A stretch of 64,000 bases of DNA. Origin: Sphingomonas panacis (lineage in GTDB: Bacteria > Pseudomonadota > Alphaproteobacteria > Sphingomonadales > Sphingomonadaceae). The position numbers were made by a program, and so were the translations under genes. The stretch lies in the NCBI RefSeq assembly GCF_001717955.1, contig NZ_CP014168.1:1426001-1490000 (forward strand). The letters run 5' to 3'. The notes beneath the pieces are model-generated. The model was not told the origin of the DNA, did no database searches, and saw only the letters and a program-made list of their open reading frames with translations. Below, piece by piece: positions 1-64,000 of this stretch; position 1 is the first letter of the stretch; every line of letters starts with the position of its first letter.

Positions 1-709
1 GGGCGACCGGGCGCGGCACGGTGATGCGCGGCGCGTCGGGCGCGCGCGGCGCGGCGGGCTCGCGGTCATCCTCGACCAGCCCGCCCTGCTCGCGCAGATC
101 GGCGAGCGCCTTGATCCGGCGCGGGATGCTCGCGCCGTCGAGCCCGACGACGAAGCTCGACGCCCAGCAGGCGAGTCCGGCCAGACCGATCAGCCCGCCC
201 AGCGCGCGCGCGGTCCACAGCATCGCTTGTTGATCGGGGATGAAGCCGAGCGCGAAGCGCAGCGAATCGGCGATGGCGAGCCCCGCGAGCCCGCCCCATC
301 CGGCCGGCAGCCACAGCACCGCCGTCGCCGAGATCAGCGCGAGCGTCGTCCCCATCAGCACCACGCCGGCGGTCGCGAGCAGCAGCATCAGCCGCCACCG
401 CCCGACCGGCACGTCGCGCCACAGCCGCAGCGCGATCAGCAACAGCACCGGCAGCATCAGCACCACGATCGGCCCGAACAGGAACAGCATCAGGTCAGCG
501 CTCCACGCGCCGACCGGGCCGAGCCAGTTGCGCGCCGGCCCTCCCGAAGCGGTGTTGAACGACGGATCGCCCGAATGGTAGCTCGCCAGCGCGATGACGA
601 ACGCGACGACACCGATCAGGATCGCCATCGCGCCGATCACCCGGCTGCTGCGCACCGCGCCAGCCTTCACCGTCTCACGCCATAGCGGCGGCTGCACGCG
701 GCTCGCCAT
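1..709 (-). CDS. ftsK: DNA translocase FtsK, N-terminal membrane domain (partial)
   Basis: The 3' part lies beyond the window; 236 codons are visible. FtsK anchors at the division septum and pumps chromosome ends apart. The visible part is the family's N-terminal membrane domain: a short cytoplasmic start (MASRVQPPLWRETVKAG), then four hydrophobic helices at about residues 24-45, 75-95, 105-130 and 165-190. A soluble linker rich in Ala, Pro and Asp follows (REPAAPRAPDAPR). The motor domain, which would prove the call, is not visible. The start is the ATG at 709. The gene is divergent from the PBP4-like gene, with a family A repeat between them. Confidence 0.8.
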   Translation of the reverse strand, partial: MASRVQPPLWRETVKAGAVRSSRVIGAMAILIGVVAFVIALASYHSGDPSFNTASGGPARNWLGPVGAWSADLMLFLFGPIVVLMLPVLLLIALRLWRDVPVGRWRLMLLLATAGVVLMGTTLALISATAVLWLPAGWGGLAGLAIADSLRFALGFIPDQQAMLWTARALGGLIGLAGLACWASSFVVGLDGASIPRRIKALADLREQGGLVEDDREPAAPRAPDAPRITVPRPVA

Positions 710-826
710 GCTTCGAAGTTCCCTGAATGTGCGCTGTTGGTTCCGCCGCGATCATCGCGCGGGACGAGTCTCGCGTCAAGATTGGCGGCGGTCGGGCCGC
801 TGGCGGAGTGCACGCGACATGCCCCT

Positions 827-922
827 TCTTGTTCTCCCGCGCAGGCGGGAGTCCAGAGTCGCAGGAGCCGTAATCGTGGTTTTGCTTGGCCCTGGGCTCC
901 CGCGTGCGCGGGAGAACAAGAA
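827..922. repeat. Family A palindromic intergenic repeat
   Basis: Two inverted arms (cttgttctcccgcg and cgcgggagaacaag) each carry a smaller internal palindrome (ctcccgcg..cgggag), with ccagag and cctggg inside. A second copy of the same design lies at 52219-52300, between rsfS and rlmH. The element sits between the divergent ftsK and PBP4-like genes. It looks like a REP/BIME-type sequence able to fold as RNA or single-stranded DNA. Confidence 0.8.
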
Positions 923-998
923 AAGGTTCAGGACGCTCGCGTCGATCACCGGGCGGCTATGCGTTGCGGATGCGGCCTCGTTCGCTACGCTGTTGCGC

Positions 999-2426
999 AT
1001 GAAGCGTGCGCTGTCTCTGTGTCTCGTCCTCGCAGCCCCTGCTGCCGCACAGGCGCCGGGTGGACCGATCGCGGCTGCGCTCGCCACCGCGCCGGCGGGG
1101 ACTCGCTTCGGCTTGCTCGTCCTGGATGCGGACGGGCGCGAACGGGTCGCGGTGCATCCCGACGACCGCTTCATGCCGGCCTCGAATACCAAGATCTTCA
1201 CCACCGCGACCGCCTATGCGACGCTCGGCGACCTGTCCTTGCCCGATGCCGGGGGCGGTGCGAGCGTGCGGATCGACGGGCGCGACGTGGTGCTGGCGGG
1301 GCACGGCGACGCGCGGCTGTCGAGCGCGGCGGATTGCTCGGTCGATTGCCTCGCCACGCTCGCCGATGCGGTGGCGGCGAAGACGCGCAGCGTGCGCGAC
1401 GTGATCGGCGACGATAGCTGGTTCCCGGACCTGCGCTGGAGCCCGGGGATGAGCTGGAACAACATCCCGACCCGCTCGGGCACCGGCGTCTCGGCGCTGA
1501 CGCTCGACGACAACGAACTGCCGGTCACGGTGACGCCTGCCGCATCTTCAGGCGCGGCGCCGGTCATCGCAGTCGCGCCTTATTATACGGTTGAGAATGC
1601 CGCGATGACGGTGGCGGGCGGCGCGACCGCGATCGGCTTCGATCGCGCGCCGAACGGGCGGGTGCTGCGGATCACCGGCACGATCGCGCTCGGCGCCAAG
1701 CCGCTGCGCGAGCGGATCGGCATCGACGATCCCGCCGACTATGCCGCGTGGACCTTCCGCACGCTCCTGCGCGCGCGGGGTGTGAACGTGACCGGGCGGA
1801 TCGTGGTGCGGCATCGCCCGCCCGGCCCCGCCGACGATCCCGTCCGGCGTGGCGGCGCGCCCGCCGCGCATCCGCCGGAACCGCAGGCGCTGGCGCGGGC
1901 CGTGCCGCCGCCGCTCGCCGGGGATGTGCGGATCACCAACAAGCAGAGCCAGAACCTCCACGCCGAACTGCTGCTGCGCCGGATCGGGCGGGTGCGCGGC
2001 AGCGGCTCGATCGCCGACGGGCAGGCGGAAGTGCGGCGCGTGCTGGCCGAGGCGGGCGTGCCGCGCGCGGCGGTCGATCTCTCCGACGGATCGGGCATGT
2101 CGACCTACAACCGCGTCAGCCCGCGCGGGGTCGTCACGCTGCTGCGCTGGATCGCGCGCCAGCGCTGGGGTGCGGCATGGCGCGAGACGTTGCCGGTCGG
2201 CGGGGCCGATGGGACGCTGGCGCGGCGGTTCGCCGGCACGCCGCTCGACCACAGGCTGTTCGCCAAGACCGGCAGCCTCAACGCCACCTCGGCGCTGTCG
2301 GGCTGGCTGATCGCGAAGAGCGGGCGCACGCTGACCTTCGCGCTGTTCGCCAACGACATCCCCGACGGCGCGAGCGCCACGCCGGCGATGGATGCCGCGC
2401 TCGAGGCGGTGGCGGCGGCGAACTGA
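999..2426 (+). CDS. dacB: D-alanyl-D-alanine carboxypeptidase/endopeptidase, PBP4 (S13) family
   Basis: Periplasmic penicillin-binding protein that trims or cleaves peptidoglycan peptide cross-links. The 475-residue product has a signal peptide (MKRALSLCLVLAAPAAAQA). The S13 active-site motifs are in order: SxxK as ASNTK (Ser62, Lys65), SxN-type SDGSGMSTYN in the last third, and KTG in FAKTGSLNAT near the C terminus. The long insertion between SxxK and SxN is typical of PBP4. The reading frame stays open upstream to 594, but that stretch runs antisense through ftsK and the repeat. The ATG at 999 is chosen because a signal peptide follows it directly. It appears to be a single-gene unit. Confidence 0.9.
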   Translation: MKRALSLCLVLAAPAAAQAPGGPIAAALATAPAGTRFGLLVLDADGRERVAVHPDDRFMPASNTKIFTTATAYATLGDLSLPDAGGGASVRIDGRDVVLAGHGDARLSSAADCSVDCLATLADAVAAKTRSVRDVIGDDSWFPDLRWSPGMSWNNIPTRSGTGVSALTLDDNELPVTVTPAASSGAAPVIAVAPYYTVENAAMTVAGGATAIGFDRAPNGRVLRITGTIALGAKPLRERIGIDDPADYAAWTFRTLLRARGVNVTGRIVVRHRPPGPADDPVRRGGAPAAHPPEPQALARAVPPPLAGDVRITNKQSQNLHAELLLRRIGRVRGSGSIADGQAEVRRVLAEAGVPRAAVDLSDGSGMSTYNRVSPRGVVTLLRWIARQRWGAAWRETLPVGGADGTLARRFAGTPLDHRLFAKTGSLNATSALSGWLIAKSGRTLTFALFANDIPDGASATPAMDAALEAVAAAN

Positions 2427-2581
2427 CGGAGAATACAGGTTTGTTGACCGCGATCTTGGAGGTCGGACCGGGGAATTGTTGAAGCGCTCGTTCGGGTCAC
2501 CGCACGACCTTGACAGGCGATCACTCGCGCGGAAGAGCGTGCGCGCGGCCCTTTCGGGCCGTGTCTAACGGGGGTTATGCA

Positions 2582-2914
2582 ATGAAGCTGAAATTGGGTG
2601 CTGCGGCCATGCTGGTCGCAGTCGGCGGATGCGCGTCGACTCAGAAGGTGCTTGATATGCCCGTCACTGAGACCTTCCACTCGTCGCAGTCGGCGAAGGA
2701 GACGTCCTTCTGTCTCGCGAACAAGAATAACACCGCTGCGCTCGAGAAAGATGACGGTTCGCGCGTCGTGTTGATCAAGAACGGTTATGGCGGCGTCTCG
2801 CTCGCTTTCTCGATCTTCCCGGAGGGTACGGGCAGCCGTATCGAATATCGCAAGGCGTTCGGCACGATCGGGGGCGTGTGGAAGCAGTGCGTCGGGCTGA
2901 AGGACGCCAAGTAA
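2582..2914 (+). CDS. Small predicted lipoprotein, function unknown
   Basis: The 110-residue product begins with a lipoprotein signal whose lipobox is VGGC (cysteine near residue 17). The mature part, of about 93 residues, has two further cysteines (SFCLANK and WKQCVGL) that could form a disulfide. The region SFCLANKNNTAALEKDDG onwards looks like a small beta-rich domain. No family was recognised. The start is supported by gggggtt about 8 bases upstream. A good -35-like TTGACA lies at 2510-2515 without a convincing -10. The hairpin cggccctttcgggccg at 2547-2562 lies in the leader. Confidence 0.7.
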   Translation: MKLKLGAAAMLVAVGGCASTQKVLDMPVTETFHSSQSAKETSFCLANKNNTAALEKDDGSRVVLIKNGYGGVSLAFSIFPEGTGSRIEYRKAFGTIGGVWKQCVGLKDAK

Positions 2915-2971
2915 CATTACCAGATTAGGAGGGCTTCGCCGGTTGCGGAGGAGCCCTTCATCTCCCTCGAT

Positions 2972-3172
2972 CTGACGCGATTTTCGCCGCCACCGACTGG
3001 CGCGAGATCGGCGTCGCCGCGATCGCGGTCGGAGATCGTTCGTCAGGACGTCCCCGCGCGCGCGGCATTGTACGCCGCCAAGGATGCCGGGCGGAACCGG
3101 ACCGCCACGCACGGACCGTTCGTGCCCGAGGTCGGCTTTGCCGTGCCGCTGCGCGCCTTCGCAGCGGTCTGA
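2972..3172 (+). pseudogene. Remnant of a GGDEF (diguanylate cyclase) C terminus
   Basis: The stretch ending at the stop 3170-3172 encodes AALYAAKDAGRNRT, which closely matches the conserved last helix of GGDEF domains (ALYxAKxAGRNRV). Just upstream, in a different frame, AIFAATDWREIGVAA resembles the segment that normally precedes the final GGDEF strands. Both fragments are short and in different frames, and there is no start, GGDEF motif or sensor domain. This is best read as a decayed gene or a leftover of a deletion. The intact cyclase at 58.5-60.3 kb is a separate gene. Confidence 0.45.
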
Positions 3173-3475
3173 ACGCTCCAACCCACCGACATTGCAGAGT
3201 CGCGGCCTAAGCGGCGGCACGCGCCGGCACCGCATCCTCAACCTGCGCGCGGCGCCGGCTGTGCCGAATCCGCCACAGCCCCGCCGCGATCGCGGCGTTT
3301 TCCTGTCAAGCAACGATATTGAGTTGACTTTAATGTTGCGCCGCAAAAGAAAGGTCGCACCGGGAAAAATTGTTGCCGCCGGATATGTCCGGTGGCGGAT
3401 CGCTTTGACTGATTCGTTACACATGGGGCGCAGCGCGAAAAACGCGCGAACGATCGATAAGGGGGTTGTTTCTCA
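3173..3475. other. Intergenic stretch without a recognised gene
   Basis: This follows the GGDEF remnant and leads to the TSUP gene. Codon usage is not convincingly coding on either strand. It has an AT-richer segment around 3310-3370 with a TTGACT box near 3324, which may hold the promoter of the transporter, but no good -10 is visible. A short minus-strand open stretch (about 3230-3300) has no start codon. Confidence 0.4.
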
Positions 3476-4309
3476 ATGACGGTGGAAATGACGGCGTGGC
3501 TCATCCCGCTGATGGCGTTGTTGGTCGCGGGGCTCGCGGCCGGCTTCACGGCGGGGATATTCGGCGTTGGTGGCGGCTTCATCGTCGTGCCGGCCCTGGT
3601 GTACCTGTTGCCGCTGCTCGGCGGTGATAAATCGCAATATGCGCATGTCGCGATCGGCACGTCGGCGGCGACGATCATCGTCACCTCGATCCGCTCGTTC
3701 CGCGCGCATGCGAAGCGCGGCGCGGTCGACATGGAAGTGCTCAAGACCTGGGCGCCGTGGCTGGTGCTGGGGGACGCGATCGGCGTCGTGCTGGCGGACC
3801 ATGTCGACGGGCATATCCTGCTGCTGATCTTCGCGATCGGCGTGCTGCTGATGTCGGTCAACTTCCTCATCCCCAAGCTCAGCAACTTCGTCATTTCCGA
3901 TACGATGCCGGGCCTCGCGCCGCGCGTCGCCATCGCCGGGGGGCTGGGCACCTTCTCCTCGCTGCTCGGTATTGGCGGGGGCAGCATCGCCATCATGGTG
4001 ATGACCTTGTGCGGCCGCTCGATCCACAAGGCGATCGCGACCGCGGCGGGCATCGGCGTGCTGATCGCGATCCCGACCGCGATCGGCTTCGCGATCACCG
4101 GCTTCGGCGAGAAGGGCCTGCCGTGGGGATCGCTCGGCTACGTCAATCTGCCGGCGACCTTTGCGATCGCATCGATGTCGATCTTGACCGCGCCTTATGG
4201 CGTCGCGGTCGCGCACAATCTGCCGGCGGCACCGCTCAAGAAGGTGTTCGGGCTGTATCTCGTCGTGATCTCGCTGACGATGTTCATGAAGGCGCTGCAT
4301 CTGCGCTGA
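3476..4309 (+). CDS. TSUP-family membrane transporter (TauE/SafE type)
   Basis: Inner-membrane permease of 277 residues with about eight hydrophobic helices. TSUP proteins move sulfur-containing or organic anions such as sulfite, sulfoacetate or taurine-derived compounds. The substrate here cannot be read from sequence. The internal duplication typical of the family is visible: GIFGVGGGF at residues 27-35 and LGIGGGSI at 164-171, each opening a half. The start ATG follows aaggggg at good spacing. The Tat-type aminotransferase gene begins 50 bases downstream on the same strand, so the two are probably co-transcribed. Confidence 0.85.
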   Translation: MTVEMTAWLIPLMALLVAGLAAGFTAGIFGVGGGFIVVPALVYLLPLLGGDKSQYAHVAIGTSAATIIVTSIRSFRAHAKRGAVDMEVLKTWAPWLVLGDAIGVVLADHVDGHILLLIFAIGVLLMSVNFLIPKLSNFVISDTMPGLAPRVAIAGGLGTFSSLLGIGGGSIAIMVMTLCGRSIHKAIATAAGIGVLIAIPTAIGFAITGFGEKGLPWGSLGYVNLPATFAIASMSILTAPYGVAVAHNLPAAPLKKVFGLYLVVISLTMFMKALHLR

Positions 4310-4359
4310 ACCGCTCGGCGATCGATTGGAAATTCTCACTTTTGTCAGGGGCGAAAAAC

Positions 4360-5532
4360 ATGTCGGATAGCGTGATGGTGACGGAAGAGGTTCAGGACGA
4401 TCTGTTGGGCCGCGGCTTCGGCCGGCGTGATCTGGCGCGGATCGCGGCGGTGTTCGGGGTCGGCGCGGCGGCGGCGACGCTCGGCCGCCCGGCCTGGGCC
4501 TCGGGCGGCGTGCCCGATCCCGCGCCGACCGCCAAGGTGCGGATCGGCGCCAACGAATGCTGGACCGGACCGTTCATGCCCGGCCAGAAAGCGGCGGCGG
4601 CGATCATCGCCAGCGGCAACCGCTATGCGCCGCACGACGAGCGCAGTGATTTCATCAAGGCGGTGATGGCGGTCGAGGGCGTCCCCTACGATCATGTCGC
4701 GCCGTGGCCGGGGTCGAGCGATCCGCTGTCGCGCGCGGTCGTCACCTTCTGCGCGCCGGGGCGTGGCCTCGTCACCGCCGACCCGACCTTCGAATTGGCG
4801 GGCCGTACCGCCGCCTGGCTCAAGGTGCCGGTCAAGGCGGTGCCGCTCACCAAGGACTATACCCACGACGTAAAAGCGATGCTCGCCGCCGATCCCAACG
4901 CCGGCCTCTATTACATCTGCACCCCCAACAACCCGACCGGCACGATCACCCCGCTCGCCGACATCGAATGGCTGCTCGACAACAAGCCCGCCGACGCGGT
5001 GGTGCTGATCGACGAGGCGTATACCCACTTCGCCGGTGTGCCGACCGCATCCTACCTCGCGCCCAAGCGCAAGGACGTGATCGTGATGCGGACCTTCTCG
5101 AAGATCTTCGGGATGGCCGGCATGCGGATGGGCTTCATCATGACCAACCCCGATAATCTGGCGCGGATGATGCGCTATGACGGCGGCATGCAGTCCGGCG
5201 CGCTGCCGCTCCCGTCGCTCGCCTGCGCGACCGCGAGCCTCACCGCCGCGCCGCTGATCGTCCAGCGCCGCGCCGAGATGCAGACCGCGCGCGGGCTGAC
5301 GCTCGATCACCTCAAGAAATACAAGGGTATCGAGGTCAAGCCGACCGAGGCGAACATGTTCATGATCGACTGGAAGACCAAGCCGGCGCGCGACGTGCAG
5401 GCCGCGTTCCGCAAGGAAAGCGTCGAGATCGGCCGCTCGTGGCCGATCTGGCCGACCGTCAGCCGAATCACGGTCGGCTCGGCCGCCGAGATGAAGGCGT
5501 TCTGCACCGCGCTCGACAAGATCATGGCGTGA
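4360..5532 (+). CDS. PLP-dependent aminotransferase (HisC-like, fold I) with a twin-arginine leader
   Basis: The 390-residue product resembles histidinol-phosphate-type class I/II aminotransferases. PLP-fold motifs are PNNPTG (around 189-194), IDEAY (217-221) and the Schiff-base lysine in [15 protein letters not shown] (Lys248). The N terminus carries [19 protein letters not shown] (residues 21-39) and a possible cleavage site after AWA (residue 47). This looks like a Tat signal and would place a cofactor-bearing enzyme in the periplasm. The family position suggests an amino acid or amino-phosphonate-like substrate, but that is not resolved. It lies 50 bases after the TSUP gene and is followed by a strong hairpin. 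Confidence 0.8.
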
Positions 5533-5542
5533 TGCACGCGGC

Positions 5543-5570
5543 GATGCCGCACGCTCGGGCGTGCGGCATC
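5543..5570 (+). terminator. Strong hairpin after the aminotransferase
   Basis: Perfect 12-bp arms (gatgccgcacgc / gcgtgcggcatc) with a tcgg tetraloop, 10 bases after the stop codon. There is no T tract, so it may act as a 3'-end stabiliser or a Rho-dependent pause rather than a classical terminator. Confidence 0.55.
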
Positions 5571-5638
5571 GTCACCGCGAAGACACAGCGCGCATTGGGG
5601 TGACGCGCGCGTCACTTGGCGCTAGTTCGCGTCGCACC

Positions 5639-7219
5639 ATGACAGACGAACTCCGCGCCGCCGCCCTCGATTCCAAAGCCTGGCCCTATGAGGAGGCGCG
5701 CAAGCTCCTCAAGCGCTACCCGGACGGCAAGCCCGCCAAGAACGGACAAGCCGCGCCGATCCTGTTCGAAACCGGCTACGGCCCCTCGGGCCTGCCGCAT
5801 ATCGGCACCTTCAACGAAGTGCTGCGCACGACGATGGTGCGCAACGCCTTCCACGCGCTCAGCGACCAGCCGACCCGGCTGATCGCGTTCAGCGACGACA
5901 TGGATGGCTTGCGCAAGGTGCCCGACAACGTTCCCAACAAGGCGATGCTGGCCGAACATCTCGGCAAGCCGCTGTCGCGAATCCCCGACCCGTTCGGCAC
6001 GCACGAGAGCTTCGCCGCGCACAACAACGCGCGGCTTCGCGCCTTCCTCGACGATTACGGCTTCGAATACGAATTCGCCTCGTCGACCGAGTATTATGCC
6101 GATGGCCGCTTCGACGATGCCTTGAAGGCGGTGCTGCGCCACTATCAGGCGATCCTCGACGTGATGCTGCCGACCTTGGGCGCCGACCGCCGCGCCACCT
6201 ATTCGCCGGTGCTGCCGGTCAGCCCCAAGTCGGGGATCGTGCTTCAGGTGCCGGTCGAGGTGGTCGATGCCGACGCCGGCCTGATCGCGTTCGACGATGA
6301 CGGCGAGCGCATCACCCAGACCATCCTCGGCGGCCATGCCAAGCTGCAATGGAAGGTCGATTGGGCGATGCGCTGGGTCGCGCTCGGCGTCGATTACGAG
6401 ATGGCGGGCAAGGATCTGATCGATTCGGTCACGCAAAGCTCGAAGATCTGCCGCGTGCTCGGCGGGCGCCCGCCCGAGGGGTTCAATTACGAGATGTTCC
6501 TCGACGAGAAGGGCGAGAAGATTTCGAAGTCGAAGGGCAACGGCCTCTCGATCGAGCAATGGCTGACCTATGGCAGCCCCGAGAGCCTCGCCTTCTTCGC
6601 GTATCGCGAGCCGAAGAAGGCCAAGTCGCTCCACATGGGCATCATCCCGCGCGCGGTTGATGAATATTGGCAGTTCCGCACCAATTATCCCGCGCAGGCG
6701 GTCAAGGAACGGCTCGGCAATCCGGTCCACCACATCCACGACGGCACGCTGCCCGAGGGCACGCTGCCGGTGACGTTCGGGCTGCTGCTCAACCTCGTCA
6801 GCGTGATGGGGGAGGCGACGGCCGAACAGGTGTGGGGCTATCTCGCCAATTACGTCCCCGACGCGACGCCCGAAGCCTATCCCGAACTCGACACGCTGAT
6901 CGGCTATGCCATCGCTTACGGCCGCGATTTCGTCGCGCCGACTCTGGTCAAGCGCGCGCCGGAAGGGGTGGAGCGCGCCGCGCTCGAACGGCTCGATGCG
7001 GAGCTGGCGGCGCTGCCGCCGGAGGCCGACGCCGAGACGATCCAGAACATCGTCTATGAAATCGGCAAGACGGGCGGGTTCGAGACGTTGCGTGATTGGT
7101 TCAAGGCGCTCTACGAAACCCTGCTCGGATCGAGCCAGGGGCCGCGCATGGGCAGCTTCATCGCGCTCTACGGAATCGCCAATTCACGCCGGTTGATCGC
7201 CGAGGCGCTCGCGCGGTAG
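5639..7219 (+). CDS. lysK: Lysyl-tRNA synthetase, class I
   Basis: Charges tRNA-Lys with lysine in the cytoplasm. The 526-residue protein is the class I form, usual in Alphaproteobacteria and unrelated to the class II LysRS of E. coli. It has the HIGH-type motif HIGT (residues 54-57, within [13 protein letters not shown]) and the KMSKS-type motif KISKS (294-298). The all-helical C-terminal region is present and the length is normal. The ATG at 5639 is preferred over an in-frame upstream codon because [20 protein letters not shown] matches the usual N terminus. No second lysyl synthetase is seen in the window. Confidence 0.95.
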
Positions 7220-7271
7220 TGCTTTGGCGCGCTCGTGCGTTAAGGCGGGCTGACGCCTACGGAGCATAGAT

Positions 7272-7907
7272 ATGGATACCACCCAAAGCGCCCAGCACAG
7301 CACCGCCTCGATCGACGCGATGGGGGCCATCTCCACGGTGCATATCGTGCTGATGATCGTGCTGGCGGTCGCGGCGATCCTCGTGATCTGGTGGGGCACC
7401 GTGCTGCGCCGCCGCCGCCGCGAGGCCGACGAGCAGGTCGCCGAGAACCGCGAAATCGCCGAGGACGCCGGCGCGACCGCGCCGCCGACGGTCGAATCGC
7501 CGATGGGGGACGATGTTCCGGCGGTGCCTGTCGCCGCGCCCGAACCGGCGCCGCAGCCGGCCCCCGCGGCCGCGCCCGAACCGGCGCCCCGGCCCGAGCC
7601 CGAGGCTGTCCCTGAGCCTGCGCCAGTCGCTGCCCAGCCCGTGCCCGAGATCGTCTCCGCGCCCTCGACCGGGCCTGAACTGACCCAGCTCAAGGGGCTC
7701 GGCCCCAAGCTCGCCGCCACGCTCGCCGAACTTGGCTACACCCGCGTCGAACAGATCGCCGATCTCACCCCCACCGAAGCCGAAGCGCTCGACGCGCGGC
7801 TCGGCGCGTTCCAGGGCCGCATGGCGCGGGATCGCTGGATCGAACAGGCGCGGCTGCTCACCGCTGGCGATCGCGCCGCATATGAGGCGCAGTTCGGCAA
7901 GCTGTAA
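7272..7907 (+). CDS. Membrane-anchored helix-hairpin-helix protein
   Basis: The 211-residue product has one transmembrane helix (about residues 21-45), a basic stop-transfer RRRRR, an acidic then Pro/Ala/Glu-rich spacer (about 80-128), and a C-terminal helix-hairpin-helix unit (LTQLKGLGPKLAATLAELGY, 137-156, continuing to about 195). The HHH unit resembles the non-enzymatic DNA-binding domain of COG3743-type proteins. In many bacteria similar domains sit on membrane or ribosomal-type proteins of unknown role. It may tether DNA or a nucleoprotein to the membrane, but that is inference. It is followed by a family B repeat shared with the convergent crtB. Confidence 0.75.
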   Translation: MDTTQSAQHSTASIDAMGAISTVHIVLMIVLAVAAILVIWWGTVLRRRRREADEQVAENREIAEDAGATAPPTVESPMGDDVPAVPVAAPEPAPQPAPAAAPEPAPRPEPEAVPEPAPVAAQPVPEIVSAPSTGPELTQLKGLGPKLAATLAELGYTRVEQIADLTPTEAEALDARLGAFQGRMARDRWIEQARLLTAGDRAAYEAQFGKL

Positions 7908-7924
7908 GATCCGCCCGCCCCACA

Positions 7925-8007
7925 CCCGTTCGCACTGAGCCTGTCGAAGTGCGTGCCCCAAACGCTGCGTTCCGGGCACGTGCTTCGACAGGCTCAGCAC
8001 GAACGGG
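7925..8007. repeat. Family B palindromic repeat at convergent gene ends
   Basis: An 83-base inverted repeat bounded by cccgttcg and cgaacggg, with tgagcctgtcgaag and cttcgacaggctca as inner arms. It fills the gap between the stops of the HHH gene and crtB and ends exactly one base before the crtB stop codon. The same core recurs at 8959-9026, 16265-16392 and 56027-56175. It may act as a bidirectional transcript end. Confidence 0.85.
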
Positions 8008-8949
8008 TCAGAAGCGCGGTCGCGTCCAAAGTCCGACGGGGCGTGGCGTGATCGTCATGCCCGCCCGCCCGCGCGCCTCGCCGAGCGCGCGCAGGATGAA
8101 GCGCAGCTTGTCGGCGCGCGAGGTGGTGACGCGGTGGTCCCAGGCCTGTTCGCCGCGCGCGGCGACCTCACGGCCGATCGCGCCGTAGATCGCCGCCGCT
8201 GACAGCACCGCCCAGGCCGAGCGGAACGGCAGCGCCGGTGCCCCAAAGCGCGCGCTCGCCTCGTACAGCGCGGCGCGGTCGGCGAGGCGGCGCGCGAGCA
8301 CGGCGAGCCGCTTGCGGAACGGCGGTTTCATGTGTTGGCCGGGCGGGATGTCCATCTCGACCAGCCAGTCTTCGGGAATGTAGCAGCGCCCGCCGCGATC
8401 ATCCTCCTCGATATCGCGTGCGATATTGGCGAGTTGGAACGCGATGCCGAGATCACAGGCTCGGTCGAGCGTCGCGTGGTCGTGCGGGGATACCCCCATC
8501 ACAATCGCCATCATGCAGCCAACCACGCCCGCGACGTGGTAGCAATATGTGTAGAGATCGGCCTCGCTGCGCGGCCGCCACTCCTCGGCGTCGAGCGCGA
8601 AGCCGGCGATCAGATCATGCGCGAAACGGTGCGGCAGCCCCGTCTCGGCGGCGACGATGCGCAGCGCGTCGAACGCGGGATCGCCGACGTATGCGCCCGC
8701 CAGCGCGGCATCGGTCTTGGCGGTGATCTCGGCGAGGCGCGGCGCCGCATCGGTGACGCGAGTCATCGCATGGCCATGTTCCTGCCCGTCGGCGATATCG
8801 TCGCAGGCGCGGCACCACGCGTAGAGCAACCACGCCTTTTCGCGCGTCGGCCGGTCGAACAATCGGCTCGCGGCGGCGAAGCTCTTCGATCCGAGGGCGA
8901 TAGAAGCGTGCGCGGCAGCGACCGTCTCGGCGCGGGTGGGGGAGATCAG
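8008..8949 (-). CDS. crtB: Phytoene synthase
   Basis: Condenses two geranylgeranyl diphosphates to phytoene, the first step of C40 carotenoids. Both Asp-rich motifs are present: DDIAD at about residues 50-54 and ARDIEEDD at 177-184. SKSFAAASRLFDR (21-33) is the usual N-terminal signature. Alignment by eye puts the N terminus at ISPTRAETVAAAH, but no ATG, GTG or TTG is in frame there. The listed start is CTG at 8949, five bases after a GGAGG; ATC at 8946 is eight bases after it. The only ATG upstream lies about 110 codons inside the LOG gene and is implausible. It is the last gene of crtY-crtI-LOG-crtB. Confidence 0.88.
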   Translation of the reverse strand: MISPTRAETVAAAHASIALGSKSFAAASRLFDRPTREKAWLLYAWCRACDDIADGQEHGHAMTRVTDAAPRLAEITAKTDAALAGAYVGDPAFDALRIVAAETGLPHRFAHDLIAGFALDAEEWRPRSEADLYTYCYHVAGVVGCMMAIVMGVSPHDHATLDRACDLGIAFQLANIARDIEEDDRGGRCYIPEDWLVEMDIPPGQHMKPPFRKRLAVLARRLADRAALYEASARFGAPALPFRSAWAVLSAAAIYGAIGREVAARGEQAWDHRVTTSRADKLRFILRALGEARGRAGMTITPRPVGLWTRPRF

Positions 8950-8958
8950 CGCACCCTC

Positions 8959-9026
8959 CGTTCGCCCCGAGCGAAGTCGAGGGGCACGCGAGGCGCGGGG
9001 GCCTCGACTTCGCTCGGCCCGAGCGG
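8959..9026. repeat. Family B palindromic repeat between LOG and crtB
   Basis: Inverted arms ccccgagcgaagtcgagg and cctcgacttcgctcggcc form a hairpin of about 68 bases just upstream of the phytoene synthase reading frame. The end of the element (cgaacgg on the minus strand) runs directly into the GGAGG that would serve as the crtB ribosome binding site. The repeat may therefore have been inserted into, or reshaped, the crtB leader. Confidence 0.75.
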
Positions 9027-9044
9027 TGCGAAGACCTTCACCCG

Positions 9045-9626
9045 CTACAGATCCGCCTTGCGCATCTTGGTGATCGTCTCGATCGGCGCGTGCGCCGCCA
9101 TCTGCGCGAGCAGCCCATCGAGCGTATCGTCGACGATCAGGATGCGCTGGTGCTGCGGGCGCAGGAAGCCGACCTCGCCCATCTTGGCGACGAACGCGAT
9201 CAGATGATCGTAATAGCCCGCGACATTGAGCAGCCCGACCGGCTTGGCGTGATAGCCGATCTGCGCCCAGCTCAGCGCCTCCCACAATTCGTCCATCGTG
9301 CCGGTGCCGCCGGGCAGGTTGATGAACCCGTCCGACAGATCGGTGAACGCCTGCTTGCGCTGGTGCATCGTCTCGACGACGCGCAGATCGGTGCAGCCCC
9401 GGTGCGCGACTTCGGCGCTAACGAGGGCGGTCGGGATGATCCCGATCACCTCGCCACCCGCCTCCAGCGCGCCATCGGCGACCGCGCCCATCAGCCCGAG
9501 CCGACCGCCGCCATAGACGACACCGATGCCGCGCTCGGCGAGCGCACGGCCAACCGCGCGCGCGGAGTCGATATAGACGGGATCGGTCGGCGAGGCCGAG
9601 CCGCAATAAACCGCGAGGCGCTTCAT
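9045..9626 (-). CDS. LOG family protein (cytokinin riboside 5'-monophosphate phosphoribohydrolase type)
   Basis: The 193-residue Rossmann-fold protein (TIGR00730 type) begins MKRLAVYCGSASPTD. The hallmark PGGTGTMDE catalytic motif sits at about residues 105-113, after GGGRLGLMG near residue 40. Family members release free base and ribose 5-phosphate from nucleoside monophosphates; some activate cytokinins. Its physiological substrate here is unknown. It lies 25 bases after crtI and before crtB on the same strand, so it is embedded in the carotenoid operon. LOG genes are often found alone, so the position is unexpected. Confidence 0.9.
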   Translation of the reverse strand: MKRLAVYCGSASPTDPVYIDSARAVGRALAERGIGVVYGGGRLGLMGAVADGALEAGGEVIGIIPTALVSAEVAHRGCTDLRVVETMHQRKQAFTDLSDGFINLPGGTGTMDELWEALSWAQIGYHAKPVGLLNVAGYYDHLIAFVAKMGEVGFLRPQHQRILIVDDTLDGLLAQMAAHAPIETITKMRKADL

Positions 9627-9651
9627 GGCCGCGCCCGGGCGACGAAACGTG

Positions 9652-11142
9652 TCACTTCAAATCCTCCAGCATCAACGCCGCCGTCGCCTTGGCACTTCCC
9701 ACCACGCCGGGAATCCCCGCGCCCGGATGCGTGCCCGCGCCGACGAAATACAGGTTCGGAATCTGGTCGTCGCGGTTGTGGACGCGGAACCAGGCGCTTT
9801 GCGTCAGGATCGGTTCGAGCGAGAACGCGCTGCCGAGATGCGCGTTGAGGTCGCCCGCGAAATCCTGCGGCGTATAGCTGAACTTGGTGACGATCCGGTC
9901 GTGGATGTCGGGGATCAGCCGCCGCCCGATCTCATCGAGGATGCGCTTCTCCAAGATCGGCGCGATCTCCGTCCAGTCGACCGGGAACTTGCCCATGTGC
10001 GGCACCGGTGCGAGCGCGTAGAAGGTCGAATGGCCTTCGGGCGCGAGGCTCGGATCGGTGACGGTCGGGTGGTGGAGGTAAAGCGAGAAATCCTCGGGCA
10101 GCACGCCGTGATCGTAAATGTCGGCGAGCAGCCCTTTGTAGCGCGGGCCGAACAGGATCATGTGGTGCGGGATGCCCGGCCACGTCCCCTTGATGCCGAA
10201 ATGGACGACGAACAGCGACGGCGACCAGCGCTTGTTCTCCAGCCGCTTGCGCGTGCGCTGCGCGCTGCGCGAGGTCTTGAGCAGATCGCGGTAGATGTGC
10301 ATCACGTCGCCGTTGCACGCGATCATGTCGGCATTTGCCTGCCAGCCGCTCGCGGTGGTGACGCCGGTGGCGCGGTCGCCCACCGTCTCGATGCCCGTCA
10401 CCGCGTCGCCCAGGCGCACCACGCCGCCGAGCCGCTCGAAATGCGTGACCATGCCCGCGATCAGCCGATTCGTGCCGCCGCGCGCGAACCAGACGCCGCC
10501 GTCGCGTTCGAGCTTGTGGATCAGCGCGTAGATCGCGCTCGTCGTCATCGGATTGCCGCCGACCAGCAGCGTGTGGAACGACAGCGCCTGCCGCAGATGC
10601 TCGTCCTTCACGAACGACGACACCATCGAATAGACCGAGCGCCACGCCTGATAGCGCGCCAGCGCCGGCGCGGCCTTGATCATCGCCGCGAAATCGAGGA
10701 ACGCGGTCGCGCCGAGCTTCACATAGCCTTCCTCGTATACGCCGGCGGCATAGTCGAGGAACTTGCGATAGCCAGCGACATCGTCGGGGTTGAGCTTGGC
10801 GATCTCGGCGGTGAGCGCGGGGTCGTCGTTCGAATAATCGAAGCTGACGCCGTCCGCCCAGTTGAGCCGGTAGAACGGCATCACCGGCACCAGCGCCACG
10901 TCCTCGGCCATGTCGCGCCCGCTCAGCGCCCACAGTTCGCGCAGGCAGGCCGGATCGGTGATGACGGTCGGGCCGGCGTCGAAGGTGAAGCCGTCGCGCT
11001 CCCACACATAGGCGCGCCCGCCCGGCTTGTCGCGCGCCTCGACGATGATCGTGTCGATCCCCGCCGATTGCAGGCGGATGCCGAGCGCGAGGCCGCCGAA
11101 GCCTGCGCCGATCACGATCGCGGTACGCGCCGGTGCGGCCAT
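9652..11142 (-). CDS. crtI: Phytoene desaturase
   Basis: FAD enzyme of 496 residues that introduces double bonds into phytoene to give lycopene, at the membrane surface. The N terminus has the dinucleotide-binding motif IVIGAGFGGLALG (about 9-21) followed by EARDKPGGRA. The C terminus has the CrtI-type signature GAGTHPGAGIPGVVGSAK. The length matches bacterial CrtI. Its ATG shares one base with the crtY stop (TGATG), indicating coupling to lycopene cyclase. LOG and crtB follow on the same strand. Confidence 0.95.
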   Translation of the reverse strand: MAAPARTAIVIGAGFGGLALGIRLQSAGIDTIIVEARDKPGGRAYVWERDGFTFDAGPTVITDPACLRELWALSGRDMAEDVALVPVMPFYRLNWADGVSFDYSNDDPALTAEIAKLNPDDVAGYRKFLDYAAGVYEEGYVKLGATAFLDFAAMIKAAPALARYQAWRSVYSMVSSFVKDEHLRQALSFHTLLVGGNPMTTSAIYALIHKLERDGGVWFARGGTNRLIAGMVTHFERLGGVVRLGDAVTGIETVGDRATGVTTASGWQANADMIACNGDVMHIYRDLLKTSRSAQRTRKRLENKRWSPSLFVVHFGIKGTWPGIPHHMILFGPRYKGLLADIYDHGVLPEDFSLYLHHPTVTDPSLAPEGHSTFYALAPVPHMGKFPVDWTEIAPILEKRILDEIGRRLIPDIHDRIVTKFSYTPQDFAGDLNAHLGSAFSLEPILTQSAWFRVHNRDDQIPNLYFVGAGTHPGAGIPGVVGSAKATAALMLEDLK

Positions 11143-12302
11143 CAGCGGCAGCCCGCAAGCGCGGCGATGGCGCGGCCGATCGGCACCGGCGGCTTGCCGG
11201 ACAGGACACGCATCTTGTCCGTCATCGTCGTCGTCCCTGCGTAAAAACGTCCGATCAGCTCGGAGTCGAGGCGGTAGAAGCGTTCGAGGAGGCGGTATCG
11301 TTCCTTCGGATCGGCGGCGCGAAACAGCATGCGCGCGAGACTACGATAGAAGCCGCGCGCACGCCACAGCCGTTGCGCATGGCGGTGCGTGAGATCGTGC
11401 AGCGCGGCGCCCGAAAGATCGGTCGTCTTCGCGACCAGCGCCGCCAGCCGAACCGCATCGGGCAGCGAATAGCCGGTCATCGGGTGGAACAGCCCGGCGC
11501 GCATCCCCGCCTTGGCGACGCGAGCGCCGCCGCTCAGCCAATAGCCCTCGAAATCGCCGCCCATCGCCACCGGCAGTACGCCGGTTTCCTCGCGCAGCAC
11601 GCGCTCGGGCAGCCAGCCGCGCGCCGCGACATAGGCGTCGATCCGCTCGGCCAGCACCGGGCCGTCGAGATCGGGCGTGTCGCTGTAATAGGTATCCTCG
11701 ACGAACATCCGAGTCGCCGCGAACGGCAGGCAATAGACGAAGCGATAGCCGTCCTCCTGCGATATGGTCGCGTCCATCACGATCGGGCGGTCGAGGCCGT
11801 GCGGCTCGGCGAGCTCGACCTCGCACCCGGCGAACTTCTGCCAGCCGAGATCGAGCCGGCCGAGATCGGCGGGCCCGCGCGCGTCGATCACGCCCTTGGC
11901 CGAAATCTGGTCGCCATCGGTGAGCAGCACCGCCGTCGGCGCGACATCGGTCACGCGCCGCCCGGTCATCAGCGCGCGCGGCGCGAGCCGGTCGCGCAGC
12001 ACCTGGTCGAGCCGCTCCGATTCGATCGAATAATAGGTCTGCGCGATGCTGCGGCGGTGCGCGGGAAAGGCGACGTCATAGCCCGCCCAGCCGTGGCAGA
12101 CGAGCGGCGCGACCAGCCAGCGATCCGCCGCCGCGACATCGCTCGCGAAGAACGACCAGACGTGGTTGCCGCCGAGGTGCGGGTTTTCTTCGACGATGCG
12201 CAGATCGAGATCGGGGCGGGCGCGGCGCAGGGCGAGCGCGAGCAGGCCGCCCGCAAGACCGCCGCCGACGATCGCGAGGTCACAGTGGTGGACTTCGGAC
12301 AT
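11142..12302 (-). CDS. crtY: Lycopene beta-cyclase
   Basis: Converts lycopene to beta-carotene by forming both rings. The 386-residue CrtY-type flavoprotein has DLAIVGGGLAGGLLA (8-22) as the nucleotide-binding site, then the GGNHVWSF region near residue 45, and the FHPMTGYSLPDAVRLA block in the C-terminal half, typical of the family. It is the first gene of the minus-strand carotenoid operon and is separated by only 64 bases from the divergent hydroxylase-like gene, so a shared divergent promoter region is likely in 12303-12366. Confidence 0.95.
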   Translation of the reverse strand: MSEVHHCDLAIVGGGLAGGLLALALRRARPDLDLRIVEENPHLGGNHVWSFFASDVAAADRWLVAPLVCHGWAGYDVAFPAHRRSIAQTYYSIESERLDQVLRDRLAPRALMTGRRVTDVAPTAVLLTDGDQISAKGVIDARGPADLGRLDLGWQKFAGCEVELAEPHGLDRPIVMDATISQEDGYRFVYCLPFAATRMFVEDTYYSDTPDLDGPVLAERIDAYVAARGWLPERVLREETGVLPVAMGGDFEGYWLSGGARVAKAGMRAGLFHPMTGYSLPDAVRLAALVAKTTDLSGAALHDLTHRHAQRLWRARGFYRSLARMLFRAADPKERYRLLERFYRLDSELIGRFYAGTTTMTDKMRVLSGKPPVPIGRAIAALAGCR

Positions 12303-12366
12303 CGCCAGCCCCTAGCCGATTCATGCGGCGGTGCAAATCGCGCGCCGATCGTGTAGGGCGGACTTT

Positions 12367-13164
12367 GTGACACCAATCCTCGCTATCCTCTTGTCCGCGC
12401 TCGCGATGTCGGCGATCGTCGGGGTGCGCTACCTGATCGTCAGCGGCGCGTTCGCGGCGGTGACACGGGCGCGCCATCCCGGGCTGTACGCCGGGCTCGA
12501 TCCGCAGATTCGCCGCGAGATCGGCTGGAGCCTCGCCTCGGCGGCGATCTACGGCGTGCCCGCCGGCGTGGTCGCCTGGGGCTGGCAGAATCGCGGCTGG
12601 ACGCGGATCTACGGCGATCTCCACGCGTGGCCGCTGTGGTATCTGCCGGTGTCGGTGCTGCTGTACCTCGCCGCGCACGATACCTGGTTCTACTGGACTC
12701 ACCGCTGGATGCACCGGCCACGGCTGTTCCGAATCGCGCACGCCGCGCACCACGCCAGCCGCCCGCCGACCGCGTGGGCGGCGATGGCGTTTCACCCGAT
12801 CGAGGCGCTGAGCGGCGCGCTGGTGGTGCCGTTGCTCGTGTTTTTCGTTCCCATCCATCCGATCGGTCTCGCGGTCGTCTTGACGGTGATGACGGTGATG
12901 GGCGTTACCAATCATATGGGGTGGGAGATGTTCCCGGCTGCGCTATGGCGAGGGCCGGTCGGGCGCTGGATCATCACCGCGAGCCATCACCAGCGCCACC
13001 ACCAGCAGTATGAGGGCAATTATGGGCTTTATTTCCGGGTCTGGGACCGGCTGTGCGGCACCGATCGCGGCCTTGGCGATTTCACGCGCGATCATGCCCG
13101 CGCGGCTGCCCGTGCTGGGCGCGCTCGCGCTGACGATGCTGGGCGGGGCGGCCCCGGTCGCTGA
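12367..13164 (+). CDS. Sterol desaturase/fatty acid hydroxylase superfamily membrane enzyme
   Basis: Di-iron membrane oxygenase of 265 residues with about five hydrophobic helices. The His clusters of the superfamily are all visible: HDTWFYWTHRWMH (104-116), HAAHH (125-129), and HHQRHH (207-212), followed by NYGLYFRVWDRLCGTD. Members of this superfamily hydroxylate sterols, sphingoid bases or carotenoid rings. Its place beside crtY makes a carotenoid or membrane-lipid substrate plausible, though it is not the short CrtZ form. The start is GTG 12367, which gives a hydrophobic N terminus MTPILAILLSALAMS. The 3' end overlaps the next gene by 71 bases. Confidence 0.8.
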   Translation: MTPILAILLSALAMSAIVGVRYLIVSGAFAAVTRARHPGLYAGLDPQIRREIGWSLASAAIYGVPAGVVAWGWQNRGWTRIYGDLHAWPLWYLPVSVLLYLAAHDTWFYWTHRWMHRPRLFRIAHAAHHASRPPTAWAAMAFHPIEALSGALVVPLLVFFVPIHPIGLAVVLTVMTVMGVTNHMGWEMFPAALWRGPVGRWIITASHHQRHHQQYEGNYGLYFRVWDRLCGTDRGLGDFTRDHARAAARAGRARADDAGRGGPGR

Positions 13165-13525
13165 CCTCTCGCTCGATATCGGCGGCTTGCGTTCGGCCAA
13201 GGGGCTGGTGCGCGTCTGCCTGACCGCGGTGGCGGACAATTTCCCCAAATGCATCGACACCGCCGAATCGACGCGGCGAACCGCGCCGGCGGATGGCGGC
13301 GCGATCCGCTTCGCCGGGTTGCCGCATGGCGAGTATGCGATCGCGGTGATCCACGACGAGAACGGCAACGGCAAGCTCGATACCATTGCCGGCATCCCGC
13401 GCGAGGGCTTCGGCTTCTCGCGCAACCCGCCGATCCGCTTCGGCCCGCCGCGCTTCGCGAGCGCGCGCTTCAGCGTGACCGGAACGGGCGAGCGCCAGCA
13501 GGTAACGATGCGCTACCTGCTGTGA
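13094..13525 (+). CDS. Secreted DUF2141-family protein
   Basis: The 143-residue product has a signal peptide (MPARLPVLGALALTMLGG) and a beta-rich domain. The motifs YAIAVIHDENGNGKLDT and GIPREGFGFSRNP are the signature of DUF2141, whose Asp-rich loop (DENGNGKLD) resembles a calcium-binding turn. Function is unknown. The start overlaps the hydroxylase gene by 71 bases in another frame; the ATG 13094 is the one that gives a signal peptide. The overlap suggests co-translation with the hydroxylase. Either reading frame end could also reflect a shortened intergenic region. Confidence 0.8.
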   Translation: MPARLPVLGALALTMLGGAAPVADLSLDIGGLRSAKGLVRVCLTAVADNFPKCIDTAESTRRTAPADGGAIRFAGLPHGEYAIAVIHDENGNGKLDTIAGIPREGFGFSRNPPIRFGPPRFASARFSVTGTGERQQVTMRYLL

Positions 13526-13534
13526 CGCCGGGAC

Positions 13535-14221
13535 TTACCGCTCGCTGAGATAATAGCGGTCGGTCGCGGCGAGATCGGCGTCGAGTTCGTAGACGATCGG
13601 CTGGCCGGTGGGGATTTCGAGGCTGGTGATCTCGTCATCGGGAATGTTCGAGAGATGCTTGACGAGCGCGCGCAGCGAATTGCCGTGCGCCGAGATCAGC
13701 ACGCGCTGCCCGCTCTTCAGCGCCGGCACGATACGGCTCTCCCAATAGGGCAGCACGCGCGCGATCGTGTCCTTCAGGCTCTCGGTCGCGGGGATGGCGA
13801 TCCCGGCATAGCGGCGATCGGCCGACAGATCGAACGCGCTGCCCGGCTCCAGCGGCGGCGGCGGCACGTCGAAGCTGCGGCGCCAGATATGGACCTGCGC
13901 CTCGCCGTGCTTGGCGGCGGTTTCGGCCTTGTTGAGCCCGGTCAGCCCGCCATAATGCCGCTCGTTGAGCCGCCAGTCCTTCTCGACCGGCAGCCACAGC
14001 CGCTGCATCTCCTCCAGCGCGAGATCGAGCGTCTTGATCGCGCGGGTTTGCAGCGAGGTGAAGCACAGGTCGAAGTCGAGGCCCTTCTCGGCCATCAGCC
14101 GGCCGGCGGCGCGCGCTTCCTCGGCGCCTTTCTCCGTCACGTCGACGTCCCACCAGCCGGTGAAGCGGTTTTCGAGGTTCCAGGCCGACTGGCCGTGGCG
14201 GATCAGGACGAGGCTTGGCAT
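13535..14221 (-). CDS. gpmA: 2,3-bisphosphoglycerate-dependent phosphoglycerate mutase
   Basis: Interconverts 3- and 2-phosphoglycerate in glycolysis. The 228-residue length is normal for GpmA. The phosphohistidine motif is RHGQSAWN with His9. [13 protein letters not shown] and the second histidine in [11 protein letters not shown] are also present. The start ATG 14221 follows an AGAGGGG stretch and gives [10 protein letters not shown]. It is divergent from the dienelactone hydrolase gene and convergent with the DUF2141 gene, with only nine bases between the two stops. Confidence 0.95.
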
Positions 14222-14330
14222 GGATTTCCCCTCTGCTTGCGTTTGCTCCGTCCTTAACGGCTGATCGCGCGGAGGCAACTTGCGCGCGCACGCGGCGGCG
14301 TGGCAGGTCGGTGCGGAGAGGAGATTTGCG

Positions 14331-15050
14331 ATGACGATCGTTCGGCAGACCTTGATCTATGACGGCCCCGGCGGCCCGTTCGAAGGGGTGATCGTGTTCG
14401 AGGACGAGGTGCAGACGCTGCGCCCCGGCGTGCTCGTCGTCCCCAACGTGCTCGGCCAGAAGGAAGCGGATATCCGCAAGGCGGAGGATCTCGCCGCGCT
14501 CGGCTATGTCGCGCTGGCGTGCGACGTGTACGGGCAGGGCAAGCGCACGACGCGCGAATCGCCCGATCCGGCGGTGTACATGAACGTGCTCAGGGCCGAC
14601 CGCGCGCTGCTGCGCGACCGGCTGGCCGCGTCGCTCGCGGCGCTGGGCGGGTTCGACCGGGTCGATCCGGCCAAGCTCGCCGCGATCGGCTTCTGTTTCG
14701 GCGGCGGCTGCGTGCTCGATATCGCGCGCGCGGGACTGGGTGTGCTCGGCGTGGTGAGCTTCCACGGCGTCTATGACCGGCCCGATTATGCCAACGTCTC
14801 GCCGATCACCGCCAAACTGCTGGTCTGCCACGGCTGGGACGATCCGCTCGGGCCGCCCGAGGCCGTCGTCGCGCTCGCGCAGGAACTGACCGAGGGACAC
14901 GCCGACTGGCAGCTGCTCGGCTTCGGCGGCACCGGCCACGGCTTCACCGATCGCGACGCGCCCGAACGCCCCGGCTTCGGCTATCGCGCTGCGGCCGACC
15001 GGCGCAGTTGGCGGGCGATGCGGGATTTCCTGGCGGAGCTGTTCCTGTAG
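14331..15050 (+). CDS. Dienelactone hydrolase family protein
   Basis: Alpha/beta hydrolase of 239 residues, cytoplasmic. The cysteine nucleophile of the family lies in GFCFGGGC (Cys122), the acid in HGWDDPLG (Asp170 or Asp171) and the histidine in GTGHGF (His203), so the Cys-Asp-His triad is complete. Family members hydrolyse dienelactone in chloroaromatic breakdown, but most chromosomal copies have unknown ester or lactone substrates. The start follows ggagaggag. No aromatic pathway genes are nearby. Confidence 0.9.
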
Positions 15051-15099
15051 GGCGGCACGGCAGGCCCGTTTGTCCCGAGCCGATCATGAGAGAGCGCGC

Positions 15100-16242
15100 A
15101 TGAACCCCGTCTACACCAAACTCGGCACCACCATCTTCGAGGCGATGTCGGCGCGGGCGCGTGCGAGCGGGGCGATCAACCTGGGGCAAGGCTTTCCCGA
15201 CGGGCGCGGGCCGGAGGATGTGCTCGCGGAGGCGGCACGCGCGCTGATCGAGGATTCGAACCAATATCCGCCGATGCTCGGTACCGCGCCGCTGCGGCAG
15301 GCGGTGGCGGAGCATTACCGTGTCCATCAGGGGCTCGATCTCGCGCCCGAAGAGGTGGTCGTCACCTCGGGGGCGACCGAGGCGCTCGCCTGCGCGATCT
15401 TCGCTCTGGTGTCGCCCGGCGACGAAGTGGTGATGTTCCAGCCGCTCTACGACGCCTATCTGCCGCTGGTCGAACGCGCCGGCGGAGTCGCGCGGCTGGT
15501 GCGACTGGCGCCGCCCGAGTGGCGTATCACCGCCGAGACGCTCGCTGCGGTCGCGAGTGACAAGACCCGGCTCATCATCCTCAATTCGCCGCTCAACCCG
15601 GCCGGCGCGCTGGCGACTCCGCAGGAACTGGCGCTGCTCGCCGATTTCTGCATCAGCCATGATTGCGTAGCGATCTGCGACGAGGTGTGGGAGCATGTCG
15701 TGTTCGACGGCGCGCAACACCGCTCGCTGATCGCGCAGCCGGGGATGCGGACGCGCACCGTCAAGATCGGTTCGGCCGGCAAGATCTTCTCGCTCACCGG
15801 CTGGAAGGTCGGCTGGATGTGCGCCGCGCCGCCTCTCGCGGCGGTGCTGGCCAAGGCGCACCAGTTCCTCACCTTCACCACCGCGCCCAATCTTCAGGCC
15901 GGCGCGGCCTATGGGCTGGGCAAGCATATCGCCTATTTCGAGGGGATGCGCGCCGGCTACCAGCGTTCGCGCGACCGGCTGCGGGGCGGGCTGGAGCGGC
16001 TCGGCTATGCGGTGCTGCCCTGCGCGTCGACCTATTTCCTCAACGTGGATCTCACCGCCTCGGGGGTGGACATGGGCGACGTCGCCTTCGCCGAATGGCT
16101 GATCGAGGAGGCCGGCGTCGCGACGATCCCGGTCAGCGCCTTCTACGCGCAGGCGCCGGTCACCAATGTCGTGCGGCTGTGCTTCGCCAAGCAGGACGCC
16201 ACGCTCGATGCCGCGCTGGAGCGGATGACGCGGCGGCCCTGA
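15100..16242 (+). CDS. Aminotransferase class I/II (methionine/kynurenine aminotransferase-like)
   Basis: PLP enzyme of 380 residues. INLGQGFPDGRGP near residue 27 is the entry motif shared by kynurenine and methionine aminotransferases (YbdL type). SPLNPAG (around 163-169) replaces the usual NPxNPTG, CDEVW (193-197) is the aspartate motif, and the Schiff-base lysine is Lys228 in SAGKIFSLTGWKVGW. The start ATG 15100 follows gagag. It lies 49 bases after the hydrolase gene on the same strand. The exact amino acid substrate cannot be read from sequence. Confidence 0.88.
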   Translation: MNPVYTKLGTTIFEAMSARARASGAINLGQGFPDGRGPEDVLAEAARALIEDSNQYPPMLGTAPLRQAVAEHYRVHQGLDLAPEEVVVTSGATEALACAIFALVSPGDEVVMFQPLYDAYLPLVERAGGVARLVRLAPPEWRITAETLAAVASDKTRLIILNSPLNPAGALATPQELALLADFCISHDCVAICDEVWEHVVFDGAQHRSLIAQPGMRTRTVKIGSAGKIFSLTGWKVGWMCAAPPLAAVLAKAHQFLTFTTAPNLQAGAAYGLGKHIAYFEGMRAGYQRSRDRLRGGLERLGYAVLPCASTYFLNVDLTASGVDMGDVAFAEWLIEEAGVATIPVSAFYAQAPVTNVVRLCFAKQDATLDAALERMTRRP

Positions 16243-16264
16243 GGGGCGGGCGTGCCACCACGCT

Positions 16265-16392
16265 CCGTTCGTCCCGAGCGACGTCGAGGGACATGCGCGA
16301 AACACGTGCTTCGACAGGCTCAGCACGAACGGTTGGCAAGGCGAACCCGCATCTCACCCGTTCGCCCTGAGCGCAGTCGAAGGGCGTGCCCC
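16265..16392. repeat. Family B repeat cluster (one full, one half element)
   Basis: A full element (16265-16332) begins ccgttcgtcccgagcg and ends in cttcgacaggctcagcac plus gaacgg, pairing two sub-types of the family. A half element (about 16357-16392) reads cccgttcgccctgagcgcag and onwards. Both lie in the gap between the convergent aminotransferase and MFS genes. Confidence 0.8.
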
Positions 16393-16425
16393 AGGCGCAA
16401 GGGTTCGAAAGGTGGAGATACGCAA

Positions 16426-16457
16426 ACGGCCCGCTCTCCTCGCGGAGAACGGGCCGT
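16426..16457 (-). terminator. Hairpin terminator of the MFS gene
   Basis: Perfect arms acggcccg / cgggccgt around a loop that itself can pair (ctcctcgcggag). It sits 25 bases after the MFS stop in the transcription direction and is followed by gtttgcgt, a weak T tract. It may also stop transcription from the opposite side. Confidence 0.65.
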
Positions 16458-16481
16458 TCGTGTTTCGCCGCGAAGCGTCTC

Positions 16482-17828
16482 TTACGAGAACTTCTGTCCC
16501 AGCTCGCGGTTGATGAACAAGGCGGCAATCGTGCCGACCGCGCCCGACAGCAGGTACGCGCCCGCCGCCAGCACGCCGAAATTGCTCGCCAGCAGCAGTG
16601 CGGCGAGCGGCGCGAACGCAGCGCCGACCAGCCACGCCAGATCCGACGTGAGCGCCGCGCCGGTATAACGATGGTGGCTGGTGAAATTGCCAGCGACCAC
16701 GCCCGACGACTGGCCGAAGCCGATGCCGAGGATCGCGAAGCCGAACACCATGAAGATGATCTCGCCGACGTCACCGCCATTGAGGAGCTGCGGCGCGAAG
16801 CCGCTGAACGCCGCGATCGCCACCGCCGAGACGCCGAGCACCGAGCGACGCCCGAACCGGTCGGCGAGCAACCCCGAGGCCAGGACCGCGAAGAAGCCGA
16901 CGATGCCGCCGCCGATCTCGATTTCGAGGAAACGCGCCGGGCTCTGCTTGGTGAACAGATACACCCAGGACAGCGGGAACACCGTCACCATGTGGAACAT
17001 CGCGAAGCTCGCGAGCGGCGCGAACGCGCCGATGATGATGTTACGGCCCTGCGAGGTGACCGTCTCCAGGACGGGCGCCGGCTGGAGGTCACGGCTTTCG
17101 AACAGGTTCTGGTAATCGGGCGTCGAGACGATGCGCAGCCGCGCGAACAGCGCGACGACGTTGATCGCGAACGCGACGAAGAACGGATAGCGCCAGCCCC
17201 ATTCGATGAAGTCGCTCGCCGACAATGTCGAGACCAGAAAGGCGAACAGCGCGCTCGCCACCATCAGCCCGAGCGGCGCGCCGAGCTGCGGGATCATCGC
17301 GTACCAGCCGCGCTTGGCCTCGGGGGCGTTGAGCGCGAGCAGCGAGGACAGGCCATCCCACGCGCCGCCGAGCGCGAGGCCCTGGCCGATGCGGAACACC
17401 GCCAGCAGGACGCCCGCCGTCTTGCCGATCTGGTCGCTGCCCGGCAGGAACGCGACCGCCGCGGTCGCGCCGCCGAGCATGAAAATTGCGATCGTCAGCT
17501 TGGTGCCGCGGCCGTATAGACGGTCGATCGTCATGAAGATCAGCGAGCCGATCGGCCGCGCGATAAAGGCCAGCGCGAAGATCGCGAACGAATAGAGCGT
17601 ACCGGTCAGCCGGTCGACATCGGAGAAGATCAGTTGCGGGAACACCAGCACCGACGCGATCGCGTACACGAAGAAGTCGAAGAACTCCGACGTGCGCCCG
17701 ATGATGACGCCGATCGCGATCTCCGCCGGCGCGATGTCGCCGTGCGTGCCGACATTGCCATGCGTACCGCGCCCGTGGCCTCCGGGCGGTGTGTCGGCGT
17801 GGGGGTTGCCGATACTCTTCGTACTCAT
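16482..17828 (-). CDS. MFS transporter, metabolite:proton symporter family
   Basis: Twelve-helix inner-membrane permease of 448 residues. The N terminus is hydrophilic and His/Gly-rich (PPGGHGRGTHGNVGTHGD), then the first helix begins at EIAIGVIIGRTSEFFDFFVY, which matches the citrate/shikimate/aromatic-acid symporter group. The signatures ARPIGSLIF and DRLYGRGTK (loop 2-3) and DRFGRRSVLG (loop 8-9) are present. The substrate is probably an organic acid. The start ATG 17828 follows tggagtcgtgat. It is divergent from the cyo operon, with 194 bases between them. Confidence 0.88.
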   Translation of the reverse strand: MSTKSIGNPHADTPPGGHGRGTHGNVGTHGDIAPAEIAIGVIIGRTSEFFDFFVYAIASVLVFPQLIFSDVDRLTGTLYSFAIFALAFIARPIGSLIFMTIDRLYGRGTKLTIAIFMLGGATAAVAFLPGSDQIGKTAGVLLAVFRIGQGLALGGAWDGLSSLLALNAPEAKRGWYAMIPQLGAPLGLMVASALFAFLVSTLSASDFIEWGWRYPFFVAFAINVVALFARLRIVSTPDYQNLFESRDLQPAPVLETVTSQGRNIIIGAFAPLASFAMFHMVTVFPLSWVYLFTKQSPARFLEIEIGGGIVGFFAVLASGLLADRFGRRSVLGVSAVAIAAFSGFAPQLLNGGDVGEIIFMVFGFAILGIGFGQSSGVVAGNFTSHHRYTGAALTSDLAWLVGAAFAPLAALLLASNFGVLAAGAYLLSGAVGTIAALFINRELGQKFS

Positions 17829-17936
17829 ATCACGACTCCAGAAGGCGCGCCGCGCGGACGGCACGGCGAGTCGATCGCGGATTGGGTCCGCGCGGTCAAG
17901 TCGCGCCTCTCGGATATTGCTCGCACCTGCGGGATT

Positions 17937-17949
17937 GGACAAAATGTCC
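17937..17949. promoter_or_regulatory. Small palindrome in the MFS/cyoA divergent region
   Basis: ggaca-aaa-tgtcc, five perfect paired bases each side, in the 194-base divergent region 74 bases before the cyoA start. It could be an operator for the oxidase operon or the symporter. No specific regulator can be assigned. It does not match an FNR box. Confidence 0.3.
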
Positions 17950-18022
17950 TATGTTGCGGCGCGGAAGCCATGCTAGGCGCCGCCCCATGCCCGAGAGTGC
18001 TCCCACCCTACGAGTCCGCACA

Positions 18023-19111
18023 ATGATGCGGCCAATCATGATCTTGGCGACCAGCTTCCTGCTCGGTGGCTGCAACATGGTCGTCCTGAACCCGGCGGGG
18101 GATGTTGCTGCACAGCAGCGTGATCTGCTCGTCATCGCCACCGTGCTGATGTTGCTCATCATCATCCCGGTGATCGCGCTGGTCGCATTGTTCGCGTGGC
18201 GCTACCGCGCCTCGAACAAGGACGCGAACTACCAGCCCAATTGGGATCACTCGACTCAGCTCGAACTGCTGATCTGGGCGGCGCCGCTGCTCATCATCAT
18301 CTGTCTCGGCGCGGTGACCTGGGTGGGGACGCATCTGCTCGACCCGTATCGCCCGATCGAGCGCACCGCCTCGGGCCGGCCGATCGCGCCGGGCGTCAAG
18401 CCGCTTGAGGTCGAAGTCGTCGCGCTCGACTGGAAGTGGCTGTTCATCTACCCCGAATACGGCTTCGCGACGGTCAACGAGCTGGCCGCGCCGGTCGATC
18501 GCCCGATCGCCTTCAAGATCACCGCCTCCTCGGTGATGAACGCCTTCTACGTCCCCGCGCTCGCCGGCATGATCTATGCGATGCCGAGCATGGAGACGCG
18601 GCTTCACGCGGTCATCAACAAGCCCGGCAAATATACCGGCATGTCCGCCAATTACAGCGGCGCCGGCTTCTCGGGGATGAACTTCCACTTCTACGGCATG
18701 AGCGACAAGGATTTCGCCGGCTGGGTCGCCCGCAACAAGGCGGCCGGCGGCAATCTCGATCGCGCGACCTATCTCCAGCTCGAACGCCCGAGCGAGCATG
18801 TGCCGGTGCAGCGTTTCGCCGCCGTCGAGCCCGGTCTGTTCCACGCCGCCGTCAATTTCTGCGTCAAGCCCGGCACGGTCTGCACGGATGCGATGATGCG
18901 GCAGGATGCGGCGCGCGACACCCAGCCGACCCCGAACGAGCATGGCCCGATGCCGATGCCCGGCGCACGCCCGATGCCCATGCCCGGCCACTCGCCGGCG
19001 CCCGCGGGCAAGCCGGACACCGCCGGCCTGACCGGCGCCGGCCTGCCGCGCCCGGCTTCGACCCCGGCCAGCGTGGCGCTCGCCGCGTCCGCCAGCCAAC
19101 CCCGTCTGTAA
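18023..19111 (+). CDS. cyoA: Cytochrome bo3-type ubiquinol oxidase subunit II
   Basis: Membrane-anchored subunit of the quinol oxidase. The 362-residue lipoprotein has lipobox LLGGC (Cys17), then two transmembrane helices (about 35-57 and 78-98) and a periplasmic cupredoxin-like domain. EVVALDWKWLFIYPEYG is conserved in bo3 subunit II. The Cu(A) ligands of cytochrome c oxidases are missing, as expected for a quinol oxidase. The C-terminal tail is Pro/Met/His-rich (PMPMPGARPMPMPGH). The start is chosen for its signal peptide; an ATG 36 bases upstream (17987) would extend it by 12 residues. It is the first gene of cyoABCD-surf1-regB-regA. Confidence 0.9.
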   Translation: MMRPIMILATSFLLGGCNMVVLNPAGDVAAQQRDLLVIATVLMLLIIIPVIALVALFAWRYRASNKDANYQPNWDHSTQLELLIWAAPLLIIICLGAVTWVGTHLLDPYRPIERTASGRPIAPGVKPLEVEVVALDWKWLFIYPEYGFATVNELAAPVDRPIAFKITASSVMNAFYVPALAGMIYAMPSMETRLHAVINKPGKYTGMSANYSGAGFSGMNFHFYGMSDKDFAGWVARNKAAGGNLDRATYLQLERPSEHVPVQRFAAVEPGLFHAAVNFCVKPGTVCTDAMMRQDAARDTQPTPNEHGPMPMPGARPMPMPGHSPAPAGKPDTAGLTGAGLPRPASTPASVALAASASQPRL

Positions 19112-19117
19112 GAAGCG

Positions 19118-21127
19118 ATGTCCATGTCACCCCAGTTCGTTCCGATCAGCCCGATCTTCGGCCGCTTCACGATCGCATCGCTGCCGCTTCAGGAGCCGAT
19201 CGTCGTCGGCACCTTCTGCGCGGTCGCGCTCGGCGGCCTCGCCCTGGTCGCGGCGCTGACGTGGTTCAAATTGTGGGGCTATCTCTGGAAGGAGTGGTTC
19301 ACGTCGGTCGATCACAAGAAGATCGGCGTGATGTACATGGTGCTCGGGCTCGTCATGCTGCTGCGCGGTTTCTCCGATGCGATCATGATGCGCGCGCAAC
19401 AGGCGATCGCCTTCAACGGCTCCGAAGGCTATCTCAACGCGCACCATTACGATCAAGTGTTCACCGCCCACGGCGTCATCATGATCTTCTTCGTGGCGAT
19501 GCCGTTCGTCACCGGGCTGATGAACTTCGTCGTGCCGCTCCAGATCGGCGCGCGTGACGTGTCCTTCCCGTTCCTCAACAATTTCAGCTTCTGGATGACG
19601 GTCGGCGGCGCGGTGATCGTGATGATGTCGCTGTTCGTCGGCGAATTCGCGCGCACCGGCTGGCTGGCCTATCCGCCGCTGTCGGGGGTCGCGTACAGCC
19701 CCGGGGTCGGGGTCGATTATTACATCTGGGCGTTGCAGGTCGCCGGCGTCGGCACATTGCTGTCCGGGGTCAATCTGATCGCGACGATCGTCAAGATGCG
19801 CGCGCCCGGCATGACGATGATGCGGATGCCGATCTTCACCTGGACCGCGCTGTGCACCAACATCCTGATCGTCGCCGCTTTCCCGGTGCTGACCGCGGTA
19901 CTCGTGCTGCTCAGCCTCGATCGCTATGTCGGCACCGATTTCTTCACGAACACGCTCGGCGGCAACCCGATGATGTACGTGAACCTGATCTGGATCTGGG
20001 GCCACCCGGAGGTCTACATCCTGATCCTGCCGCTGTTCGGCGTGTTCTCGGAAGTCACCTCGACCTTCTCGGGCAAGCGGCTGTTCGGCTATTCGTCGAT
20101 GGTCTACGCGACCGTGGTCATCACCATCCTGTCGTATGTCGTGTGGCTTCACCACTTCTTCACGATGGGGTCGGGCGCGAGCGTCAACAGCTTCTTCGGC
20201 ATCACCACGATGGTGATCTCGATCCCGACCGGCGCCAAATTGTTCAACTGGCTGTTCACCATGTACCGCGGCCGAATCCGCTTCGAACTGCCGATGCTGT
20301 GGACGATCGCGTTCATGGTCACCTTCACGATCGGCGGCATGACCGGCGTGATGCTCGCGGTGCCGCCGGCCGATTTCGTGCTGCACAACTCGCTGTTCCT
20401 CATCGCGCACTTCCACAACGTCATCATCGGCGGCGTGGTGTTCGGGGTGTTCGCGGCGATCAACTTCTGGTTCCCCAAGGCGTTCGGCTTCCGGCTCGAT
20501 CCGTTCTGGGGCAAGATCAGCTTCGTGTGCTGGGTCAGCGGCTTCTGGGTCGCTTTCACGCCGCTCTACGTGATGGGCCTGATGGGCGTCACGCGCCGGC
20601 TGCGCACTTTCGACGATCCGTCGCTGCAGATCTGGTTCATCATCGCAGCGCTCGGCGCGGTGCTGATCGCGTTCGGGATCGTCGCGCTGCTGGTGCAGAT
20701 CGCGGTGAGCATCCTCAACCGCGAGAAGCTGCGCGATACCACCGGCGATCTCTGGCATGGCCGCACGCTCGAATGGTCGACCTCGTCGCCGCCGCCCGAG
20801 TATAACTTCGCCTTCACCCCGATCGTCCACGATACCGATGCGTGGTGGGACATGCAGGAGCGTGGCGCGGTGCGTCCGACCTCGGGCTTCAAGGCGATCC
20901 ACATGCCGCGCGGCACCTGGGCCGGCATCGTCCTCGCTGGCCTCAGCGTCGCCTTCGGTGTCGCGATGATCTGGTACGTGTGGTGGCTGGCGATCCTGAG
21001 CTTCGTCGGGCTGATCGGCGTCGCGATCGTCCATACCTTCAACTACAAGCGCGATTATCACATCCCCGCCGAGGACGTGACGCGTGTCGAGAACGAGCGC
21101 ACCCGCCAGCTCGCCGCGGAGGCCTGA
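19118..21127 (+). CDS. cyoB: Cytochrome bo3-type ubiquinol oxidase subunit I
   Basis: Catalytic subunit (669 residues) that reduces oxygen at heme o3-CuB and pumps protons. Expected ligands are present: His118 (FTAHG) and His433 for the low-spin heme, His296 with Tyr300 (GHPEVY), His345/His346 for CuB, and His431 (HFH) for the high-spin heme. The quinol-site residues known from E. coli CyoB (Arg71, Asp75, His98, Gln101) are matched by Arg83, Asp87, His110 and Gln113. This supports quinol rather than cytochrome c as donor. It starts seven bases after cyoA. Confidence 0.96.
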
Positions 21128-21130
21128 GAC

Positions 21131-21763
21131 ATGTCGGCTGACACCATGACCGCCAACGGCGACGCGCCGGTCGCCTTCTACGACCTGGACGAGCACGACC
21201 ATCCCGAAGGCGGCAGCACGCTGCTCGGCTTCTGGATCTACCTGATGAGCGATTGTCTCATCTTCGCGATGCTGTTCGCGACATATGCGGTGCTCGGGCA
21301 CAGCTATGCCGGCGGCCCCGGCCCGCGCCAGCTTTTCGAGCTGCCGCTGGTCGCGCTCAACACCGCGATGCTGCTGTTCTCGTCGATCACCTATGGCTTC
21401 GCGATGCTGGCGATGAACCAGAACAAGGTCGCGCAGACCCAGATCTGGCTGTTCGTCACCGCGCTGTTCGGCATCGCCTTCCTGTCGATCGAGCTGACCG
21501 AATTCGCCGCGCTGATTCATGAAGGCGCGACGCCGCAGCGCAGCGCCTTCCTGTCGTCGTTCTTCACGCTCGTCGGCACGCACGGGCTTCACGTCACCTT
21601 CGGTCTGGTCTGGCTGTTCACGTTGATGGTGCAGATCGGCACCAAGGGGCTGATCCCCGCCAACCGCCGGCGCCTGATGTGCCTCAGCCTGTTCTGGCAC
21701 TTCCTCGACGTGATCTGGATCGGCGTCTTCACCTTTGTCTATCTGATGGGAATGCTGCGATGA
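21131..21763 (+). CDS. cyoC: Cytochrome bo3-type ubiquinol oxidase subunit III
   Basis: Five-helix membrane subunit of 210 residues that stabilises the oxidase core. The N terminus (YDLDEHDHPEGG) precedes STLLGFWIYLMSDCLIFAML, the usual first helix of CyoC. FFTLVGTHGLHVTFGLVW and the final FWHFLDVIWIGVFTFVYLMG are conserved. The gene starts three bases after the cyoB stop, and its own stop overlaps the cyoD start by four bases (ATGA). Confidence 0.95.
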   Translation: MSADTMTANGDAPVAFYDLDEHDHPEGGSTLLGFWIYLMSDCLIFAMLFATYAVLGHSYAGGPGPRQLFELPLVALNTAMLLFSSITYGFAMLAMNQNKVAQTQIWLFVTALFGIAFLSIELTEFAALIHEGATPQRSAFLSSFFTLVGTHGLHVTFGLVWLFTLMVQIGTKGLIPANRRRLMCLSLFWHFLDVIWIGVFTFVYLMGMLR

Positions 21764-22155
21764 GCGCGCACGATCATGCCCCCCACGCCCATGGCGACGC
21801 GCACGGCCATGGCGATCACGACGGCGCGGCGCATGGCAGCTACGCCAGCTATCTGCTCGGCTTCGGCCTGTCGGTGGTGCTCACCGCGATTCCGTTCTGG
21901 ATGGTGATGGCGCATGTGCTGCCCAACCAGGTGACCGGCTATATCATCATGGCGTTCGCGGCGATCCAGATCGTCGTCCACATGATCCTGTTCCTCCACC
22001 TCGACACCAAGTCCGAGAGCGGCTGGAACATGATGGCGCTGGCCTTCACCGTCGTCGTCCTCGTCATCACGCTGAGCGGGTCGCTCTGGGTGATGTACAA
22101 TATGAACACCAACATGATGCCGATGTCCGTCGAGGACATGCGCCAGATGCCGTAA
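21760..22155 (+). CDS. cyoD: Cytochrome bo3-type ubiquinol oxidase subunit IV
   Basis: Small three-helix subunit of 131 residues. LGFGLSVVLTAIPFWMVM and QIVVHMILFLHLDTKSE match CyoD. The N-terminal tail is unusually rich in His: HDHAPHAHGDAHGHGDHD in the first 22 residues, with further His at 26, which could bind copper or other metals. The start overlaps the cyoC stop (ATGA), and its stop shares a base with the surf1 ATG (TAATG). Confidence 0.92.
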   Translation: MSAHDHAPHAHGDAHGHGDHDGAAHGSYASYLLGFGLSVVLTAIPFWMVMAHVLPNQVTGYIIMAFAAIQIVVHMILFLHLDTKSESGWNMMALAFTVVVLVITLSGSLWVMYNMNTNMMPMSVEDMRQMP

Positions 22156-22895
22156 TGGCCAGCGGCGGTGCTCCCGAGCGACCGCCGCGTTCGCCCGCCA
22201 CGCTGATCCTGCTGGGTAGCGTGGCGGCGCTGCTCTTCGCCGCGCTGATCGCGCTCGGTATCTGGCAGGTCGAGCGGCGCGCGTGGAAGCACGCGCTGAT
22301 CGCGCAGGTCGACGCCCGGCTCCATGCCGCGCCGGTCGCGCCACCCGGGCCAGCCGAATGGCCCCGGGTCACCGCGCAGGACGCCTATCGCCGAGTCGCG
22401 CTGACCGGCACCTACCTCCCCGGCCGCGAGACCTTCGTGAAAGCGGTGACCGAACGCGGCCCCGGCTATTGGGCGCTGTCGCCGCTCGTCACCGATCGCG
22501 GCTTCGTCGTGCTGGTCAATCGCGGCTTCGTCGCGCGAGCCGCCGCCCCCGTGCCGCCGGGGCCGGTGCGCGTGGCCGGGCTGCTCCGGCTGAGCGAACC
22601 CGGCGGCGCCTTCCTGCGCAAGAACGATCCCGCTGGTAATCACTGGTTCTCGCGCGATGTCGCAGCGATCGCCCAGGCGCGGCACCTCAACCGAATCGCG
22701 CCCTATTTCGTCGATGCCGATGCGGCATCCTCGCCCCCGGGCGGGCCGGTCGGCGGGCTGACCGTGGTGGCGTTCAGCGACAACCACTGGATCTACGCGC
22801 TGACCTGGTTCGGCCTCGCGCTGCTCGTCGTCATCGGCGTCGGCATCGTCGCGCGCGAGGAACGCCGCGTGCGCCGCGCCGCGGCGGGGCGGTGA
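22155..22895 (+). CDS. surf1: SURF1-family oxidase assembly protein
   Basis: Assembly factor that helps insert heme into subunit I of heme-copper oxidases. The 246-residue product has two transmembrane helices near the ends (about 15-37 and 210-235) with a periplasmic domain. The motifs GIWQVERRAWK, LTGTYLPGRE and GFVVLVNRGFV, and the C-terminal DNHWIYALTWFGLA, are typical of SURF1. In Paracoccus a dedicated Surf1q serves a quinol oxidase, so this copy is probably the quinol-oxidase form. cyoE (heme O synthase) is not in the operon. Confidence 0.92.
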   Translation: MASGGAPERPPRSPATLILLGSVAALLFAALIALGIWQVERRAWKHALIAQVDARLHAAPVAPPGPAEWPRVTAQDAYRRVALTGTYLPGRETFVKAVTERGPGYWALSPLVTDRGFVVLVNRGFVARAAAPVPPGPVRVAGLLRLSEPGGAFLRKNDPAGNHWFSRDVAAIAQARHLNRIAPYFVDADAASSPPGGPVGGLTVVAFSDNHWIYALTWFGLALLVVIGVGIVAREERRVRRAAAGR

Positions 22896-24229
22896 CCGCC
22901 GAGGCCACGCCGCCGCGCGAGCCGACTCGCCTCGCGCTGGTCGCGGCGTTGCTCTCCGCCGATGCGGCGGGGCGCAAGAACATGGTGCTGCTCGTCCAAT
23001 TGCGCTGGCTGGCGGTGGCGGGGCAGCTCGCGACGATCCTCGCCGTCCAGTTCGGGATGGGCGTGGTGCTGCCGCTGCGCGCGATGGCGCTGGTGCTGGC
23101 CGCGCTGGTGCTGGTCAATCTCGCCAGCCTGTCCTTGCTCCACCAGCGCCGCACCATCACCACCAGCGAATTGTTCGTCGCATTGCTGCTCGACGTGGCG
23201 GCGCTGACCACGCAACTTTACCTCAGCGGCGGCGCGACCAACCCGTTCGTGTCGCTGTTCCTGCTGCAGGTCGTGCTCGGCGCGATCCTGCTCGGTCGCT
23301 GGTCGAGCTGGGCATTGGTGGTCGTCACCTGCGGCGCGTTCGCGGTGCTGATGCGGCATTTCCGGCCGCTCGATCTGCCGATCAGCCTCGCCAGCGATCC
23401 GTTTGGGCTGCACATCGTCGGCTCATTGGCGTGCTTCGCGCTGGTGGCGGTGCTGCTGGTGCTGTTCGTCACGCGGATCAGCGGAAATCTGCGCGCGCGC
23501 GACGCCTATGTCGCGGACATGCGCCAGCGCGCGGCGGATCAGGACCATATCCTCCAGATCGGGCTGCTCGCCTCGGGCGCTGCGCACGAACTCGGCACGC
23601 CGCTCGCCTCGCTGGCGGTGATCCTCGGTGATTGGCGGCGGATGCCCCGGCTCGCCGCCGATCCCGAACTCGCGCGCGACATGGCCGAGATGCAGGCCGA
23701 GGTCGAACGTTGCAAGGCGATCGTCACCGGCATCCTGATGTCGGCGGGCGAAGCGCGCGGCGAGGCGCCTGAGATCACCAGCGTCCACGGCTTCTTCGCC
23801 GATCTGGTCGACTATTGGCGCGCACGTGGCACCACCCCGCTCGCCTATGACGATGCGTTCGGCGCGGACGTGCCGATCGTGTCCGACACGGCGCTCAAAC
23901 AGGTGATCTGCAACGTGCTCGACAATGCCGCCGAAGTCTCGCCGCACGGCATCGGCCTCGTCGTCGAACGCGACGGCGACGCGATCCGGCTGAGCGTGCG
24001 CGACTCGGGGCCGGGCTTCGCCCCCGACATGCTCGCCAATCTCGGCAAGCCGTATCAATCGACCAAGCAGCGGCCCGGCGGTGGACTCGGGCTGTTTCTG
24101 GTGGTCAACGTGATGCGCAAGCTCGGCGGCTCGGTGGCGGCGCGCAATCTCGACGATGGCGGCGCCGAGGTGACGCTGCGGCTACCGCTCGCCTCGCTCG
24201 CGCTCGAAGCGGAGACGCCGGATGCCTGA
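22892..24229 (+). CDS. regB: RegB/PrrB/ActS-type redox sensor histidine kinase
   Basis: Membrane sensor of 445 residues with six hydrophobic helices in residues 30-195, then dimerisation and ATPase domains. The quinone-sensing signature GGATNPF is at 113-119. The H-box is GAAHELGTPLAS with His232. The redox-active cysteine of the family is matched by Cys274 in VERCKAIVTGIL. The N and G boxes (CNVLDNAAEVSP, RDSGPGF, GGGLGLF) are intact. The start is a GTG overlapping the surf1 stop (GTGA). In other Alphaproteobacteria RegB responds to the respiratory-chain redox state and controls oxidases. Confidence 0.93.
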   Translation: MTAEATPPREPTRLALVAALLSADAAGRKNMVLLVQLRWLAVAGQLATILAVQFGMGVVLPLRAMALVLAALVLVNLASLSLLHQRRTITTSELFVALLLDVAALTTQLYLSGGATNPFVSLFLLQVVLGAILLGRWSSWALVVVTCGAFAVLMRHFRPLDLPISLASDPFGLHIVGSLACFALVAVLLVLFVTRISGNLRARDAYVADMRQRAADQDHILQIGLLASGAAHELGTPLASLAVILGDWRRMPRLAADPELARDMAEMQAEVERCKAIVTGILMSAGEARGEAPEITSVHGFFADLVDYWRARGTTPLAYDDAFGADVPIVSDTALKQVICNVLDNAAEVSPHGIGLVVERDGDAIRLSVRDSGPGFAPDMLANLGKPYQSTKQRPGGGLGLFLVVNVMRKLGGSVAARNLDDGGAEVTLRLPLASLALEAETPDA

Positions 24230-24752
24230 CCGCACACTCGTGATCGTCGAGGACGACGAAGCCTTCGCCCGCACGCTCAAACGCTCGTTCGAACGGCGCG
24301 GCTATACGGTGCTGACCGCCGCCAGCCCCGAAGCGCTCGACGCGCTGCTGGCCGGGCATCGCCCCGGCTTCGCGGTGGTCGATCTCAAGCTCGGCCAAGC
24401 CTCGGGCCTCGCCTGCGTCAAGACGCTTCACGCGCACGATTCCGCGATGCTGATCGTCGTGCTGACCGGCTACGCCAGCATCGCGACGGCGGTCGAGGCG
24501 ATCAAGCTGGGCGCGTCGCACTACCTCGCCAAACCCTCCAACACCGACGATATCGAGGCGGCGTTCCGCAAGACCCGCGGCGACATCGACGCGCCGATCA
24601 GCGACCGCCAGACCTCGATCAAGACGCTCGAATGGGAACGCATCCACGAGGTGCTGGCGGAGACCGGGTTCAACATCTCCGAAACCGCCCGCCGGCTGGG
24701 GATGCACCGCCGCACGCTCGCGCGGAAGCTGGAGAAGCAACAGGTGAAGTGA
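24222..24752 (+). CDS. regA: RegA/PrrA/ActR-type response regulator
   Basis: Partner of RegB: 176 residues with a receiver domain (acidic EDDE at 10-13, phospho-acceptor Asp54 in VVDLKLG, Lys in YLAKPS) and a Fis-type helix-turn-helix at the C terminus (NISETARRLGMHRRTLARKL). The linker is Pro-poor and short, and the length is normal for RegA. The start lies eight bases inside the regB 3' end. It is the last gene of the oxidase operon and is followed by a hairpin. Confidence 0.93.
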   Translation: MPDRTLVIVEDDEAFARTLKRSFERRGYTVLTAASPEALDALLAGHRPGFAVVDLKLGQASGLACVKTLHAHDSAMLIVVLTGYASIATAVEAIKLGASHYLAKPSNTDDIEAAFRKTRGDIDAPISDRQTSIKTLEWERIHEVLAETGFNISETARRLGMHRRTLARKLEKQQVK

Positions 24753-24774
24753 CGAGCGTCTCCCTCGCCCTCTT

Positions 24775-24799
24775 CTCCCCTCCCTTCCACGGAGGGGAG
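24775..24799 (+). terminator. Hairpin after regA
   Basis: Arms ctcccctc and gaggggag around a nine-base loop, 23 bases after the regA stop. There is no T tract. It marks the likely end of the cyo-surf1-reg operon. Confidence 0.45.
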
Positions 24800-24902
24800 C
24801 AGGTCCGACGACCCCAACCTTAGCTATTGCGAACCAGTCGCACAAATCCTACGAGGTCGTATCGGGGGATCGGCGGCGCTGGCGCGGCTGTTCGGAGTCG
24901 GG

Positions 24903-25592
24903 ATGGGCGCTTTGGTGAAGGATGGTCTGGCCGAATCGAGCGCGCGCGCCACGGTCGCGCCGTCGCAGCCGCCAGCGCGCGCCAGGCCCAAATTCCGCGC
25001 GTGGTGGATGAAGCAGCTCATCACGTGGCACTGGATCAGCGCGGCGGTGTCGCTCGCCACGATGCTGCTGTTCGCGATCACCGGCATCACGCTCAACCAC
25101 GCAGCGAGCATCGCCGCCACCCCGGTGGTGACGACGGGCAAGGCTACCGTGCCGCCGCGCCTGATGCGCCTGCTCGCCGCGCCGCACGCCGCCGACGCGC
25201 CGCTGCCCGATGCGATCGCCGCCGAGCTTGCGCCGCTGCTCCACCTCGATGCGCACGGTAAGCCCGCCGAATGGTCCGACGATGATGTCTATGTCGCGAT
25301 GCCGGGGCCGGGCCGCGACGCGTGGATCAGCATCGCGCGTGCGACCGGCGCGGCGACCTCGGAAATCACCGATCGCGGCTGGATCGCGTGGGCGAACGAT
25401 CTCCACAAGGGGCGCAACACCGGCGCTGTGTGGTTCTGGTTCATCGATCTGTTCGCCGCCGCCTGCGTGCTGTTCTCGCTGACCGGGCTGCTGCTGCTCC
25501 AGCTTCACGCGCGGCGGCGGCCGCTCACCTGGCCCTTGGTCGCGTTCAGCCTCGCGCTGCCGCTGATCCTCGCCGTCGTCTTCATCCATTGA
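24903..25592 (+). CDS. PepSY-associated membrane protein
   Basis: The 229-residue product has a first membrane helix after a basic cytoplasmic start (WWMKQLITWHWISAAVSLATM), a periplasmic part of about 110 residues, and two helices at the C terminus. WHWISAAVSLATMLLFAITGITLNHA and DLHKGRNTG are typical of PepSY-TM proteins, which act in periplasmic electron or metal transfer. It opens an operon with DUF2271, DUF4198 and ApbE genes. The start has ggag five bases upstream. It appears to be the start of a new transcript, 150 bases after regA. Confidence 0.8.
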   Translation: MGALVKDGLAESSARATVAPSQPPARARPKFRAWWMKQLITWHWISAAVSLATMLLFAITGITLNHAASIAATPVVTTGKATVPPRLMRLLAAPHAADAPLPDAIAAELAPLLHLDAHGKPAEWSDDDVYVAMPGPGRDAWISIARATGAATSEITDRGWIAWANDLHKGRNTGAVWFWFIDLFAAACVLFSLTGLLLLQLHARRRPLTWPLVAFSLALPLILAVVFIH

Positions 25593-25602
25593 GGGGAATA
25601 TC

Positions 25603-26073
25603 ATGCGCAAGACACCGCTTCTGATCGCCGGTGCGCTGGCTGCGCCGGCGAGCGCGGGCACGATCAGCGTCACCATCCCGCGGGTACCGGTCGCCGAATA
25701 TCACCGGCCCTATGTCGCGGCGTGGATCGAGCCGGTCGGCGGCGGTGCCGCGCAAACGGTGTTCGTCTGGTACGACATCAAGAAGAAAGGCAACGAGCCG
25801 GGCACCAAATGGCTGTCCGACCTGCGCACCTTCTGGCGCAAGGGCGGTCGCTCGCTGACGCTTCCCGCCGATGGCATCAGCGGCGCGACGCGCGCGCCGG
25901 GCACCTACCAGATCCCTTTGCCGGCCAATCTCAAGACCGGCGCCTACACGCTGTACGTCGAGGCCGCGCGCGAGACCGGCGGGCGCGAGCTGGTGTCGGT
26001 GCCGCTTAGCATCCCCGCCAAGGCCGCGAGCGCCGCCGGCAAGACCGAACTCGGCACCGTCACGATCCGCTAA
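25603..26073 (+). CDS. Secreted DUF2271-family protein
   Basis: The 156-residue product has a short signal peptide (MRKTPLLIAGALAAPASAG) and a beta-sandwich-like domain: FVWYDIKKKGNEPGTKWLSD and FWRKGGRS are the DUF2271 signature. The function is unknown, but the family is nearly always next to PepSY, DUF4198 and ApbE genes. The start follows gagggga. It lies ten bases after the PepSY gene stop. Confidence 0.85.
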   Translation: MRKTPLLIAGALAAPASAGTISVTIPRVPVAEYHRPYVAAWIEPVGGGAAQTVFVWYDIKKKGNEPGTKWLSDLRTFWRKGGRSLTLPADGISGATRAPGTYQIPLPANLKTGAYTLYVEAARETGGRELVSVPLSIPAKAASAAGKTELGTVTIR

Positions 26074-26087
26074 TCAGGAGATTCCCC

Positions 26088-26987
26088 ATGCGCTTGGCTT
26101 TCCGTCTCGCCGCCTCCGCCGCAATGCTGTCGTGCGCCGTTCCAGCACTGGCGCACCGTGCCTGGCTGGTGCCCTCGACCACGATCGTCTCGGGTACCGA
26201 CGATTGGGTGTCGGTCGACGCGGCGATCTCGAACGACCTGTTCTTCGCCGATCACAACGCGATGCGCCCCGACATGGTCAAGGTCTGGGCGCCCGACGGC
26301 AGCCCCGCGCAGATCCAGAACGCCGCGACGCTGCATTATCGTTCGGTGTTCGACGTCAAGCTCGACAAGCCCGGCACCTGGAAGATCGGCACAACGCAAT
26401 CGGCGGTGATGGGCAGCTTCAAGGTCGATGGCCAGGATTGGCGCGTCGGGGGGCGTGGGCCGGGCGGACCCGCTCGTCCCGGCGGTGCGGCGCCGATGGC
26501 ACGGCCCGCCGGCGAAGGCCCGCCACCCGGCTTCCAGCCGCGCCCGAGCGTCGCCACCGTCGCGGACATCCCCGCCAACGCCACGGATATCAAGCTGACC
26601 GAAGTGGTCGGCCAGAACAACGTCTTCATCACCGCCGGCGCGCCGACCGCGACGGTGTTCCAGCCGACCAACACAGCGCTGGAAATGGTGCCGGTGACTC
26701 ACCCCGATGAACTCGTCTCGAACGAGCCGGCCAAGTTCCGCTTCCTCATCGACGGCAAGCCCGCCGCCGGGCTCAAGGTCACGCTCGTCCCCGGCGGCAA
26801 GCGCTACCGTGAAGGTGAGGGCGCGTTCGACGTGACCACCGGCGCGGACGGCGTCGCCGAGCTCAAATGGCCGTTCGCCGGGCTGTTCTGGCTCAACGCC
26901 ACCAGCACCGACGCGCACCCGAGCGCACCGCGCGCGACCGAGCGCCGGATGAGCTACACCGCGACTCTCGAAGTGGTGGCGCCGTAA
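26088..26987 (+). CDS. Secreted DUF4198-family protein
   Basis: The 299-residue product has a signal peptide ending at ALAHRAW, the conserved start of DUF4198 proteins. A low-complexity Gly/Pro/Ala/Arg linker occupies about residues 121-150 (GGRGPGGPARPGG and on), separating the N-terminal domain from a C-terminal Ig-like carboxypeptidase-regulatory-like domain (FLIDGKPAAGLKVTLVPGGK). DUF4198 proteins are linked to metal, especially nickel or cobalt, transport in other bacteria. The start follows caggag and lies 14 bases after the DUF2271 stop. Confidence 0.85.
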   Translation: MRLAFRLAASAAMLSCAVPALAHRAWLVPSTTIVSGTDDWVSVDAAISNDLFFADHNAMRPDMVKVWAPDGSPAQIQNAATLHYRSVFDVKLDKPGTWKIGTTQSAVMGSFKVDGQDWRVGGRGPGGPARPGGAAPMARPAGEGPPPGFQPRPSVATVADIPANATDIKLTEVVGQNNVFITAGAPTATVFQPTNTALEMVPVTHPDELVSNEPAKFRFLIDGKPAAGLKVTLVPGGKRYREGEGAFDVTTGADGVAELKWPFAGLFWLNATSTDAHPSAPRATERRMSYTATLEVVAP

Positions 26988-27034
26988 CACCCCACGCGCT
27001 TCGGCTGGCGATCCCGCACGATCTCGACGCGCGC

Positions 27035-27967
27035 GTGATCGCCGGCGTCGACCGCGCTGCGCGGGTGATCGACCTCGTCGGCGAGACGATGGGGACGGTG
27101 TGGCGGGTGCGCTGCGCCGTCCCGGCCGCGTTCGATCCCGAAGCGCTCCGCGCCGCGATCGTGCGGCGGCTGGCCGGGCTGGTCGCCGAGATGAGCCATT
27201 GGCAGCCCGACTCGCGGCTCAGCCGTTTCAACCGCGCACCGGCGGGACGTTGGATGAAGCTGCCGCGCGACTTCGCGACGGTGATCGCGGCGGGCCTGGA
27301 CATCGCCGCGCGGTCGGGCGGCGCGTTCGATCCGGCGATCGGGCGGCTGGTCGATCTCTGGGGATTCGGCCCCCGACCGCACGCGCGCGTGCCCACGGAC
27401 GCGCAGATCGCCGCCGGGCTGGCGGTGTCGGGCTGGCAGCGGCTCGCTTTCGATCGCGCGGCGGGGTGGTTGCGCCAGCCGGGCGGCGTCGCGCTCGATC
27501 TGTCGGGAATCGCCAAGGGCTATGCGGTCGATGCCGTCGCGCGCCTGCTCACCGGGCACGGCATCGCACACGCGCTGGTCGAGATCGGCGGCGAATGTCT
27601 CGGAATGGGTGTGCGGCCCGATCTCGATCCGTGGTGGGTCGATATCGAGACCCCGCCGGACGCGGGCATCGCGCCGCTCCGCGTGGCGCTCCACGGCCTC
27701 GCGGTGGCGACCTCGGGCGATTACGTGCGCGGCCACCATACGCTCGATCCCCGTACCGGCCATCCGGCGCGCGCGGTGACGTCGCTGAGCGTGCTGCATC
27801 CCTCGGCGATGATCGCCGATGCCTGGGCGAGCGCGCTGACCGTGCTCGGCCCGCAGGCGGGCGCGGCGCTGGCAACGCGCGAGGGGCTGGCGGTGCGCTG
27901 CGTGTCTCGATCGGGGGAGGGCGTGCGCGAGTGGCTCAGCCCGGCATTGGCGGCGATGCTGGCATAG
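27035..27967 (+). CDS. apbE: FAD:protein FMN transferase
   Basis: ApbE covalently attaches FMN to a Thr of periplasmic flavoproteins. The 310-residue region has GETMGTVWRV near the start, the catalytic-loop blocks GGAFDPAIGRLVDLWGFG and LDLSGIAKGYAVDAVA, VEIGGE, and DPRTGHPA, all typical of ApbE. No good start is visible. The reading frame extends upstream to the DUF4198 stop, and LRLAIPHDLDARV looks like part of the protein, but the only ordinary start codon there is GTG 27035. A CTG at 27005 is an alternative. It completes a PepSY-DUF2271-DUF4198-ApbE set. Confidence 0.88.
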   Translation: MIAGVDRAARVIDLVGETMGTVWRVRCAVPAAFDPEALRAAIVRRLAGLVAEMSHWQPDSRLSRFNRAPAGRWMKLPRDFATVIAAGLDIAARSGGAFDPAIGRLVDLWGFGPRPHARVPTDAQIAAGLAVSGWQRLAFDRAAGWLRQPGGVALDLSGIAKGYAVDAVARLLTGHGIAHALVEIGGECLGMGVRPDLDPWWVDIETPPDAGIAPLRVALHGLAVATSGDYVRGHHTLDPRTGHPARAVTSLSVLHPSAMIADAWASALTVLGPQAGAALATREGLAVRCVSRSGEGVREWLSPALAAMLA

Positions 27968-27989
27968 CCCGCTATCCCGACCTCTACAC

Positions 27990-28070
27990 GTCACCCCAGC
28001 GCACGCTGGGGTCTTCCCGTGATAGCGCGCGCCCGGCCCCCGGAAGATCCCAGCTTTCGCTGGGATGACG
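27990..28070 (+). repeat. Family C palindromic repeat, forward copy
   Basis: The outer arms are gtcaccccagcgcacgctgg on one side and cagctttcgctgggatgacg on the other; each arm is itself a small palindrome. The core gtgatagcgcgcgcccggcc is the exact reverse complement of the core of the second copy at 32390-32473. It lies between the convergent apbE and MlaC/PqiC-like gene ends. Confidence 0.85.
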
Positions 28071-28079
28071 GGTCGGGAG

Positions 28080-28715
28080 TTACTTCCCCACCCAGTCCGC
28101 AACCTCGCCAGCGACCTGGTTCGCCGCCTGGTTGAGCGCAGCCGCACTGCCGTTCGCGTCGATCGTCGCCACCGGCACGCTCGCTGAGAAGCGCTTCTTG
28201 TCGATCACGTTCTTGTCGTCGCGGATCAGCGCGGCGTCGAACGCCACCACCGCCTGCTTCGACGTGGCGTCGATCCCGAAGCTGCGCAGCTCGCCCGACA
28301 GGCGCGCACCCGGATCGGCGCGGAATTGCGAGACGCTCAGCACGACCCGGCCGGTCTTCGCCGCGACAGTATCCGACACCAGCCGGGCGAACAGCCGCGC
28401 CGGCGGCTCGACCCACATCGCCTTGGGGACATAAGCGATCGAGGTGTCGTTGATCTGCACCGGGATGCGATTGCCCGCCAGCGCCTGCGACACGGCGGGC
28501 ACCTGGATGACGATCGTCGATGCCGTCGCCGAACTCTGGTCCTGACCCGTCGGCAGCGCGGTGGTCGAGGTGATCGTCAGCAGCGACGCTGGCGGCTTGG
28601 GCGCCAGGCTGATGCAGCCCGACAGCGATGCCAACGCGGCGAGAGCGACGGAAGCTTTCAGGGAGAGCGGACGCATCGGAAACCTCATGTGCTTAGCCGT
28701 CGATTTCTGGGCCAT
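28080..28715 (-). CDS. ABC-type transport auxiliary lipoprotein (PqiC/ABC_trans_aux type)
   Basis: The 211-residue product has an N-terminal basic stretch and lipobox SLSGC (signal MRPLSLKASVALAALASLSGC region). The mature protein has the pattern of the ABC_trans_aux family: VIQVPAVSQALAGNRIPVQ, DTSIAYVPKAMWVEPPARLF and RADPGARLSGELRSFG. These lipoproteins work with MCE proteins in moving lipids between membranes. The start ATG shares a base with the MCE stop (TGATG). An in-frame ATG just before RFPMRPLSL (28685) could also start the signal peptide. Confidence 0.85.
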   Translation of the reverse strand: MAQKSTAKHMRFPMRPLSLKASVALAALASLSGCISLAPKPPASLLTITSTTALPTGQDQSSATASTIVIQVPAVSQALAGNRIPVQINDTSIAYVPKAMWVEPPARLFARLVSDTVAAKTGRVVLSVSQFRADPGARLSGELRSFGIDATSKQAVVAFDAALIRDDKNVIDKKRFSASVPVATIDANGSAAALNQAANQVAGEVADWVGK

Positions 28716-29677
28716 CACTTGCCACCTTTATAGTCGGGCAGCTTGGGCTGGCCGACGAGCGACCCCGCGCCACCGCGATCGAGCTTTTCGGCGACGGCGG
28801 TCAGCGCCTGCGACATATTGCGCAGGTCGTGGATGAGCGCGCCGACCTCGGGGATCGTCTCCTTCGAGAACGCCTTGATGCCCGGCCGCGCGTCGGTGAT
28901 CGCCGCGTCGAGCGTCTCCATGCTGTGCTGCGCCGAAGCGACGGTCGCGCTCAGGTTCTTGGTGGCCGGACGGACGTCCTCGTTGATCATCGCATTGGTC
29001 GATCCCGCCAGATCGCCGATCTGCTTGGCGGCGTCGCTCGCCTGTTTGAGCGTGGTACGCATCTCGGCGAGCGTCGCGGCGATCTCCGGCCCGCGATCGG
29101 CAAGCGCGCCGGTCAAACGGTTGGTGTTGGCGAGAATGCCGGTGATCGACTGCTGGTTCTTGTCCGAAAGCAGCTCGTTGAACCGCTCGGTCAGCGTCGA
29201 GATGCGCTCGAGCAGCTTCGGCGCCGAATTGAGCAACGCGCCGAGGCCGCCCGCCTTGGCGGGGATGGTCGGCACGCCGTTGGGGCAATCGAGCAGCGGG
29301 TTGGTCTCGGGGCAGGTGATCGGCGGCGCGCCCTTGACCGCGCCGTCGAGCTGGATCGTGCTGGTGCCGGTGAAGCTGCCCTGGATCGTCGCGGCGGTGC
29401 CGACCAGAATCGGGGTGTCGCGGTTGACGCTGATCCGCACGCGCACGAACTGCGGATCGTTGGTGAGCGCGATCTCCTTGACCTCGCCGGTCGGCACGCC
29501 CGAAAACGCGACCGCCGATCCCTTGGCGAGGCCATCGACCGACTGTTTGAAGAAGATGTCATATTCCTTGTCGGTCGCCGCGCCGAAGCGCGCGATCCAC
29601 ACCAGGAACGCCGCCATCACCAACAGCAGGATCAGCACGACCGAGCCGACCAGGACATGATTCGAGCGCGTTTCCAT
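28715..29677 (-). CDS. MCE-family periplasmic lipid-transport protein (MlaD type)
   Basis: The 320-residue product has one N-terminal membrane helix (about 9-29) and an MCE domain (residues 40-120: SVDGLAKGSAVAFSGVPTGEV, then GTSTIQLDG). A long helical/coiled-coil tail follows and probably forms a tube or binding needle. It acts as the periplasmic substrate-binding part of an Mla/Yrb-type lipid transporter. The stop of the ATPase gene overlaps its start by one base (TGATG). Confidence 0.9.
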   Translation of the reverse strand: METRSNHVLVGSVVLILLLVMAAFLVWIARFGAATDKEYDIFFKQSVDGLAKGSAVAFSGVPTGEVKEIALTNDPQFVRVRISVNRDTPILVGTAATIQGSFTGTSTIQLDGAVKGAPPITCPETNPLLDCPNGVPTIPAKAGGLGALLNSAPKLLERISTLTERFNELLSDKNQQSITGILANTNRLTGALADRGPEIAATLAEMRTTLKQASDAAKQIGDLAGSTNAMINEDVRPATKNLSATVASAQHSMETLDAAITDARPGIKAFSKETIPEVGALIHDLRNMSQALTAVAEKLDRGGAGSLVGQPKLPDYKGGK

Positions 29678-30513
29678 CAGCTTTCAGTCCCTGCAATCTC
29701 TTTGGCGGCGGCATGATCCACCGAAGCGCTCGCGGCGCGGCCGCGCGGCCCTCTGAAATATTCCTGAATCCACGGGTGATCGGTCGCGAGCAATTCGTCG
29801 ATCGTGCCGACCGCGATCACCTTGTGGTCGGCCAGCACCGCGACCCGGTCGCAGATCGCGTACAGCGTATCGAGATCGTGGGTGATAAGGAATACGGTCA
29901 GCCCGAGCGTCTTCTGGAGCGACCGGATCAGCTCGTCGAACGCGGCGGCGCCGATCGGATCGAGCCCGGCGGTCGGCTCGTCGAGGAACAGCACCTCGGG
30001 ATCGAGCGCGAGCGCGCGCGCGAGCCCGGCGCGCTTGCGCATCCCGCCCGACAGTTGCGACGGATATTTCGGGCCGGCTTCGGCGGGCAGGCCGCTCATC
30101 ACCACCTTGTACGCGGCGATCTCGTCGAGCAGCGACTGCGGCAGCGCCTTGTAGAATTCGCGCAACGGCACCTGCACGTTCTCGGCGACGGTCAGCGTCG
30201 AGAACAACGCGCCACCCTGGAACAGCACGCCCCAGCGCTTCGAGAGATCGACCATCTCGGTCTCGGGGCGGTCAATGGTCGGCTCGCCGAGCACGTGGAT
30301 GTCGCCGGCCTGCGGCTTCTGCAAGCCGATGATCGATCGCATCAGCACCGATTTGCCGGTGCCCGATCCGCCGACCACACCGTAGATCTCGCCGCGCCGC
30401 ACGTCGAGATCGAGCCCGTCATGGACGACCTGCTCGCCGAAGCTGTTGCGCAGGCCGCGCACGACGATCACATCGTCGCTGTCGCCATCGGTGTCGGTCG
30501 GGCGCGTGCTCAT
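29677..30513 (-). CDS. ABC transporter ATPase, Mla lipid transport system
   Basis: Cytoplasmic ATPase of 278 residues. Walker A GGSGTGKS is at 48-55, the ABC signature QLSGGMRKRAGLARAL follows, and Walker B is VLFLDEPTAGLDP with the catalytic Glu. It powers the MlaE-type permease encoded just upstream. Start and permease stop overlap as ATGA. The N-terminal acidic linker (TDTDGDSDD) is unusual but not out of range. Confidence 0.93.
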   Translation of the reverse strand: MSTRPTDTDGDSDDVIVVRGLRNSFGEQVVHDGLDLDVRRGEIYGVVGGSGTGKSVLMRSIIGLQKPQAGDIHVLGEPTIDRPETEMVDLSKRWGVLFQGGALFSTLTVAENVQVPLREFYKALPQSLLDEIAAYKVVMSGLPAEAGPKYPSQLSGGMRKRAGLARALALDPEVLFLDEPTAGLDPIGAAAFDELIRSLQKTLGLTVFLITHDLDTLYAICDRVAVLADHKVIAVGTIDELLATDHPWIQEYFRGPRGRAASASVDHAAAKEIAGTES

Positions 30514-31628
30514 ATCCAGCCCACATAGGTGAAGAACACCGCGAAGAACGCGTCGAGCACGATGACGAGGAAGATGCCCTGCACCACCGCGGAGGTGGTG
30601 CGCTGGCCGACCTGCTCGGCATCGCCCTCGACCAGCATGCCCTGGTAACAGCCCGCCATGCCGATGATCGCGCCGAACACCGGTGCCTTGACCAGCCCGA
30701 CATACAGATCGGTGAGCGGCACCACCTCGCGCAGCCGCTGCACGAACGTCACCGGCGGAATGCCGAGCGATATCCAGCACAGCAGCCCGCCGCCGACGAT
30801 CCCGACCAGCGCCGAATAGAAACCGAGCAGCGGCATCATGATGACCACCGCCATCACGCGCGGCAGCACCAGCGCCTCCATCGGCGAGACGCCGATCGTG
30901 CGCATCGCGTCGATTTCCTCGGTCAGCTTCATCGTGCCGAGCTGCGCCGCGAACGCCGAACCGGAGCGGCCAGCGACCATGATCGCGGTCATCAGCACGC
31001 CGAGTTCGCGCAACGTCAGCCGCCCGAGCAGGTTGATCGTGTAGACTTCGGCACCGAACTGGCGGAGCTGCACCGCGCCCTGCTGCGCGATGACGATGCC
31101 GATCAGGAAGCTCATCAGCCCGATGATGCCGAGCGCCTTGACCCCGACCACCTCGAACCGCTGGATCGTCGCGTTGAAGCGGAAGCGCTTGGGGTGGATG
31201 ATGATGTGCCACACCGCGATCATCGTCGCGCCGAAGAAGCCGAGCAGCCCGTACAACGTGTTGGCGGTCAGCACGACGGCATCGCCGACCTCGCCGATCA
31301 CGCGCGCGATGCCGCCGACCGGGTTGGGGCGGATCGCGACCGGCTGATCGGCGGCCGCGACCTGATCGAGCAGATGCGTGCCGTCCTGGTCGAGTCCGTC
31401 GATCTTCGCGTCATGCTGCGCCGCGAAGCGGTGGATCAGCCACGCGCCGACGGTATCGATCCGCTCGATTCCGCTGAGATCGATCGTGTCGACCTTGCCC
31501 TCGTAATCGTGCAATCGGTTCGGCAGGTCGCCGATCTGCGCCAGCGACAGGCTGCCGGTGAAGCGTACCACGTCTCGCTCGCCGGAGCGTTCGGACGTGA
31601 AGGCGGCGGACTCGGTCATCGCACGCAT
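30510..31628 (-). CDS. MlaE-type permease with an N-terminal STAS domain
   Basis: The 372-residue product is made of a STAS-like domain (about residues 5-95, LSGIERIDTVGAWLIHR) and an MlaE permease domain with about five helices. The coupling helix region is EEIDAMRTIGVSPMEALVLPR. In E. coli the STAS protein MlaB is separate; here it is fused to the permease. It moves phospholipids across or from the inner membrane. The start at 31628 is used; the ATG at 31619 (MTESAAF) is an alternative. It is the first gene of the Mla operon. Confidence 0.93.
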   Translation of the reverse strand: MRAMTESAAFTSERSGERDVVRFTGSLSLAQIGDLPNRLHDYEGKVDTIDLSGIERIDTVGAWLIHRFAAQHDAKIDGLDQDGTHLLDQVAAADQPVAIRPNPVGGIARVIGEVGDAVVLTANTLYGLLGFFGATMIAVWHIIIHPKRFRFNATIQRFEVVGVKALGIIGLMSFLIGIVIAQQGAVQLRQFGAEVYTINLLGRLTLRELGVLMTAIMVAGRSGSAFAAQLGTMKLTEEIDAMRTIGVSPMEALVLPRVMAVVIMMPLLGFYSALVGIVGGGLLCWISLGIPPVTFVQRLREVVPLTDLYVGLVKAPVFGAIIGMAGCYQGMLVEGDAEQVGQRTTSAVVQGIFLVIVLDAFFAVFFTYVGWI

Positions 31629-31681
31629 CTTTGCTGCAATCGCACTGGAACGGCAAGCCGCGCTGTTGCTAAGATGAACCG

Positions 31682-32353
31682 ATGCACGCCATCGCCATAT
31701 ACGACCTCGACAAGACCATCACCTACGCACCGACCTGGACTTCGTTCCTCGTTTCGAGCGCTCGCCGCGAAATGCCGTGGCGGCTCGCGCTGCTGCCGCT
31801 CGCGGGCGTGGCGACGCTCGGCTATGCGCTCAAGCGGCTTGATCGCGGCGCGCTGAAGGCGGCGACGCAGCGCCTGATGCTCGGAAATGCGTGGCCCGAG
31901 GCGCGCGCGGCGGCGGCGGCGGCGCGCTTCGCCGATGGCGTCGTGGCGACCGGCGTCTATGCCGGTGCGCGCGCGGCGATCGCGGCGGATCGCGCGGCGG
32001 GGCGGCGTATCGTGCTGGCGACGGCCTCCTACGCCTTTTACGCGGGCGCGATCGCCGAGCGGCTCGGCTTCGACGACGTGATCGGGACCGGGGTCGCGTA
32101 CGACGGCGGCCGAATGCGCGCGCGAATCACCGGCGAGAATTGCTACGGCCCAGCCAAACTCCGCATGATCGAGGCGTGGATGGCCGAACAGGGGATCGCG
32201 CGCGACGACGCGACGATCCGCTTCTACACCGATCATGTCTCCGACGCGCCGACCCTCGAATGGGCCGACGAAGCCTTCGCGGTCAACGCCCACGCGCCGC
32301 TGCGCGTGATGGCGGCGCTGCGCGGCTGGACGGTGGTGGATTGGGAGCGGTGA
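31682..32353 (+). CDS. HAD superfamily phosphatase (IB subfamily, SerB-like)
   Basis: The 223-residue product has the catalytic motif DLDKT (residues 8-12), ATASYAFYA as motif II, and TDHVSDAPTLEWAD as motif IV, where the usual DSxxD is changed to DHVSDAP. Members of this group dephosphorylate phosphoserine or phospholipid-like substrates. It is encoded divergently from the Mla operon, with 53 bases between starts. A role in the lipid pathway is possible but unproven. Confidence 0.85.
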   Translation: MHAIAIYDLDKTITYAPTWTSFLVSSARREMPWRLALLPLAGVATLGYALKRLDRGALKAATQRLMLGNAWPEARAAAAAARFADGVVATGVYAGARAAIAADRAAGRRIVLATASYAFYAGAIAERLGFDDVIGTGVAYDGGRMRARITGENCYGPAKLRMIEAWMAEQGIARDDATIRFYTDHVSDAPTLEWADEAFAVNAHAPLRVMAALRGWTVVDWER

Positions 32354-32389
32354 GGGCTTGAACGACCGTCCCTGCACCGCTCTCCTCAT

Positions 32390-32473
32390 CGTCACCCCAG
32401 CGGACGCTGGGGTCTCCCCGGGGGCCGGGCGCGCGCTATCACGGAGAGACCCCAGCGTCCGCTGGGGTGACGA
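32390..32473 (-). repeat. Family C palindromic repeat, inverted copy
   Basis: Arms gtcaccccagcggacgctgg and ccagcgtccgctggggtgac are perfect inverse copies of each other. The core ggggccgggcgcgcgctatc is the reverse complement of the core at 28008-28039. It lies between the convergent HAD and DUF445 genes. Confidence 0.85.
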
Positions 32474-32491
32474 TATTGTGGCGGGCTACGC

Positions 32492-33757
32492 TCAGCCCAA
32501 CACCACGTCGATACCGTGGATCACCAGCCCGACCAGCCCACCGACCAACGTCCCGTTGATGCGAATATACTGCAAATCCCGCCCCACCGCATTCTCCAGC
32601 CGGCGCGTGATCGTGTCGGCATCCCAGCCCTTGACCGTTTCCGACACCAGCCGGACGATATTGTCGCCATAATCGGCGGCGATGCCGACGACGGTGCGGC
32701 GCACGAAGCGGTTGATCGTCGCGCGCAGCCGCGGTTCGTTCTGGAGCGTCTCGCCGAGCTGGCGCAGCGCGTCGCCGATCGGGCCTTGCATCACCCGGTC
32801 GGGGTCGCGCGCCATCCGCATCATGCCGCCGCGCGCCTGTTCCCACAGCCCGTCGAGCCAGCGCTGCATCGCCGGATTGGCGATGATCTCCGCCTTGATC
32901 GCCTCAACCCGCGCCTGCATCTCGGGCGAATGCATCAGGTCGTAGGCGAGGCTTTCCAGCCCTTCCTCGGCCTTGGCGCGGAGCGGATGTGCCGAATCGG
33001 CGGCCATGTCGCTGAGCAGCCCGTTCAGCCCGGCGATGATCTTGTTGGCGAGCGTCTCGTCGAGCCCGGTCCAGCGCAGGATCGATCCGGCCCGCTCATG
33101 CACCATCGCGCGGATGAGATGGTCGTTGGCTTCCAGAACACGTGCCGCCCAGCGCACGATGCCGTCGAGCAGCGGCAGATGGCGCCCCTCGGCGATCGCG
33201 GCGGTGAGCGCCTGGCCGAGCAGCGGCGCGACATCGAGATCGGCGAGCCGCGTGCCGATCATCGTCTTGACCATCCCGCCGAGCCGCTGCTGATCGAGCG
33301 CCTGGAGCATGTGGATGGTCAGCGCCGAGGCGCCGCGCGCGATTCGCCCGTCGCGCGCGAGCGGATTGGCGAGCCAGCGCCCCGCCGCGCCCGCCACGTC
33401 GAGCCGAAGCATGCGCCGCGCGACGACGCGGGGAATCAGGAAATTGTCGCGCAGGAACGCCGCCAGCGTCGTGCCGATACGATCCTTGTTGCGCGGGATG
33501 ATCGCGGTGTGCGGAATCGGCAGCCCGAGCGGGTGGCGGAACAGCGCCGTCACCGCGAACCAGTCGGCAAGCCCGCCGACCATCGCCGCCTCGGCAAAGG
33601 CGCGGACGAAACCGAGCGCAGGCCAGCGCTGATCGTAAGCGCGCGAGACGAGGAACACCACCGCCATCGCCAGCAACAGCCCGGCTGCGATCAGCCGCAT
33701 GCGGACCAGTCCCGGCGAAACGGCTTCGATACGCGGGCGGGCGGCTTTGTTCATCAT
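32492..33757 (-). CDS. DUF445-family membrane-associated protein
   Basis: The 421-residue product has an N-terminal helix (LLLAMAVVFLVSRAY) and DUF445 signatures VGGLADWFAVTALFRHPLGLPIPHTAIIP near residue 55 and RINGTLVGGLVGLVIHGI at the C terminus. DUF445 proteins are helical and may span the periplasm, but their function is unknown. It follows the RND operon's terminator. An alternative start three bases later (33754) has equal support. Confidence 0.85.
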   Translation of the reverse strand: MMNKAARPRIEAVSPGLVRMRLIAAGLLLAMAVVFLVSRAYDQRWPALGFVRAFAEAAMVGGLADWFAVTALFRHPLGLPIPHTAIIPRNKDRIGTTLAAFLRDNFLIPRVVARRMLRLDVAGAAGRWLANPLARDGRIARGASALTIHMLQALDQQRLGGMVKTMIGTRLADLDVAPLLGQALTAAIAEGRHLPLLDGIVRWAARVLEANDHLIRAMVHERAGSILRWTGLDETLANKIIAGLNGLLSDMAADSAHPLRAKAEEGLESLAYDLMHSPEMQARVEAIKAEIIANPAMQRWLDGLWEQARGGMMRMARDPDRVMQGPIGDALRQLGETLQNEPRLRATINRFVRRTVVGIAADYGDNIVRLVSETVKGWDADTITRRLENAVGRDLQYIRINGTLVGGLVGLVIHGIDVVLG

Positions 33758-33806
33758 GGGAGGAAAGCCCGACGCGCCGGATAGTTCAAGTCCGCAACGC
33801 GATTAT

Positions 33807-33850
33807 CGTCGCCCCGGCCGGCCGCTCAGGACAGGCTGGCCGGGGCGACG
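33807..33850 (-). terminator. Terminator of the RND efflux operon
   Basis: Perfect 13-bp arms cgtcgccccggcc and ggccggggcgacg flank an 18-base loop, just after the RND permease stop in the transcription direction. The stem is followed by ataatcg, with no long T tract. Confidence 0.6.
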
Positions 33851-33858
33851 TGTCGGTC

Positions 33859-36800
33859 CTATTCCGCCGGGTGCGGCGGCAGCAGCGGCTTGTCGTCATG
33901 CTCGATCAGCGGCTGGCCGTCGTCGCCGGGACGATAGGTGAGCAGCCGCCGCCCGAGCCGCGGCCCGGCCCAGCGCTCGACGCCGACCGCGAGGCTGAAC
34001 AGCGCCGGCACGATCAGCAGCGTCAGGATCGTCGAGAGCGTCAGCCCGCCGATCACGGTGATGCCCATCGGCGCGCGGAACGATTTGTCGCCGGCGAGGC
34101 CGAACGCGGTCGGCAGCATGCCCGCGACCATCGCGACCGTCGTCATCACGATAGGCTGCGCGCGCTTGTGTCCGGCGTCGAGGATCGCGGCGCGGACGGG
34201 GACGCCGTGCTTCATCTCCTCCAGCGCGAAATCGATCAGCAGGATCGAGTTCTTGGCGACGATGCCGAGCAGCATCAGCATGCCGATATAGACCGGCATC
34301 GACACCGGATAGCCGGTGACGAGCAGCGCGATCAGCCCGCCGAGCGGCGCCAGCATCAGCGACCCCATGTTGACGAACGGCGGCAGCAGCCGCTGGTACA
34401 GCAGCACCAGCACCGCGAACACCAGGAACACGCCTGCTCCCACCGCGACGATGAAGTTGGAGATCATCTCCTCCTCCCATTTCGACTGGCCGAGCACGAG
34501 TTCCTTCACGCCCATCGGCATCGCCTTGAAGATCGGCAGATCGTGGACGAGCTTCTTGGCGGTGCCGCTGACGATGCCGGGGGCGAGATCCGAGCCGACG
34601 GTGATCTGGCGCTGCTGCGCGACGCGCTCGATCTTGGTCGGCCCCGCGCCGAAGCCGATCTCGGCGACGAGGCCGAGCGGCACCGATTCGCCGGTCGCGG
34701 TCTGAACCGGCAGGTTCTTGATCGTCGACAGCCGCTGGCGCGAATTCTGGGCGAGCGCGACCCGGATCGGCACCTGACGATCCGACAGCGAGAATTTCGC
34801 GCTGTTCTGGTCGATATCGCCGAGCGTGGCGATTCGGATCGCGCTCGACAGCGCGCTGGTCGTCACGCCAAGGCTGGCGGCAAGGTCCATGCGCGGCCGG
34901 ATGACGATCTCGGGCCGTTCGAGATCGCCCGAGATGCGCGGCGCGATGAAGCTCGGCACGCCCGACATCTGCGTGACCAGAGTCTGCGCGGTCTTGAGCA
35001 GCTCGACGGGATCATCCCCGCCGAGCGTGACGGTGAACTCGCGACCCGAGCTGCCCCAGCCGTTGCCCGACTGGAAGGTCACGCGCGCGTCGGCGAATTG
35101 CGCGAGCTGTGGCGCGAGATTGCGCTCGAACTGGACGCTGGTGACGTTGCGGCCTTCGCCACGGGGCTTGAGGATCGCGCTCACCCGGCCGTTGCCGACG
35201 AGCGCGCGCGAATAGACCGAGGCGACCTCGGGCTGCTTGCTCAGGAAATCGGCGACCCTGCGCACCACCACCCGGGTCTGCGCGAGCGTGGTGCCGGGCA
35301 CCATCTCGATGTTGGCGCGGCTGCTGTCGTTGTCGCGGTCGGGCTGGAAGGTCTGCGGGATCATCGAGAAACACACCACCGTCAGCGCGAGCGCGACGGC
35401 GGCGCCGACGATCGCCGACCAGCGATGTTTCAGCGTCCAGCGCAAGGTCGCCATATAGACGTCCATCAGCTTGCCTTCGCCGTGGCTGGCGGTGCCGTGC
35501 GCCTTGAGGAAATAGGCCGCGATCATCGGCGTGATGAGGCGTGCGACCGCAAGGCTCATCAACACCGACACGACGACGGTGAGGCCGAAATTCTTGAAGA
35601 ACTGGCCCGCCAGACCGGGCATCAAGCCGACCGGCAGGAACACCGCGACGATCGCCATCGTCGTCGCCAGCACGGCGAGGCCGATCTCGTCGGCGGCGTC
35701 GATCGACGCTTGATACGCCGATTTGCCCATCCGCATGTGCCGGACGATGTTCTCGATCTCGACGATCGCGTCATCGACCAGCACACCCGCGACCAGGCTC
35801 AGCGCGAGCAGCGTCATGTTGTTGAGCGTGAAGCCCATCAGGTCCATGAACCAGAAGCTCGGGATCGCGGACAGCGGGATCGCCAGCGCCGAGATCACGG
35901 TCGAGCGCCAGTCGCGCAGGAAGATGAACACCACAACGACCGCGAGCAGCGCGCCCTCGATCATCGCCTCCATCGCCGAATCATATTGCTTCTCGGTATA
36001 TTTCACCGAGTTGAAGATCTGCTTGAACTTGACCTTGGGGTTGCGCTTCTCGAGCTCGGCGAGCTTCTTGACCGCGCCCTTGTAGACGTTGACGTCCGAG
36101 CCGGTCTTGGAGCGCTGGAAGTCGAAGCTCAGCACCTGCCGCCCGTCGAGCTCGGACGAGGAGCGCTGTTCGGCATAGAGATCGCGCACGTCGGCGATGT
36201 CGGAGAGGTGGATCGAACGCCCGCCGCCGACCGAGATCTGCGTCTGGCCGAGATCATAGGCGCTCTTGGCGTTGCCGAGCACGCGCACCGCCTGTTCCGA
36301 TCCGGCGATTTCGGCACGGCCGCCGGCGGCGTTGAGATTGACCTGACGGAGCTGCTGGTTGACCTGGCTCGCGGTGAGACCCTGTCCCTGCAATTTGAGC
36401 GGATCGAGGATCACGCGGATCTCGCGGCTGACACCGCCGTTGCGCTGGATCGCGGCCATGCCCGGAACCGCGAGCAGTTCCTTCGACACGGTGTTGTCGA
36501 TGTACCAGCTCAGTTGCTCGATCGTCATGTCGGTGCCGATCGCGGCATAGCTCGCCAGATCGTTGCCGGTGGTGTTGGCGCGGATCACCTGCGGTTCGAG
36601 GATGCCGTCGGGCAGGTCGCTGCGGATCTGCTGGATCGCGCCGCGCACATCCTCGACCGCGCGGTCGATCGGCGTGCCGATCGCGAGCTGGACGACCGTT
36701 TCGGAATCGCCCTCGGTCACGGTCGAATCGATCTCGTCAATGCCTTGCAGGCTTCGCACCGCCGCTTCGACCTTCTGCGTGACCTGGGTTTCCATCTCGG

Positions 36801-36978
36801 TCGGCGCGGCGCCGGGCTGGCTCACCTCGATGATGACGACCGGGAATTCGATGTCGGGCTGGTTGTTGACGTCCATCGTCGCGAAGCTGACGATGCCGGC
36901 CACGCTGAGCATGAAGAACAGGACGATCGAGAACACCGGGTTCCGGATCGACCAGGCGGAGATGTTGCGGAAGCCCAT
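33859..36978 (-). CDS. Efflux RND transporter, inner-membrane pump
   Basis: Proton-driven resistance-nodulation-division pump of 1039 residues with two large periplasmic loops. The N terminus [20 protein letters not shown], the sequence [17 protein letters not shown] (helix 4, which carries the Asp pair of the proton pathway) and the C-terminal [17 protein letters not shown] fit the HAE1 family. It exports hydrophobic drugs or metabolites through an outer-membrane channel not seen here. It follows the adaptor gene, six bases apart. Confidence 0.93.
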
Positions 36979-36984
36979 CGCGCG

Positions 36985-38175
36985 TCAGCCGCGCGGCTTT
37001 GGAGAAAGCGGCTTCTGCAGGATCGGTTTCACCTTCTGCCCCGGGGCGAGGAACGCGCCCGCCGACAGTACGACGCGCTCGGTGCCGTTCAGCCCCTCGG
37101 AGATCGCGACGCCGCTGTCCGAAACCTCGCCGACCTTGACGTCGCGGCGCACCACCTTGTCGTTGGCGTCGAGCACATAGACGAAATTGCCGCGGTCGTC
37201 GCTCTGGATCGCCGAGTTGGGAAGCTGCGGCGCGCTCGTCGAGCCGCCGCCGATCTCGGCCGCGGCGAAGCCGCCGGGGCGAAGCGCCGGATCGTAGCGC
37301 AGCGCGATGCGGGCGATGCCCTGCCGCGTCTGCGGGTCGATCACCGGCGAGATCTGCCACACGCTGCCGGTGTAGCTCACGCTGCTGCCGACGGGCCGCA
37401 CGGTGGCGGGCGAGCCGACATGGATCGCGGCGAGATCGCCCTCGCTCAACTGTGCGCGCATCTCCATCTCGCCGCGCTCGGCCATGCGGAACAGCGTGCC
37501 CGTGCCGGCGCCGACGATCTGACCCGCCTCGACGCCGCGCGCGAGGATCAGTCCGGCCTCGGGCGCGCGGATGTCGAGCCGGCCGTTGCGGGCGAGCTGC
37601 TCGTCGAGCGTGGCTTGCGCGACCTTGACGCGCGCGAACGCGGCGTCGCGGGTCGCGGCCTTCTGTTCGAGATCGGCTTTCGAGATGAAGCCGCGATCGA
37701 CCAGCGCCAGCGCGCGATCGTAATTGGACTGGGCGATGCCCGCATCGGCGCGGGCGGCGCGGACCTGCGCGGCGAGCGACGCGCCAGTCTGAGTCTGCAC
37801 CGCGCGGTCGATCGTGGCGAGAACCTGCCCCTTGCCGACCCACTGGCCGGGCTCGACCAGCACGCGCGTGATCATGCCGCCTTCACCGGCGACGCCGACC
37901 GGCATGTCGCGCTTGGCGGCGAGCGTACCCGTCGCCGAGACGATCTCCGCCACGTCGGAACGGCCCGGGGCGGATACGGTGACGCTCGGCATCTGCTCGA
38001 CCGCGACGGGCGCGGCGGCGGGATGGCTGTGCATCCACCACCAGCCGAGGCCAAGCACGGCGACGATCGCGATGACCGCGCCGATCATCAGTGTGCGCCG
38101 ATAGCCGCGTTCCGCCTCGGGGGCGGGCAGGGCAAGGGTGCCGTCATTGTCCAACAACGGCGTCTCGTAATTCAT
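36985..38175 (-). CDS. Efflux RND periplasmic adaptor
   Basis: Membrane fusion protein of 396 residues linking the RND pump to the outer membrane channel. It has an N-terminal membrane anchor (about 26-46), a lipoyl/barrel-sandwich half (VEPGQWVGKGQVLATIDRA), a helical hairpin of about 60 residues (AARADAGIAQSNYDRALALV), and a beta-barrel (RAQLSEGDLAAIHVGSPATV). The ATG 38175 is preferred over a GTG nine bases upstream because it lies 11 bases after gagg. It is first in a two-gene operon with the pump. Confidence 0.9.
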   Translation of the reverse strand: MNYETPLLDNDGTLALPAPEAERGYRRTLMIGAVIAIVAVLGLGWWWMHSHPAAAPVAVEQMPSVTVSAPGRSDVAEIVSATGTLAAKRDMPVGVAGEGGMITRVLVEPGQWVGKGQVLATIDRAVQTQTGASLAAQVRAARADAGIAQSNYDRALALVDRGFISKADLEQKAATRDAAFARVKVAQATLDEQLARNGRLDIRAPEAGLILARGVEAGQIVGAGTGTLFRMAERGEMEMRAQLSEGDLAAIHVGSPATVRPVGSSVSYTGSVWQISPVIDPQTRQGIARIALRYDPALRPGGFAAAEIGGGSTSAPQLPNSAIQSDDRGNFVYVLDANDKVVRRDVKVGEVSDSGVAISEGLNGTERVVLSAGAFLAPGQKVKPILQKPLSPKPRG

Positions 38176-38465
38176 GTCGCTCACGTCCTCGCCCCGGCCG
38201 ATGCCGTGTACCGGGTGCTGTGTTACAGAAACAACGCACCGCGCTCAAGGGCTCATCGCGAGGCGGGTGAGGAATGACCCGTCGCAAGCGCTTCGGCAAG
38301 ACGTCGAGCGGGGATTTAGGCACGAAATCTGTTGTATATTGCCAACACCACGCAATTTTTCTTCGCGGGCGCCCGATCACCTTCGTTCATCCTCGGTTGT
38401 TCTATGCCGTGCGAACAGGACCGGACCGGGCCTTGACGGCCCGACCAACCGGGAGAGTTTCGAAA

Positions 38466-39194
38466 ATGCGCTTCTATCTTCAGGCGGCCGCGCTGGCCGC
38501 GCTTCCGTTCGCCGCCTTGCCCGCTGGCGCGCAGGCGCAGGCGCCCGCGTCGCCGACCATCCTCGCCGAAGGCACGTTGCTCGACGTGCAGGCCGAAGGC
38601 AGCACCACGCGCACCCCCGATATCGCGACGATCCGCGCCGGAGTCGTTACGCAGGGCGCGACCGCGGCGGCGGCGCTCACCGACAATGCGCAGCGGATGG
38701 CCCGCGTGCTCGACGCGCTCAAGCGCGCCGGGGTGGCGGCGCGCGACGTGCAGACCGCGACCGTCAATCTCAGCCCGCAATATCTGTATGCCGAGGGCAA
38801 GGCACCGACGATCACCGGCTATCAGGCGACCAATTCGGTGGCGATCCGGTTCCGCGACATCGCGAAATCGGGCACGATCCTCGATACTCTGGCGGGGGTC
38901 GGCGCGAACCAGATCGACGGGCCGAACCTCGCGATCGACAATCCCGAAGCCGCGCTCGACGAGGCGCGCGCCGCCGCCGTCAAGATCGCACGCACCCGCG
39001 CGGAGCTTTACGCGCGCGCGGCGGGCATGTCGGTCGCGCGGATCGTCTCGATCGCCGAGAGCGGCATGAACGATGGCGGGACGCCTGGGCCGGTGCTGTT
39101 CCAGCGCGCAGCCGCCGCCGCCGATTCGACGCGGGTCGCGGCGGGCGAATCGCGCGTATCGGCAACGCTGACGGTGCGTTTCCTGCTCAAATGA
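38466..39194 (+). CDS. Secreted SIMPL-domain (DUF541) protein
   Basis: The 242-residue product has a signal peptide (MRFYLQAAALAALPFAALPAGAQAQA) and a SIMPL domain from about residue 35 to the end: LDVQAEGSTTRTPDIATIRAG starts the domain, and ESRVSATLTVRFLLK ends it. The function is not established; some relatives are periplasmic or bind signalling complexes. The ATG follows gggagag at 10 bases. The 280-base region upstream is divergent from the RND operon and holds no clear gene. Confidence 0.88.
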   Translation: MRFYLQAAALAALPFAALPAGAQAQAPASPTILAEGTLLDVQAEGSTTRTPDIATIRAGVVTQGATAAAALTDNAQRMARVLDALKRAGVAARDVQTATVNLSPQYLYAEGKAPTITGYQATNSVAIRFRDIAKSGTILDTLAGVGANQIDGPNLAIDNPEAALDEARAAAVKIARTRAELYARAAGMSVARIVSIAESGMNDGGTPGPVLFQRAAAAADSTRVAAGESRVSATLTVRFLLK

Positions 39195-39199
39195 AACGA

Positions 39200-39233
39200 C
39201 ACGGGCCGCGCGGCGTGAACCGCGCGGCCCGTG
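39200..39233. terminator. Bidirectional hairpin between SIMPL and GlsB genes
   Basis: Perfect 14-bp arms cacgggccgcgcgg and ccgcgcggcccgtg with a six-base loop (cgtgaa), between convergent gene ends. Strong stem, weak T tract. Confidence 0.65.
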
Positions 39234-39251
39234 AAGGATTAGGGATTGGGT

Positions 39252-39503
39252 TTAGCGCAGCGAGCCGCGACGAACCAGATTGACGATCGCGAGCAGGATG
39301 ATCGCGCCGATCAACGAATAGATGAAGGTCGTGACAGTAATGACCTGGTTGATGCCGCCGCCGAACAGCGCCGAGGCGATAACCGAGCCGATGATGCCGA
39401 CGACGATGTTGAGGATAATCCCCTGCTGGCCGTCCGTGCGCATGACGAGGCTTGCAAGCCAACCCACGATGCCGCCGACGATAAGCCAAATGATGAAATT
39501 CAT
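39252..39503 (-). CDS. GlsB/YeaQ/YmgE-family membrane protein
   Basis: Small membrane protein of 83 residues with three helices (IIWLIVGGIVGWLASLVM, IILNIVVGIIGSVIASALF, IYSLIGAIILLAIVNLV). GGIVGWLASL and NIVVGIIGS are the family signature. It is linked to stress responses and envelope stability in other bacteria. The ATG 39503 follows gaggg, so it is chosen over a codon 12 bases upstream. Confidence 0.9.
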   Translation of the reverse strand: MNFIIWLIVGGIVGWLASLVMRTDGQQGIILNIVVGIIGSVIASALFGGGINQVITVTTFIYSLIGAIILLAIVNLVRRGSLR

Positions 39504-39603
39504 GTTTCCCTCCATTACGCCCCCGCGACGGGGATGACAGGAAGCAAGACGTTTCGGGGGCGAATTTGTTCCGGTTTACCGTGGGTGCGCGGCCTTTTGG
39601 CGA

Positions 39604-39906
39604 TCAGTATTTCTGCTGGCGTTCGTAGAGCGAGCGGTAATGCTGGATTCGCGTCACGCGCAGCCCGGGCATCCCCGACCGGTCGATCGCGCGCTGCCAG
39701 CTGGCGAACTCCTCGACGGTGAGGTTGTAGCGCTGGCAGACCTCGTCGACGCTCATCAGCCCGCCGTTGACCGCGGCGACGACCTCGGCCTTGCGGCGCA
39801 CCACCCAGCGCGTCGTCTCGGGTGGCGGCAGCGACTCGAGCGTCAATGGCTCCCCAAGCGGGCCGATCACCTTGTCCGGTCGTATCTTCTGGTTCTCGAT
39901 CATCAT
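39604..39906 (-). CDS. sciP: SciP-type CtrA inhibitor (DUF1153)
   Basis: The 100-residue product has a helix-turn-helix core: TTRWVVRRKAEVVAAVNGGL and SVDEVCQRYNLTVEEFASWQ match the DUF1153 signature of SciP, which binds CtrA and DNA in Caulobacter to block CtrA-activated transcription in the swarmer cell. It is preceded on the same strand by a small gene whose stop overlaps its start (ATGATGA region). Two start codons (39906 and 39903) lie in tandem. A palindrome with two GANTC sites lies upstream of the pair at 40239-40263. Confidence 0.88.
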   Translation of the reverse strand: MMIENQKIRPDKVIGPLGEPLTLESLPPPETTRWVVRRKAEVVAAVNGGLMSVDEVCQRYNLTVEEFASWQRAIDRSGMPGLRVTRIQHYRSLYERQQKY

Positions 39907-40229
39907 AGCCTCGATCGGGGCGGGGGGCCCCCTCTCACGTCAAAACCGGGATTACGGCATCGGGATTGAAGGGCGGTTAAAGTAGGAAGGTAAACGTCGC
40001 CTTCATCCGTTTCCCAGCGGGCGAACATCGCAGCCACGGCTCCGTTGAACGCACCGTCGGCCGGCGCGAACAGGCGCGTCGGCATCACGGCGGGCGTCAG
40101 GCGCGCATGGAGGACCGCAGTCGGGCTGGCCGCCTGACGCGCCGAAACGCCGACCATCAGCACCGCCAGATCGGGTGGCAGGCCGGTGCCCCGGCTGTCA
40201 GGCTCGAAACGGGAAAAACTCAGATCCAC
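39903..40229 (-). CDS. Small hypothetical protein upstream of sciP
   Basis: The 108-residue reading frame has strong G/C preference at third codon positions through most of its length, unlike a random frame, so it is probably coding. The sequence has no signal, TM helix or recognised motif; PDLAVLMVGVSARQAAS and FNGAVAAMFARWETDEGDV are its core. Its last four bases overlap sciP. The codon pattern weakens after about residue 85, so the gene might be shorter, or an independent small regulator. No family was recognised. Confidence 0.5.
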   Translation of the reverse strand: MDLSFSRFEPDSRGTGLPPDLAVLMVGVSARQAASPTAVLHARLTPAVMPTRLFAPADGAFNGAVAAMFARWETDEGDVYLPTLTALQSRCRNPGFDVRGGPPPRSRL

Positions 40230-40238
40230 GACAGTGTC

Positions 40239-40263
40239 CGATTCGCTTGCAGCAAGCGAATCG
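40239..40263. promoter_or_regulatory. Perfect palindrome with two GANTC sites
   Basis: cgattcgcttgc-a-gcaagcgaatcg: 12 perfectly paired bases on each side of one central base, ten bases before the start of the small gene upstream of sciP. Each arm carries a GANTC sequence (GATTC, GAATC), the target of the cell-cycle methyltransferase CcrM in Alphaproteobacteria. It could be an operator, a methylation-regulated promoter element, or an RNA hairpin. Confidence 0.55.
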
Positions 40264-40362
40264 TCTAAACGACGCTGTCTAAAGGACTGGTAAAGCGCGC
40301 AAAGAAGAGTCGCGAGGGGTGTCCGCTGCGGTGCCGCCGGTCCGCGCTTTGCATCCGCCGCC

Positions 40363-41490
40363 GTGACACCCTATCTGCACGCGATGATCTCCGAAGCCGA
40401 TTTCCAGCTTGCGGGCCTTGCCGGCCGCCGCATCGTCGTCGCCATGTCGGGCGGCGTCGACTCGTCGGTGGTGGCCGCGCTCGCCGCGCGCAGCGGCGCG
40501 GAGACGATCGGCATCACGCTCCAGCTTTACGATCACGGCGAGGCGGTCGGCCGCGCCGGCAGTTGCTGCGCAGGCCGCGACATCCGCGACGCGCGCGCGG
40601 TGTGCGACCGGCTCGGCATCGCGCATTACGTGTTCGATCACGAGAGCAGCTTCCGCGCCGACGTGATCGACGGGTTCGCCGATGAATATCTCGCCGGCCG
40701 CACCCCGATCCCGTGCGTCCGCTGCAACATGGGGCCGAAATTCACCGATCTGTTCAAGATCGCGCGCGATCTCGGCGCGGATTGCCTCGCCACCGGCCAT
40801 TATGTCCGCCGGGTCGAGGGCGCACACGGCGCCGAACTCCACCGTGCCGCCGATCCCGCGCGCGACCAGAGCTACTTCCTGTTCGCGACAACGCAGGCGC
40901 AGCTCGAGTATCTGCGCTTCCCCCTGGGCGGCCTGCCCAAGCCGCGCGTGCGCGAACTCGCCGCCGAACTGGGGCTGGGCGTCGCCGCCAAGCCCGACAG
41001 CCAGGATATCTGCTTCGTGCCCGACGGCGACTATGCCTCGCTGGTCAAGAAGCTGCGCCCCGAAGCCGACACGAGCGGCGAGATCGTCGATGAGAGCGGG
41101 CGCGTGCTGGGGCGTCACAAGGGGCTGATCCACTTCACCGTCGGCCAGCGCCGCGGCCTCGAAATCGGCGGCACGCCCGAGCCGCTTTACGTGATCCGGC
41201 TCGACGCGGCCACGCGGCAAGTCGTGGTCGGCCCGCGCTCGGCTCTTGCCGTCGGTGCGGCGCGGCTCAGCGGGATCAACTGGCTCGGCGGCGATTTCGA
41301 CGGACCGCTCACCGCCAAGGTGCGCTCGCTCGCCAAGCCGGTGCCCGCGCGGCTCGCCGGCGACCGCGTGACCTTCGACGCGCCCGAATATGGCGTCGCG
41401 CCGGGGCAGGCGGCGGTGCTCTACGCCGGCGAGCGCGTGCTCGGCGGCGGCTGGATCGAAGAGACCGAACGGGCGCTGGTCGCGGCGTAA
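40363..41490 (+). CDS. mnmA: tRNA-specific 2-thiouridylase MnmA
   Basis: Adds sulfur to U34 of Lys, Glu and Gln tRNAs. The 375-residue product has the PP-loop SGGVDSS (29-35), the two catalytic cysteines in TPIPCVRCN and [19 protein letters not shown], and the C-terminal beta-barrel. The listed start is GTG 40363; ATG 40384 (MISEADF) is an alternative. Neither has a clear ribosome binding site. It is divergent from the small gene upstream of sciP. Confidence 0.92.
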
Positions 41491-41511
41491 GCGCCGCGCC
41501 GGGGCGACGGA

Positions 41512-42303
41512 TCAGAGGAAGAACGTCCCCTCGATCACCGTCACGCAACCACCGCCCAGCACCACCCGGTCGTCGTCTAGCGCACACGTCAGCCGCCCGC
41601 CGCGCGCGCTCGCCTGATAGGCGGTGAAGCTGTCGCGGCCGAGGCGCTTCGCCCAATAGGGCACGATCACGGCATGCGCCGATCCCGTCACGGGGTCTTC
41701 ATCGACGCCGGCACCGGGCGCGAACATGCGGCTCACCACGTCGCTGGTGTCGCCGGGCGCGGTGATGATCGCCTGATGGTCGCCGGTTGCGGCGAGCCGC
41801 GCCATGTCAGGAGTGCAGGCGCGCACCGCGGCTTCGTCGGCGAGCACGATCACGCCGTAGCCGCCCTCGCGCCACAGGGTTTCGACCGCATCGACTCCGA
41901 GCGCGGCGACCACCTCGGGCAGCGGCTTCGGCGACGGCGCCCACGCCGGCAGCGCGAGCGCATAGCCGTCCCCCTGCCGATCGACCGCGAGCAGCCCGGC
42001 GCGGCGCGTGCGGAAAGTGACGCGCACCCGGTCCGGGTCCGCCGCGAGCACGAAATGCCCGCTCGCGAGAGTCGCATGGCCGCACAGCCGCACCTCGGCG
42101 GCGGGGGTGAACCAGCGCAGCTCGAAATCGCTTTCGCCGCTCGCGTCGGGGACGAGAAAGGCGGTTTCGGACAGGTTGTTCTCGCGCGCGATCGCCAGCA
42201 GCGTCGTATCGTCGAGCCATTCGGCCAGCGGCATCACCGCCGCCGGATTGCCCGCGAACGGCTGGCTCGCGAACGCGTCGATCTGGCTGAACGGAAGTCT
42301 CAT
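41512..42303 (-). CDS. PhzF family isomerase/epimerase
   Basis: The 263-residue product has two similar half-domains. DAFASQPFAGNPAAV near the start and ENNLSETAFLV, whose Glu46 is the conserved catalytic acid, are present, as are GHATLASG and DPVTGSAH. PhzF-like proteins isomerise or epimerise small molecules such as dihydroanthranilates. The substrate here is unknown. It is the last gene of pdxH-CDF-phzF; its start overlaps the CDF stop by four bases (ATGA). Confidence 0.92.
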   Translation of the reverse strand: MRLPFSQIDAFASQPFAGNPAAVMPLAEWLDDTTLLAIARENNLSETAFLVPDASGESDFELRWFTPAAEVRLCGHATLASGHFVLAADPDRVRVTFRTRRAGLLAVDRQGDGYALALPAWAPSPKPLPEVVAALGVDAVETLWREGGYGVIVLADEAAVRACTPDMARLAATGDHQAIITAPGDTSDVVSRMFAPGAGVDEDPVTGSAHAVIVPYWAKRLGRDSFTAYQASARGGRLTCALDDDRVVLGGGCVTVIEGTFFL

Positions 42304-43244
42304 GCGCGGTCCTTCGTGTCGGCGGCCCCGTTCGGGGCGATGACATCGGGTTCGATCAGCGGGTGCGCCGCATCGAGCAGCCAGCCGGGATCGAGATGGA
42401 TCAGGATCTCGGTGTCCGGGAACGCCGCGGTGATCCGCACCTCGACCTCCTCGACCACCTCATGCGCGGCGGCGACGGTCATCTCGGGCGCGACATACAT
42501 ATGGAATTGCACGAAATCGCGCGTGCCCGACCGGCGCGTGCGGATGTCGTGAAGCCCGCGCAACTCGGGATGGTCGGCTATCAGCGCGATCAGCCGGTCG
42601 CGTTCCTCGACGGGCCATTCCTTGTCCATGAGCAGATCGATCGCCGTCCCCGCCGAGCGCAGCGCGCCCCAGGCGAGCCACAGCGCGATCAGCACGCCGA
42701 ACACCGGATCGGCGCCGCGCACATGCAAAAGCTGGTCGAGCACCAGCGCGACGATCACCGATCCGTTGAGCAAAAGGTCGGACTGGTAATGCACATTGTC
42801 GGCGCTGACCGCGACCGATCCGGTCGCGGCGATGATTCGGCGCTGATAGGCGACCAGTGCCAGCGTCACGACGATCGCGGCGATCGACACGCCGATGCCG
42901 GTGCCGGCATGGTGGGTCGCCGCCGGCGCACCGAACGCGCGGATCGCCTCCCAGGCGATGCCGACCGCCGACACCGAGATCAGCGCGACCTGGAACAGCG
43001 CCGCCAGCGCCTCGGCCTTGCCGTGGCCATAGCGATGGTCGTGATCGGCCGGGATCGTCGCGAGATGCACGCCGTAGAGCGTGACGCACGACGCAACGAG
43101 ATCGAGCGCGGTATCGGCGAGCGACCCGAGCATCGCCACCGATCCCGTCGACCACGCCGCATAGCTTTTGAGCGCGAGCAGGAAACACGCCGTCGCCACG
43201 CTGGCGAGCGCGCCGCGTGTCGCCAGCGGGACGGGACCGCTCAT
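42300..43244 (-). CDS. Cation diffusion facilitator transporter
   Basis: Proton-coupled exporter of divalent cations (zinc, iron, manganese type), 314 residues with six helices. Metal-site residues are visible in helix 2 (SLADTALDLV, Asp44 and Asp48) and helix 5 (SADNVHYQSDLL, His and Asp four apart); DHDHRYGHGKAEALAAL is the cytoplasmic signature. The C-terminal domain (EVEVRITAAFPDTEILIHLD) has the CDF ferredoxin-like fold. The start overlaps the pdxH stop (ATGA). Confidence 0.93.
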   Translation of the reverse strand: MSGPVPLATRGALASVATACFLLALKSYAAWSTGSVAMLGSLADTALDLVASCVTLYGVHLATIPADHDHRYGHGKAEALAALFQVALISVSAVGIAWEAIRAFGAPAATHHAGTGIGVSIAAIVVTLALVAYQRRIIAATGSVAVSADNVHYQSDLLLNGSVIVALVLDQLLHVRGADPVFGVLIALWLAWGALRSAGTAIDLLMDKEWPVEERDRLIALIADHPELRGLHDIRTRRSGTRDFVQFHMYVAPEMTVAAAHEVVEEVEVRITAAFPDTEILIHLDPGWLLDAAHPLIEPDVIAPNGAADTKDRA

Positions 43245-43819
43245 GGGTAGAGCAGGCCCTCGTCCCAGCCGTCGGCGGTGCGCGTGAACAGGTGGCGTTC
43301 GTGGAGGCGGTGGGCGCGATCCTGCCAGAATTCGATCCGTAGCGGCGTGACGCGGTAACCCGACCAATGCGGCGGGCGCGGCACGTCGCGGCCTTCGAAG
43401 CGCGCCTGCACTTCGGCGAAGCGCGCCTCGAACGTCTCGCGCGCGTCGAGCGGGCGCGACTGGTCGGACGCCCAGGCGCCAAGCTGCGAATCCCGCCCGC
43501 GGGACGCGAAATAGGCGTCGGCCTGCGCATCGCTGACCGGGGTGAGCGGCCCCTCGATACGGATCTGGCGGCGAAGCGACTTCCAGTGGAAGAGCAACGC
43601 CGCCTGGGGGTTGGCGGCGATGTCGCCAGCCTTGCGGCTCTGCTGGTTGGTGTAGAACACGAAGCCGTCGGGGCCGTGCCCCTTGAGCAGCACCATCCGC
43701 ACCGCCGGCCGGCCCGCCGAATCGGCGGTGGCGAGCGCCATCGCGTTCGAATCGTTGATCTCGGAAGCGCGTGCCTCGGCGTACCAGGCGTCGAACAGGG
43801 CGAAGGGATCGGTGGTCAT
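43241..43819 (-). CDS. pdxH: Pyridoxamine 5'-phosphate oxidase
   Basis: FMN enzyme of 192 residues that makes pyridoxal 5'-phosphate. The motifs AMALATADSAGRPAVRMVLL, DGFVFYTNQQSRKA, FHWKSLRRQIRIEG and the C-terminal VTPLRIEFWQDRAHRLHER carry the FMN and substrate arginines of the family. Its product is the cofactor for the window's three aminotransferases. It is the first gene of a three-gene operon with ATGA overlaps. Confidence 0.95.
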   Translation of the reverse strand: MTTDPFALFDAWYAEARASEINDSNAMALATADSAGRPAVRMVLLKGHGPDGFVFYTNQQSRKAGDIAANPQAALLFHWKSLRRQIRIEGPLTPVSDAQADAYFASRGRDSQLGAWASDQSRPLDARETFEARFAEVQARFEGRDVPRPPHWSGYRVTPLRIEFWQDRAHRLHERHLFTRTADGWDEGLLYP

Positions 43820-43873
43820 GCTCGCGCTGTAACGCGTGGCGCGCGGCGTGTAACCACCTACGTCGGTTCGGGG

Positions 43874-45061
43874 CTATGCGCCCGCGATCGCCAGCCCAGC
43901 CGCGTAACCGCTCGCCCACGCCCATTGGAAATTATACCCGCCGAGCCAGCCCGTCACGTCGACCGCCTCGCCGATCGCATACAGGCCGGGCATCTTGCGC
44001 GCCTCCATCGTCTTCGAAGACAGTTCGGCGGTGGAAATGCCGCCCGCCGTCACCTCGGCCTTGGCGAAGCCTTCGGTGCCATTGGGCGAGAAGCGCCAGT
44101 CCGCCAGTTGCCGCTCGGCCTCGCTCACGCGCTTGTCGGTGAAGCCGCCGAGTTCGCCCTCCAGCCCGAGCCGGTCGGCGAGCGTCACCGCCAGCCGCGC
44201 GGGCAGATGGTTGTCGAGCGCCCCGCCCAGCGTTGCGCGTGGGCGCGCATGTTTCGCCGCGACCAGCCAGCCGCTCGCCAGCGCGGGGAGGAAATCGATG
44301 CCGACGGTCTCGCCATGCCGCCAATAGGACGAAATCTGGAGGATCGCCGGGCCGGACAACCCCTTGTGCGTGAACAGCGCCGCCTCGCGAAACCCGGTCT
44401 TGCCGGTCTTCGCCACCACCTCGGTCGCGACGCCCGAGAGCGAGCGGAACAGCGTCTCGTCACCGCCCAGCGTCAGCGGCACCAGCGCCGGGCGCGGCTC
44501 GACCACCTTCAGCCCGAAGCGCCGCGCCAGATCATAAGCGAAGCCGGTCGCGCCCATCTGCGGGATCGACGGCCCGCCGGTGGCGATCACCAGCGCCGGC
44601 GCCGCCGCGATGCGGCCGCCGATCTCGACGCGGAACAGCCCGTCGCCATGGTCTACCGCCCCCACCGGCGCGCCCAGCGCGAGCGTGACGCCGCCCTTGT
44701 CGCATTCCGCCTGCAACATCGCGACGATCTGCTTTGCCGATCCGTCGCAGAACAATTGCCCGAGCGTCTTCTCATGCCAGGCGATGCCATAAGCCTCGAC
44801 CAGCGCGATAAAATCCTGCGCGGTGTAGCGCCCCAGCGCCGACTTGGCGAAATGCGGATTGGCGGAGAGGTAGCGGTCGGGCGCGGTGTGGAGGTTGGTG
44901 AAATTGCACCGCCCGCCGCCCGAGATCAGGATCTTCTTGCCCACCGCATCGGCATGATCGACCAGCAGCACGCGCGCGCCGCGCTGCCCGGCGATGGCGG
45001 CGCACATCAGCCCGGCGGCACCCGCGCCGAGGATGATCGTATCGTAAGTCGGGATCGTCAT
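43874..45061 (-). CDS. HI0933/BaiN-type NAD(P)/FAD-dependent oxidoreductase
   Basis: The 395-residue flavoprotein has IILGAGAAGLMCAAIAG (9-25) as the FAD-binding site, GKKILISGGGRCNFTN as the family hallmark, and GEAVDVTGWLGGYNFQWAWASG at the C terminus. Members are predicted aminoacetone-type or bile-acid reductases; the true activity in this group is not established. The ATG 45061 follows an AGGCG. It is separated from the J-like gene by 43 bases on the same strand, so it may be transcribed with it. Confidence 0.85.
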   Translation of the reverse strand: MTIPTYDTIILGAGAAGLMCAAIAGQRGARVLLVDHADAVGKKILISGGGRCNFTNLHTAPDRYLSANPHFAKSALGRYTAQDFIALVEAYGIAWHEKTLGQLFCDGSAKQIVAMLQAECDKGGVTLALGAPVGAVDHGDGLFRVEIGGRIAAAPALVIATGGPSIPQMGATGFAYDLARRFGLKVVEPRPALVPLTLGGDETLFRSLSGVATEVVAKTGKTGFREAALFTHKGLSGPAILQISSYWRHGETVGIDFLPALASGWLVAAKHARPRATLGGALDNHLPARLAVTLADRLGLEGELGGFTDKRVSEAERQLADWRFSPNGTEGFAKAEVTAGGISTAELSSKTMEARKMPGLYAIGEAVDVTGWLGGYNFQWAWASGYAAGLAIAGA

Positions 45062-45104
45062 CGCATCGCCTGTAGGGGCAAAACCGCCGCGCGGGAAATA
45101 TGCG

Positions 45105-47507
45105 TCAGGGTGATGGCGCACCCTTCGCTTCGGGGGCGGAAAACAGCACGATCCGCGCGGTCGCGGCGGCGCGGGCGTGGTCGGGCGCGCGCGACAACGC
45201 GGTCAGCAGCGCGATTCGCGCGTCGCATTGCGCTGGCTTGCCGGCCTTGCCATCCGCCGCACGCATGAAGCCTGCCACGTCGAGGCCGGTCCGGCGAGTC
45301 ACCATCGCGTTGAACGCCACCGGCGGATAGGGCTGCGCCGCCGCCAGGTCCGCCGCCGACAGCACCGGCGCCGCCGCGATCGCGAAGGTCTGCGCGGTCT
45401 GGCGGTCACGCAGCGCGCGCGGAAGCGTCTTCTCGTCGACGGCGGTGCGCGGCTTCGCACACGCCTCGCCCGAGGCATCGCGCAGCGCGAGCAGCCGCAG
45501 ACGGCGGATTTCGATCTCCTCCAGCAAGGGGCGGTCGGGCGCGGTCGGTAATCGGGCCGCATACGCCGCGCCGACCAGGTCGATCAGGCGACGCGCCGTC
45601 GTCCCGATGTCCGGCTGGCTATGCACGGCTTGCGTGATCTGCCGCCACAGCGCCGGATTGCCGCGCGCGATCGCGTCGAAGCCGGGAAGCGCCTCGCGCA
45701 GCGCGCGCAGTTTCAACGCCTCCTCGCCATGCGATTCGAGCGCGGTTTCGATCTTCGTGCGGAGCGACGGGTCGGGCGCCCAATTTTCATCGACCTCGCC
45801 GACCGACACGATCGCCGCGAACACGAAGCTTGCGACCAGCGCCATCTTGAGCGCGCGCAGCGCGAGATGTTCGCGGTTGCCGCGCACGCCTGCGATCTGC
45901 GCCGCCGCCACGATGAGGAAGCCCGCGATCACCGTCAGTGCGGCGGCATAGAACGCCCCGCCACGGATGCCGACGAGCAGCGCCGCACCATAGGCCGCTC
46001 CGCCGATCGCCACCACCAGCGGAACCGCGAAGCCGGCGCGCCAGCGCGGCACGCGCTCCAGCAGCGCCGCGCCCTGGGTCAGTGGCCCGACCATGATCGT
46101 CGCGCCGAACGCGAACACCAGCACCAGTGCGGCGCGGTGGACCGGATCGAGCGCAGCCCCCGCCCAGCCGCCGCCGAACACTGCGCCGAGGAGGGCCGGC
46201 GTCACGCTCGCTTTCACCCGCGCCCGCACCGCCTCGATCGTCGCCGTGCCGCCCGCCACCGCCATCCAAGCCCACGCGAGCGCGGTCAGCAGCGCGAGCC
46301 CGAGCAGCGCGGCTCGCGATTCGGGCAGCAGCATCGCGGCGGCCAGCACCACCGCCGGCCCCGCGACCCAGCCCTCGGCCAGCCAGCCCGGGTGCGGCGC
46401 CCGCAACCAGCGGTGGCGCAGCCACCGCGCCGCGAACGGCACGCACGGGCTGAGCAGGATGGCGACGCCGATCGCCCCATCCGCCCAGGGTTGCAGCGCG
46501 GGCGCCGGATCGCCGAACGCATCGTTGAATGCGAAATAGAGCAGCACCGCCAGCGGCATCGCGGCGAGCATCCCGAGCGTCCAGTGCGGACGCGCGAGGA
46601 ACCGCTGCCAGCGCGCCACCGAATCGGCCTTGAACGAATAGGCGAGTCCCGGTGCGATCGGCCCGCGCATGCCGAGCAAGGTCGCCACCCCGCTTTCCAG
46701 CCCCGGCCGAAACGCGGCGAGCCGCCACGACCAAAAGGGGCCGGCGGGGCGCGTAAAGCTGTGCCACGCCGGCTGGAGCGGGTGGCCGCCGCGCGCGAGC
46801 GTCTCGGCCAGCCGCCATTCGTCGAACCGCGCGAGCACCGCCGCGACCGGGGGCGACATTATGCTCAGCCGCTCGTCGGTCCAGCCGAACGCGGTCGCGG
46901 CTTCGACCAGAATCGCGTCGCTGCGCGGGATCGCGTCGGCGAGCATGTCGGCGAGCGCCCGTTCGACATCGGCGCGCAGCGCAATCCCGTCCATCGCCGG
47001 GGCGTCGAGCAGCGCGGCGAACGTCTCGCGCAACCGCGTCTCGTCGCTGTCCCACGGCCCGCGCAACGCTTGTTCGAGCGTGGCGAGCAGGTCGCGCACC
47101 TGCGCGATCTCGGCTTCGCGCTCTGCGAACAGGCCGGCGAGATCGGGTCCGCTCTCGCCCGCGACCGGGCTGGTGCGAAAGCGCGGGTGCGGCGGCGGCG
47201 CGTCGGGCGCGTCGCCGTCGCTTTCGCCGCCGCCGGGCGCGATCGTCTCGAACAACTCGGCTTCGCTGAAACGCAGCGTCACGCTCGCTTCGCCGTCTTC
47301 CTCGTACGCGTCTTCCTCGTCGTCCTCCACGGCCCAGGCGGCGGCGTTGTCGGCATAGTTCAGCGCCATCTCATACGCGGCGCGAAGCGTCTTGAAGCCT
47401 TCGGGATCGTCCTCGGGGTTGGTGGCGCGCAACGTCCTGGCATAAGCGCGGCGGATCGCGGCGCGATCGTCCGTCGCCGCGATGCCGAGAACGGTCCAGA
47501 TGTTCAA
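45105..47507 (-). CDS. Large membrane protein with N-terminal J-like domain
   Basis: An 800-residue product, coupled to the HscC-like gene (TTGA overlap: its TTG start uses the stop region of that gene). Residues 1-55 look like a DjlC-type J domain: VLGIAATDDRAAIRRAYARTL followed by RATNPEDDPEGF, where the canonical HPD is replaced by NPEDDP. After an acidic stretch (DDEEDAYEED) and a helical region come about eight to ten hydrophobic helices (residues about 290-600) and a soluble C-terminal domain of about 200 residues with a conserved-looking Cys. No close family was recognised. Confidence 0.7.
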   Translation of the reverse strand: MNIWTVLGIAATDDRAAIRRAYARTLRATNPEDDPEGFKTLRAAYEMALNYADNAAAWAVEDDEEDAYEEDGEASVTLRFSEAELFETIAPGGGESDGDAPDAPPPHPRFRTSPVAGESGPDLAGLFAEREAEIAQVRDLLATLEQALRGPWDSDETRLRETFAALLDAPAMDGIALRADVERALADMLADAIPRSDAILVEAATAFGWTDERLSIMSPPVAAVLARFDEWRLAETLARGGHPLQPAWHSFTRPAGPFWSWRLAAFRPGLESGVATLLGMRGPIAPGLAYSFKADSVARWQRFLARPHWTLGMLAAMPLAVLLYFAFNDAFGDPAPALQPWADGAIGVAILLSPCVPFAARWLRHRWLRAPHPGWLAEGWVAGPAVVLAAAMLLPESRAALLGLALLTALAWAWMAVAGGTATIEAVRARVKASVTPALLGAVFGGGWAGAALDPVHRAALVLVFAFGATIMVGPLTQGAALLERVPRWRAGFAVPLVVAIGGAAYGAALLVGIRGGAFYAAALTVIAGFLIVAAAQIAGVRGNREHLALRALKMALVASFVFAAIVSVGEVDENWAPDPSLRTKIETALESHGEEALKLRALREALPGFDAIARGNPALWRQITQAVHSQPDIGTTARRLIDLVGAAYAARLPTAPDRPLLEEIEIRRLRLLALRDASGEACAKPRTAVDEKTLPRALRDRQTAQTFAIAAAPVLSAADLAAAQPYPPVAFNAMVTRRTGLDVAGFMRAADGKAGKPAQCDARIALLTALSRAPDHARAAATARIVLFSAPEAKGAPSP

Positions 47508-49198
47508 AGGAAGCGCTCGCCCTCGAGTCCGTCGAGCGCGGCGTGGAACTCGGCGCGCGCCTGTTCGACCGCACGCGGGTCTTGCCCGTCGAGCGCGTGC
47601 TGGAACCGCCTGATGAGATGGTCGACATGCGCGCGATCGTCGCCGAGGAAATTCTCATAGCATTTCTCGCCGCGCGCCAGCGCCGCGCGGTTGAGTTCCT
47701 CGTCGCGCGGATGCGTCTTGAGGCCGGCGAGCAATGCGCGCCGCTCGGCGATCTTGTCGTCGCCGACATGATCGTCGTTGATGACGAGGCTGGTACGCTC
47801 GCCGGTCTGCGCGACGACGATATCGACTTCGAGCAGCCCGCTCACGTCATAGGAGAAGCGCACTTCCATGCCCTGCCCGGCGGGGCCGCGCGGCACCTTC
47901 ACCTTGGTTTTGCCGATCTCGACATTGTCGCGCACCAGCCGCGCCTCGCCCTGGTAGATGCCGAACACCACTTCGGACTGATTGTCGGTGAGCGTCTGGA
48001 ACCCGTGGACCCGGCTCGCCGGGATCACCGTGTTGCGTTCGAGGATCGGCGCGAAGATGCCATGTTCGTAGCCGCCGCCGGGCAGCGCGCGGCTGACGTT
48101 GACGCCAAGCGAATAGGGGCACACGTCGGTGACGACGACTTCCTTCAGCGCCGCGTCGCGCGCCTTGAGGCCAGCCTGCACCGCCGCGCCGAGCGCGACC
48201 GCCTCGTCGGGATTGACCGTCGCATTGGGGAAGCGCCCGAACATCCGCGCCACCGCACGGCGCACCAGCGGCATCCGCGTCGCCCCGCCGATCAGGATGA
48301 TATCGGACAGCGCCTCGGGCCGCAGATCGCTGTCGCGAAGCGCGCGCAGCACCGGATCGCGCAAGCGCTCGACCAGGCCCGCCGCCTGCGCCTCGAAGGT
48401 CGCCGCGTCGATCTCCATCTCATAGGCGCGGTCTTCCCACACCACCCGCATCGTCGCGGTGGCGCCGCCGCTCAGGTCGCGCCGCGCGCGCTCGGCCTGT
48501 TCGCGCAGCCGCTGGTAGAGCCGGTCGTTGCGCGCCGCCTCGCCCCATGCCTCGGCGAAGCGCTCGCGCATCAGCGCGATCAGCACCTCGTTGAAATCCT
48601 CGCCGCCGAGCTGGTTGTCCCCGGTCGAGGCGCGCACCTCGATGATGCCCTCGAAAATCTCGACGATCGACACGTCGAACGTACCGCCGCCAAGATCGAA
48701 CACGAAGAACCGCGCCTCGGCATCGAGATTGTGGATGCCATAGGCGAGTGCGGCGGCGGTCGGTTCGTTGATGAGCCGCTCGACGCGCAACCCCGCCAGT
48801 TCGCCGGCGCGGTGAGTCGCCTTGCGCTGCTGGTCGTTAAAATAGGCCGGCACGGTGATGACCGCCTCGGTGACGGGTTCACCGAGGAAGGTTTCGGCGT
48901 CTTCCTTCAGGCTGCGCAGCACCAGCGCGGACAGTTCCTCCGCGCTATAGTCGCGCCCGCCGAGCTTTGTGGTGCGCTTGGTGCCCATGTAGCGCTTGAA
49001 CGCGGTGACGGTCGCGTCGGGGTGGCTCGCCTGCCGCTCGCGCGCCGCAACGCCGACCAGCACCGCGCCGCTATCGTCGATGCTCACCGCCGACGGCGTC
49101 AGCGTCTCGCCGAGCCGGTTGGGGATCAGCGTCGCCGTGCCGTCCCTCCACACCGCGCAGGCGCTGTTGGTGGTGCCAAGGTCGATGCCGATGATCAT
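47504..49198 (-). CDS. hscC: HscC-like Hsp70 chaperone
   Basis: The 564-residue Hsp70 has the ATPase domain signatures IGIDLGTTNSACAVW (3-17), DLGGGTFDVSIVE and the IILIGGATRMP phosphate-2 loop, and a short substrate-binding domain with no long C-terminal tail. The length and shape match HscC of E. coli (about 556 residues), not DnaK (about 635). HscC works with DjlC in E. coli. The ATG 49198 follows AGGA; upstream Met codons are less well supported. The next gene starts within its stop codon. Confidence 0.9.
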   Translation of the reverse strand: MIIGIDLGTTNSACAVWRDGTATLIPNRLGETLTPSAVSIDDSGAVLVGVAARERQASHPDATVTAFKRYMGTKRTTKLGGRDYSAEELSALVLRSLKEDAETFLGEPVTEAVITVPAYFNDQQRKATHRAGELAGLRVERLINEPTAAALAYGIHNLDAEARFFVFDLGGGTFDVSIVEIFEGIIEVRASTGDNQLGGEDFNEVLIALMRERFAEAWGEAARNDRLYQRLREQAERARRDLSGGATATMRVVWEDRAYEMEIDAATFEAQAAGLVERLRDPVLRALRDSDLRPEALSDIILIGGATRMPLVRRAVARMFGRFPNATVNPDEAVALGAAVQAGLKARDAALKEVVVTDVCPYSLGVNVSRALPGGGYEHGIFAPILERNTVIPASRVHGFQTLTDNQSEVVFGIYQGEARLVRDNVEIGKTKVKVPRGPAGQGMEVRFSYDVSGLLEVDIVVAQTGERTSLVINDDHVGDDKIAERRALLAGLKTHPRDEELNRAALARGEKCYENFLGDDRAHVDHLIRRFQHALDGQDPRAVEQARAEFHAALDGLEGERFL

Positions 49199-49319
49199 CG
49201 CGTGTCCTGTTGCCATTGCGTCATGCCGACGCTTACCCGCCCGAACCGTGCCGGTGAAGCCGCCGCGCGGCGAAACGGGCTTTGGCAGCGCGCGGCGGTC
49301 GTGATAGCGAAGACCCACC

Positions 49320-50585
49320 ATGACCGAGCATCAATCGATTCCGAAGGGGCTGGTCGCCGATCTCGGCGCCCGTGCCCGTGCCGCCGCCGTCACGTTGGCC
49401 GCGACGCCCACGCCGGCGAAACAGGGCGCCTTGCGCCACATCGCCGATCTGCTGCGCGCCGCCACCCCGGAGATCGAAGCCGCCAACGCCGCCGACATGG
49501 CGCGCGCGACCGAGGCTGGGCTGTCCAACGCGATGCTCGACCGGCTTCGGCTCGACGCCGGGCGGATCGCCGGCATGGCCGACGGCGTCGCCGCCGTCGC
49601 AGCACTCGCCGATCCGGTCGGCGGCGTGATCGACACGGCCGGGCGGCCCAACGGCCTCGTGCTGTCGCGGGTGCGCGTGCCGATCGGCGTGATCGGCATC
49701 ATCTACGAAAGCCGCCCCAACGTCACCGCCGATGCGGCCGCGCTTTGCATCGCCTCGGGCAATGCCGTCATCCTGCGCGGCGGATCGGAAGCGATCGAGA
49801 GCAACCGCGCGATCCACGCGATCTTCGCGCAAGGGCTCGCCGAAAGCGGCTTGCCCGCCGACGCCGCACAGTTCGTCCCCGTCACCGACCGCGCCGTGGT
49901 CGGCGCGATGCTGACGGCGGAGGGGCTGATCGACATGATCGTCCCCCGCGGTGGCAAGAGCCTCGTCGCGCGCGTCCAGGCCGAGGCGCGCGTGCCGGTG
50001 CTCGCGCATCTCGACGGCATCAACCACATCTTCGTCCACGCCTCGGCCGATCAGGCGATGGCGGAAAGCATCGTCGTCAACGCCAAGATGCGCCGCACCG
50101 GCGTCTGCGGCGCGATGGAGACGTTGCTGATCGACCGCGCCTATCCCCACGCCGAGACGCTGGTCGCGGCGCTCGCGGCGACCGGTTGCGAAGTCCGCGC
50201 CGATGCCGCACTGCATGAGCTCATCCCCGGCCTCGTGCCGGCGAGCGACGCCGATTGGGACACCGAATATCTCGAAGCGATCGCCTCGGTGGCGTTCGTC
50301 GACGGGCTGGACGGCGCGCTCGCGCACATCGCCCGGCACAGCTCGCGCCACACCGACGCGATCGTCGCCGAGGATGTGGACGTGGCGGAGCGCTTCCTCG
50401 CCGGCGTCGACAGCGCGATCGTGCTGTGGAACGCCTCGACCCAGTTCGCCGACGGTGGCGAGTTCGGCCTCGGCGCCGAAATCGGCATCGCCACCGGCCG
50501 CCTCCACGCACGCGGCCCGGTCGCGCTGGAAGGGCTGACGACGTACAAATGGATCGGACGCGGGACGGGGCAGGTGCGGCCGTAA
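49320..50585 (+). CDS. proA: Gamma-glutamyl phosphate reductase
   Basis: NADPH enzyme of proline synthesis, 421 residues. It has the aldehyde-dehydrogenase-like signature VPIGVIGIIYESRPNVTADAA, the cofactor loop LIDMIVPRGGKSL, and the catalytic cysteine in RRTGVCGAMETLL (Cys263). EFGLGAEIGIATGRLHARGP at the C terminus is also conserved. It is divergent from hscC. It starts the block proA-parD-parE-nadD-rsfS-rlmH-envC. Confidence 0.95.
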   Translation: MTEHQSIPKGLVADLGARARAAAVTLAATPTPAKQGALRHIADLLRAATPEIEAANAADMARATEAGLSNAMLDRLRLDAGRIAGMADGVAAVAALADPVGGVIDTAGRPNGLVLSRVRVPIGVIGIIYESRPNVTADAAALCIASGNAVILRGGSEAIESNRAIHAIFAQGLAESGLPADAAQFVPVTDRAVVGAMLTAEGLIDMIVPRGGKSLVARVQAEARVPVLAHLDGINHIFVHASADQAMAESIVVNAKMRRTGVCGAMETLLIDRAYPHAETLVAALAATGCEVRADAALHELIPGLVPASDADWDTEYLEAIASVAFVDGLDGALAHIARHSSRHTDAIVAEDVDVAERFLAGVDSAIVLWNASTQFADGGEFGLGAEIGIATGRLHARGPVALEGLTTYKWIGRGTGQVRP

Positions 50586-50629
50586 GGGGGCGACTTGATC
50601 GATCCGGCAGGCCTGCCTAGGTTCGGACG

Positions 50630-50893
50630 ATGAACGCGCCCTCCAGACTCACCGCGCCACTCGATGCGGACACGCGCGCGATGGTGGACCGCATCGCCGC
50701 GCAAAAAGGCATGAGTTCCGCCGACTATGCCGCGGAGGCGATTCGCCGGGTGGCCGAAAGCGACTCCGATTTCGATGCGTTTATCCAGACCGGGATCGAC
50801 GCCGCCGATCGCGGCGATCTGGTTCCGCACGCGCAGGTGATGGCCGAACTCGATGCGATGATCGAAAAGCATCGGGCGCGATGTCCCGAATAG
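50630..50893 (+). CDS. ParD/RHH-type antitoxin
   Basis: The 87-residue product has an N-terminal ribbon-helix-helix-like segment (LDADTRAMVDRIAAQKGMSSADYAAEAIRR) and a C-terminal charged helix that would bind and neutralise the toxin. The sequence KGMSSADYAAEAIRRVAES resembles ParD-type antitoxins. It probably also represses its own promoter. The start is 44 bases after proA, and its 3' end overlaps the toxin gene by 13 bases. Confidence 0.8.
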   Translation: MNAPSRLTAPLDADTRAMVDRIAAQKGMSSADYAAEAIRRVAESDSDFDAFIQTGIDAADRGDLVPHAQVMAELDAMIEKHRARCPE

Positions 50894-51168
50894 ACTGGAC
50901 GGTACCCGCGCTTGAAGATCTCCGTGCGATCGACCGCTGGCTACACAAGAACGCGACGCCCGACGTCGCCGTATCGATCATCACGCGAATCCGCGCCCGG
51001 GCGCGCTTTCTCGAAGATTTCCCGCACGGCGGGCGACCCCATAGAGACGGCCTGCGCATCCTGCGCGTGATCGGCACGTCGTACCTGATCCGCTACCGGA
51101 TTGTGGCGGATGCGGTTCAGGTGTTGCGCGTGCATCATGAGCGCGAAGATTGGTTCGTCGAGCCGTGA
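50881..51168 (+). CDS. ParE/RelE-type toxin
   Basis: The 95-residue product has the ParE fold signature: ALEDLRAIDRWLHKNA at the N terminus, FLEDFPHGGRPHRDGLRIL in the middle, and YLIRYRIVADAVQVLRVHHEREDW at the end. ParE toxins block DNA gyrase; RelE-like relatives cleave mRNA. The gene overlaps the antitoxin by 13 bases, and its TGA overlaps the nadD GTG start (GTGA). Confidence 0.85.
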   Translation: MSRIDWTVPALEDLRAIDRWLHKNATPDVAVSIITRIRARARFLEDFPHGGRPHRDGLRILRVIGTSYLIRYRIVADAVQVLRVHHEREDWFVEP

Positions 51169-51791
51169 CTCGTATCGGCATCCTCGGCGGCTCGTTCAAT
51201 CCGGCGCACCAGGGGCACCGCGCGATCAGCCTCGCCGCGCTCGATGCGCTCGGTCTCGATGAAGTGTGGTGGCTGGTGTCGCCGGGCAACCCGCTCAAGG
51301 AAGCCAGCGGCGACATGGCGCCGCTCGCGGTGCGGCTCGCCTCGGCGCGGGTGGTGGCGCGGCACGCGCCGATCCGGGTCAGCGCGCTCGAGGTTCGGCT
51401 CGGCACGCGCTACACGGTCGATACCATCGTCAAGCTCGTCCGGCTGTACCCCAAGAAGCGCTTCATCTGGCTGATGGGATCGGACAATCTCGCGCAGTTC
51501 GACCAGTGGCGCGGCTGGCGGCGGATCGCGCGCGAGGTTCCGATTGCAGTTATCGCCAGACCGGGTTATGACAGGCATGCTCACGCGGCCCCCGCGATGG
51601 GTTGGCTGCGGCGCTCCATCCGGCCCGCACGTCAGGCAAAACGCTGGACGAAGTGGAGATTGCCGGCACTCGTGCTGTTGCGCTTCCGTCTCGACCCGAC
51701 CTCGGCGACCCGGCTGCGTGCAGCCGATCCCGCCTGGCAGCTTCGTTTTGCCGAATCATCCGGGCCTGACCCGACCTCCCACACTTCTTAG
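51165..51791 (+). CDS. nadD: Nicotinate-nucleotide adenylyltransferase
   Basis: Makes deamido-NAD from nicotinate mononucleotide and ATP, an essential step of NAD synthesis. The 208-residue product has GGSFNPAHQGHR (8-19), the nucleotidyltransferase HxGH-type motif, and the C-terminal SATRLR (SxTxxR). The start is a GTG overlapping the toxin stop by four bases, and no separate ribosome binding site is obvious. Translation may thus depend on the toxin gene being translated. Confidence 0.93.
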   Translation: MTRIGILGGSFNPAHQGHRAISLAALDALGLDEVWWLVSPGNPLKEASGDMAPLAVRLASARVVARHAPIRVSALEVRLGTRYTVDTIVKLVRLYPKKRFIWLMGSDNLAQFDQWRGWRRIAREVPIAVIARPGYDRHAHAAPAMGWLRRSIRPARQAKRWTKWRLPALVLLRFRLDPTSATRLRAADPAWQLRFAESSGPDPTSHTS

Positions 51792-51799
51792 GAACCATC

Positions 51800-52210
51800 T
51801 TGGCTTCAGCTTCCCCATCCTATCGCGCGTCCGAACCCGATGAGGTCGAGGCGCTGCACAAGCTCGTCCTCGCCTCGCTCGATGACGATCAGGCGGTCGA
51901 CACCATCTCGATCCCGCTCGCCGGCAAGTCGACCATCGCCGATCACATGGTGATCGCGAGTGGCCGCTCGACCCGGCAGGTCGCGTCGATGGCGCAGAAG
52001 CTGGTCGAGAAGATCAAGGGCGAACTCGGCCGCATCGCGCGGATCGAGGGACTGCCCACCGCCGATTGGGTGCTGATCGACGCCGGCGACGTGATCGTCC
52101 ACCTGTTCCGCCCCGAAGTCCGCAGCTTCTACAACCTCGAACGCATGTGGGCGTTCGGCGACGCGCCGACTCCGCCGCCACTGCCGGGCGAGGCTGCCGC
52201 CGAAGCCTGA
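51800..52210 (+). CDS. rsfS: Ribosome silencing factor RsfS
   Basis: Binds ribosomal protein L14 and stops subunit joining in starvation. The 136-residue product has the core pattern of the Iojap/RsfS family: ADHMVIASGRSTRQVASMAQ, LPTADWVLIDAGDVIVHLF and RPEVRSFYNLERMW. The start is TTG 51800 following AGGA, nine bases after the nadD stop. It is normally next to nadD and rlmH, as here. Confidence 0.93.
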   Translation: MASASPSYRASEPDEVEALHKLVLASLDDDQAVDTISIPLAGKSTIADHMVIASGRSTRQVASMAQKLVEKIKGELGRIARIEGLPTADWVLIDAGDVIVHLFRPEVRSFYNLERMWAFGDAPTPPPLPGEAAAEA

Positions 52211-52218
52211 AATCTCAC

Positions 52219-52300
52219 CTGTTCCCCCGCGAAAGCGGGGGGCCAGAGCCACACGCGCCCCGCCCGCGACTCTGGACTCCCGCGTTCGCGGGAGAACGAG
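52219..52300. repeat. Family A palindromic repeat between rsfS and rlmH
   Basis: gttcccccgcgaaagcgggg on one side and cccgcgttcgcgggagaac on the other, with ccagagcc and ctctgg inside, match the element at 827-922. It separates rsfS from rlmH within an otherwise compact operon. Confidence 0.8.
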
Positions 52301-52319
52301 TCAGACATGAGGCCCTGAA

Positions 52320-52742
52320 ATGCTCCTCCACATCGTCGCGCGCGGGCGGATCGGGCGCGGGCCTGAGAGCGAGCTGGTCGATCGCTACCTGAAGCGGATC
52401 GGCTGGCCGACGCGGATCACCGAACTGCCCGATACCGGCGGCAAGATGCCCGCGCTCGATCCGGCCACGCGCATCGTCATGCTCGATGAAACCGGCGACA
52501 TGCTTGGCTCGCGCGACTTTGCCGCGCGGCTCGAGACGTGGCGCGACGGCGGCGTGCGCGAGACTCGCTTCCTGATCGGCGCCGCCGACGGTTTCGACGA
52601 TGCGCAGCGCACGCAGGCCGATCTGCTGCTCTCGTTCGGCCGTGCGACCTGGCCGCACCTGCTCGCCCGCGCGATGCTCGCCGAGCAATTGTGGCGCGCG
52701 ACCAGCATCCTCGCCAACCACCCGTACCACCGCGAGGGATGA
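52320..52742 (+). CDS. rlmH: 23S rRNA pseudouridine-1915 N3-methyltransferase RlmH
   Basis: SPOUT methyltransferase of 140 residues that modifies helix 69 of 23S rRNA. The knot region FLIGAADGFDDAQRTQADLL and the C-terminal LARAMLAEQLWRATSILANHPYHREG match RlmH. The stop overlaps the envC start by four bases (ATGA). Confidence 0.95.
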   Translation: MLLHIVARGRIGRGPESELVDRYLKRIGWPTRITELPDTGGKMPALDPATRIVMLDETGDMLGSRDFAARLETWRDGGVRETRFLIGAADGFDDAQRTQADLLLSFGRATWPHLLARAMLAEQLWRATSILANHPYHREG

Positions 52743-53944
52743 TGCGGGCGCGCTGGATTCTGGCGAGCGGCGGCGCGGCGACGCTGATCGCGGCGGTCGC
52801 CGTCGCGCAGGTGGCGCCGGACGGCGCCGTCCCCGCCGATCAGATCCGCCGGCTCGAAGCCGCCAAGGCGCAGTCCGCCGCCGCCGCCGCGCGCTCGGCG
52901 GCGCTGGAGGCAGCGGCCGCGCGCGAGCAGGATCAGGCCGCGCAGGCGCGCGCGCAGGAGGCGGCGGTGGCGGCGCGCGTCCAGCAGGCCGAGGCGGATA
53001 TCGCGGCGGGGCAGGCGCGGGGCGCGATCACCGCGCGGCTGCTCGCCGAGCAGCGCGAGCGGCTCGCCGGCCAGCAGGGGCCGATCGCGCGGCTGATCGC
53101 GGCGCTCCAGTCGCTCGCCAGGCGGCCGGCGATGATCAGCCTCGTCCAGCCCGGCTCGGTCGACGATCTCGTCCATGTCCGTGCGGTGCTGGCGAGCGCG
53201 ATGCCGGTCGTCCGTGCGCGCACCGCCGCGCTGCGCACCGATCTCGACCGCACCCGCGCGCTGCAGGCGAACGCCACGCTCGCCGCCGCCGCGCTCGCCG
53301 AAAGCCGCACCCGGCTCGAAACCCAGCGGCTCGCGCTCGCCCGGCTGGAGGCCGATCACCGCCTCAGATCGCAGGCGCTCGGCCGCGACGCTTTGTTCGA
53401 ATCGGACCGTGCGATCGCGCTCGGCGAGCGTGCGCGCGACATCGTCGATCTGATGAGCAGACAAGGCGACGAGACCGCGACCCGCACCAGCCTCGCCGCG
53501 CTGCCCGGCCCGCTGCCGCGCCCGCCGCGCCCCGGCGAGGTCGCGTCCGCGCTCGGCCCGCCGGTCTGGCCCGCCGCGTCGCCGCCGTATACGGTGCCGG
53601 TCGCGGGCAGGGTGGTGACGGGCCTCGGCGAACTCTCCGACGCGGGCGTGCGCTCGCGCGGGCTCACCTTCGCCACCGCGCCCGATGCGCCGGTGGTCGC
53701 GCCGGCCGCCGGCAAGGTCGCTTTTGCCGGCCCCTTCCGCAGCTACGGCACGATCGTCATTCTCGATCACGGCGGCGGCTGGACGACTCTCGTCTCGGGC
53801 CTCGGCGCCGCCTCGGTCGCGGTCGGCGCGCAGGTCGCGCAGGGCGCCACGCTCGGCACCGCCGCCAAGGGGGACGACCCCCAAGTCACCATCGAGCTGC
53901 GCCGCCGCGACCGCGCGGTCGATATGGTCCCGCTGATCGGGTAG
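52739..53944 (+). CDS. EnvC-type murein hydrolase activator (degenerate LytM/M23)
   Basis: The 401-residue secreted protein has a signal peptide, a long Ala/Gln/Arg-rich coiled coil (about 35-110 and again around 150-200), and a C-terminal LytM fold (PVAGRVVTGLGELSDAGVRS onwards). The catalytic metal ligands of M23 peptidases are missing: the usual HxH and the later HxD positions read LVSGL and TIELRR. It therefore probably activates amidases rather than cutting peptidoglycan. The start overlaps the rlmH stop. Confidence 0.85.
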   Translation: MMRARWILASGGAATLIAAVAVAQVAPDGAVPADQIRRLEAAKAQSAAAAARSAALEAAAAREQDQAAQARAQEAAVAARVQQAEADIAAGQARGAITARLLAEQRERLAGQQGPIARLIAALQSLARRPAMISLVQPGSVDDLVHVRAVLASAMPVVRARTAALRTDLDRTRALQANATLAAAALAESRTRLETQRLALARLEADHRLRSQALGRDALFESDRAIALGERARDIVDLMSRQGDETATRTSLAALPGPLPRPPRPGEVASALGPPVWPAASPPYTVPVAGRVVTGLGELSDAGVRSRGLTFATAPDAPVVAPAAGKVAFAGPFRSYGTIVILDHGGGWTTLVSGLGAASVAVGAQVAQGATLGTAAKGDDPQVTIELRRRDRAVDMVPLIG

Positions 53945-54004
53945 CCGGCCCGGCATGACGCGCTTTTCATCAAACTGTCGTTGATCGCCACGCCGCCCCG
54001 GCCC

Positions 54005-55174
54005 ATGTCTCGCCGCATGGCCGACAGCGAACCCCACAAGCGCCCCAAACGCCATGCCAAGGCGCTCCCTCTGCCCGATACCGTCGCGCTGGTGCTCCAG
54101 GGCGGCGGCGCGCTCGGCAGCTATCAGGCCGGCGTGATCGAGGGGCTGGCCGCGAGCGGAATCGAGATCGACTGGGTGGCGGGCATCTCGATCGGCGCGG
54201 TCAACGCAGCCCTCGTCGCGGGCAATCCGCCGGGCAAGCGGGTGGAGGCGCTGCACGCCTTCTGGAATTTGCTGACCAGCGCGCTGCCGAGCTTTCCGAT
54301 TTTCCCCAACGATCACATCCGCGAAGCGCTGCACGAATGGTCGGCCAATTTCGTGCTGGCGATGGGGGTGCCCGGCTTCTTCGCGCCGCGCGCGGTCTCG
54401 CCGATGTTCGCGGTCCCCGGCACGCCCGAGGCGCTCAGCTTCTACGACAGCCGCCAGCTCGCCGAAACGCTCGATTCGCTGGTCGACTGGGATCTGCTCA
54501 ACACCGGGCCGATGCGGCTGTCGGTCGGCGCGGTCGATCTCGAAAGCGGCAACTTCCGCTATTTCGACACGACGACCGACCGGATCGACGCGCGTCATAT
54601 CATGGCCTCGGGCGCGCTGCCGCCGGGGCTGCCCCCGGTCGAGATCGACGGGCGGTTGTGGTGGGACGGCGGGCTCGTCTCCAACACCCCGCTCAGCCAT
54701 GTGCTCGACAACCAGAGTTCCGACCTGCTCGTCTTCCAGCTCGATCTGTTCGCCGCCGCTGCCGAGCGCCCGCGCACGATCATGGACGTGATGGCGCGCG
54801 AGAAGGAGATCCGCTTCTCCAGCCGCACGCGTCAGGTGTCCGACGTGCTGCTGCGGATCCGCAAGGACCGCGAACTCGCGCGCAAGGTGCTCGCCAAGCT
54901 GCCCGCGAGCCTCGCCGACGATCCCGATGTGGCCGCGCTGGCGGCGCGCTCGCGCGAGGATGCGGTCAACCTCGTCCAGCTCATCTACCGCGCCAATGCG
55001 TGGGAGGGCGGTTCGCGCGACTATGAATTCTCGGCGCGCACGATGGAGGAACATTGGCGCGCCGGGCTGGAGGCCGTCCACGAGACGATGGCCAACGCGC
55101 AGCTCGTCGCCGAGAATATCGAGACCGGCAAGAGCGCGGCGTTCGACCTGACGGTCGATCCGGCAAACCCCTGA
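54005..55174 (+). CDS. Patatin-like phospholipase (DUF3734 type)
   Basis: The 389-residue product has the oxyanion motif LQGGGALGSYQAG (31-43), the nucleophile in GISIG (Ser62) and the dyad Asp221 in DGGLVSN. The C-terminal half matches DUF3734 (around residue 280 on). The enzyme probably hydrolyses fatty acyl esters. Alternative starts at 54017 and upstream TTG 53981 exist, and no strong ribosome binding site distinguishes them. It lies 25 bases before the hydroxybutyrate dehydrogenase gene, so the two may be co-transcribed. Confidence 0.88.
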   Translation: MSRRMADSEPHKRPKRHAKALPLPDTVALVLQGGGALGSYQAGVIEGLAASGIEIDWVAGISIGAVNAALVAGNPPGKRVEALHAFWNLLTSALPSFPIFPNDHIREALHEWSANFVLAMGVPGFFAPRAVSPMFAVPGTPEALSFYDSRQLAETLDSLVDWDLLNTGPMRLSVGAVDLESGNFRYFDTTTDRIDARHIMASGALPPGLPPVEIDGRLWWDGGLVSNTPLSHVLDNQSSDLLVFQLDLFAAAAERPRTIMDVMAREKEIRFSSRTRQVSDVLLRIRKDRELARKVLAKLPASLADDPDVAALAARSREDAVNLVQLIYRANAWEGGSRDYEFSARTMEEHWRAGLEAVHETMANAQLVAENIETGKSAAFDLTVDPANP

Positions 55175-55199
55175 CCCCCACCCAAACGGAGAAAACCGC

Positions 55200-55985
55200 A
55201 TGTTCCTCAAGGGCAGATCCGCGATCGTCACCGGTTCCACCTCGGGCATCGGCCTCGCTTATGCGAAGGCGTTCGCGAGCGAGGGCGCCAGCGTCGTCAT
55301 CAACGGCTTCGGCGACGCCGCCGACATCGAGAAGGAACGCGCCGCACTGGCGGCGACCAGCGGCGCCAAGGCGCTCTACGACGCCGCCGACATGACCAAG
55401 CCCGATGAGATCGCCGCGATGGTCCAGCGCTGCCACGCCGAACTCGGCGGGCCGGACATCATCGTCAACAACGCCGGTATCCAGTTCGTCGCCCCGATCG
55501 AGGATTTTCCGGTCGAGAAATGGGACGCGATCATCGCGATCAACCTGTCCTCCGCCTTCCACATGATGCGCGCCGCGGTGCCGCTGATGAAGGCCGCGAA
55601 ATGGGGCCGGATCATCTCGACCGCGTCGGCGCACTCGCTCGTCGCCAGCCCCGCCAAATCGGCCTATGTCACCGCCAAGCACGGCCTCGCCGGCCTCACC
55701 AAGACGATCGCCCTGGAAACCGCGACCTTCGGCATCACCGTCAACGCCATCTCGCCGGGCTATGTCTGGACGCCGCTCGTCGAAAAGCAGATCCCCGACA
55801 CGATGACGGCGCGCAACATGACGCGCGAGCAGGTGATGAACGACGTCCTGCTCGACGCGCAGCCAACCAAGGAATTCGTCACCGTCGACCAGGTCGCCGC
55901 GCTCGCGCTGTACCTGTGCCGCGACGAGGCGAAGTCGATCACCGGCGCGAACCTGTCAGTCGATGGCGGCTGGACGGCGGCCTGA
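55200..55985 (+). CDS. bdhA: 3-hydroxybutyrate dehydrogenase
   Basis: Short-chain dehydrogenase of 261 residues that interconverts 3-hydroxybutyrate and acetoacetate. TGSTSGIG (11-18) binds NAD, NNAGIQFVAPIEDFP is a signature of bacterial BDH, and the catalytic Tyr156 and Lys160 lie in SAYVTAKHG. The closing NLSVDGGWTAA is typical. Together with phaC and the phasin in this window it supports polyhydroxybutyrate turnover. Confidence 0.9.
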   Translation: MFLKGRSAIVTGSTSGIGLAYAKAFASEGASVVINGFGDAADIEKERAALAATSGAKALYDAADMTKPDEIAAMVQRCHAELGGPDIIVNNAGIQFVAPIEDFPVEKWDAIIAINLSSAFHMMRAAVPLMKAAKWGRIISTASAHSLVASPAKSAYVTAKHGLAGLTKTIALETATFGITVNAISPGYVWTPLVEKQIPDTMTARNMTREQVMNDVLLDAQPTKEFVTVDQVAALALYLCRDEAKSITGANLSVDGGWTAA

Positions 55986-56026
55986 GGCTTCGGGCGAACA
56001 CATACTCAACCCCGTTCGTCTAAAAC

Positions 56027-56175
56027 CCCGTTCGTCCCGAGCGCAGTCGAGGGACATGCCCGGAGCGCTACGCTCCGGGCATGTCCGGGGCGCAGGTGCC
56101 TCGACTGCGCTCGGCACGAACGGACGGGCTGGAATAAGACCCGCTCGTGCTGAGCCTGTCGAAGCACGCGCCCCA
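56027..56175. repeat. Family B repeat cluster
   Basis: A full element (56027-56123) opens with cccgttcgtcccgagcgcag and closes with ctgcgctcggcacgaacgg. Its centre contains a nested palindrome acatgcccggagcg-cta-cgctccgggcatgt with 14 paired bases. A half element (about 56142-56175) reads cgctcgtgctgagcctgtcg plus aagcacgc. It fills the gap between the bdhA and sensor-kinase gene ends. Confidence 0.85.
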
Positions 56176-56190
56176 ACCGCCGCGCCCACA

Positions 56191-57732
56191 TCACCGCACC
56201 AGCACCACCTCGAAACACGCGCCTCGCTCCATCGACGCCACCGCGATCGTCCCCCCGCTCGCCGCCAGCAGCGATCGCGCGATGGCGAGCCCCAGCCCGG
56301 TGCCGCCCGCCTCGCGCCGGCCGGTGAAGAACGGCGCGAAAATCCGTTCGCGATCCGCGGGCGCGATGCCGGGGCCGTCGTCCGCAACCGCGATCCGCAC
56401 CACGTCACCCGCCACGATGCCGATCGTCACCGCAGCCGCCCCGGCCTGGCGGCTGTTCTCCAGCATCGTCTCCAGCACCGTCTCGATCACCTCGGGCGTG
56501 ATTCGCGCCACCGCGCGGTCCGCGCCTTCGATCGTCACCGCGAACCCGTCCGAGCGGAACGAATCGGCCACCCGCCGCGCCGCCGCGACGATATCGGCGC
56601 TCGCCCCGGCATCGATCGTCACCATGTCGGCGCGGGCGAGGTCGAGCAGCCGTTGGACCAGCCGCTGCAACCGCTCGGCATCGGCGGCGGCGTTGGCGAG
56701 GAAGCGCGCGCGGTCTTCCGGCGTCATCGTGCCGCCATGCTCGTCGAGCAGTTCGAGCGCACCGCGAATCCCCGCGATCGGCGTCTTGAACTCATGGCTC
56801 ACGGCGGCGGCGAAATCGCGCAGGTAGCGCGAGCGCCGCTCGATCCGCGCCGCCATGCTGCGGAACGTGTCGTAAAGCTGCGCGATCTCGATCGCGGCGG
56901 TGACCGGCGTCTCGGGCATCTCGACATGCCCGAGCGCAACCCCCTCGCTGGCGCGCGCGAGCTGGTCGATCGGCCGCGCGATGCCGCGCGACAGCAGCCC
57001 GGCCAGCACCAGCAGCGTCGCGAGGATCAGCCCGATGCCGATCAGGATCGCCGCCGCATCCTGATACAGCCCGACGAACAGCCCGCGCGGGGTGCGCGAC
57101 AGCAGCACCACGCCGATCACGCGCCCGCCGAACAGCACCGGCCGGGCATGATGCACGCGGATCGCATAGGCGCGGCTCAGCACCGCCAGCCAGCGCGCTT
57201 GCCCGCGCGCGCGCAGCACCGTGACCGCGCGGCCGGCGAGCGCCGCGCGCACCTCGCTCAGCGCGGCATAGCGCCGCCCCACGTCGCTTCGCCCCAGCAC
57301 GACCACGCCGCGCGCGTCGAGCAGGCGGGTCGCGGTCAGCGTCACCGCCGCCGCGTCGCTCGCGATCGGCAGGATCGCGCGCGCCGCCCGCGCCGCGCGG
57401 GAATCGGGCGCGAACCGCCCACTGGGCGCCCGCTGCTCCGGCAGGATCGGCATCGTCCGCAAGTCGATTCGCGGCGGCTCGGGCGCGAGCCGGCGCGGGG
57501 CGGGGTCGGGGGCGCCCGCGCCCCACGCCGCCTTGTACGCCGCGCCGAGCACCGCGCCCTGCGCGATCAGCTCCGCCTCGGTCTGCTGGACGATGGTGTT
57601 CTCGTACACGCGCAGGAACAGCGCGGCGACGCCGGGCAGCGCCGCCACGAACAGCAACGTGCCGAACAGGATCGTGCGGATTCGCAGTGCCGGCCAGTGG
57701 CGCTTGGCGACGCGCTTGATCGCTGCGATCAA
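56191..57732 (-). CDS. Two-component sensor histidine kinase (HAMP, His-Asp type)
   Basis: Membrane sensor of 513 residues with a helix near the N terminus (about 18-38), a periplasmic region of about 190 residues, a second helix (about 230-255), HAMP, dimerisation domain and ATPase. The phospho-acceptor His313 is in VSHEFKTPIAG; DNGxG-type motifs DDGPGIAP and GTGLGLAI are intact. The start is a TTG overlapping the regulator stop (TTGA). The signal sensed is unknown. Confidence 0.9.
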   Translation of the reverse strand: MIAAIKRVAKRHWPALRIRTILFGTLLFVAALPGVAALFLRVYENTIVQQTEAELIAQGAVLGAAYKAAWGAGAPDPAPRRLAPEPPRIDLRTMPILPEQRAPSGRFAPDSRAARAARAILPIASDAAAVTLTATRLLDARGVVVLGRSDVGRRYAALSEVRAALAGRAVTVLRARGQARWLAVLSRAYAIRVHHARPVLFGGRVIGVVLLSRTPRGLFVGLYQDAAAILIGIGLILATLLVLAGLLSRGIARPIDQLARASEGVALGHVEMPETPVTAAIEIAQLYDTFRSMAARIERRSRYLRDFAAAVSHEFKTPIAGIRGALELLDEHGGTMTPEDRARFLANAAADAERLQRLVQRLLDLARADMVTIDAGASADIVAAARRVADSFRSDGFAVTIEGADRAVARITPEVIETVLETMLENSRQAGAAAVTIGIVAGDVVRIAVADDGPGIAPADRERIFAPFFTGRREAGGTGLGLAIARSLLAASGGTIAVASMERGACFEVVLVR

Positions 57733-58415
57733 CAGCCGCCGATCCGGTAGCCGATCCCAGCGCGAGTCTCGATCAGGTCCGCGCCCGGCGGAAATTTGGC
57801 GCGCACGTTGCGGACGTGGCTGTCGATCGTTCGGTCGGTGATCGCGAAGCCGGGGCCGTGCAGCCGGTCGATGATTCGGTCGCGGCTGAACACCCGCCCC
57901 GGCATCGCCGCGAGCAGCGCGAGCAGCTCGAACTCGGTCGCGGTCAGCCCGACCGGCGCACCGTCCCAGCGCGCCTCCCACCCTTCGGGGTCGAGCGACA
58001 GCCGCCCGTGCGCGATCCGCGCCGGAGTCGGCACCGGCAACGCGCCACGCTTGAGGATCGCGCCGACCCGCGCCACGACTTCGCGCGGGGAGAACGGCTT
58101 GACGACATAATCGTCGCCGCCGATCTCGATGCCGACGATCCGGTCGATCTCGTCGTCGCGCGAGGACAGGAACAGGATCGGCAGCGCGGCCTGCTCGGGC
58201 GGCCCGGCGCGCAGCCGGCGGCACAGCTCAAGCCCGTCGAGCCGCGGCATGGTGATGTCGAGCACGACGAGATCGGGCAGCCGCCGCGCGATCGCCACCA
58301 GCGCCGCTTCGCCATCGGCGGCTTCCTCGGCGGTCATCCCCGCCTTGCCGAGCGCGAAGCTCAGCAGGTCGCGGATATGTGGATCATCGTCGACGATGAG
58401 GATGTGGCGGGTCAT
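57729..58415 (-). CDS. OmpR-family response regulator
   Basis: The 228-residue regulator has a receiver domain (DDD at 9-11, phospho-acceptor Asp53 in LVVLDITMPRLDG, Lys in VVKPFSPRE) and a winged-helix DNA-binding domain ending in GIGYRIGGC. The kinase is encoded directly downstream with a TTGA overlap. The start at 58415 gives MTRHILIVDDD; ATG 58424 is an alternative. Confidence 0.92.
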   Translation of the reverse strand: MTRHILIVDDDPHIRDLLSFALGKAGMTAEEAADGEAALVAIARRLPDLVVLDITMPRLDGLELCRRLRAGPPEQAALPILFLSSRDDEIDRIVGIEIGGDDYVVKPFSPREVVARVGAILKRGALPVPTPARIAHGRLSLDPEGWEARWDGAPVGLTATEFELLALLAAMPGRVFSRDRIIDRLHGPGFAITDRTIDSHVRNVRAKFPPGADLIETRAGIGYRIGGC

Positions 58416-58531
58416 GTGCGGCATGATCGGGGTCCGGGTGGTGGCGGTCAACCACGCTGATGCCGCGCCCGCGTCAAGCGATGGTCCGCCGCGCGTGGAG
58501 AAACCGTGCAGGCCCACATCATCGCCCGGGC

Positions 58532-60325
58532 CTAGGCCGGGACGCCGACCGGGTCCGCCCCCACCGCGCGCTCGGTACGGTTCCGCCCCAGCGCCTTCGC
58601 GCGGTACAGCGCATCGTCGGCGCGGCTGAACAGCGCATCCACCGAAAGGTCGCGGCGCAGCGGCATCACCCCAGCGCTCATCGTGATCGAGAAGCTGTCG
58701 TGCGGCGCCGGGATCATCGTCTGGGCAAGCGAGACGCGCAGCCGGTCGCAGATCGCCACCGCCGCCGCCGTGCCGCGCCCGGCGAACAGGATCGCGAACT
58801 CCTCGCCGCCGATCCGCCCGACCGCATCGTCAGCGCGCAGATTGGCGCGCAGCAGGTCGGCGAGCACGAGCAAAGCGGTATCGCCGGTGGCGTGGCCATG
58901 CACGTCGTTGACCATCTTGAAATAATCGAGATCGATCAGCGCCAGCGTACCGGGCTGGTCCTCGCCCCGCAGCCGCTCCTCGACCCGGCGGCGGAAGGCG
59001 GTGCGGTTGAGCAGCCCGGTCAGCGGATCGGTCGCGGCGGCGTGTTCCAGCTCGGCTTCGCGCTGCTTGCGGCCCTCGAGATCGCGCAGGATGCACACGA
59101 TCGCGCTGGGCCGGCCGTCCGCGTCGGTCACGACGCGGCTGTTGCCTTCGAACCAGCTCACCGTCCCGTCCGCCTTGACCGCGCGGAACTCGAAGGCATG
59201 GCTGCGCTCGGGCGTGGCGAGCCCGGCCTGGTAGACCGCGCGCACGCGTGCGCGGTCCTCCGGGTAGATCAGCTCGGCTATGCTGGTGCCGATCAGCGCC
59301 TCGGGTTCGTACAAGGCGATCTCGCGCGCTGCGGGCGAGACGAAGCGCACGATGCCGTTGGGGTCGAAGGTCAGGATGATGTCGGTCGCATTGTCGGCGA
59401 GCAGACGGTAGCGCGCCTCGTTCTCGGCGAGCGCCCGCACCAGCGCCTCGCGCTGCACCAGTGCCGCGGCGATCGGCAGCGCGGTGATGAACAAGGTGGC
59501 CAGATAGAAATGGAAGAACTGCAGATGCAGCGCGGCGTCGCCGTGTACCAGCATCACCGGCCCATGCCCGAAACGCGTCAGCACCCCGCCGATCACCGCG
59601 ACGATCACCACGCTGACGGCGGCGCCGACTCGCTGGAATGCGAAGCTGGCGATCACGACGGGAAGGAAGGGCAGGAACAGCAGCGGCAGCGAACTCTGCC
59701 AGAACGCGCCGAACGTTACGGCGGCGACCAGCAGCGCGACCCCCGCCGCCGCCCAGGCGCGGCCCGGGCGGGCAAGCTCGGTCCAGCCGCCCTCGTCGCG
59801 CCGCACCACCAGCGCAAGCGGGGTGCCGAGCAGCAGCCCGAGCCCGTGCCCGATGATCCAGTCGGACCACATCGGCAGGAACGCGAGATGCCGCACCCCC
59901 GCCAGCAGCGCGACGCCGGCGAGGCCGCTCAGCACGGCGGCGGTGGCGCAGGCGGCGACGAACACCGGCACCGTCCCGACCGAGCGGAACAGCGAGTCGC
60001 ACACCCCCCGGCGCCGCAGCAGCGCCGCGGCGACCAAGGCTTCGCCGACATCGATCAGCGCGACCGGTATCGCGACGAGAAGGAAGCCGAACAGCGCGAA
60101 CACCATGCACACCATGCCGAGCCACGCCGCGGCCGCGATCGGCAGCCAGCGGTGCGGCGGGGTGCGGCACAGCACGGCGAGCAGCGGCCCGTTCGCGAGC
60201 CAGATCAGCGAAATGCCGTGGTTGAACCGCGTCAGCAGCGCCGCCGCCGCAGTCAGCGCCGCATAGAGGACGAACGTCCAGAAGACGGTCGTCCGCTCCG
60301 CGCGCAATCGATCGCGAAAGCCCAT
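58532..60325 (-). CDS. Diguanylate cyclase (MASE1-PAS-GGDEF)
   Basis: The 597-residue product has a MASE1-type membrane domain of about eight helices (1-285), a PAS domain (about 295-415, with FDPNGIVRFVSPAAREI) and a GGDEF domain. The active site is GGEEF at 506-510. The inhibitory I-site RxxD is RADD at 497-500, five residues before it, so the protein is probably an active, product-inhibited cyclase. It lies upstream of the two-component pair, on the same strand, but with 107 bases between them. Confidence 0.92.
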   Translation of the reverse strand: MGFRDRLRAERTTVFWTFVLYAALTAAAALLTRFNHGISLIWLANGPLLAVLCRTPPHRWLPIAAAAWLGMVCMVFALFGFLLVAIPVALIDVGEALVAAALLRRRGVCDSLFRSVGTVPVFVAACATAAVLSGLAGVALLAGVRHLAFLPMWSDWIIGHGLGLLLGTPLALVVRRDEGGWTELARPGRAWAAAGVALLVAAVTFGAFWQSSLPLLFLPFLPVVIASFAFQRVGAAVSVVIVAVIGGVLTRFGHGPVMLVHGDAALHLQFFHFYLATLFITALPIAAALVQREALVRALAENEARYRLLADNATDIILTFDPNGIVRFVSPAAREIALYEPEALIGTSIAELIYPEDRARVRAVYQAGLATPERSHAFEFRAVKADGTVSWFEGNSRVVTDADGRPSAIVCILRDLEGRKQREAELEHAAATDPLTGLLNRTAFRRRVEERLRGEDQPGTLALIDLDYFKMVNDVHGHATGDTALLVLADLLRANLRADDAVGRIGGEEFAILFAGRGTAAAVAICDRLRVSLAQTMIPAPHDSFSITMSAGVMPLRRDLSVDALFSRADDALYRAKALGRNRTERAVGADPVGVPA

Positions 60326-60392
60326 AAGTGCTTTATAACACAGGCGCCTTGAGACGCGATCGTGAATCGCGAGCGCCCGGAGTGTGCGCGAT

Positions 60393-61598
60393 TCAGCCGG
60401 TGCGGGCCGGCGTGTTGACGCCCATGCTTTGCAGGTAGCGCTTCACGTTGCGCGCGGCCTGGCGCAGCCGTTGCTCGTTCTCGACCATCGCGATCCGCAC
60501 GAACCCCTCGCCATTCTCGCCGTAGCCGACGCCGGGCGCGACCGCGACCTTGGCGTGGGTCAGCAATTGCTTGGAGAATTCGAGGCTGCCGAGATGCTTG
60601 AGCGCGGGCGGCAGCGGCGCCCACGCGAACATGCTCGCGGGCGGGGCGGGGATGTCCCAGCCGGCGCGCCCGAAGCTCTCGACCAGCACGTCGCGGCGCT
60701 TGTGGTACAGCGCGCGATTGGCCGCGACGATATCCTGCGGGCCGTTGAGCGCCGCGCATGCCGCCGCCTGGATCGGCGTGAACGCGCCGTAATCGAGGTA
60801 CGATTTCACCCGAGTCATCGCCGCGATCAGCTTGGCATTGCCCACCGCGAAGCCGATCCGCCAGCCCGCCATCGAATAGGTCTTGCTGAGCGAGGTGAAC
60901 TCGATCGCGACGTCCTTCGCGCCCTTGACCTGGAGGATCGAGACGGTCGGCTTGCCGTCGTAATACAGCTCCGAATAGGCGAGGTCGGAGATGATCCAGA
61001 CGCTGTTCTCCTTCGCCCACGCCACCAGCCGCTCGTAGAAGGCGAGATCGACCGTCTCGGCGGTCGGGTTCGACGGATAGTTGACGACGAGGATCGACGG
61101 GCGCGGCACCGTGAAGGCGATCGCGCGCTCCAGGCTTTCGAAATAGTGTTCGTCGGGCGTGGTCGGCACCGCGCGGATCGTCGCGCCGGCGATGATGAAG
61201 CCGAATGTGTGGATCGGGTAGGACGGGTTGGGGGCGAGCACGACATCGCCCGGCGCGGTGATCGCGGTGGCGAGGCTGGCGAGCCCCTCCTTCGATCCCA
61301 TCGTCACGACCACCTCGGTCTCGGGATCGACCTCGACGCCGAAGCGGCGACCGTAATAATTCGCCTGCGCGCGGCGCAGGCCCGGAATGCCCTTCGACTG
61401 CGAATAGCCATGCGCGCCCGGCTTGCTCGCCACTTCGCAGAGCTTCTCGATGACGTGCGGCGGCGGCGGCAGATCGGGATTGCCCATGCCGAGATCGATG
61501 ATGTCCTCGCCGCCGGCGCGCGCTTCGGCCCGCATCGCGTTCACTTCGGCGATGATGTAGGGCGGCAGGCGCTTCATGCGGTAGAATTCGTCGGACAC
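60393..61598 (-). CDS. Alanine-type aminotransferase (AlaA/AlaC-like)
   Basis: Class I aminotransferase of 401 residues. IIDLGMGNPDLPPP near residue 33, NYPSNPTAE, ISDLAYSELYY and the Schiff-base lysine in FTSLSKTYSMAGWRIGF are all present. The family makes alanine from pyruvate or related amino acids. The GTG 61598 with ggga six bases upstream gives MSDEFYRMKRLPPY, matching the common start of the family. TTG 61610 would add four residues. It is divergent from phaC. Confidence 0.88.
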   Translation of the reverse strand: MSDEFYRMKRLPPYIIAEVNAMRAEARAGGEDIIDLGMGNPDLPPPPHVIEKLCEVASKPGAHGYSQSKGIPGLRRAQANYYGRRFGVEVDPETEVVVTMGSKEGLASLATAITAPGDVVLAPNPSYPIHTFGFIIAGATIRAVPTTPDEHYFESLERAIAFTVPRPSILVVNYPSNPTAETVDLAFYERLVAWAKENSVWIISDLAYSELYYDGKPTVSILQVKGAKDVAIEFTSLSKTYSMAGWRIGFAVGNAKLIAAMTRVKSYLDYGAFTPIQAAACAALNGPQDIVAANRALYHKRRDVLVESFGRAGWDIPAPPASMFAWAPLPPALKHLGSLEFSKQLLTHAKVAVAPGVGYGENGEGFVRIAMVENEQRLRQAARNVKRYLQSMGVNTPARTG

Positions 61599-61695
61599 AG
61601 GATTTCCCAAGGTCGCAAAGGCGCGACGGCACGCTTATAGAACCCGAACAGCCGCCGGCGAAAGCAAAACCCGCCAACGGCGAAGGAGAACGCGC

Positions 61696-63465
61696 GTGAG
61701 CGAGACCGACACCCAGCCAAAGTCCGACGCTGCTCCGATGGGCGCTGGCTTCGGCATGCCCAGTCTCGAGGACATGCAGCACTGGACTCTGATCCTCGGC
61801 CGCTTGCAGCAGATCGCGCTCGAACACGGCCTCGCCGCGATGAAGCCTGTGGAGAGCAACGCGATGCCGGCGATTCCCGGCGTCACCGATGCCGCGACGG
61901 TGGCGCGCGCGCAGGATTTCTGGCGCGACAGCATCGCTCTGTGGCAGCATCTGCTCGATCCCGCCGCGCAAGGCCCGGCGCAAAGCCCCGAACGGACCGC
62001 CGACCGCCGCTTCCGCGATTCGCGCTGGCACGAGAACCCTGTGTTCGACTGGATTCGGCAGAGCTATTTCCTGCTCTCCGATCATCTGCTGCGCGCGGTC
62101 GAGTCGATCGAGGGGGTCGAGGGCAAGCAGAAGGACCAGCTTCGCTTCGCCACGCGCGCCTTCATCGACGCGATGAGCCCGAGCAACTTCCCCACCACCA
62201 ACCCGCAGGTGCTGGAGAAGACGATCGAGACGCGCGGCGAGAATCTCGTCAAGGGCTTGCAGAACATGCTCGCCGACATCGCGAAGGGGCAGATGACCCA
62301 GGTCGCGCCGGGCGCGTTCGAGCTTGGCCGCAACCTCGCCGTCACCCCCGGCAAGGTGATCCACCGCACGCCACTCTACGAGCTGATCCAGTACGCGCCG
62401 ACCACGCCCAATGTGCTCAAGACGCCGATCGTGATCTTCCCGCCGTGGATCAACCGCTTCTACATCCTCGATCTCACGCCCGAGAAGAGCTTCGTGCGCT
62501 GGGCGGTCGATCAGGGCATCACCGTGTTCATGGTGTCGTGGAAATCGGCCGACGCCAGCATGAAGGACGTGGTGTGGGACGATTATGTCGCCGCGCAGAT
62601 CGATGCGGTCGAGGCGATTCGCGCCGCGCTCAAGGTCGAACGGGTCCATGCGATCGGCTATTGCGTGGCGGGCACCACGCTCGCCGCCACGCTCGCGGTG
62701 CTGGCGGCGCGGGGCCAGGCCGATATCGTCGCGAGCGCGACCTTCTTCACGGCCCAGGTCGATTTCGCCGATGCGGGCGAATTGCTCCACTTCGTCGACG
62801 ATACCCAGCTCGCGATGTTCAAGGACCTGACGCCGGACGGCTATCTCGACGGGCGCTACATGGCGGCGACCTTCAACCTGCTGCGCGGGCGCGACCTGAT
62901 CTGGAACTATGTCACCAACAATTATCTGCTCGGCAATGATTACGCGCCGTTCGACCTGCTCCACTGGAACAGCGACACCACCAACCTGCCGGCGAAATGG
63001 CATCTGAGCTACCTGACCGATCTGTACCGCGACAATCGGCTCGCCACCCCCGGCGCGCTGAGCGTGGGCGGCACGCCGATCGATCTCGGTCTGATCGAGA
63101 CGCCCGCCTACGTACAGGCAGGCCGCGAGGACCATATCGCGCCCGCGGAAAGCGTGTGGAAGATGACCGGGCATCTCAACGGGCCGATTCGCTTCGTGCT
63201 GGCCGGATCGGGGCATATCGCCGGCGTGGTCAACCACCCCGATGCGAACAAATACCAATATTGGAGCGGCGCGGAACCAAAGGGCACGCTGGAGGATTTC
63301 CTCGCCGCGGCGCACGAAACCAAGGGTAGCTGGTGGCCCGACTGGGCCGCGTGGCTTCGCGCGATAGATCCCGCGACGGTACGCGCGACCGGGCCACGCA
63401 AACCGGGTGCGGGAAGCGCGAAGGCGCTCGAAGACGCGCCGGGTCGTTACGTGCGCGAAAGGTAA
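61696..63465 (+). CDS. phaC: Class I poly(3-hydroxyalkanoate) synthase
   Basis: Polymerises 3-hydroxyacyl-CoA into storage polyester granules. The 589-residue product has the nucleophile cysteine in GYCVAGTT (Cys323), FPPWINRFYILDLTPEKSF, and the later Asp and His in GREDHIAP and GSGHIAGVVN. The C terminus SWWPDWAAWL is typical of class I enzymes. The start is a GTG seven bases after gaaggag. The gene is followed by a promoter-bearing region and the phasin gene. Confidence 0.96.
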   Translation: MSETDTQPKSDAAPMGAGFGMPSLEDMQHWTLILGRLQQIALEHGLAAMKPVESNAMPAIPGVTDAATVARAQDFWRDSIALWQHLLDPAAQGPAQSPERTADRRFRDSRWHENPVFDWIRQSYFLLSDHLLRAVESIEGVEGKQKDQLRFATRAFIDAMSPSNFPTTNPQVLEKTIETRGENLVKGLQNMLADIAKGQMTQVAPGAFELGRNLAVTPGKVIHRTPLYELIQYAPTTPNVLKTPIVIFPPWINRFYILDLTPEKSFVRWAVDQGITVFMVSWKSADASMKDVVWDDYVAAQIDAVEAIRAALKVERVHAIGYCVAGTTLAATLAVLAARGQADIVASATFFTAQVDFADAGELLHFVDDTQLAMFKDLTPDGYLDGRYMAATFNLLRGRDLIWNYVTNNYLLGNDYAPFDLLHWNSDTTNLPAKWHLSYLTDLYRDNRLATPGALSVGGTPIDLGLIETPAYVQAGREDHIAPAESVWKMTGHLNGPIRFVLAGSGHIAGVVNHPDANKYQYWSGAEPKGTLEDFLAAAHETKGSWWPDWAAWLRAIDPATVRATGPRKPGAGSAKALEDAPGRYVRER

Positions 63466-63520
63466 AGCGCCTCCGATTTGTCTGTGTTATCGTAATGAAC
63501 ATTGCAGCATGACAGTCATG

Positions 63521-63531
63521 TTGCACTGCAA
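63521..63531. promoter_or_regulatory. TGCA-rich palindrome, candidate PhaR site
   Basis: ttgca-c-tgcaa, directly upstream of the phasin -35 box. A related ttgcatggcagcaa lies at 63567-63580, across and after the -10 box. PhaR-type repressors of phasin genes bind TGC/GCA-rich palindromes in other PHA producers, so these are candidates for phasin autoregulation. phaR itself is not in the window. Confidence 0.45.
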
Positions 63532-63539
63532 CAAACTTC

Positions 63540-63568
63540 TTGCGATCTTCGGCCAACTTGTCTATATT
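63540..63568 (+). promoter_or_regulatory. Sigma-70-type promoter of the phasin gene
   Basis: -35 TTGCGA (63540-63545), a 17-base spacer and -10 TATATT (63563-63568), followed by an aggaga ribosome binding site and the ATG at 63600. It is the clearest promoter in the window. Confidence 0.65.
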
Positions 63569-63599
63569 GCATGGCAGCAAAACGGCAGGAGACGTTGAT

Positions 63600-64000
63600 A
63601 TGGCCGGTGATATTCCCAAGCCCGCCGCGCGCGGCAAGGGGCCGAACAAGCCGGCCGTGCCGACGCCCCCGATCGCAGCCACCGCGCCGGCGCCGCTCAA
63701 GCCGGTCGTCTCGGCAAAGCCGCTCAAGCCAGGAGCGTCGAAACCCGCGCCCAAGGCCAAGCTGCCCGCGCCGATGCTGCCCCAACCGGTCGCCGCCAAG
63801 GCCGCCGAACCGGCACCGACCCTAGCCGTACCAATGGTCCCGGCCGCGGTCGTGCCGGAGATCACGCCGGCGCCCAAACCGGCCGCCGCCGCACCCGAAC
63901 CCGTCGCTGCGCCGGAGCCTTTCGTTTCTACCCAGCAGCCCCCAGCCCCGGAACTGTCTTCCGCGGCGATCTCGCACAAGGAAAACACCATGGAAGCCAC
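63600..64000 (+). CDS. Phasin-like protein, partial (N terminus)
   Basis: 133 codons are visible before the window ends. The N terminus MAGDIPKPAARGKGPNKPAV opens a very Pro/Ala/Lys-rich segment without secondary structure, ending in ENTMEAT, where a phasin helical domain would begin. Phasins coat polyhydroxyalkanoate granules. The position directly after phaC and the TGCA-rich promoter support the call, but the diagnostic domain lies beyond the edge. Confidence 0.6.
   Translation, partial: MAGDIPKPAARGKGPNKPAVPTPPIAATAPAPLKPVVSAKPLKPGASKPAPKAKLPAPMLPQPVAAKAAEPAPTLAVPMVPAAVVPEITPAPKPAAAAPEPVAAPEPFVSTQQPPAPELSSAAISHKENTMEA

Follow-up and report, generated by a model that had tools for sequence, protein, structure and literature searches.

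How does translation of crtB begin in a genome in which the gene has no ordinary start codon? The question is raised by a 64-kb part of a 5.32-Mb Sphingomonas-type genome (the whole of this 64-kb stretch is hereafter called the window), in which crtB follows crtY, crtI and a LOG-like gene and is separated from the last of these by a palindromic repeat (Table 1). CrtB is the first, committed enzyme of the bacterial carotenoid pathway. The protein encoded in the window showed full-length homology to CrtB in the profile test, with Phyto_syn_CrtB (NF042419) as its best NCBIfam model (residues 12-312, 326.9 bits, which is under the curated cut-off of 480); the same model was matched in 198 of 201 genus genomes. 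A further palindrome, different in kind, occupies positions 7941-8000, directly 3' of the crtB stop and ahead of a convergent gene (7272..7907).

An ordinary crtB start is absent. Upstream of the conserved ISPTRAE sequence, the first ATG, GTG or TTG in the crtB frame is GTG 9285, 112 codons before CTG 8949, and the frame runs back to a stop 157 codons upstream. The original prediction had put this startless stretch at about 110 codons and had named CTG 8949 and ATC 8946, both close to a GGAGG, as the candidate initiators; the length and the two distances are as it described. The database call for the locus (P0002, 297 aa) begins at the internal ATC 8901.

Table 1. Positions of the features of the crtB locus within the window.
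Feature	Position	Strand	Remarks	Basis
crtB, phytoene synthase	8008..8949	-	313 aa if CTG-started	profile match, full-length homology
Internal ATC	8899..8901	-	start of database gene call P0002	
ATC, alternative start from the original prediction	8944..8946	-	present in S. populi, absent from other CTG leaders	
Relay ORF, GTG, 31 codons, TGA	8946..9041	-	3 nt past LOG stop; crosses the palindrome; stop overlapped by crtB CTG	
CTG, proposed crtB start	8947..8949	-	joined to A8946 as CTGA; overlaps the end of the relay ORF by 4 nt	
GGAGG, Shine-Dalgarno-like	8955..8959	-	5 nt to CTG 8949, 8 nt to ATC 8946	
Palindromic repeat, dispersed family	8958..9026		arms 8958-8990 and 8994-9026, 82% complementary	
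LOG-like gene (TIGR00730 family)	9045..9626	-	stop TAG 9047-9045	profile match
crtI, phytoene desaturase family	9652..11142	-		profile match
crtY, lycopene beta-cyclase	11142..12302	-		profile match

We surveyed crtB leaders across sphingomonads. Genus and family searches, taken among the matches listed, together with named genomes gave 313 loci and 268 distinct crtB leaders; the family search contributed 60 further places among the matches listed, the loci of G040, G159, G012, G075 and G094 were left out of the genus set, and L109 and L110 were left out because they had no usable anchor. A start was accepted if ATG, GTG or TTG stood 12-35 codons before the conserved SKSF. The first usable ordinary start was GTG in 136 leaders, ATG in 78 and TTG in 33, and 21 had none. 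Four of these 21 have an ordinary start 36-46 codons upstream, and 16 of the remaining 17 carry CTG at the expected place. They comprise the window, Sphingomonas populi, nine members of the S. melonis/aquatilis group, Sphingobium xenophagum, S. natans, L217, L220 and L225. On a FastTree tree of LOG plus CrtB (258 tips), the CTG state needs six changes. At the same loci an ordinary start was lacking in 0/257 LOG genes and 0/91 crtI genes (2/97 for crtI when only 15 codons were allowed). The CTG of the S. melonis/aquatilis group falls within the end of LOG, and with an in-frame stop three codons ahead of it no other start is near.

The survey also turned up several peculiar loci. Two CTG leaders, L067 and L071, have a 15-nt in-frame direct duplication (PSRDA) at the crtB N-terminus, and the start of L071 was placed at its second CTG (gap 4) for the gap and tree counts. 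The record of L067, QDFQ01000003.1, is titled Arthrobacter sp. TPD3018, a title that is probably wrong, since its crtB groups with Sphingomonas aquatilis. Matches to crtB with one internal in-frame stop were seen in the family search in G420, G435, G469, G297, G368, G451, G329 and G375.

In the window, crtB very likely begins at CTG 8949, which is the best candidate. Sphingomonas populi 3-7, with a CrtB that is 95% identical, shares the leader, the repeat and the CTG ATC, and likewise lacks an ordinary start. The original prediction that a non-standard codon starts the gene is supported, CTG recurring in 16 leaders; CTG is preferred to ATC 8946, the second proposed initiator, because the other CTG leaders share it and have no ATC after it. 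That translation begins at ATC 8946, or at the database call's internal ATC 8901, is quite improbable: the former stands 8 nt from the GGAGG and the latter is where P0002 begins, yet the residues ahead of 8901 (TRxxxVAxAxxSI) are conserved among relatives.

Another explanation is that the crtB start has been lost and the gene is decaying, or that the sequence is wrong. The original prediction had itself named a sequencing error as an alternative. A metagenome protein, P0003, which is 95% identical and begins VLISTTPTRAE, is counter-evidence to a CTG start, as it has an ordinary start (GTG as read from the protein's V) one codon ahead of where the window has its CTG, and L227 (G142) has neither a CTG at the expected place nor an ordinary in-frame start nearer than 69 codons upstream. 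Against this, S. populi shares the leader in a separate assembly, which makes an error in a single assembly unlikely; about 290 crtB codons compared between the window and S. populi show 62 synonymous and 13 non-synonymous differences; and the genome contains no second full crtB, the only other matches being two weak, squalene-synthase-like ones at 4.67 Mb. We regard decay or error as highly improbable.

The original prediction took the palindromic repeat to be a possible cause of the loss of the ordinary start. Its 68 bases gave 59 matches genome-wide, with many places matched on both strands, and it is thus a dispersed short repeat lying between co-directional operon genes, LOG and crtB. Palindromic sequence at this junction is widespread: an exact inverted-repeat arm of at least 10 was found in 56 of the 93 LOG-crtB gaps of at least 40 nt when loop length was left free, as against 5 of 465 shuffles, while an earlier measure that allowed short loops only gave 8/93. 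(Gap counts use the 258 of 268 leaders that had a LOG stop and a called start.) The proposal that the element replaced the original leader and start, and so caused the loss, is not supported and we reject it: many relatives have ordinary starts despite palindromic inserts in this gap, and in 14 of the 16 CTG leaders crtB overlaps or abuts the end of LOG, with no repeat gap between.

What the relatives do share is the spacing of the two genes. The crtB start of most sphingomonads in the survey either overlaps the LOG stop or is close to it, NTGA being the commonest arrangement, and the exact -4 overlap occurs in 104 of 258 loci, with GTG in 83, TTG in 15, CTG in 5 and ATG in 1. Because the crtB start overlaps the LOG stop, the N of NTGA is at the same time the last base of the final LOG codon. 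C at this base is rarer in -4 overlaps (5/104) than otherwise (29/154, p 0.001), which suggests that CTG is tolerated and works but is not favoured.

In the window the same kind of overlap is made by a small ORF that spans the gap, which we call a relay. The relay reaches past the repeat on both sides, from a GTG 3 nt after the TAG stop of LOG to a CTGA in which its TGA (8948-8946) is overlapped by CTG 8949-8947. The relay of S. populi (L002) has the same 31 codons, length and frame. L003, the nearest relative without this repeat, has a TTG start, a 38-nt gap and a 12-codon relay ending in TTGA; the difference from the 95-nt gap of the window is 57, a multiple of three. In L004 the string LOG stop-CGG-GTG is the crtB start itself, with the GTG three bases past the LOG stop, while in the window the same string opens the 31-codon ORF that runs through the repeat and finishes in CTGA; the comparison suggests that the old crtB start may survive as the start of the relay.

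We scored relays by two definitions. A strict relay starts from -4 to +3 of the LOG stop and has its TGA overlapped by the crtB start; a loose one starts from -4 to +20 and ends no more than 12 nt from the crtB start. Among the 93 gaps of 40 nt or longer, 45 held strict relays (the count reported throughout) and 59 loose ones, and strict relays were also present in 12 of 39 gaps of 5-39 nt. Where NTGA stood at both ends, the gap was in relay phase in 42/50 cases (p 2e-13), or 22/30 by distinct lengths (p 9e-6); the figure for the remaining gaps was 18/43 (p 0.15). The phase of LOG against crtB is independent of which start is chosen, so the test is a fair one. In 40 of the 42 in-phase gaps the frame was open, compared with 14.8 (sd 3.0) in shuffles; in the same gaps the other forward frames were open in 9 and 14, and the reverse frames in 19, 23 and 23. 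After removal of a large clade with GRGP/WAPAFAG peptides, 18/25 gaps were in phase (p 9e-5) and 17 of these 18 were open, and among tree-independent pairs the lengths differed by multiples of three in 16/20, against 3/17 without NTGA at both ends (Fisher p 2e-4). Relays are rarer outside the genus-centred set (4/30 vs 41/63), and the window's own relay is known from two species, the window and S. populi.

The peptide shows a different pattern. Over eight close pairs, relay substitutions were spread evenly over the codon positions (41/48/40), with 16 synonymous and 77 non-synonymous codons, and so gave no sign of purifying selection on the relay peptide; in the same pairs crtB (47/20/225) and LOG (31/11/119) were gene-like. 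We reject a function of the peptide on these counts. Across palindromic inserts in the genus, the open frame and its ends are kept, and the peptide is not conserved.

Our preferred reading, to which we give a probability of roughly 0.6, is that crtB is translated from CTG 8949 through stop-start coupling that a relay carries over the repeat. In a putative crtY-crtI-LOG-crtB operon, with crtB at its end, ribosomes finishing LOG would restart on crtB at an overlapping or nearby start. Where a palindromic repeat has come to lie between LOG and crtB, as in the window, a short open frame would tend to be retained across the gap; it would pick up the ribosome at the LOG stop and pass it to crtB through a second NTGA. 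The act of translating the relay would matter, not its peptide, and the crtB CTG would be part of such an NTGA as its N, aided here by a strong GGAGG. We infer both that the relay is translated and that it delivers ribosomes to crtB.

A serious rival, though a less probable one, is direct initiation, in which ribosomes bind GGAGG 8959-8955 and start at the CTG without translation of LOG or the relay, the 31-codon ORF being incidental. The 5-nt spacing and a duplex energy of -10.0 kcal/mol with the anti-Shine-Dalgarno sequence speak for it. So does the position of the window outside the 50-gap test set, owing to its TAG LOG stop, as does the background of relay-like ORFs: 20 other tandem gaps of the window, delimited by crude gene calls, contained one strict and six loose relays. 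It does not readily explain why the exact CTGA overlap and the frame are kept in S. populi, why L003 has a relay of another length, or why relatives show a general phase constraint.

Signal strength does not decide in favour of coupling. We had predicted weaker Shine-Dalgarno sequences at relay loci, and the prediction failed: the median duplex energy was -6.6 in the 45 relay loci and -3.2 in the 104 loci with -4 overlaps, so that relay loci have the stronger signal (p 2e-5). With the window's signal strong as well, coupling cannot be argued from a missing Shine-Dalgarno sequence. Folding gave no sign that translation of the relay frees the Shine-Dalgarno sequence, its unpaired fraction being 0.25 in the full leader and 0.20 once the 5' part of the leader is removed. 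Shuffled sequences fold less well than the whole leader (z -2.18).

The relay appears to belong more to the LOG-crtB junction than to the repeat, given that only 1 of 11 other copies of the repeat in tandem gaps of the same genome sits in a strict relay, and 2 of 11 in a loose one (crude gene calls). One other copy, L335 (G000:C1:1989935-1990004), lies within a relay ORF between tandem genes that begins with GTG 3 nt past the upstream stop, runs for 54 codons and ends in ATGA at the called downstream start.

More broadly, sphingomonad CrtB could be slaved to translation of LOG, so that any invading palindrome is kept as a peptide-neutral relay with overlaps at both ends, and the start codon, CTG included, is set by the base before TGA; the arrangement would be an independent counterpart, outside mycobacteria, of the relay proposed for MIRUs. 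We hold the case for this wider proposition to be about evenly balanced. With its many gap lengths and insert types, the junction amounts to a natural experiment in which translating a frame would be under selection while its product is not. The limits that ribosome hand-over sets to operon gaps and mobile repeats can be tested directly on it, as can the tolerance of reinitiation for CTG. As this genome shows, gene callers restricted to ATG, GTG and TTG will probably place some crtB starts wrongly.

We found no report of such a relay in Sphingomonas in the literature searched, which left subscription journals mostly outside. The crt loci of Sphingomonadales have been described in a study, parts of which place LOG between crtI and crtB in 24 strains and assign crt ORF starts as ATG, GTG, TTG or CTG (PMC5989583); a CTG start as such is thus not new in these loci, while a relay ORF or repeat goes unmentioned in its section 13 and the other passages seen. 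The same passages report an unchanged pigment profile after LOG deletion in S. elodea, which counts against coupling (PMC5989583). A qualitative pigment profile need not show an altered CrtB level.

Several known systems resemble parts of the preferred reading. The -4 spacing of LOG and crtB in 104/258 loci is like that of NTGA termination-reinitiation as treated in passages of PMC10666635, with the difference that here a third small frame is set in between. According to those passages, coupling is almost lost once the gap reaches some 20-38 nt, and a relay would be useful for this reason (PMC10666635). In the Salmonella mgtC-mgtB gap, mgtQ is likewise an intergenic small ORF that promotes translation of the next operon gene; it does so, in the part of the account considered here, by releasing a sequestered Shine-Dalgarno sequence (PMC8092293), a release that folding does not support at crtB. 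The mycobacterial RTGA-coupled small ORFs, as excerpts of PMC4633059 present them, share the overlap of TGA with the next start and the keeping of linkage while the peptide diverges. They begin leaderless transcripts, whereas the relay lies inside an operon after LOG, and CTG is not enriched as a start in mycobacteria in the same excerpts (PMC4633059).

The likeness to the mycobacterial MIRUs is one of description. Supply et al. 1997 are said to have characterized MIRUs as short dispersed repeats in operons, insertion of which reportedly affects expression little. A review that cites that work describes them, in the portion considered here, as mobile repeats with an ORF that comes to be coupled to the downstream gene at a spacing of -4 (PMC12548453). 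Common to both are a short dispersed repeat between operon genes and an ORF with -4 spacing to the next gene. The sphingomonad inserts differ in being palindromes of several kinds, with lengths that vary between species and a relay that lies partly outside the repeat; genus and phylum are others, and the downstream start here is CTG. By this analogy, the LOG-crtB relay may work like the relay proposed for MIRUs.
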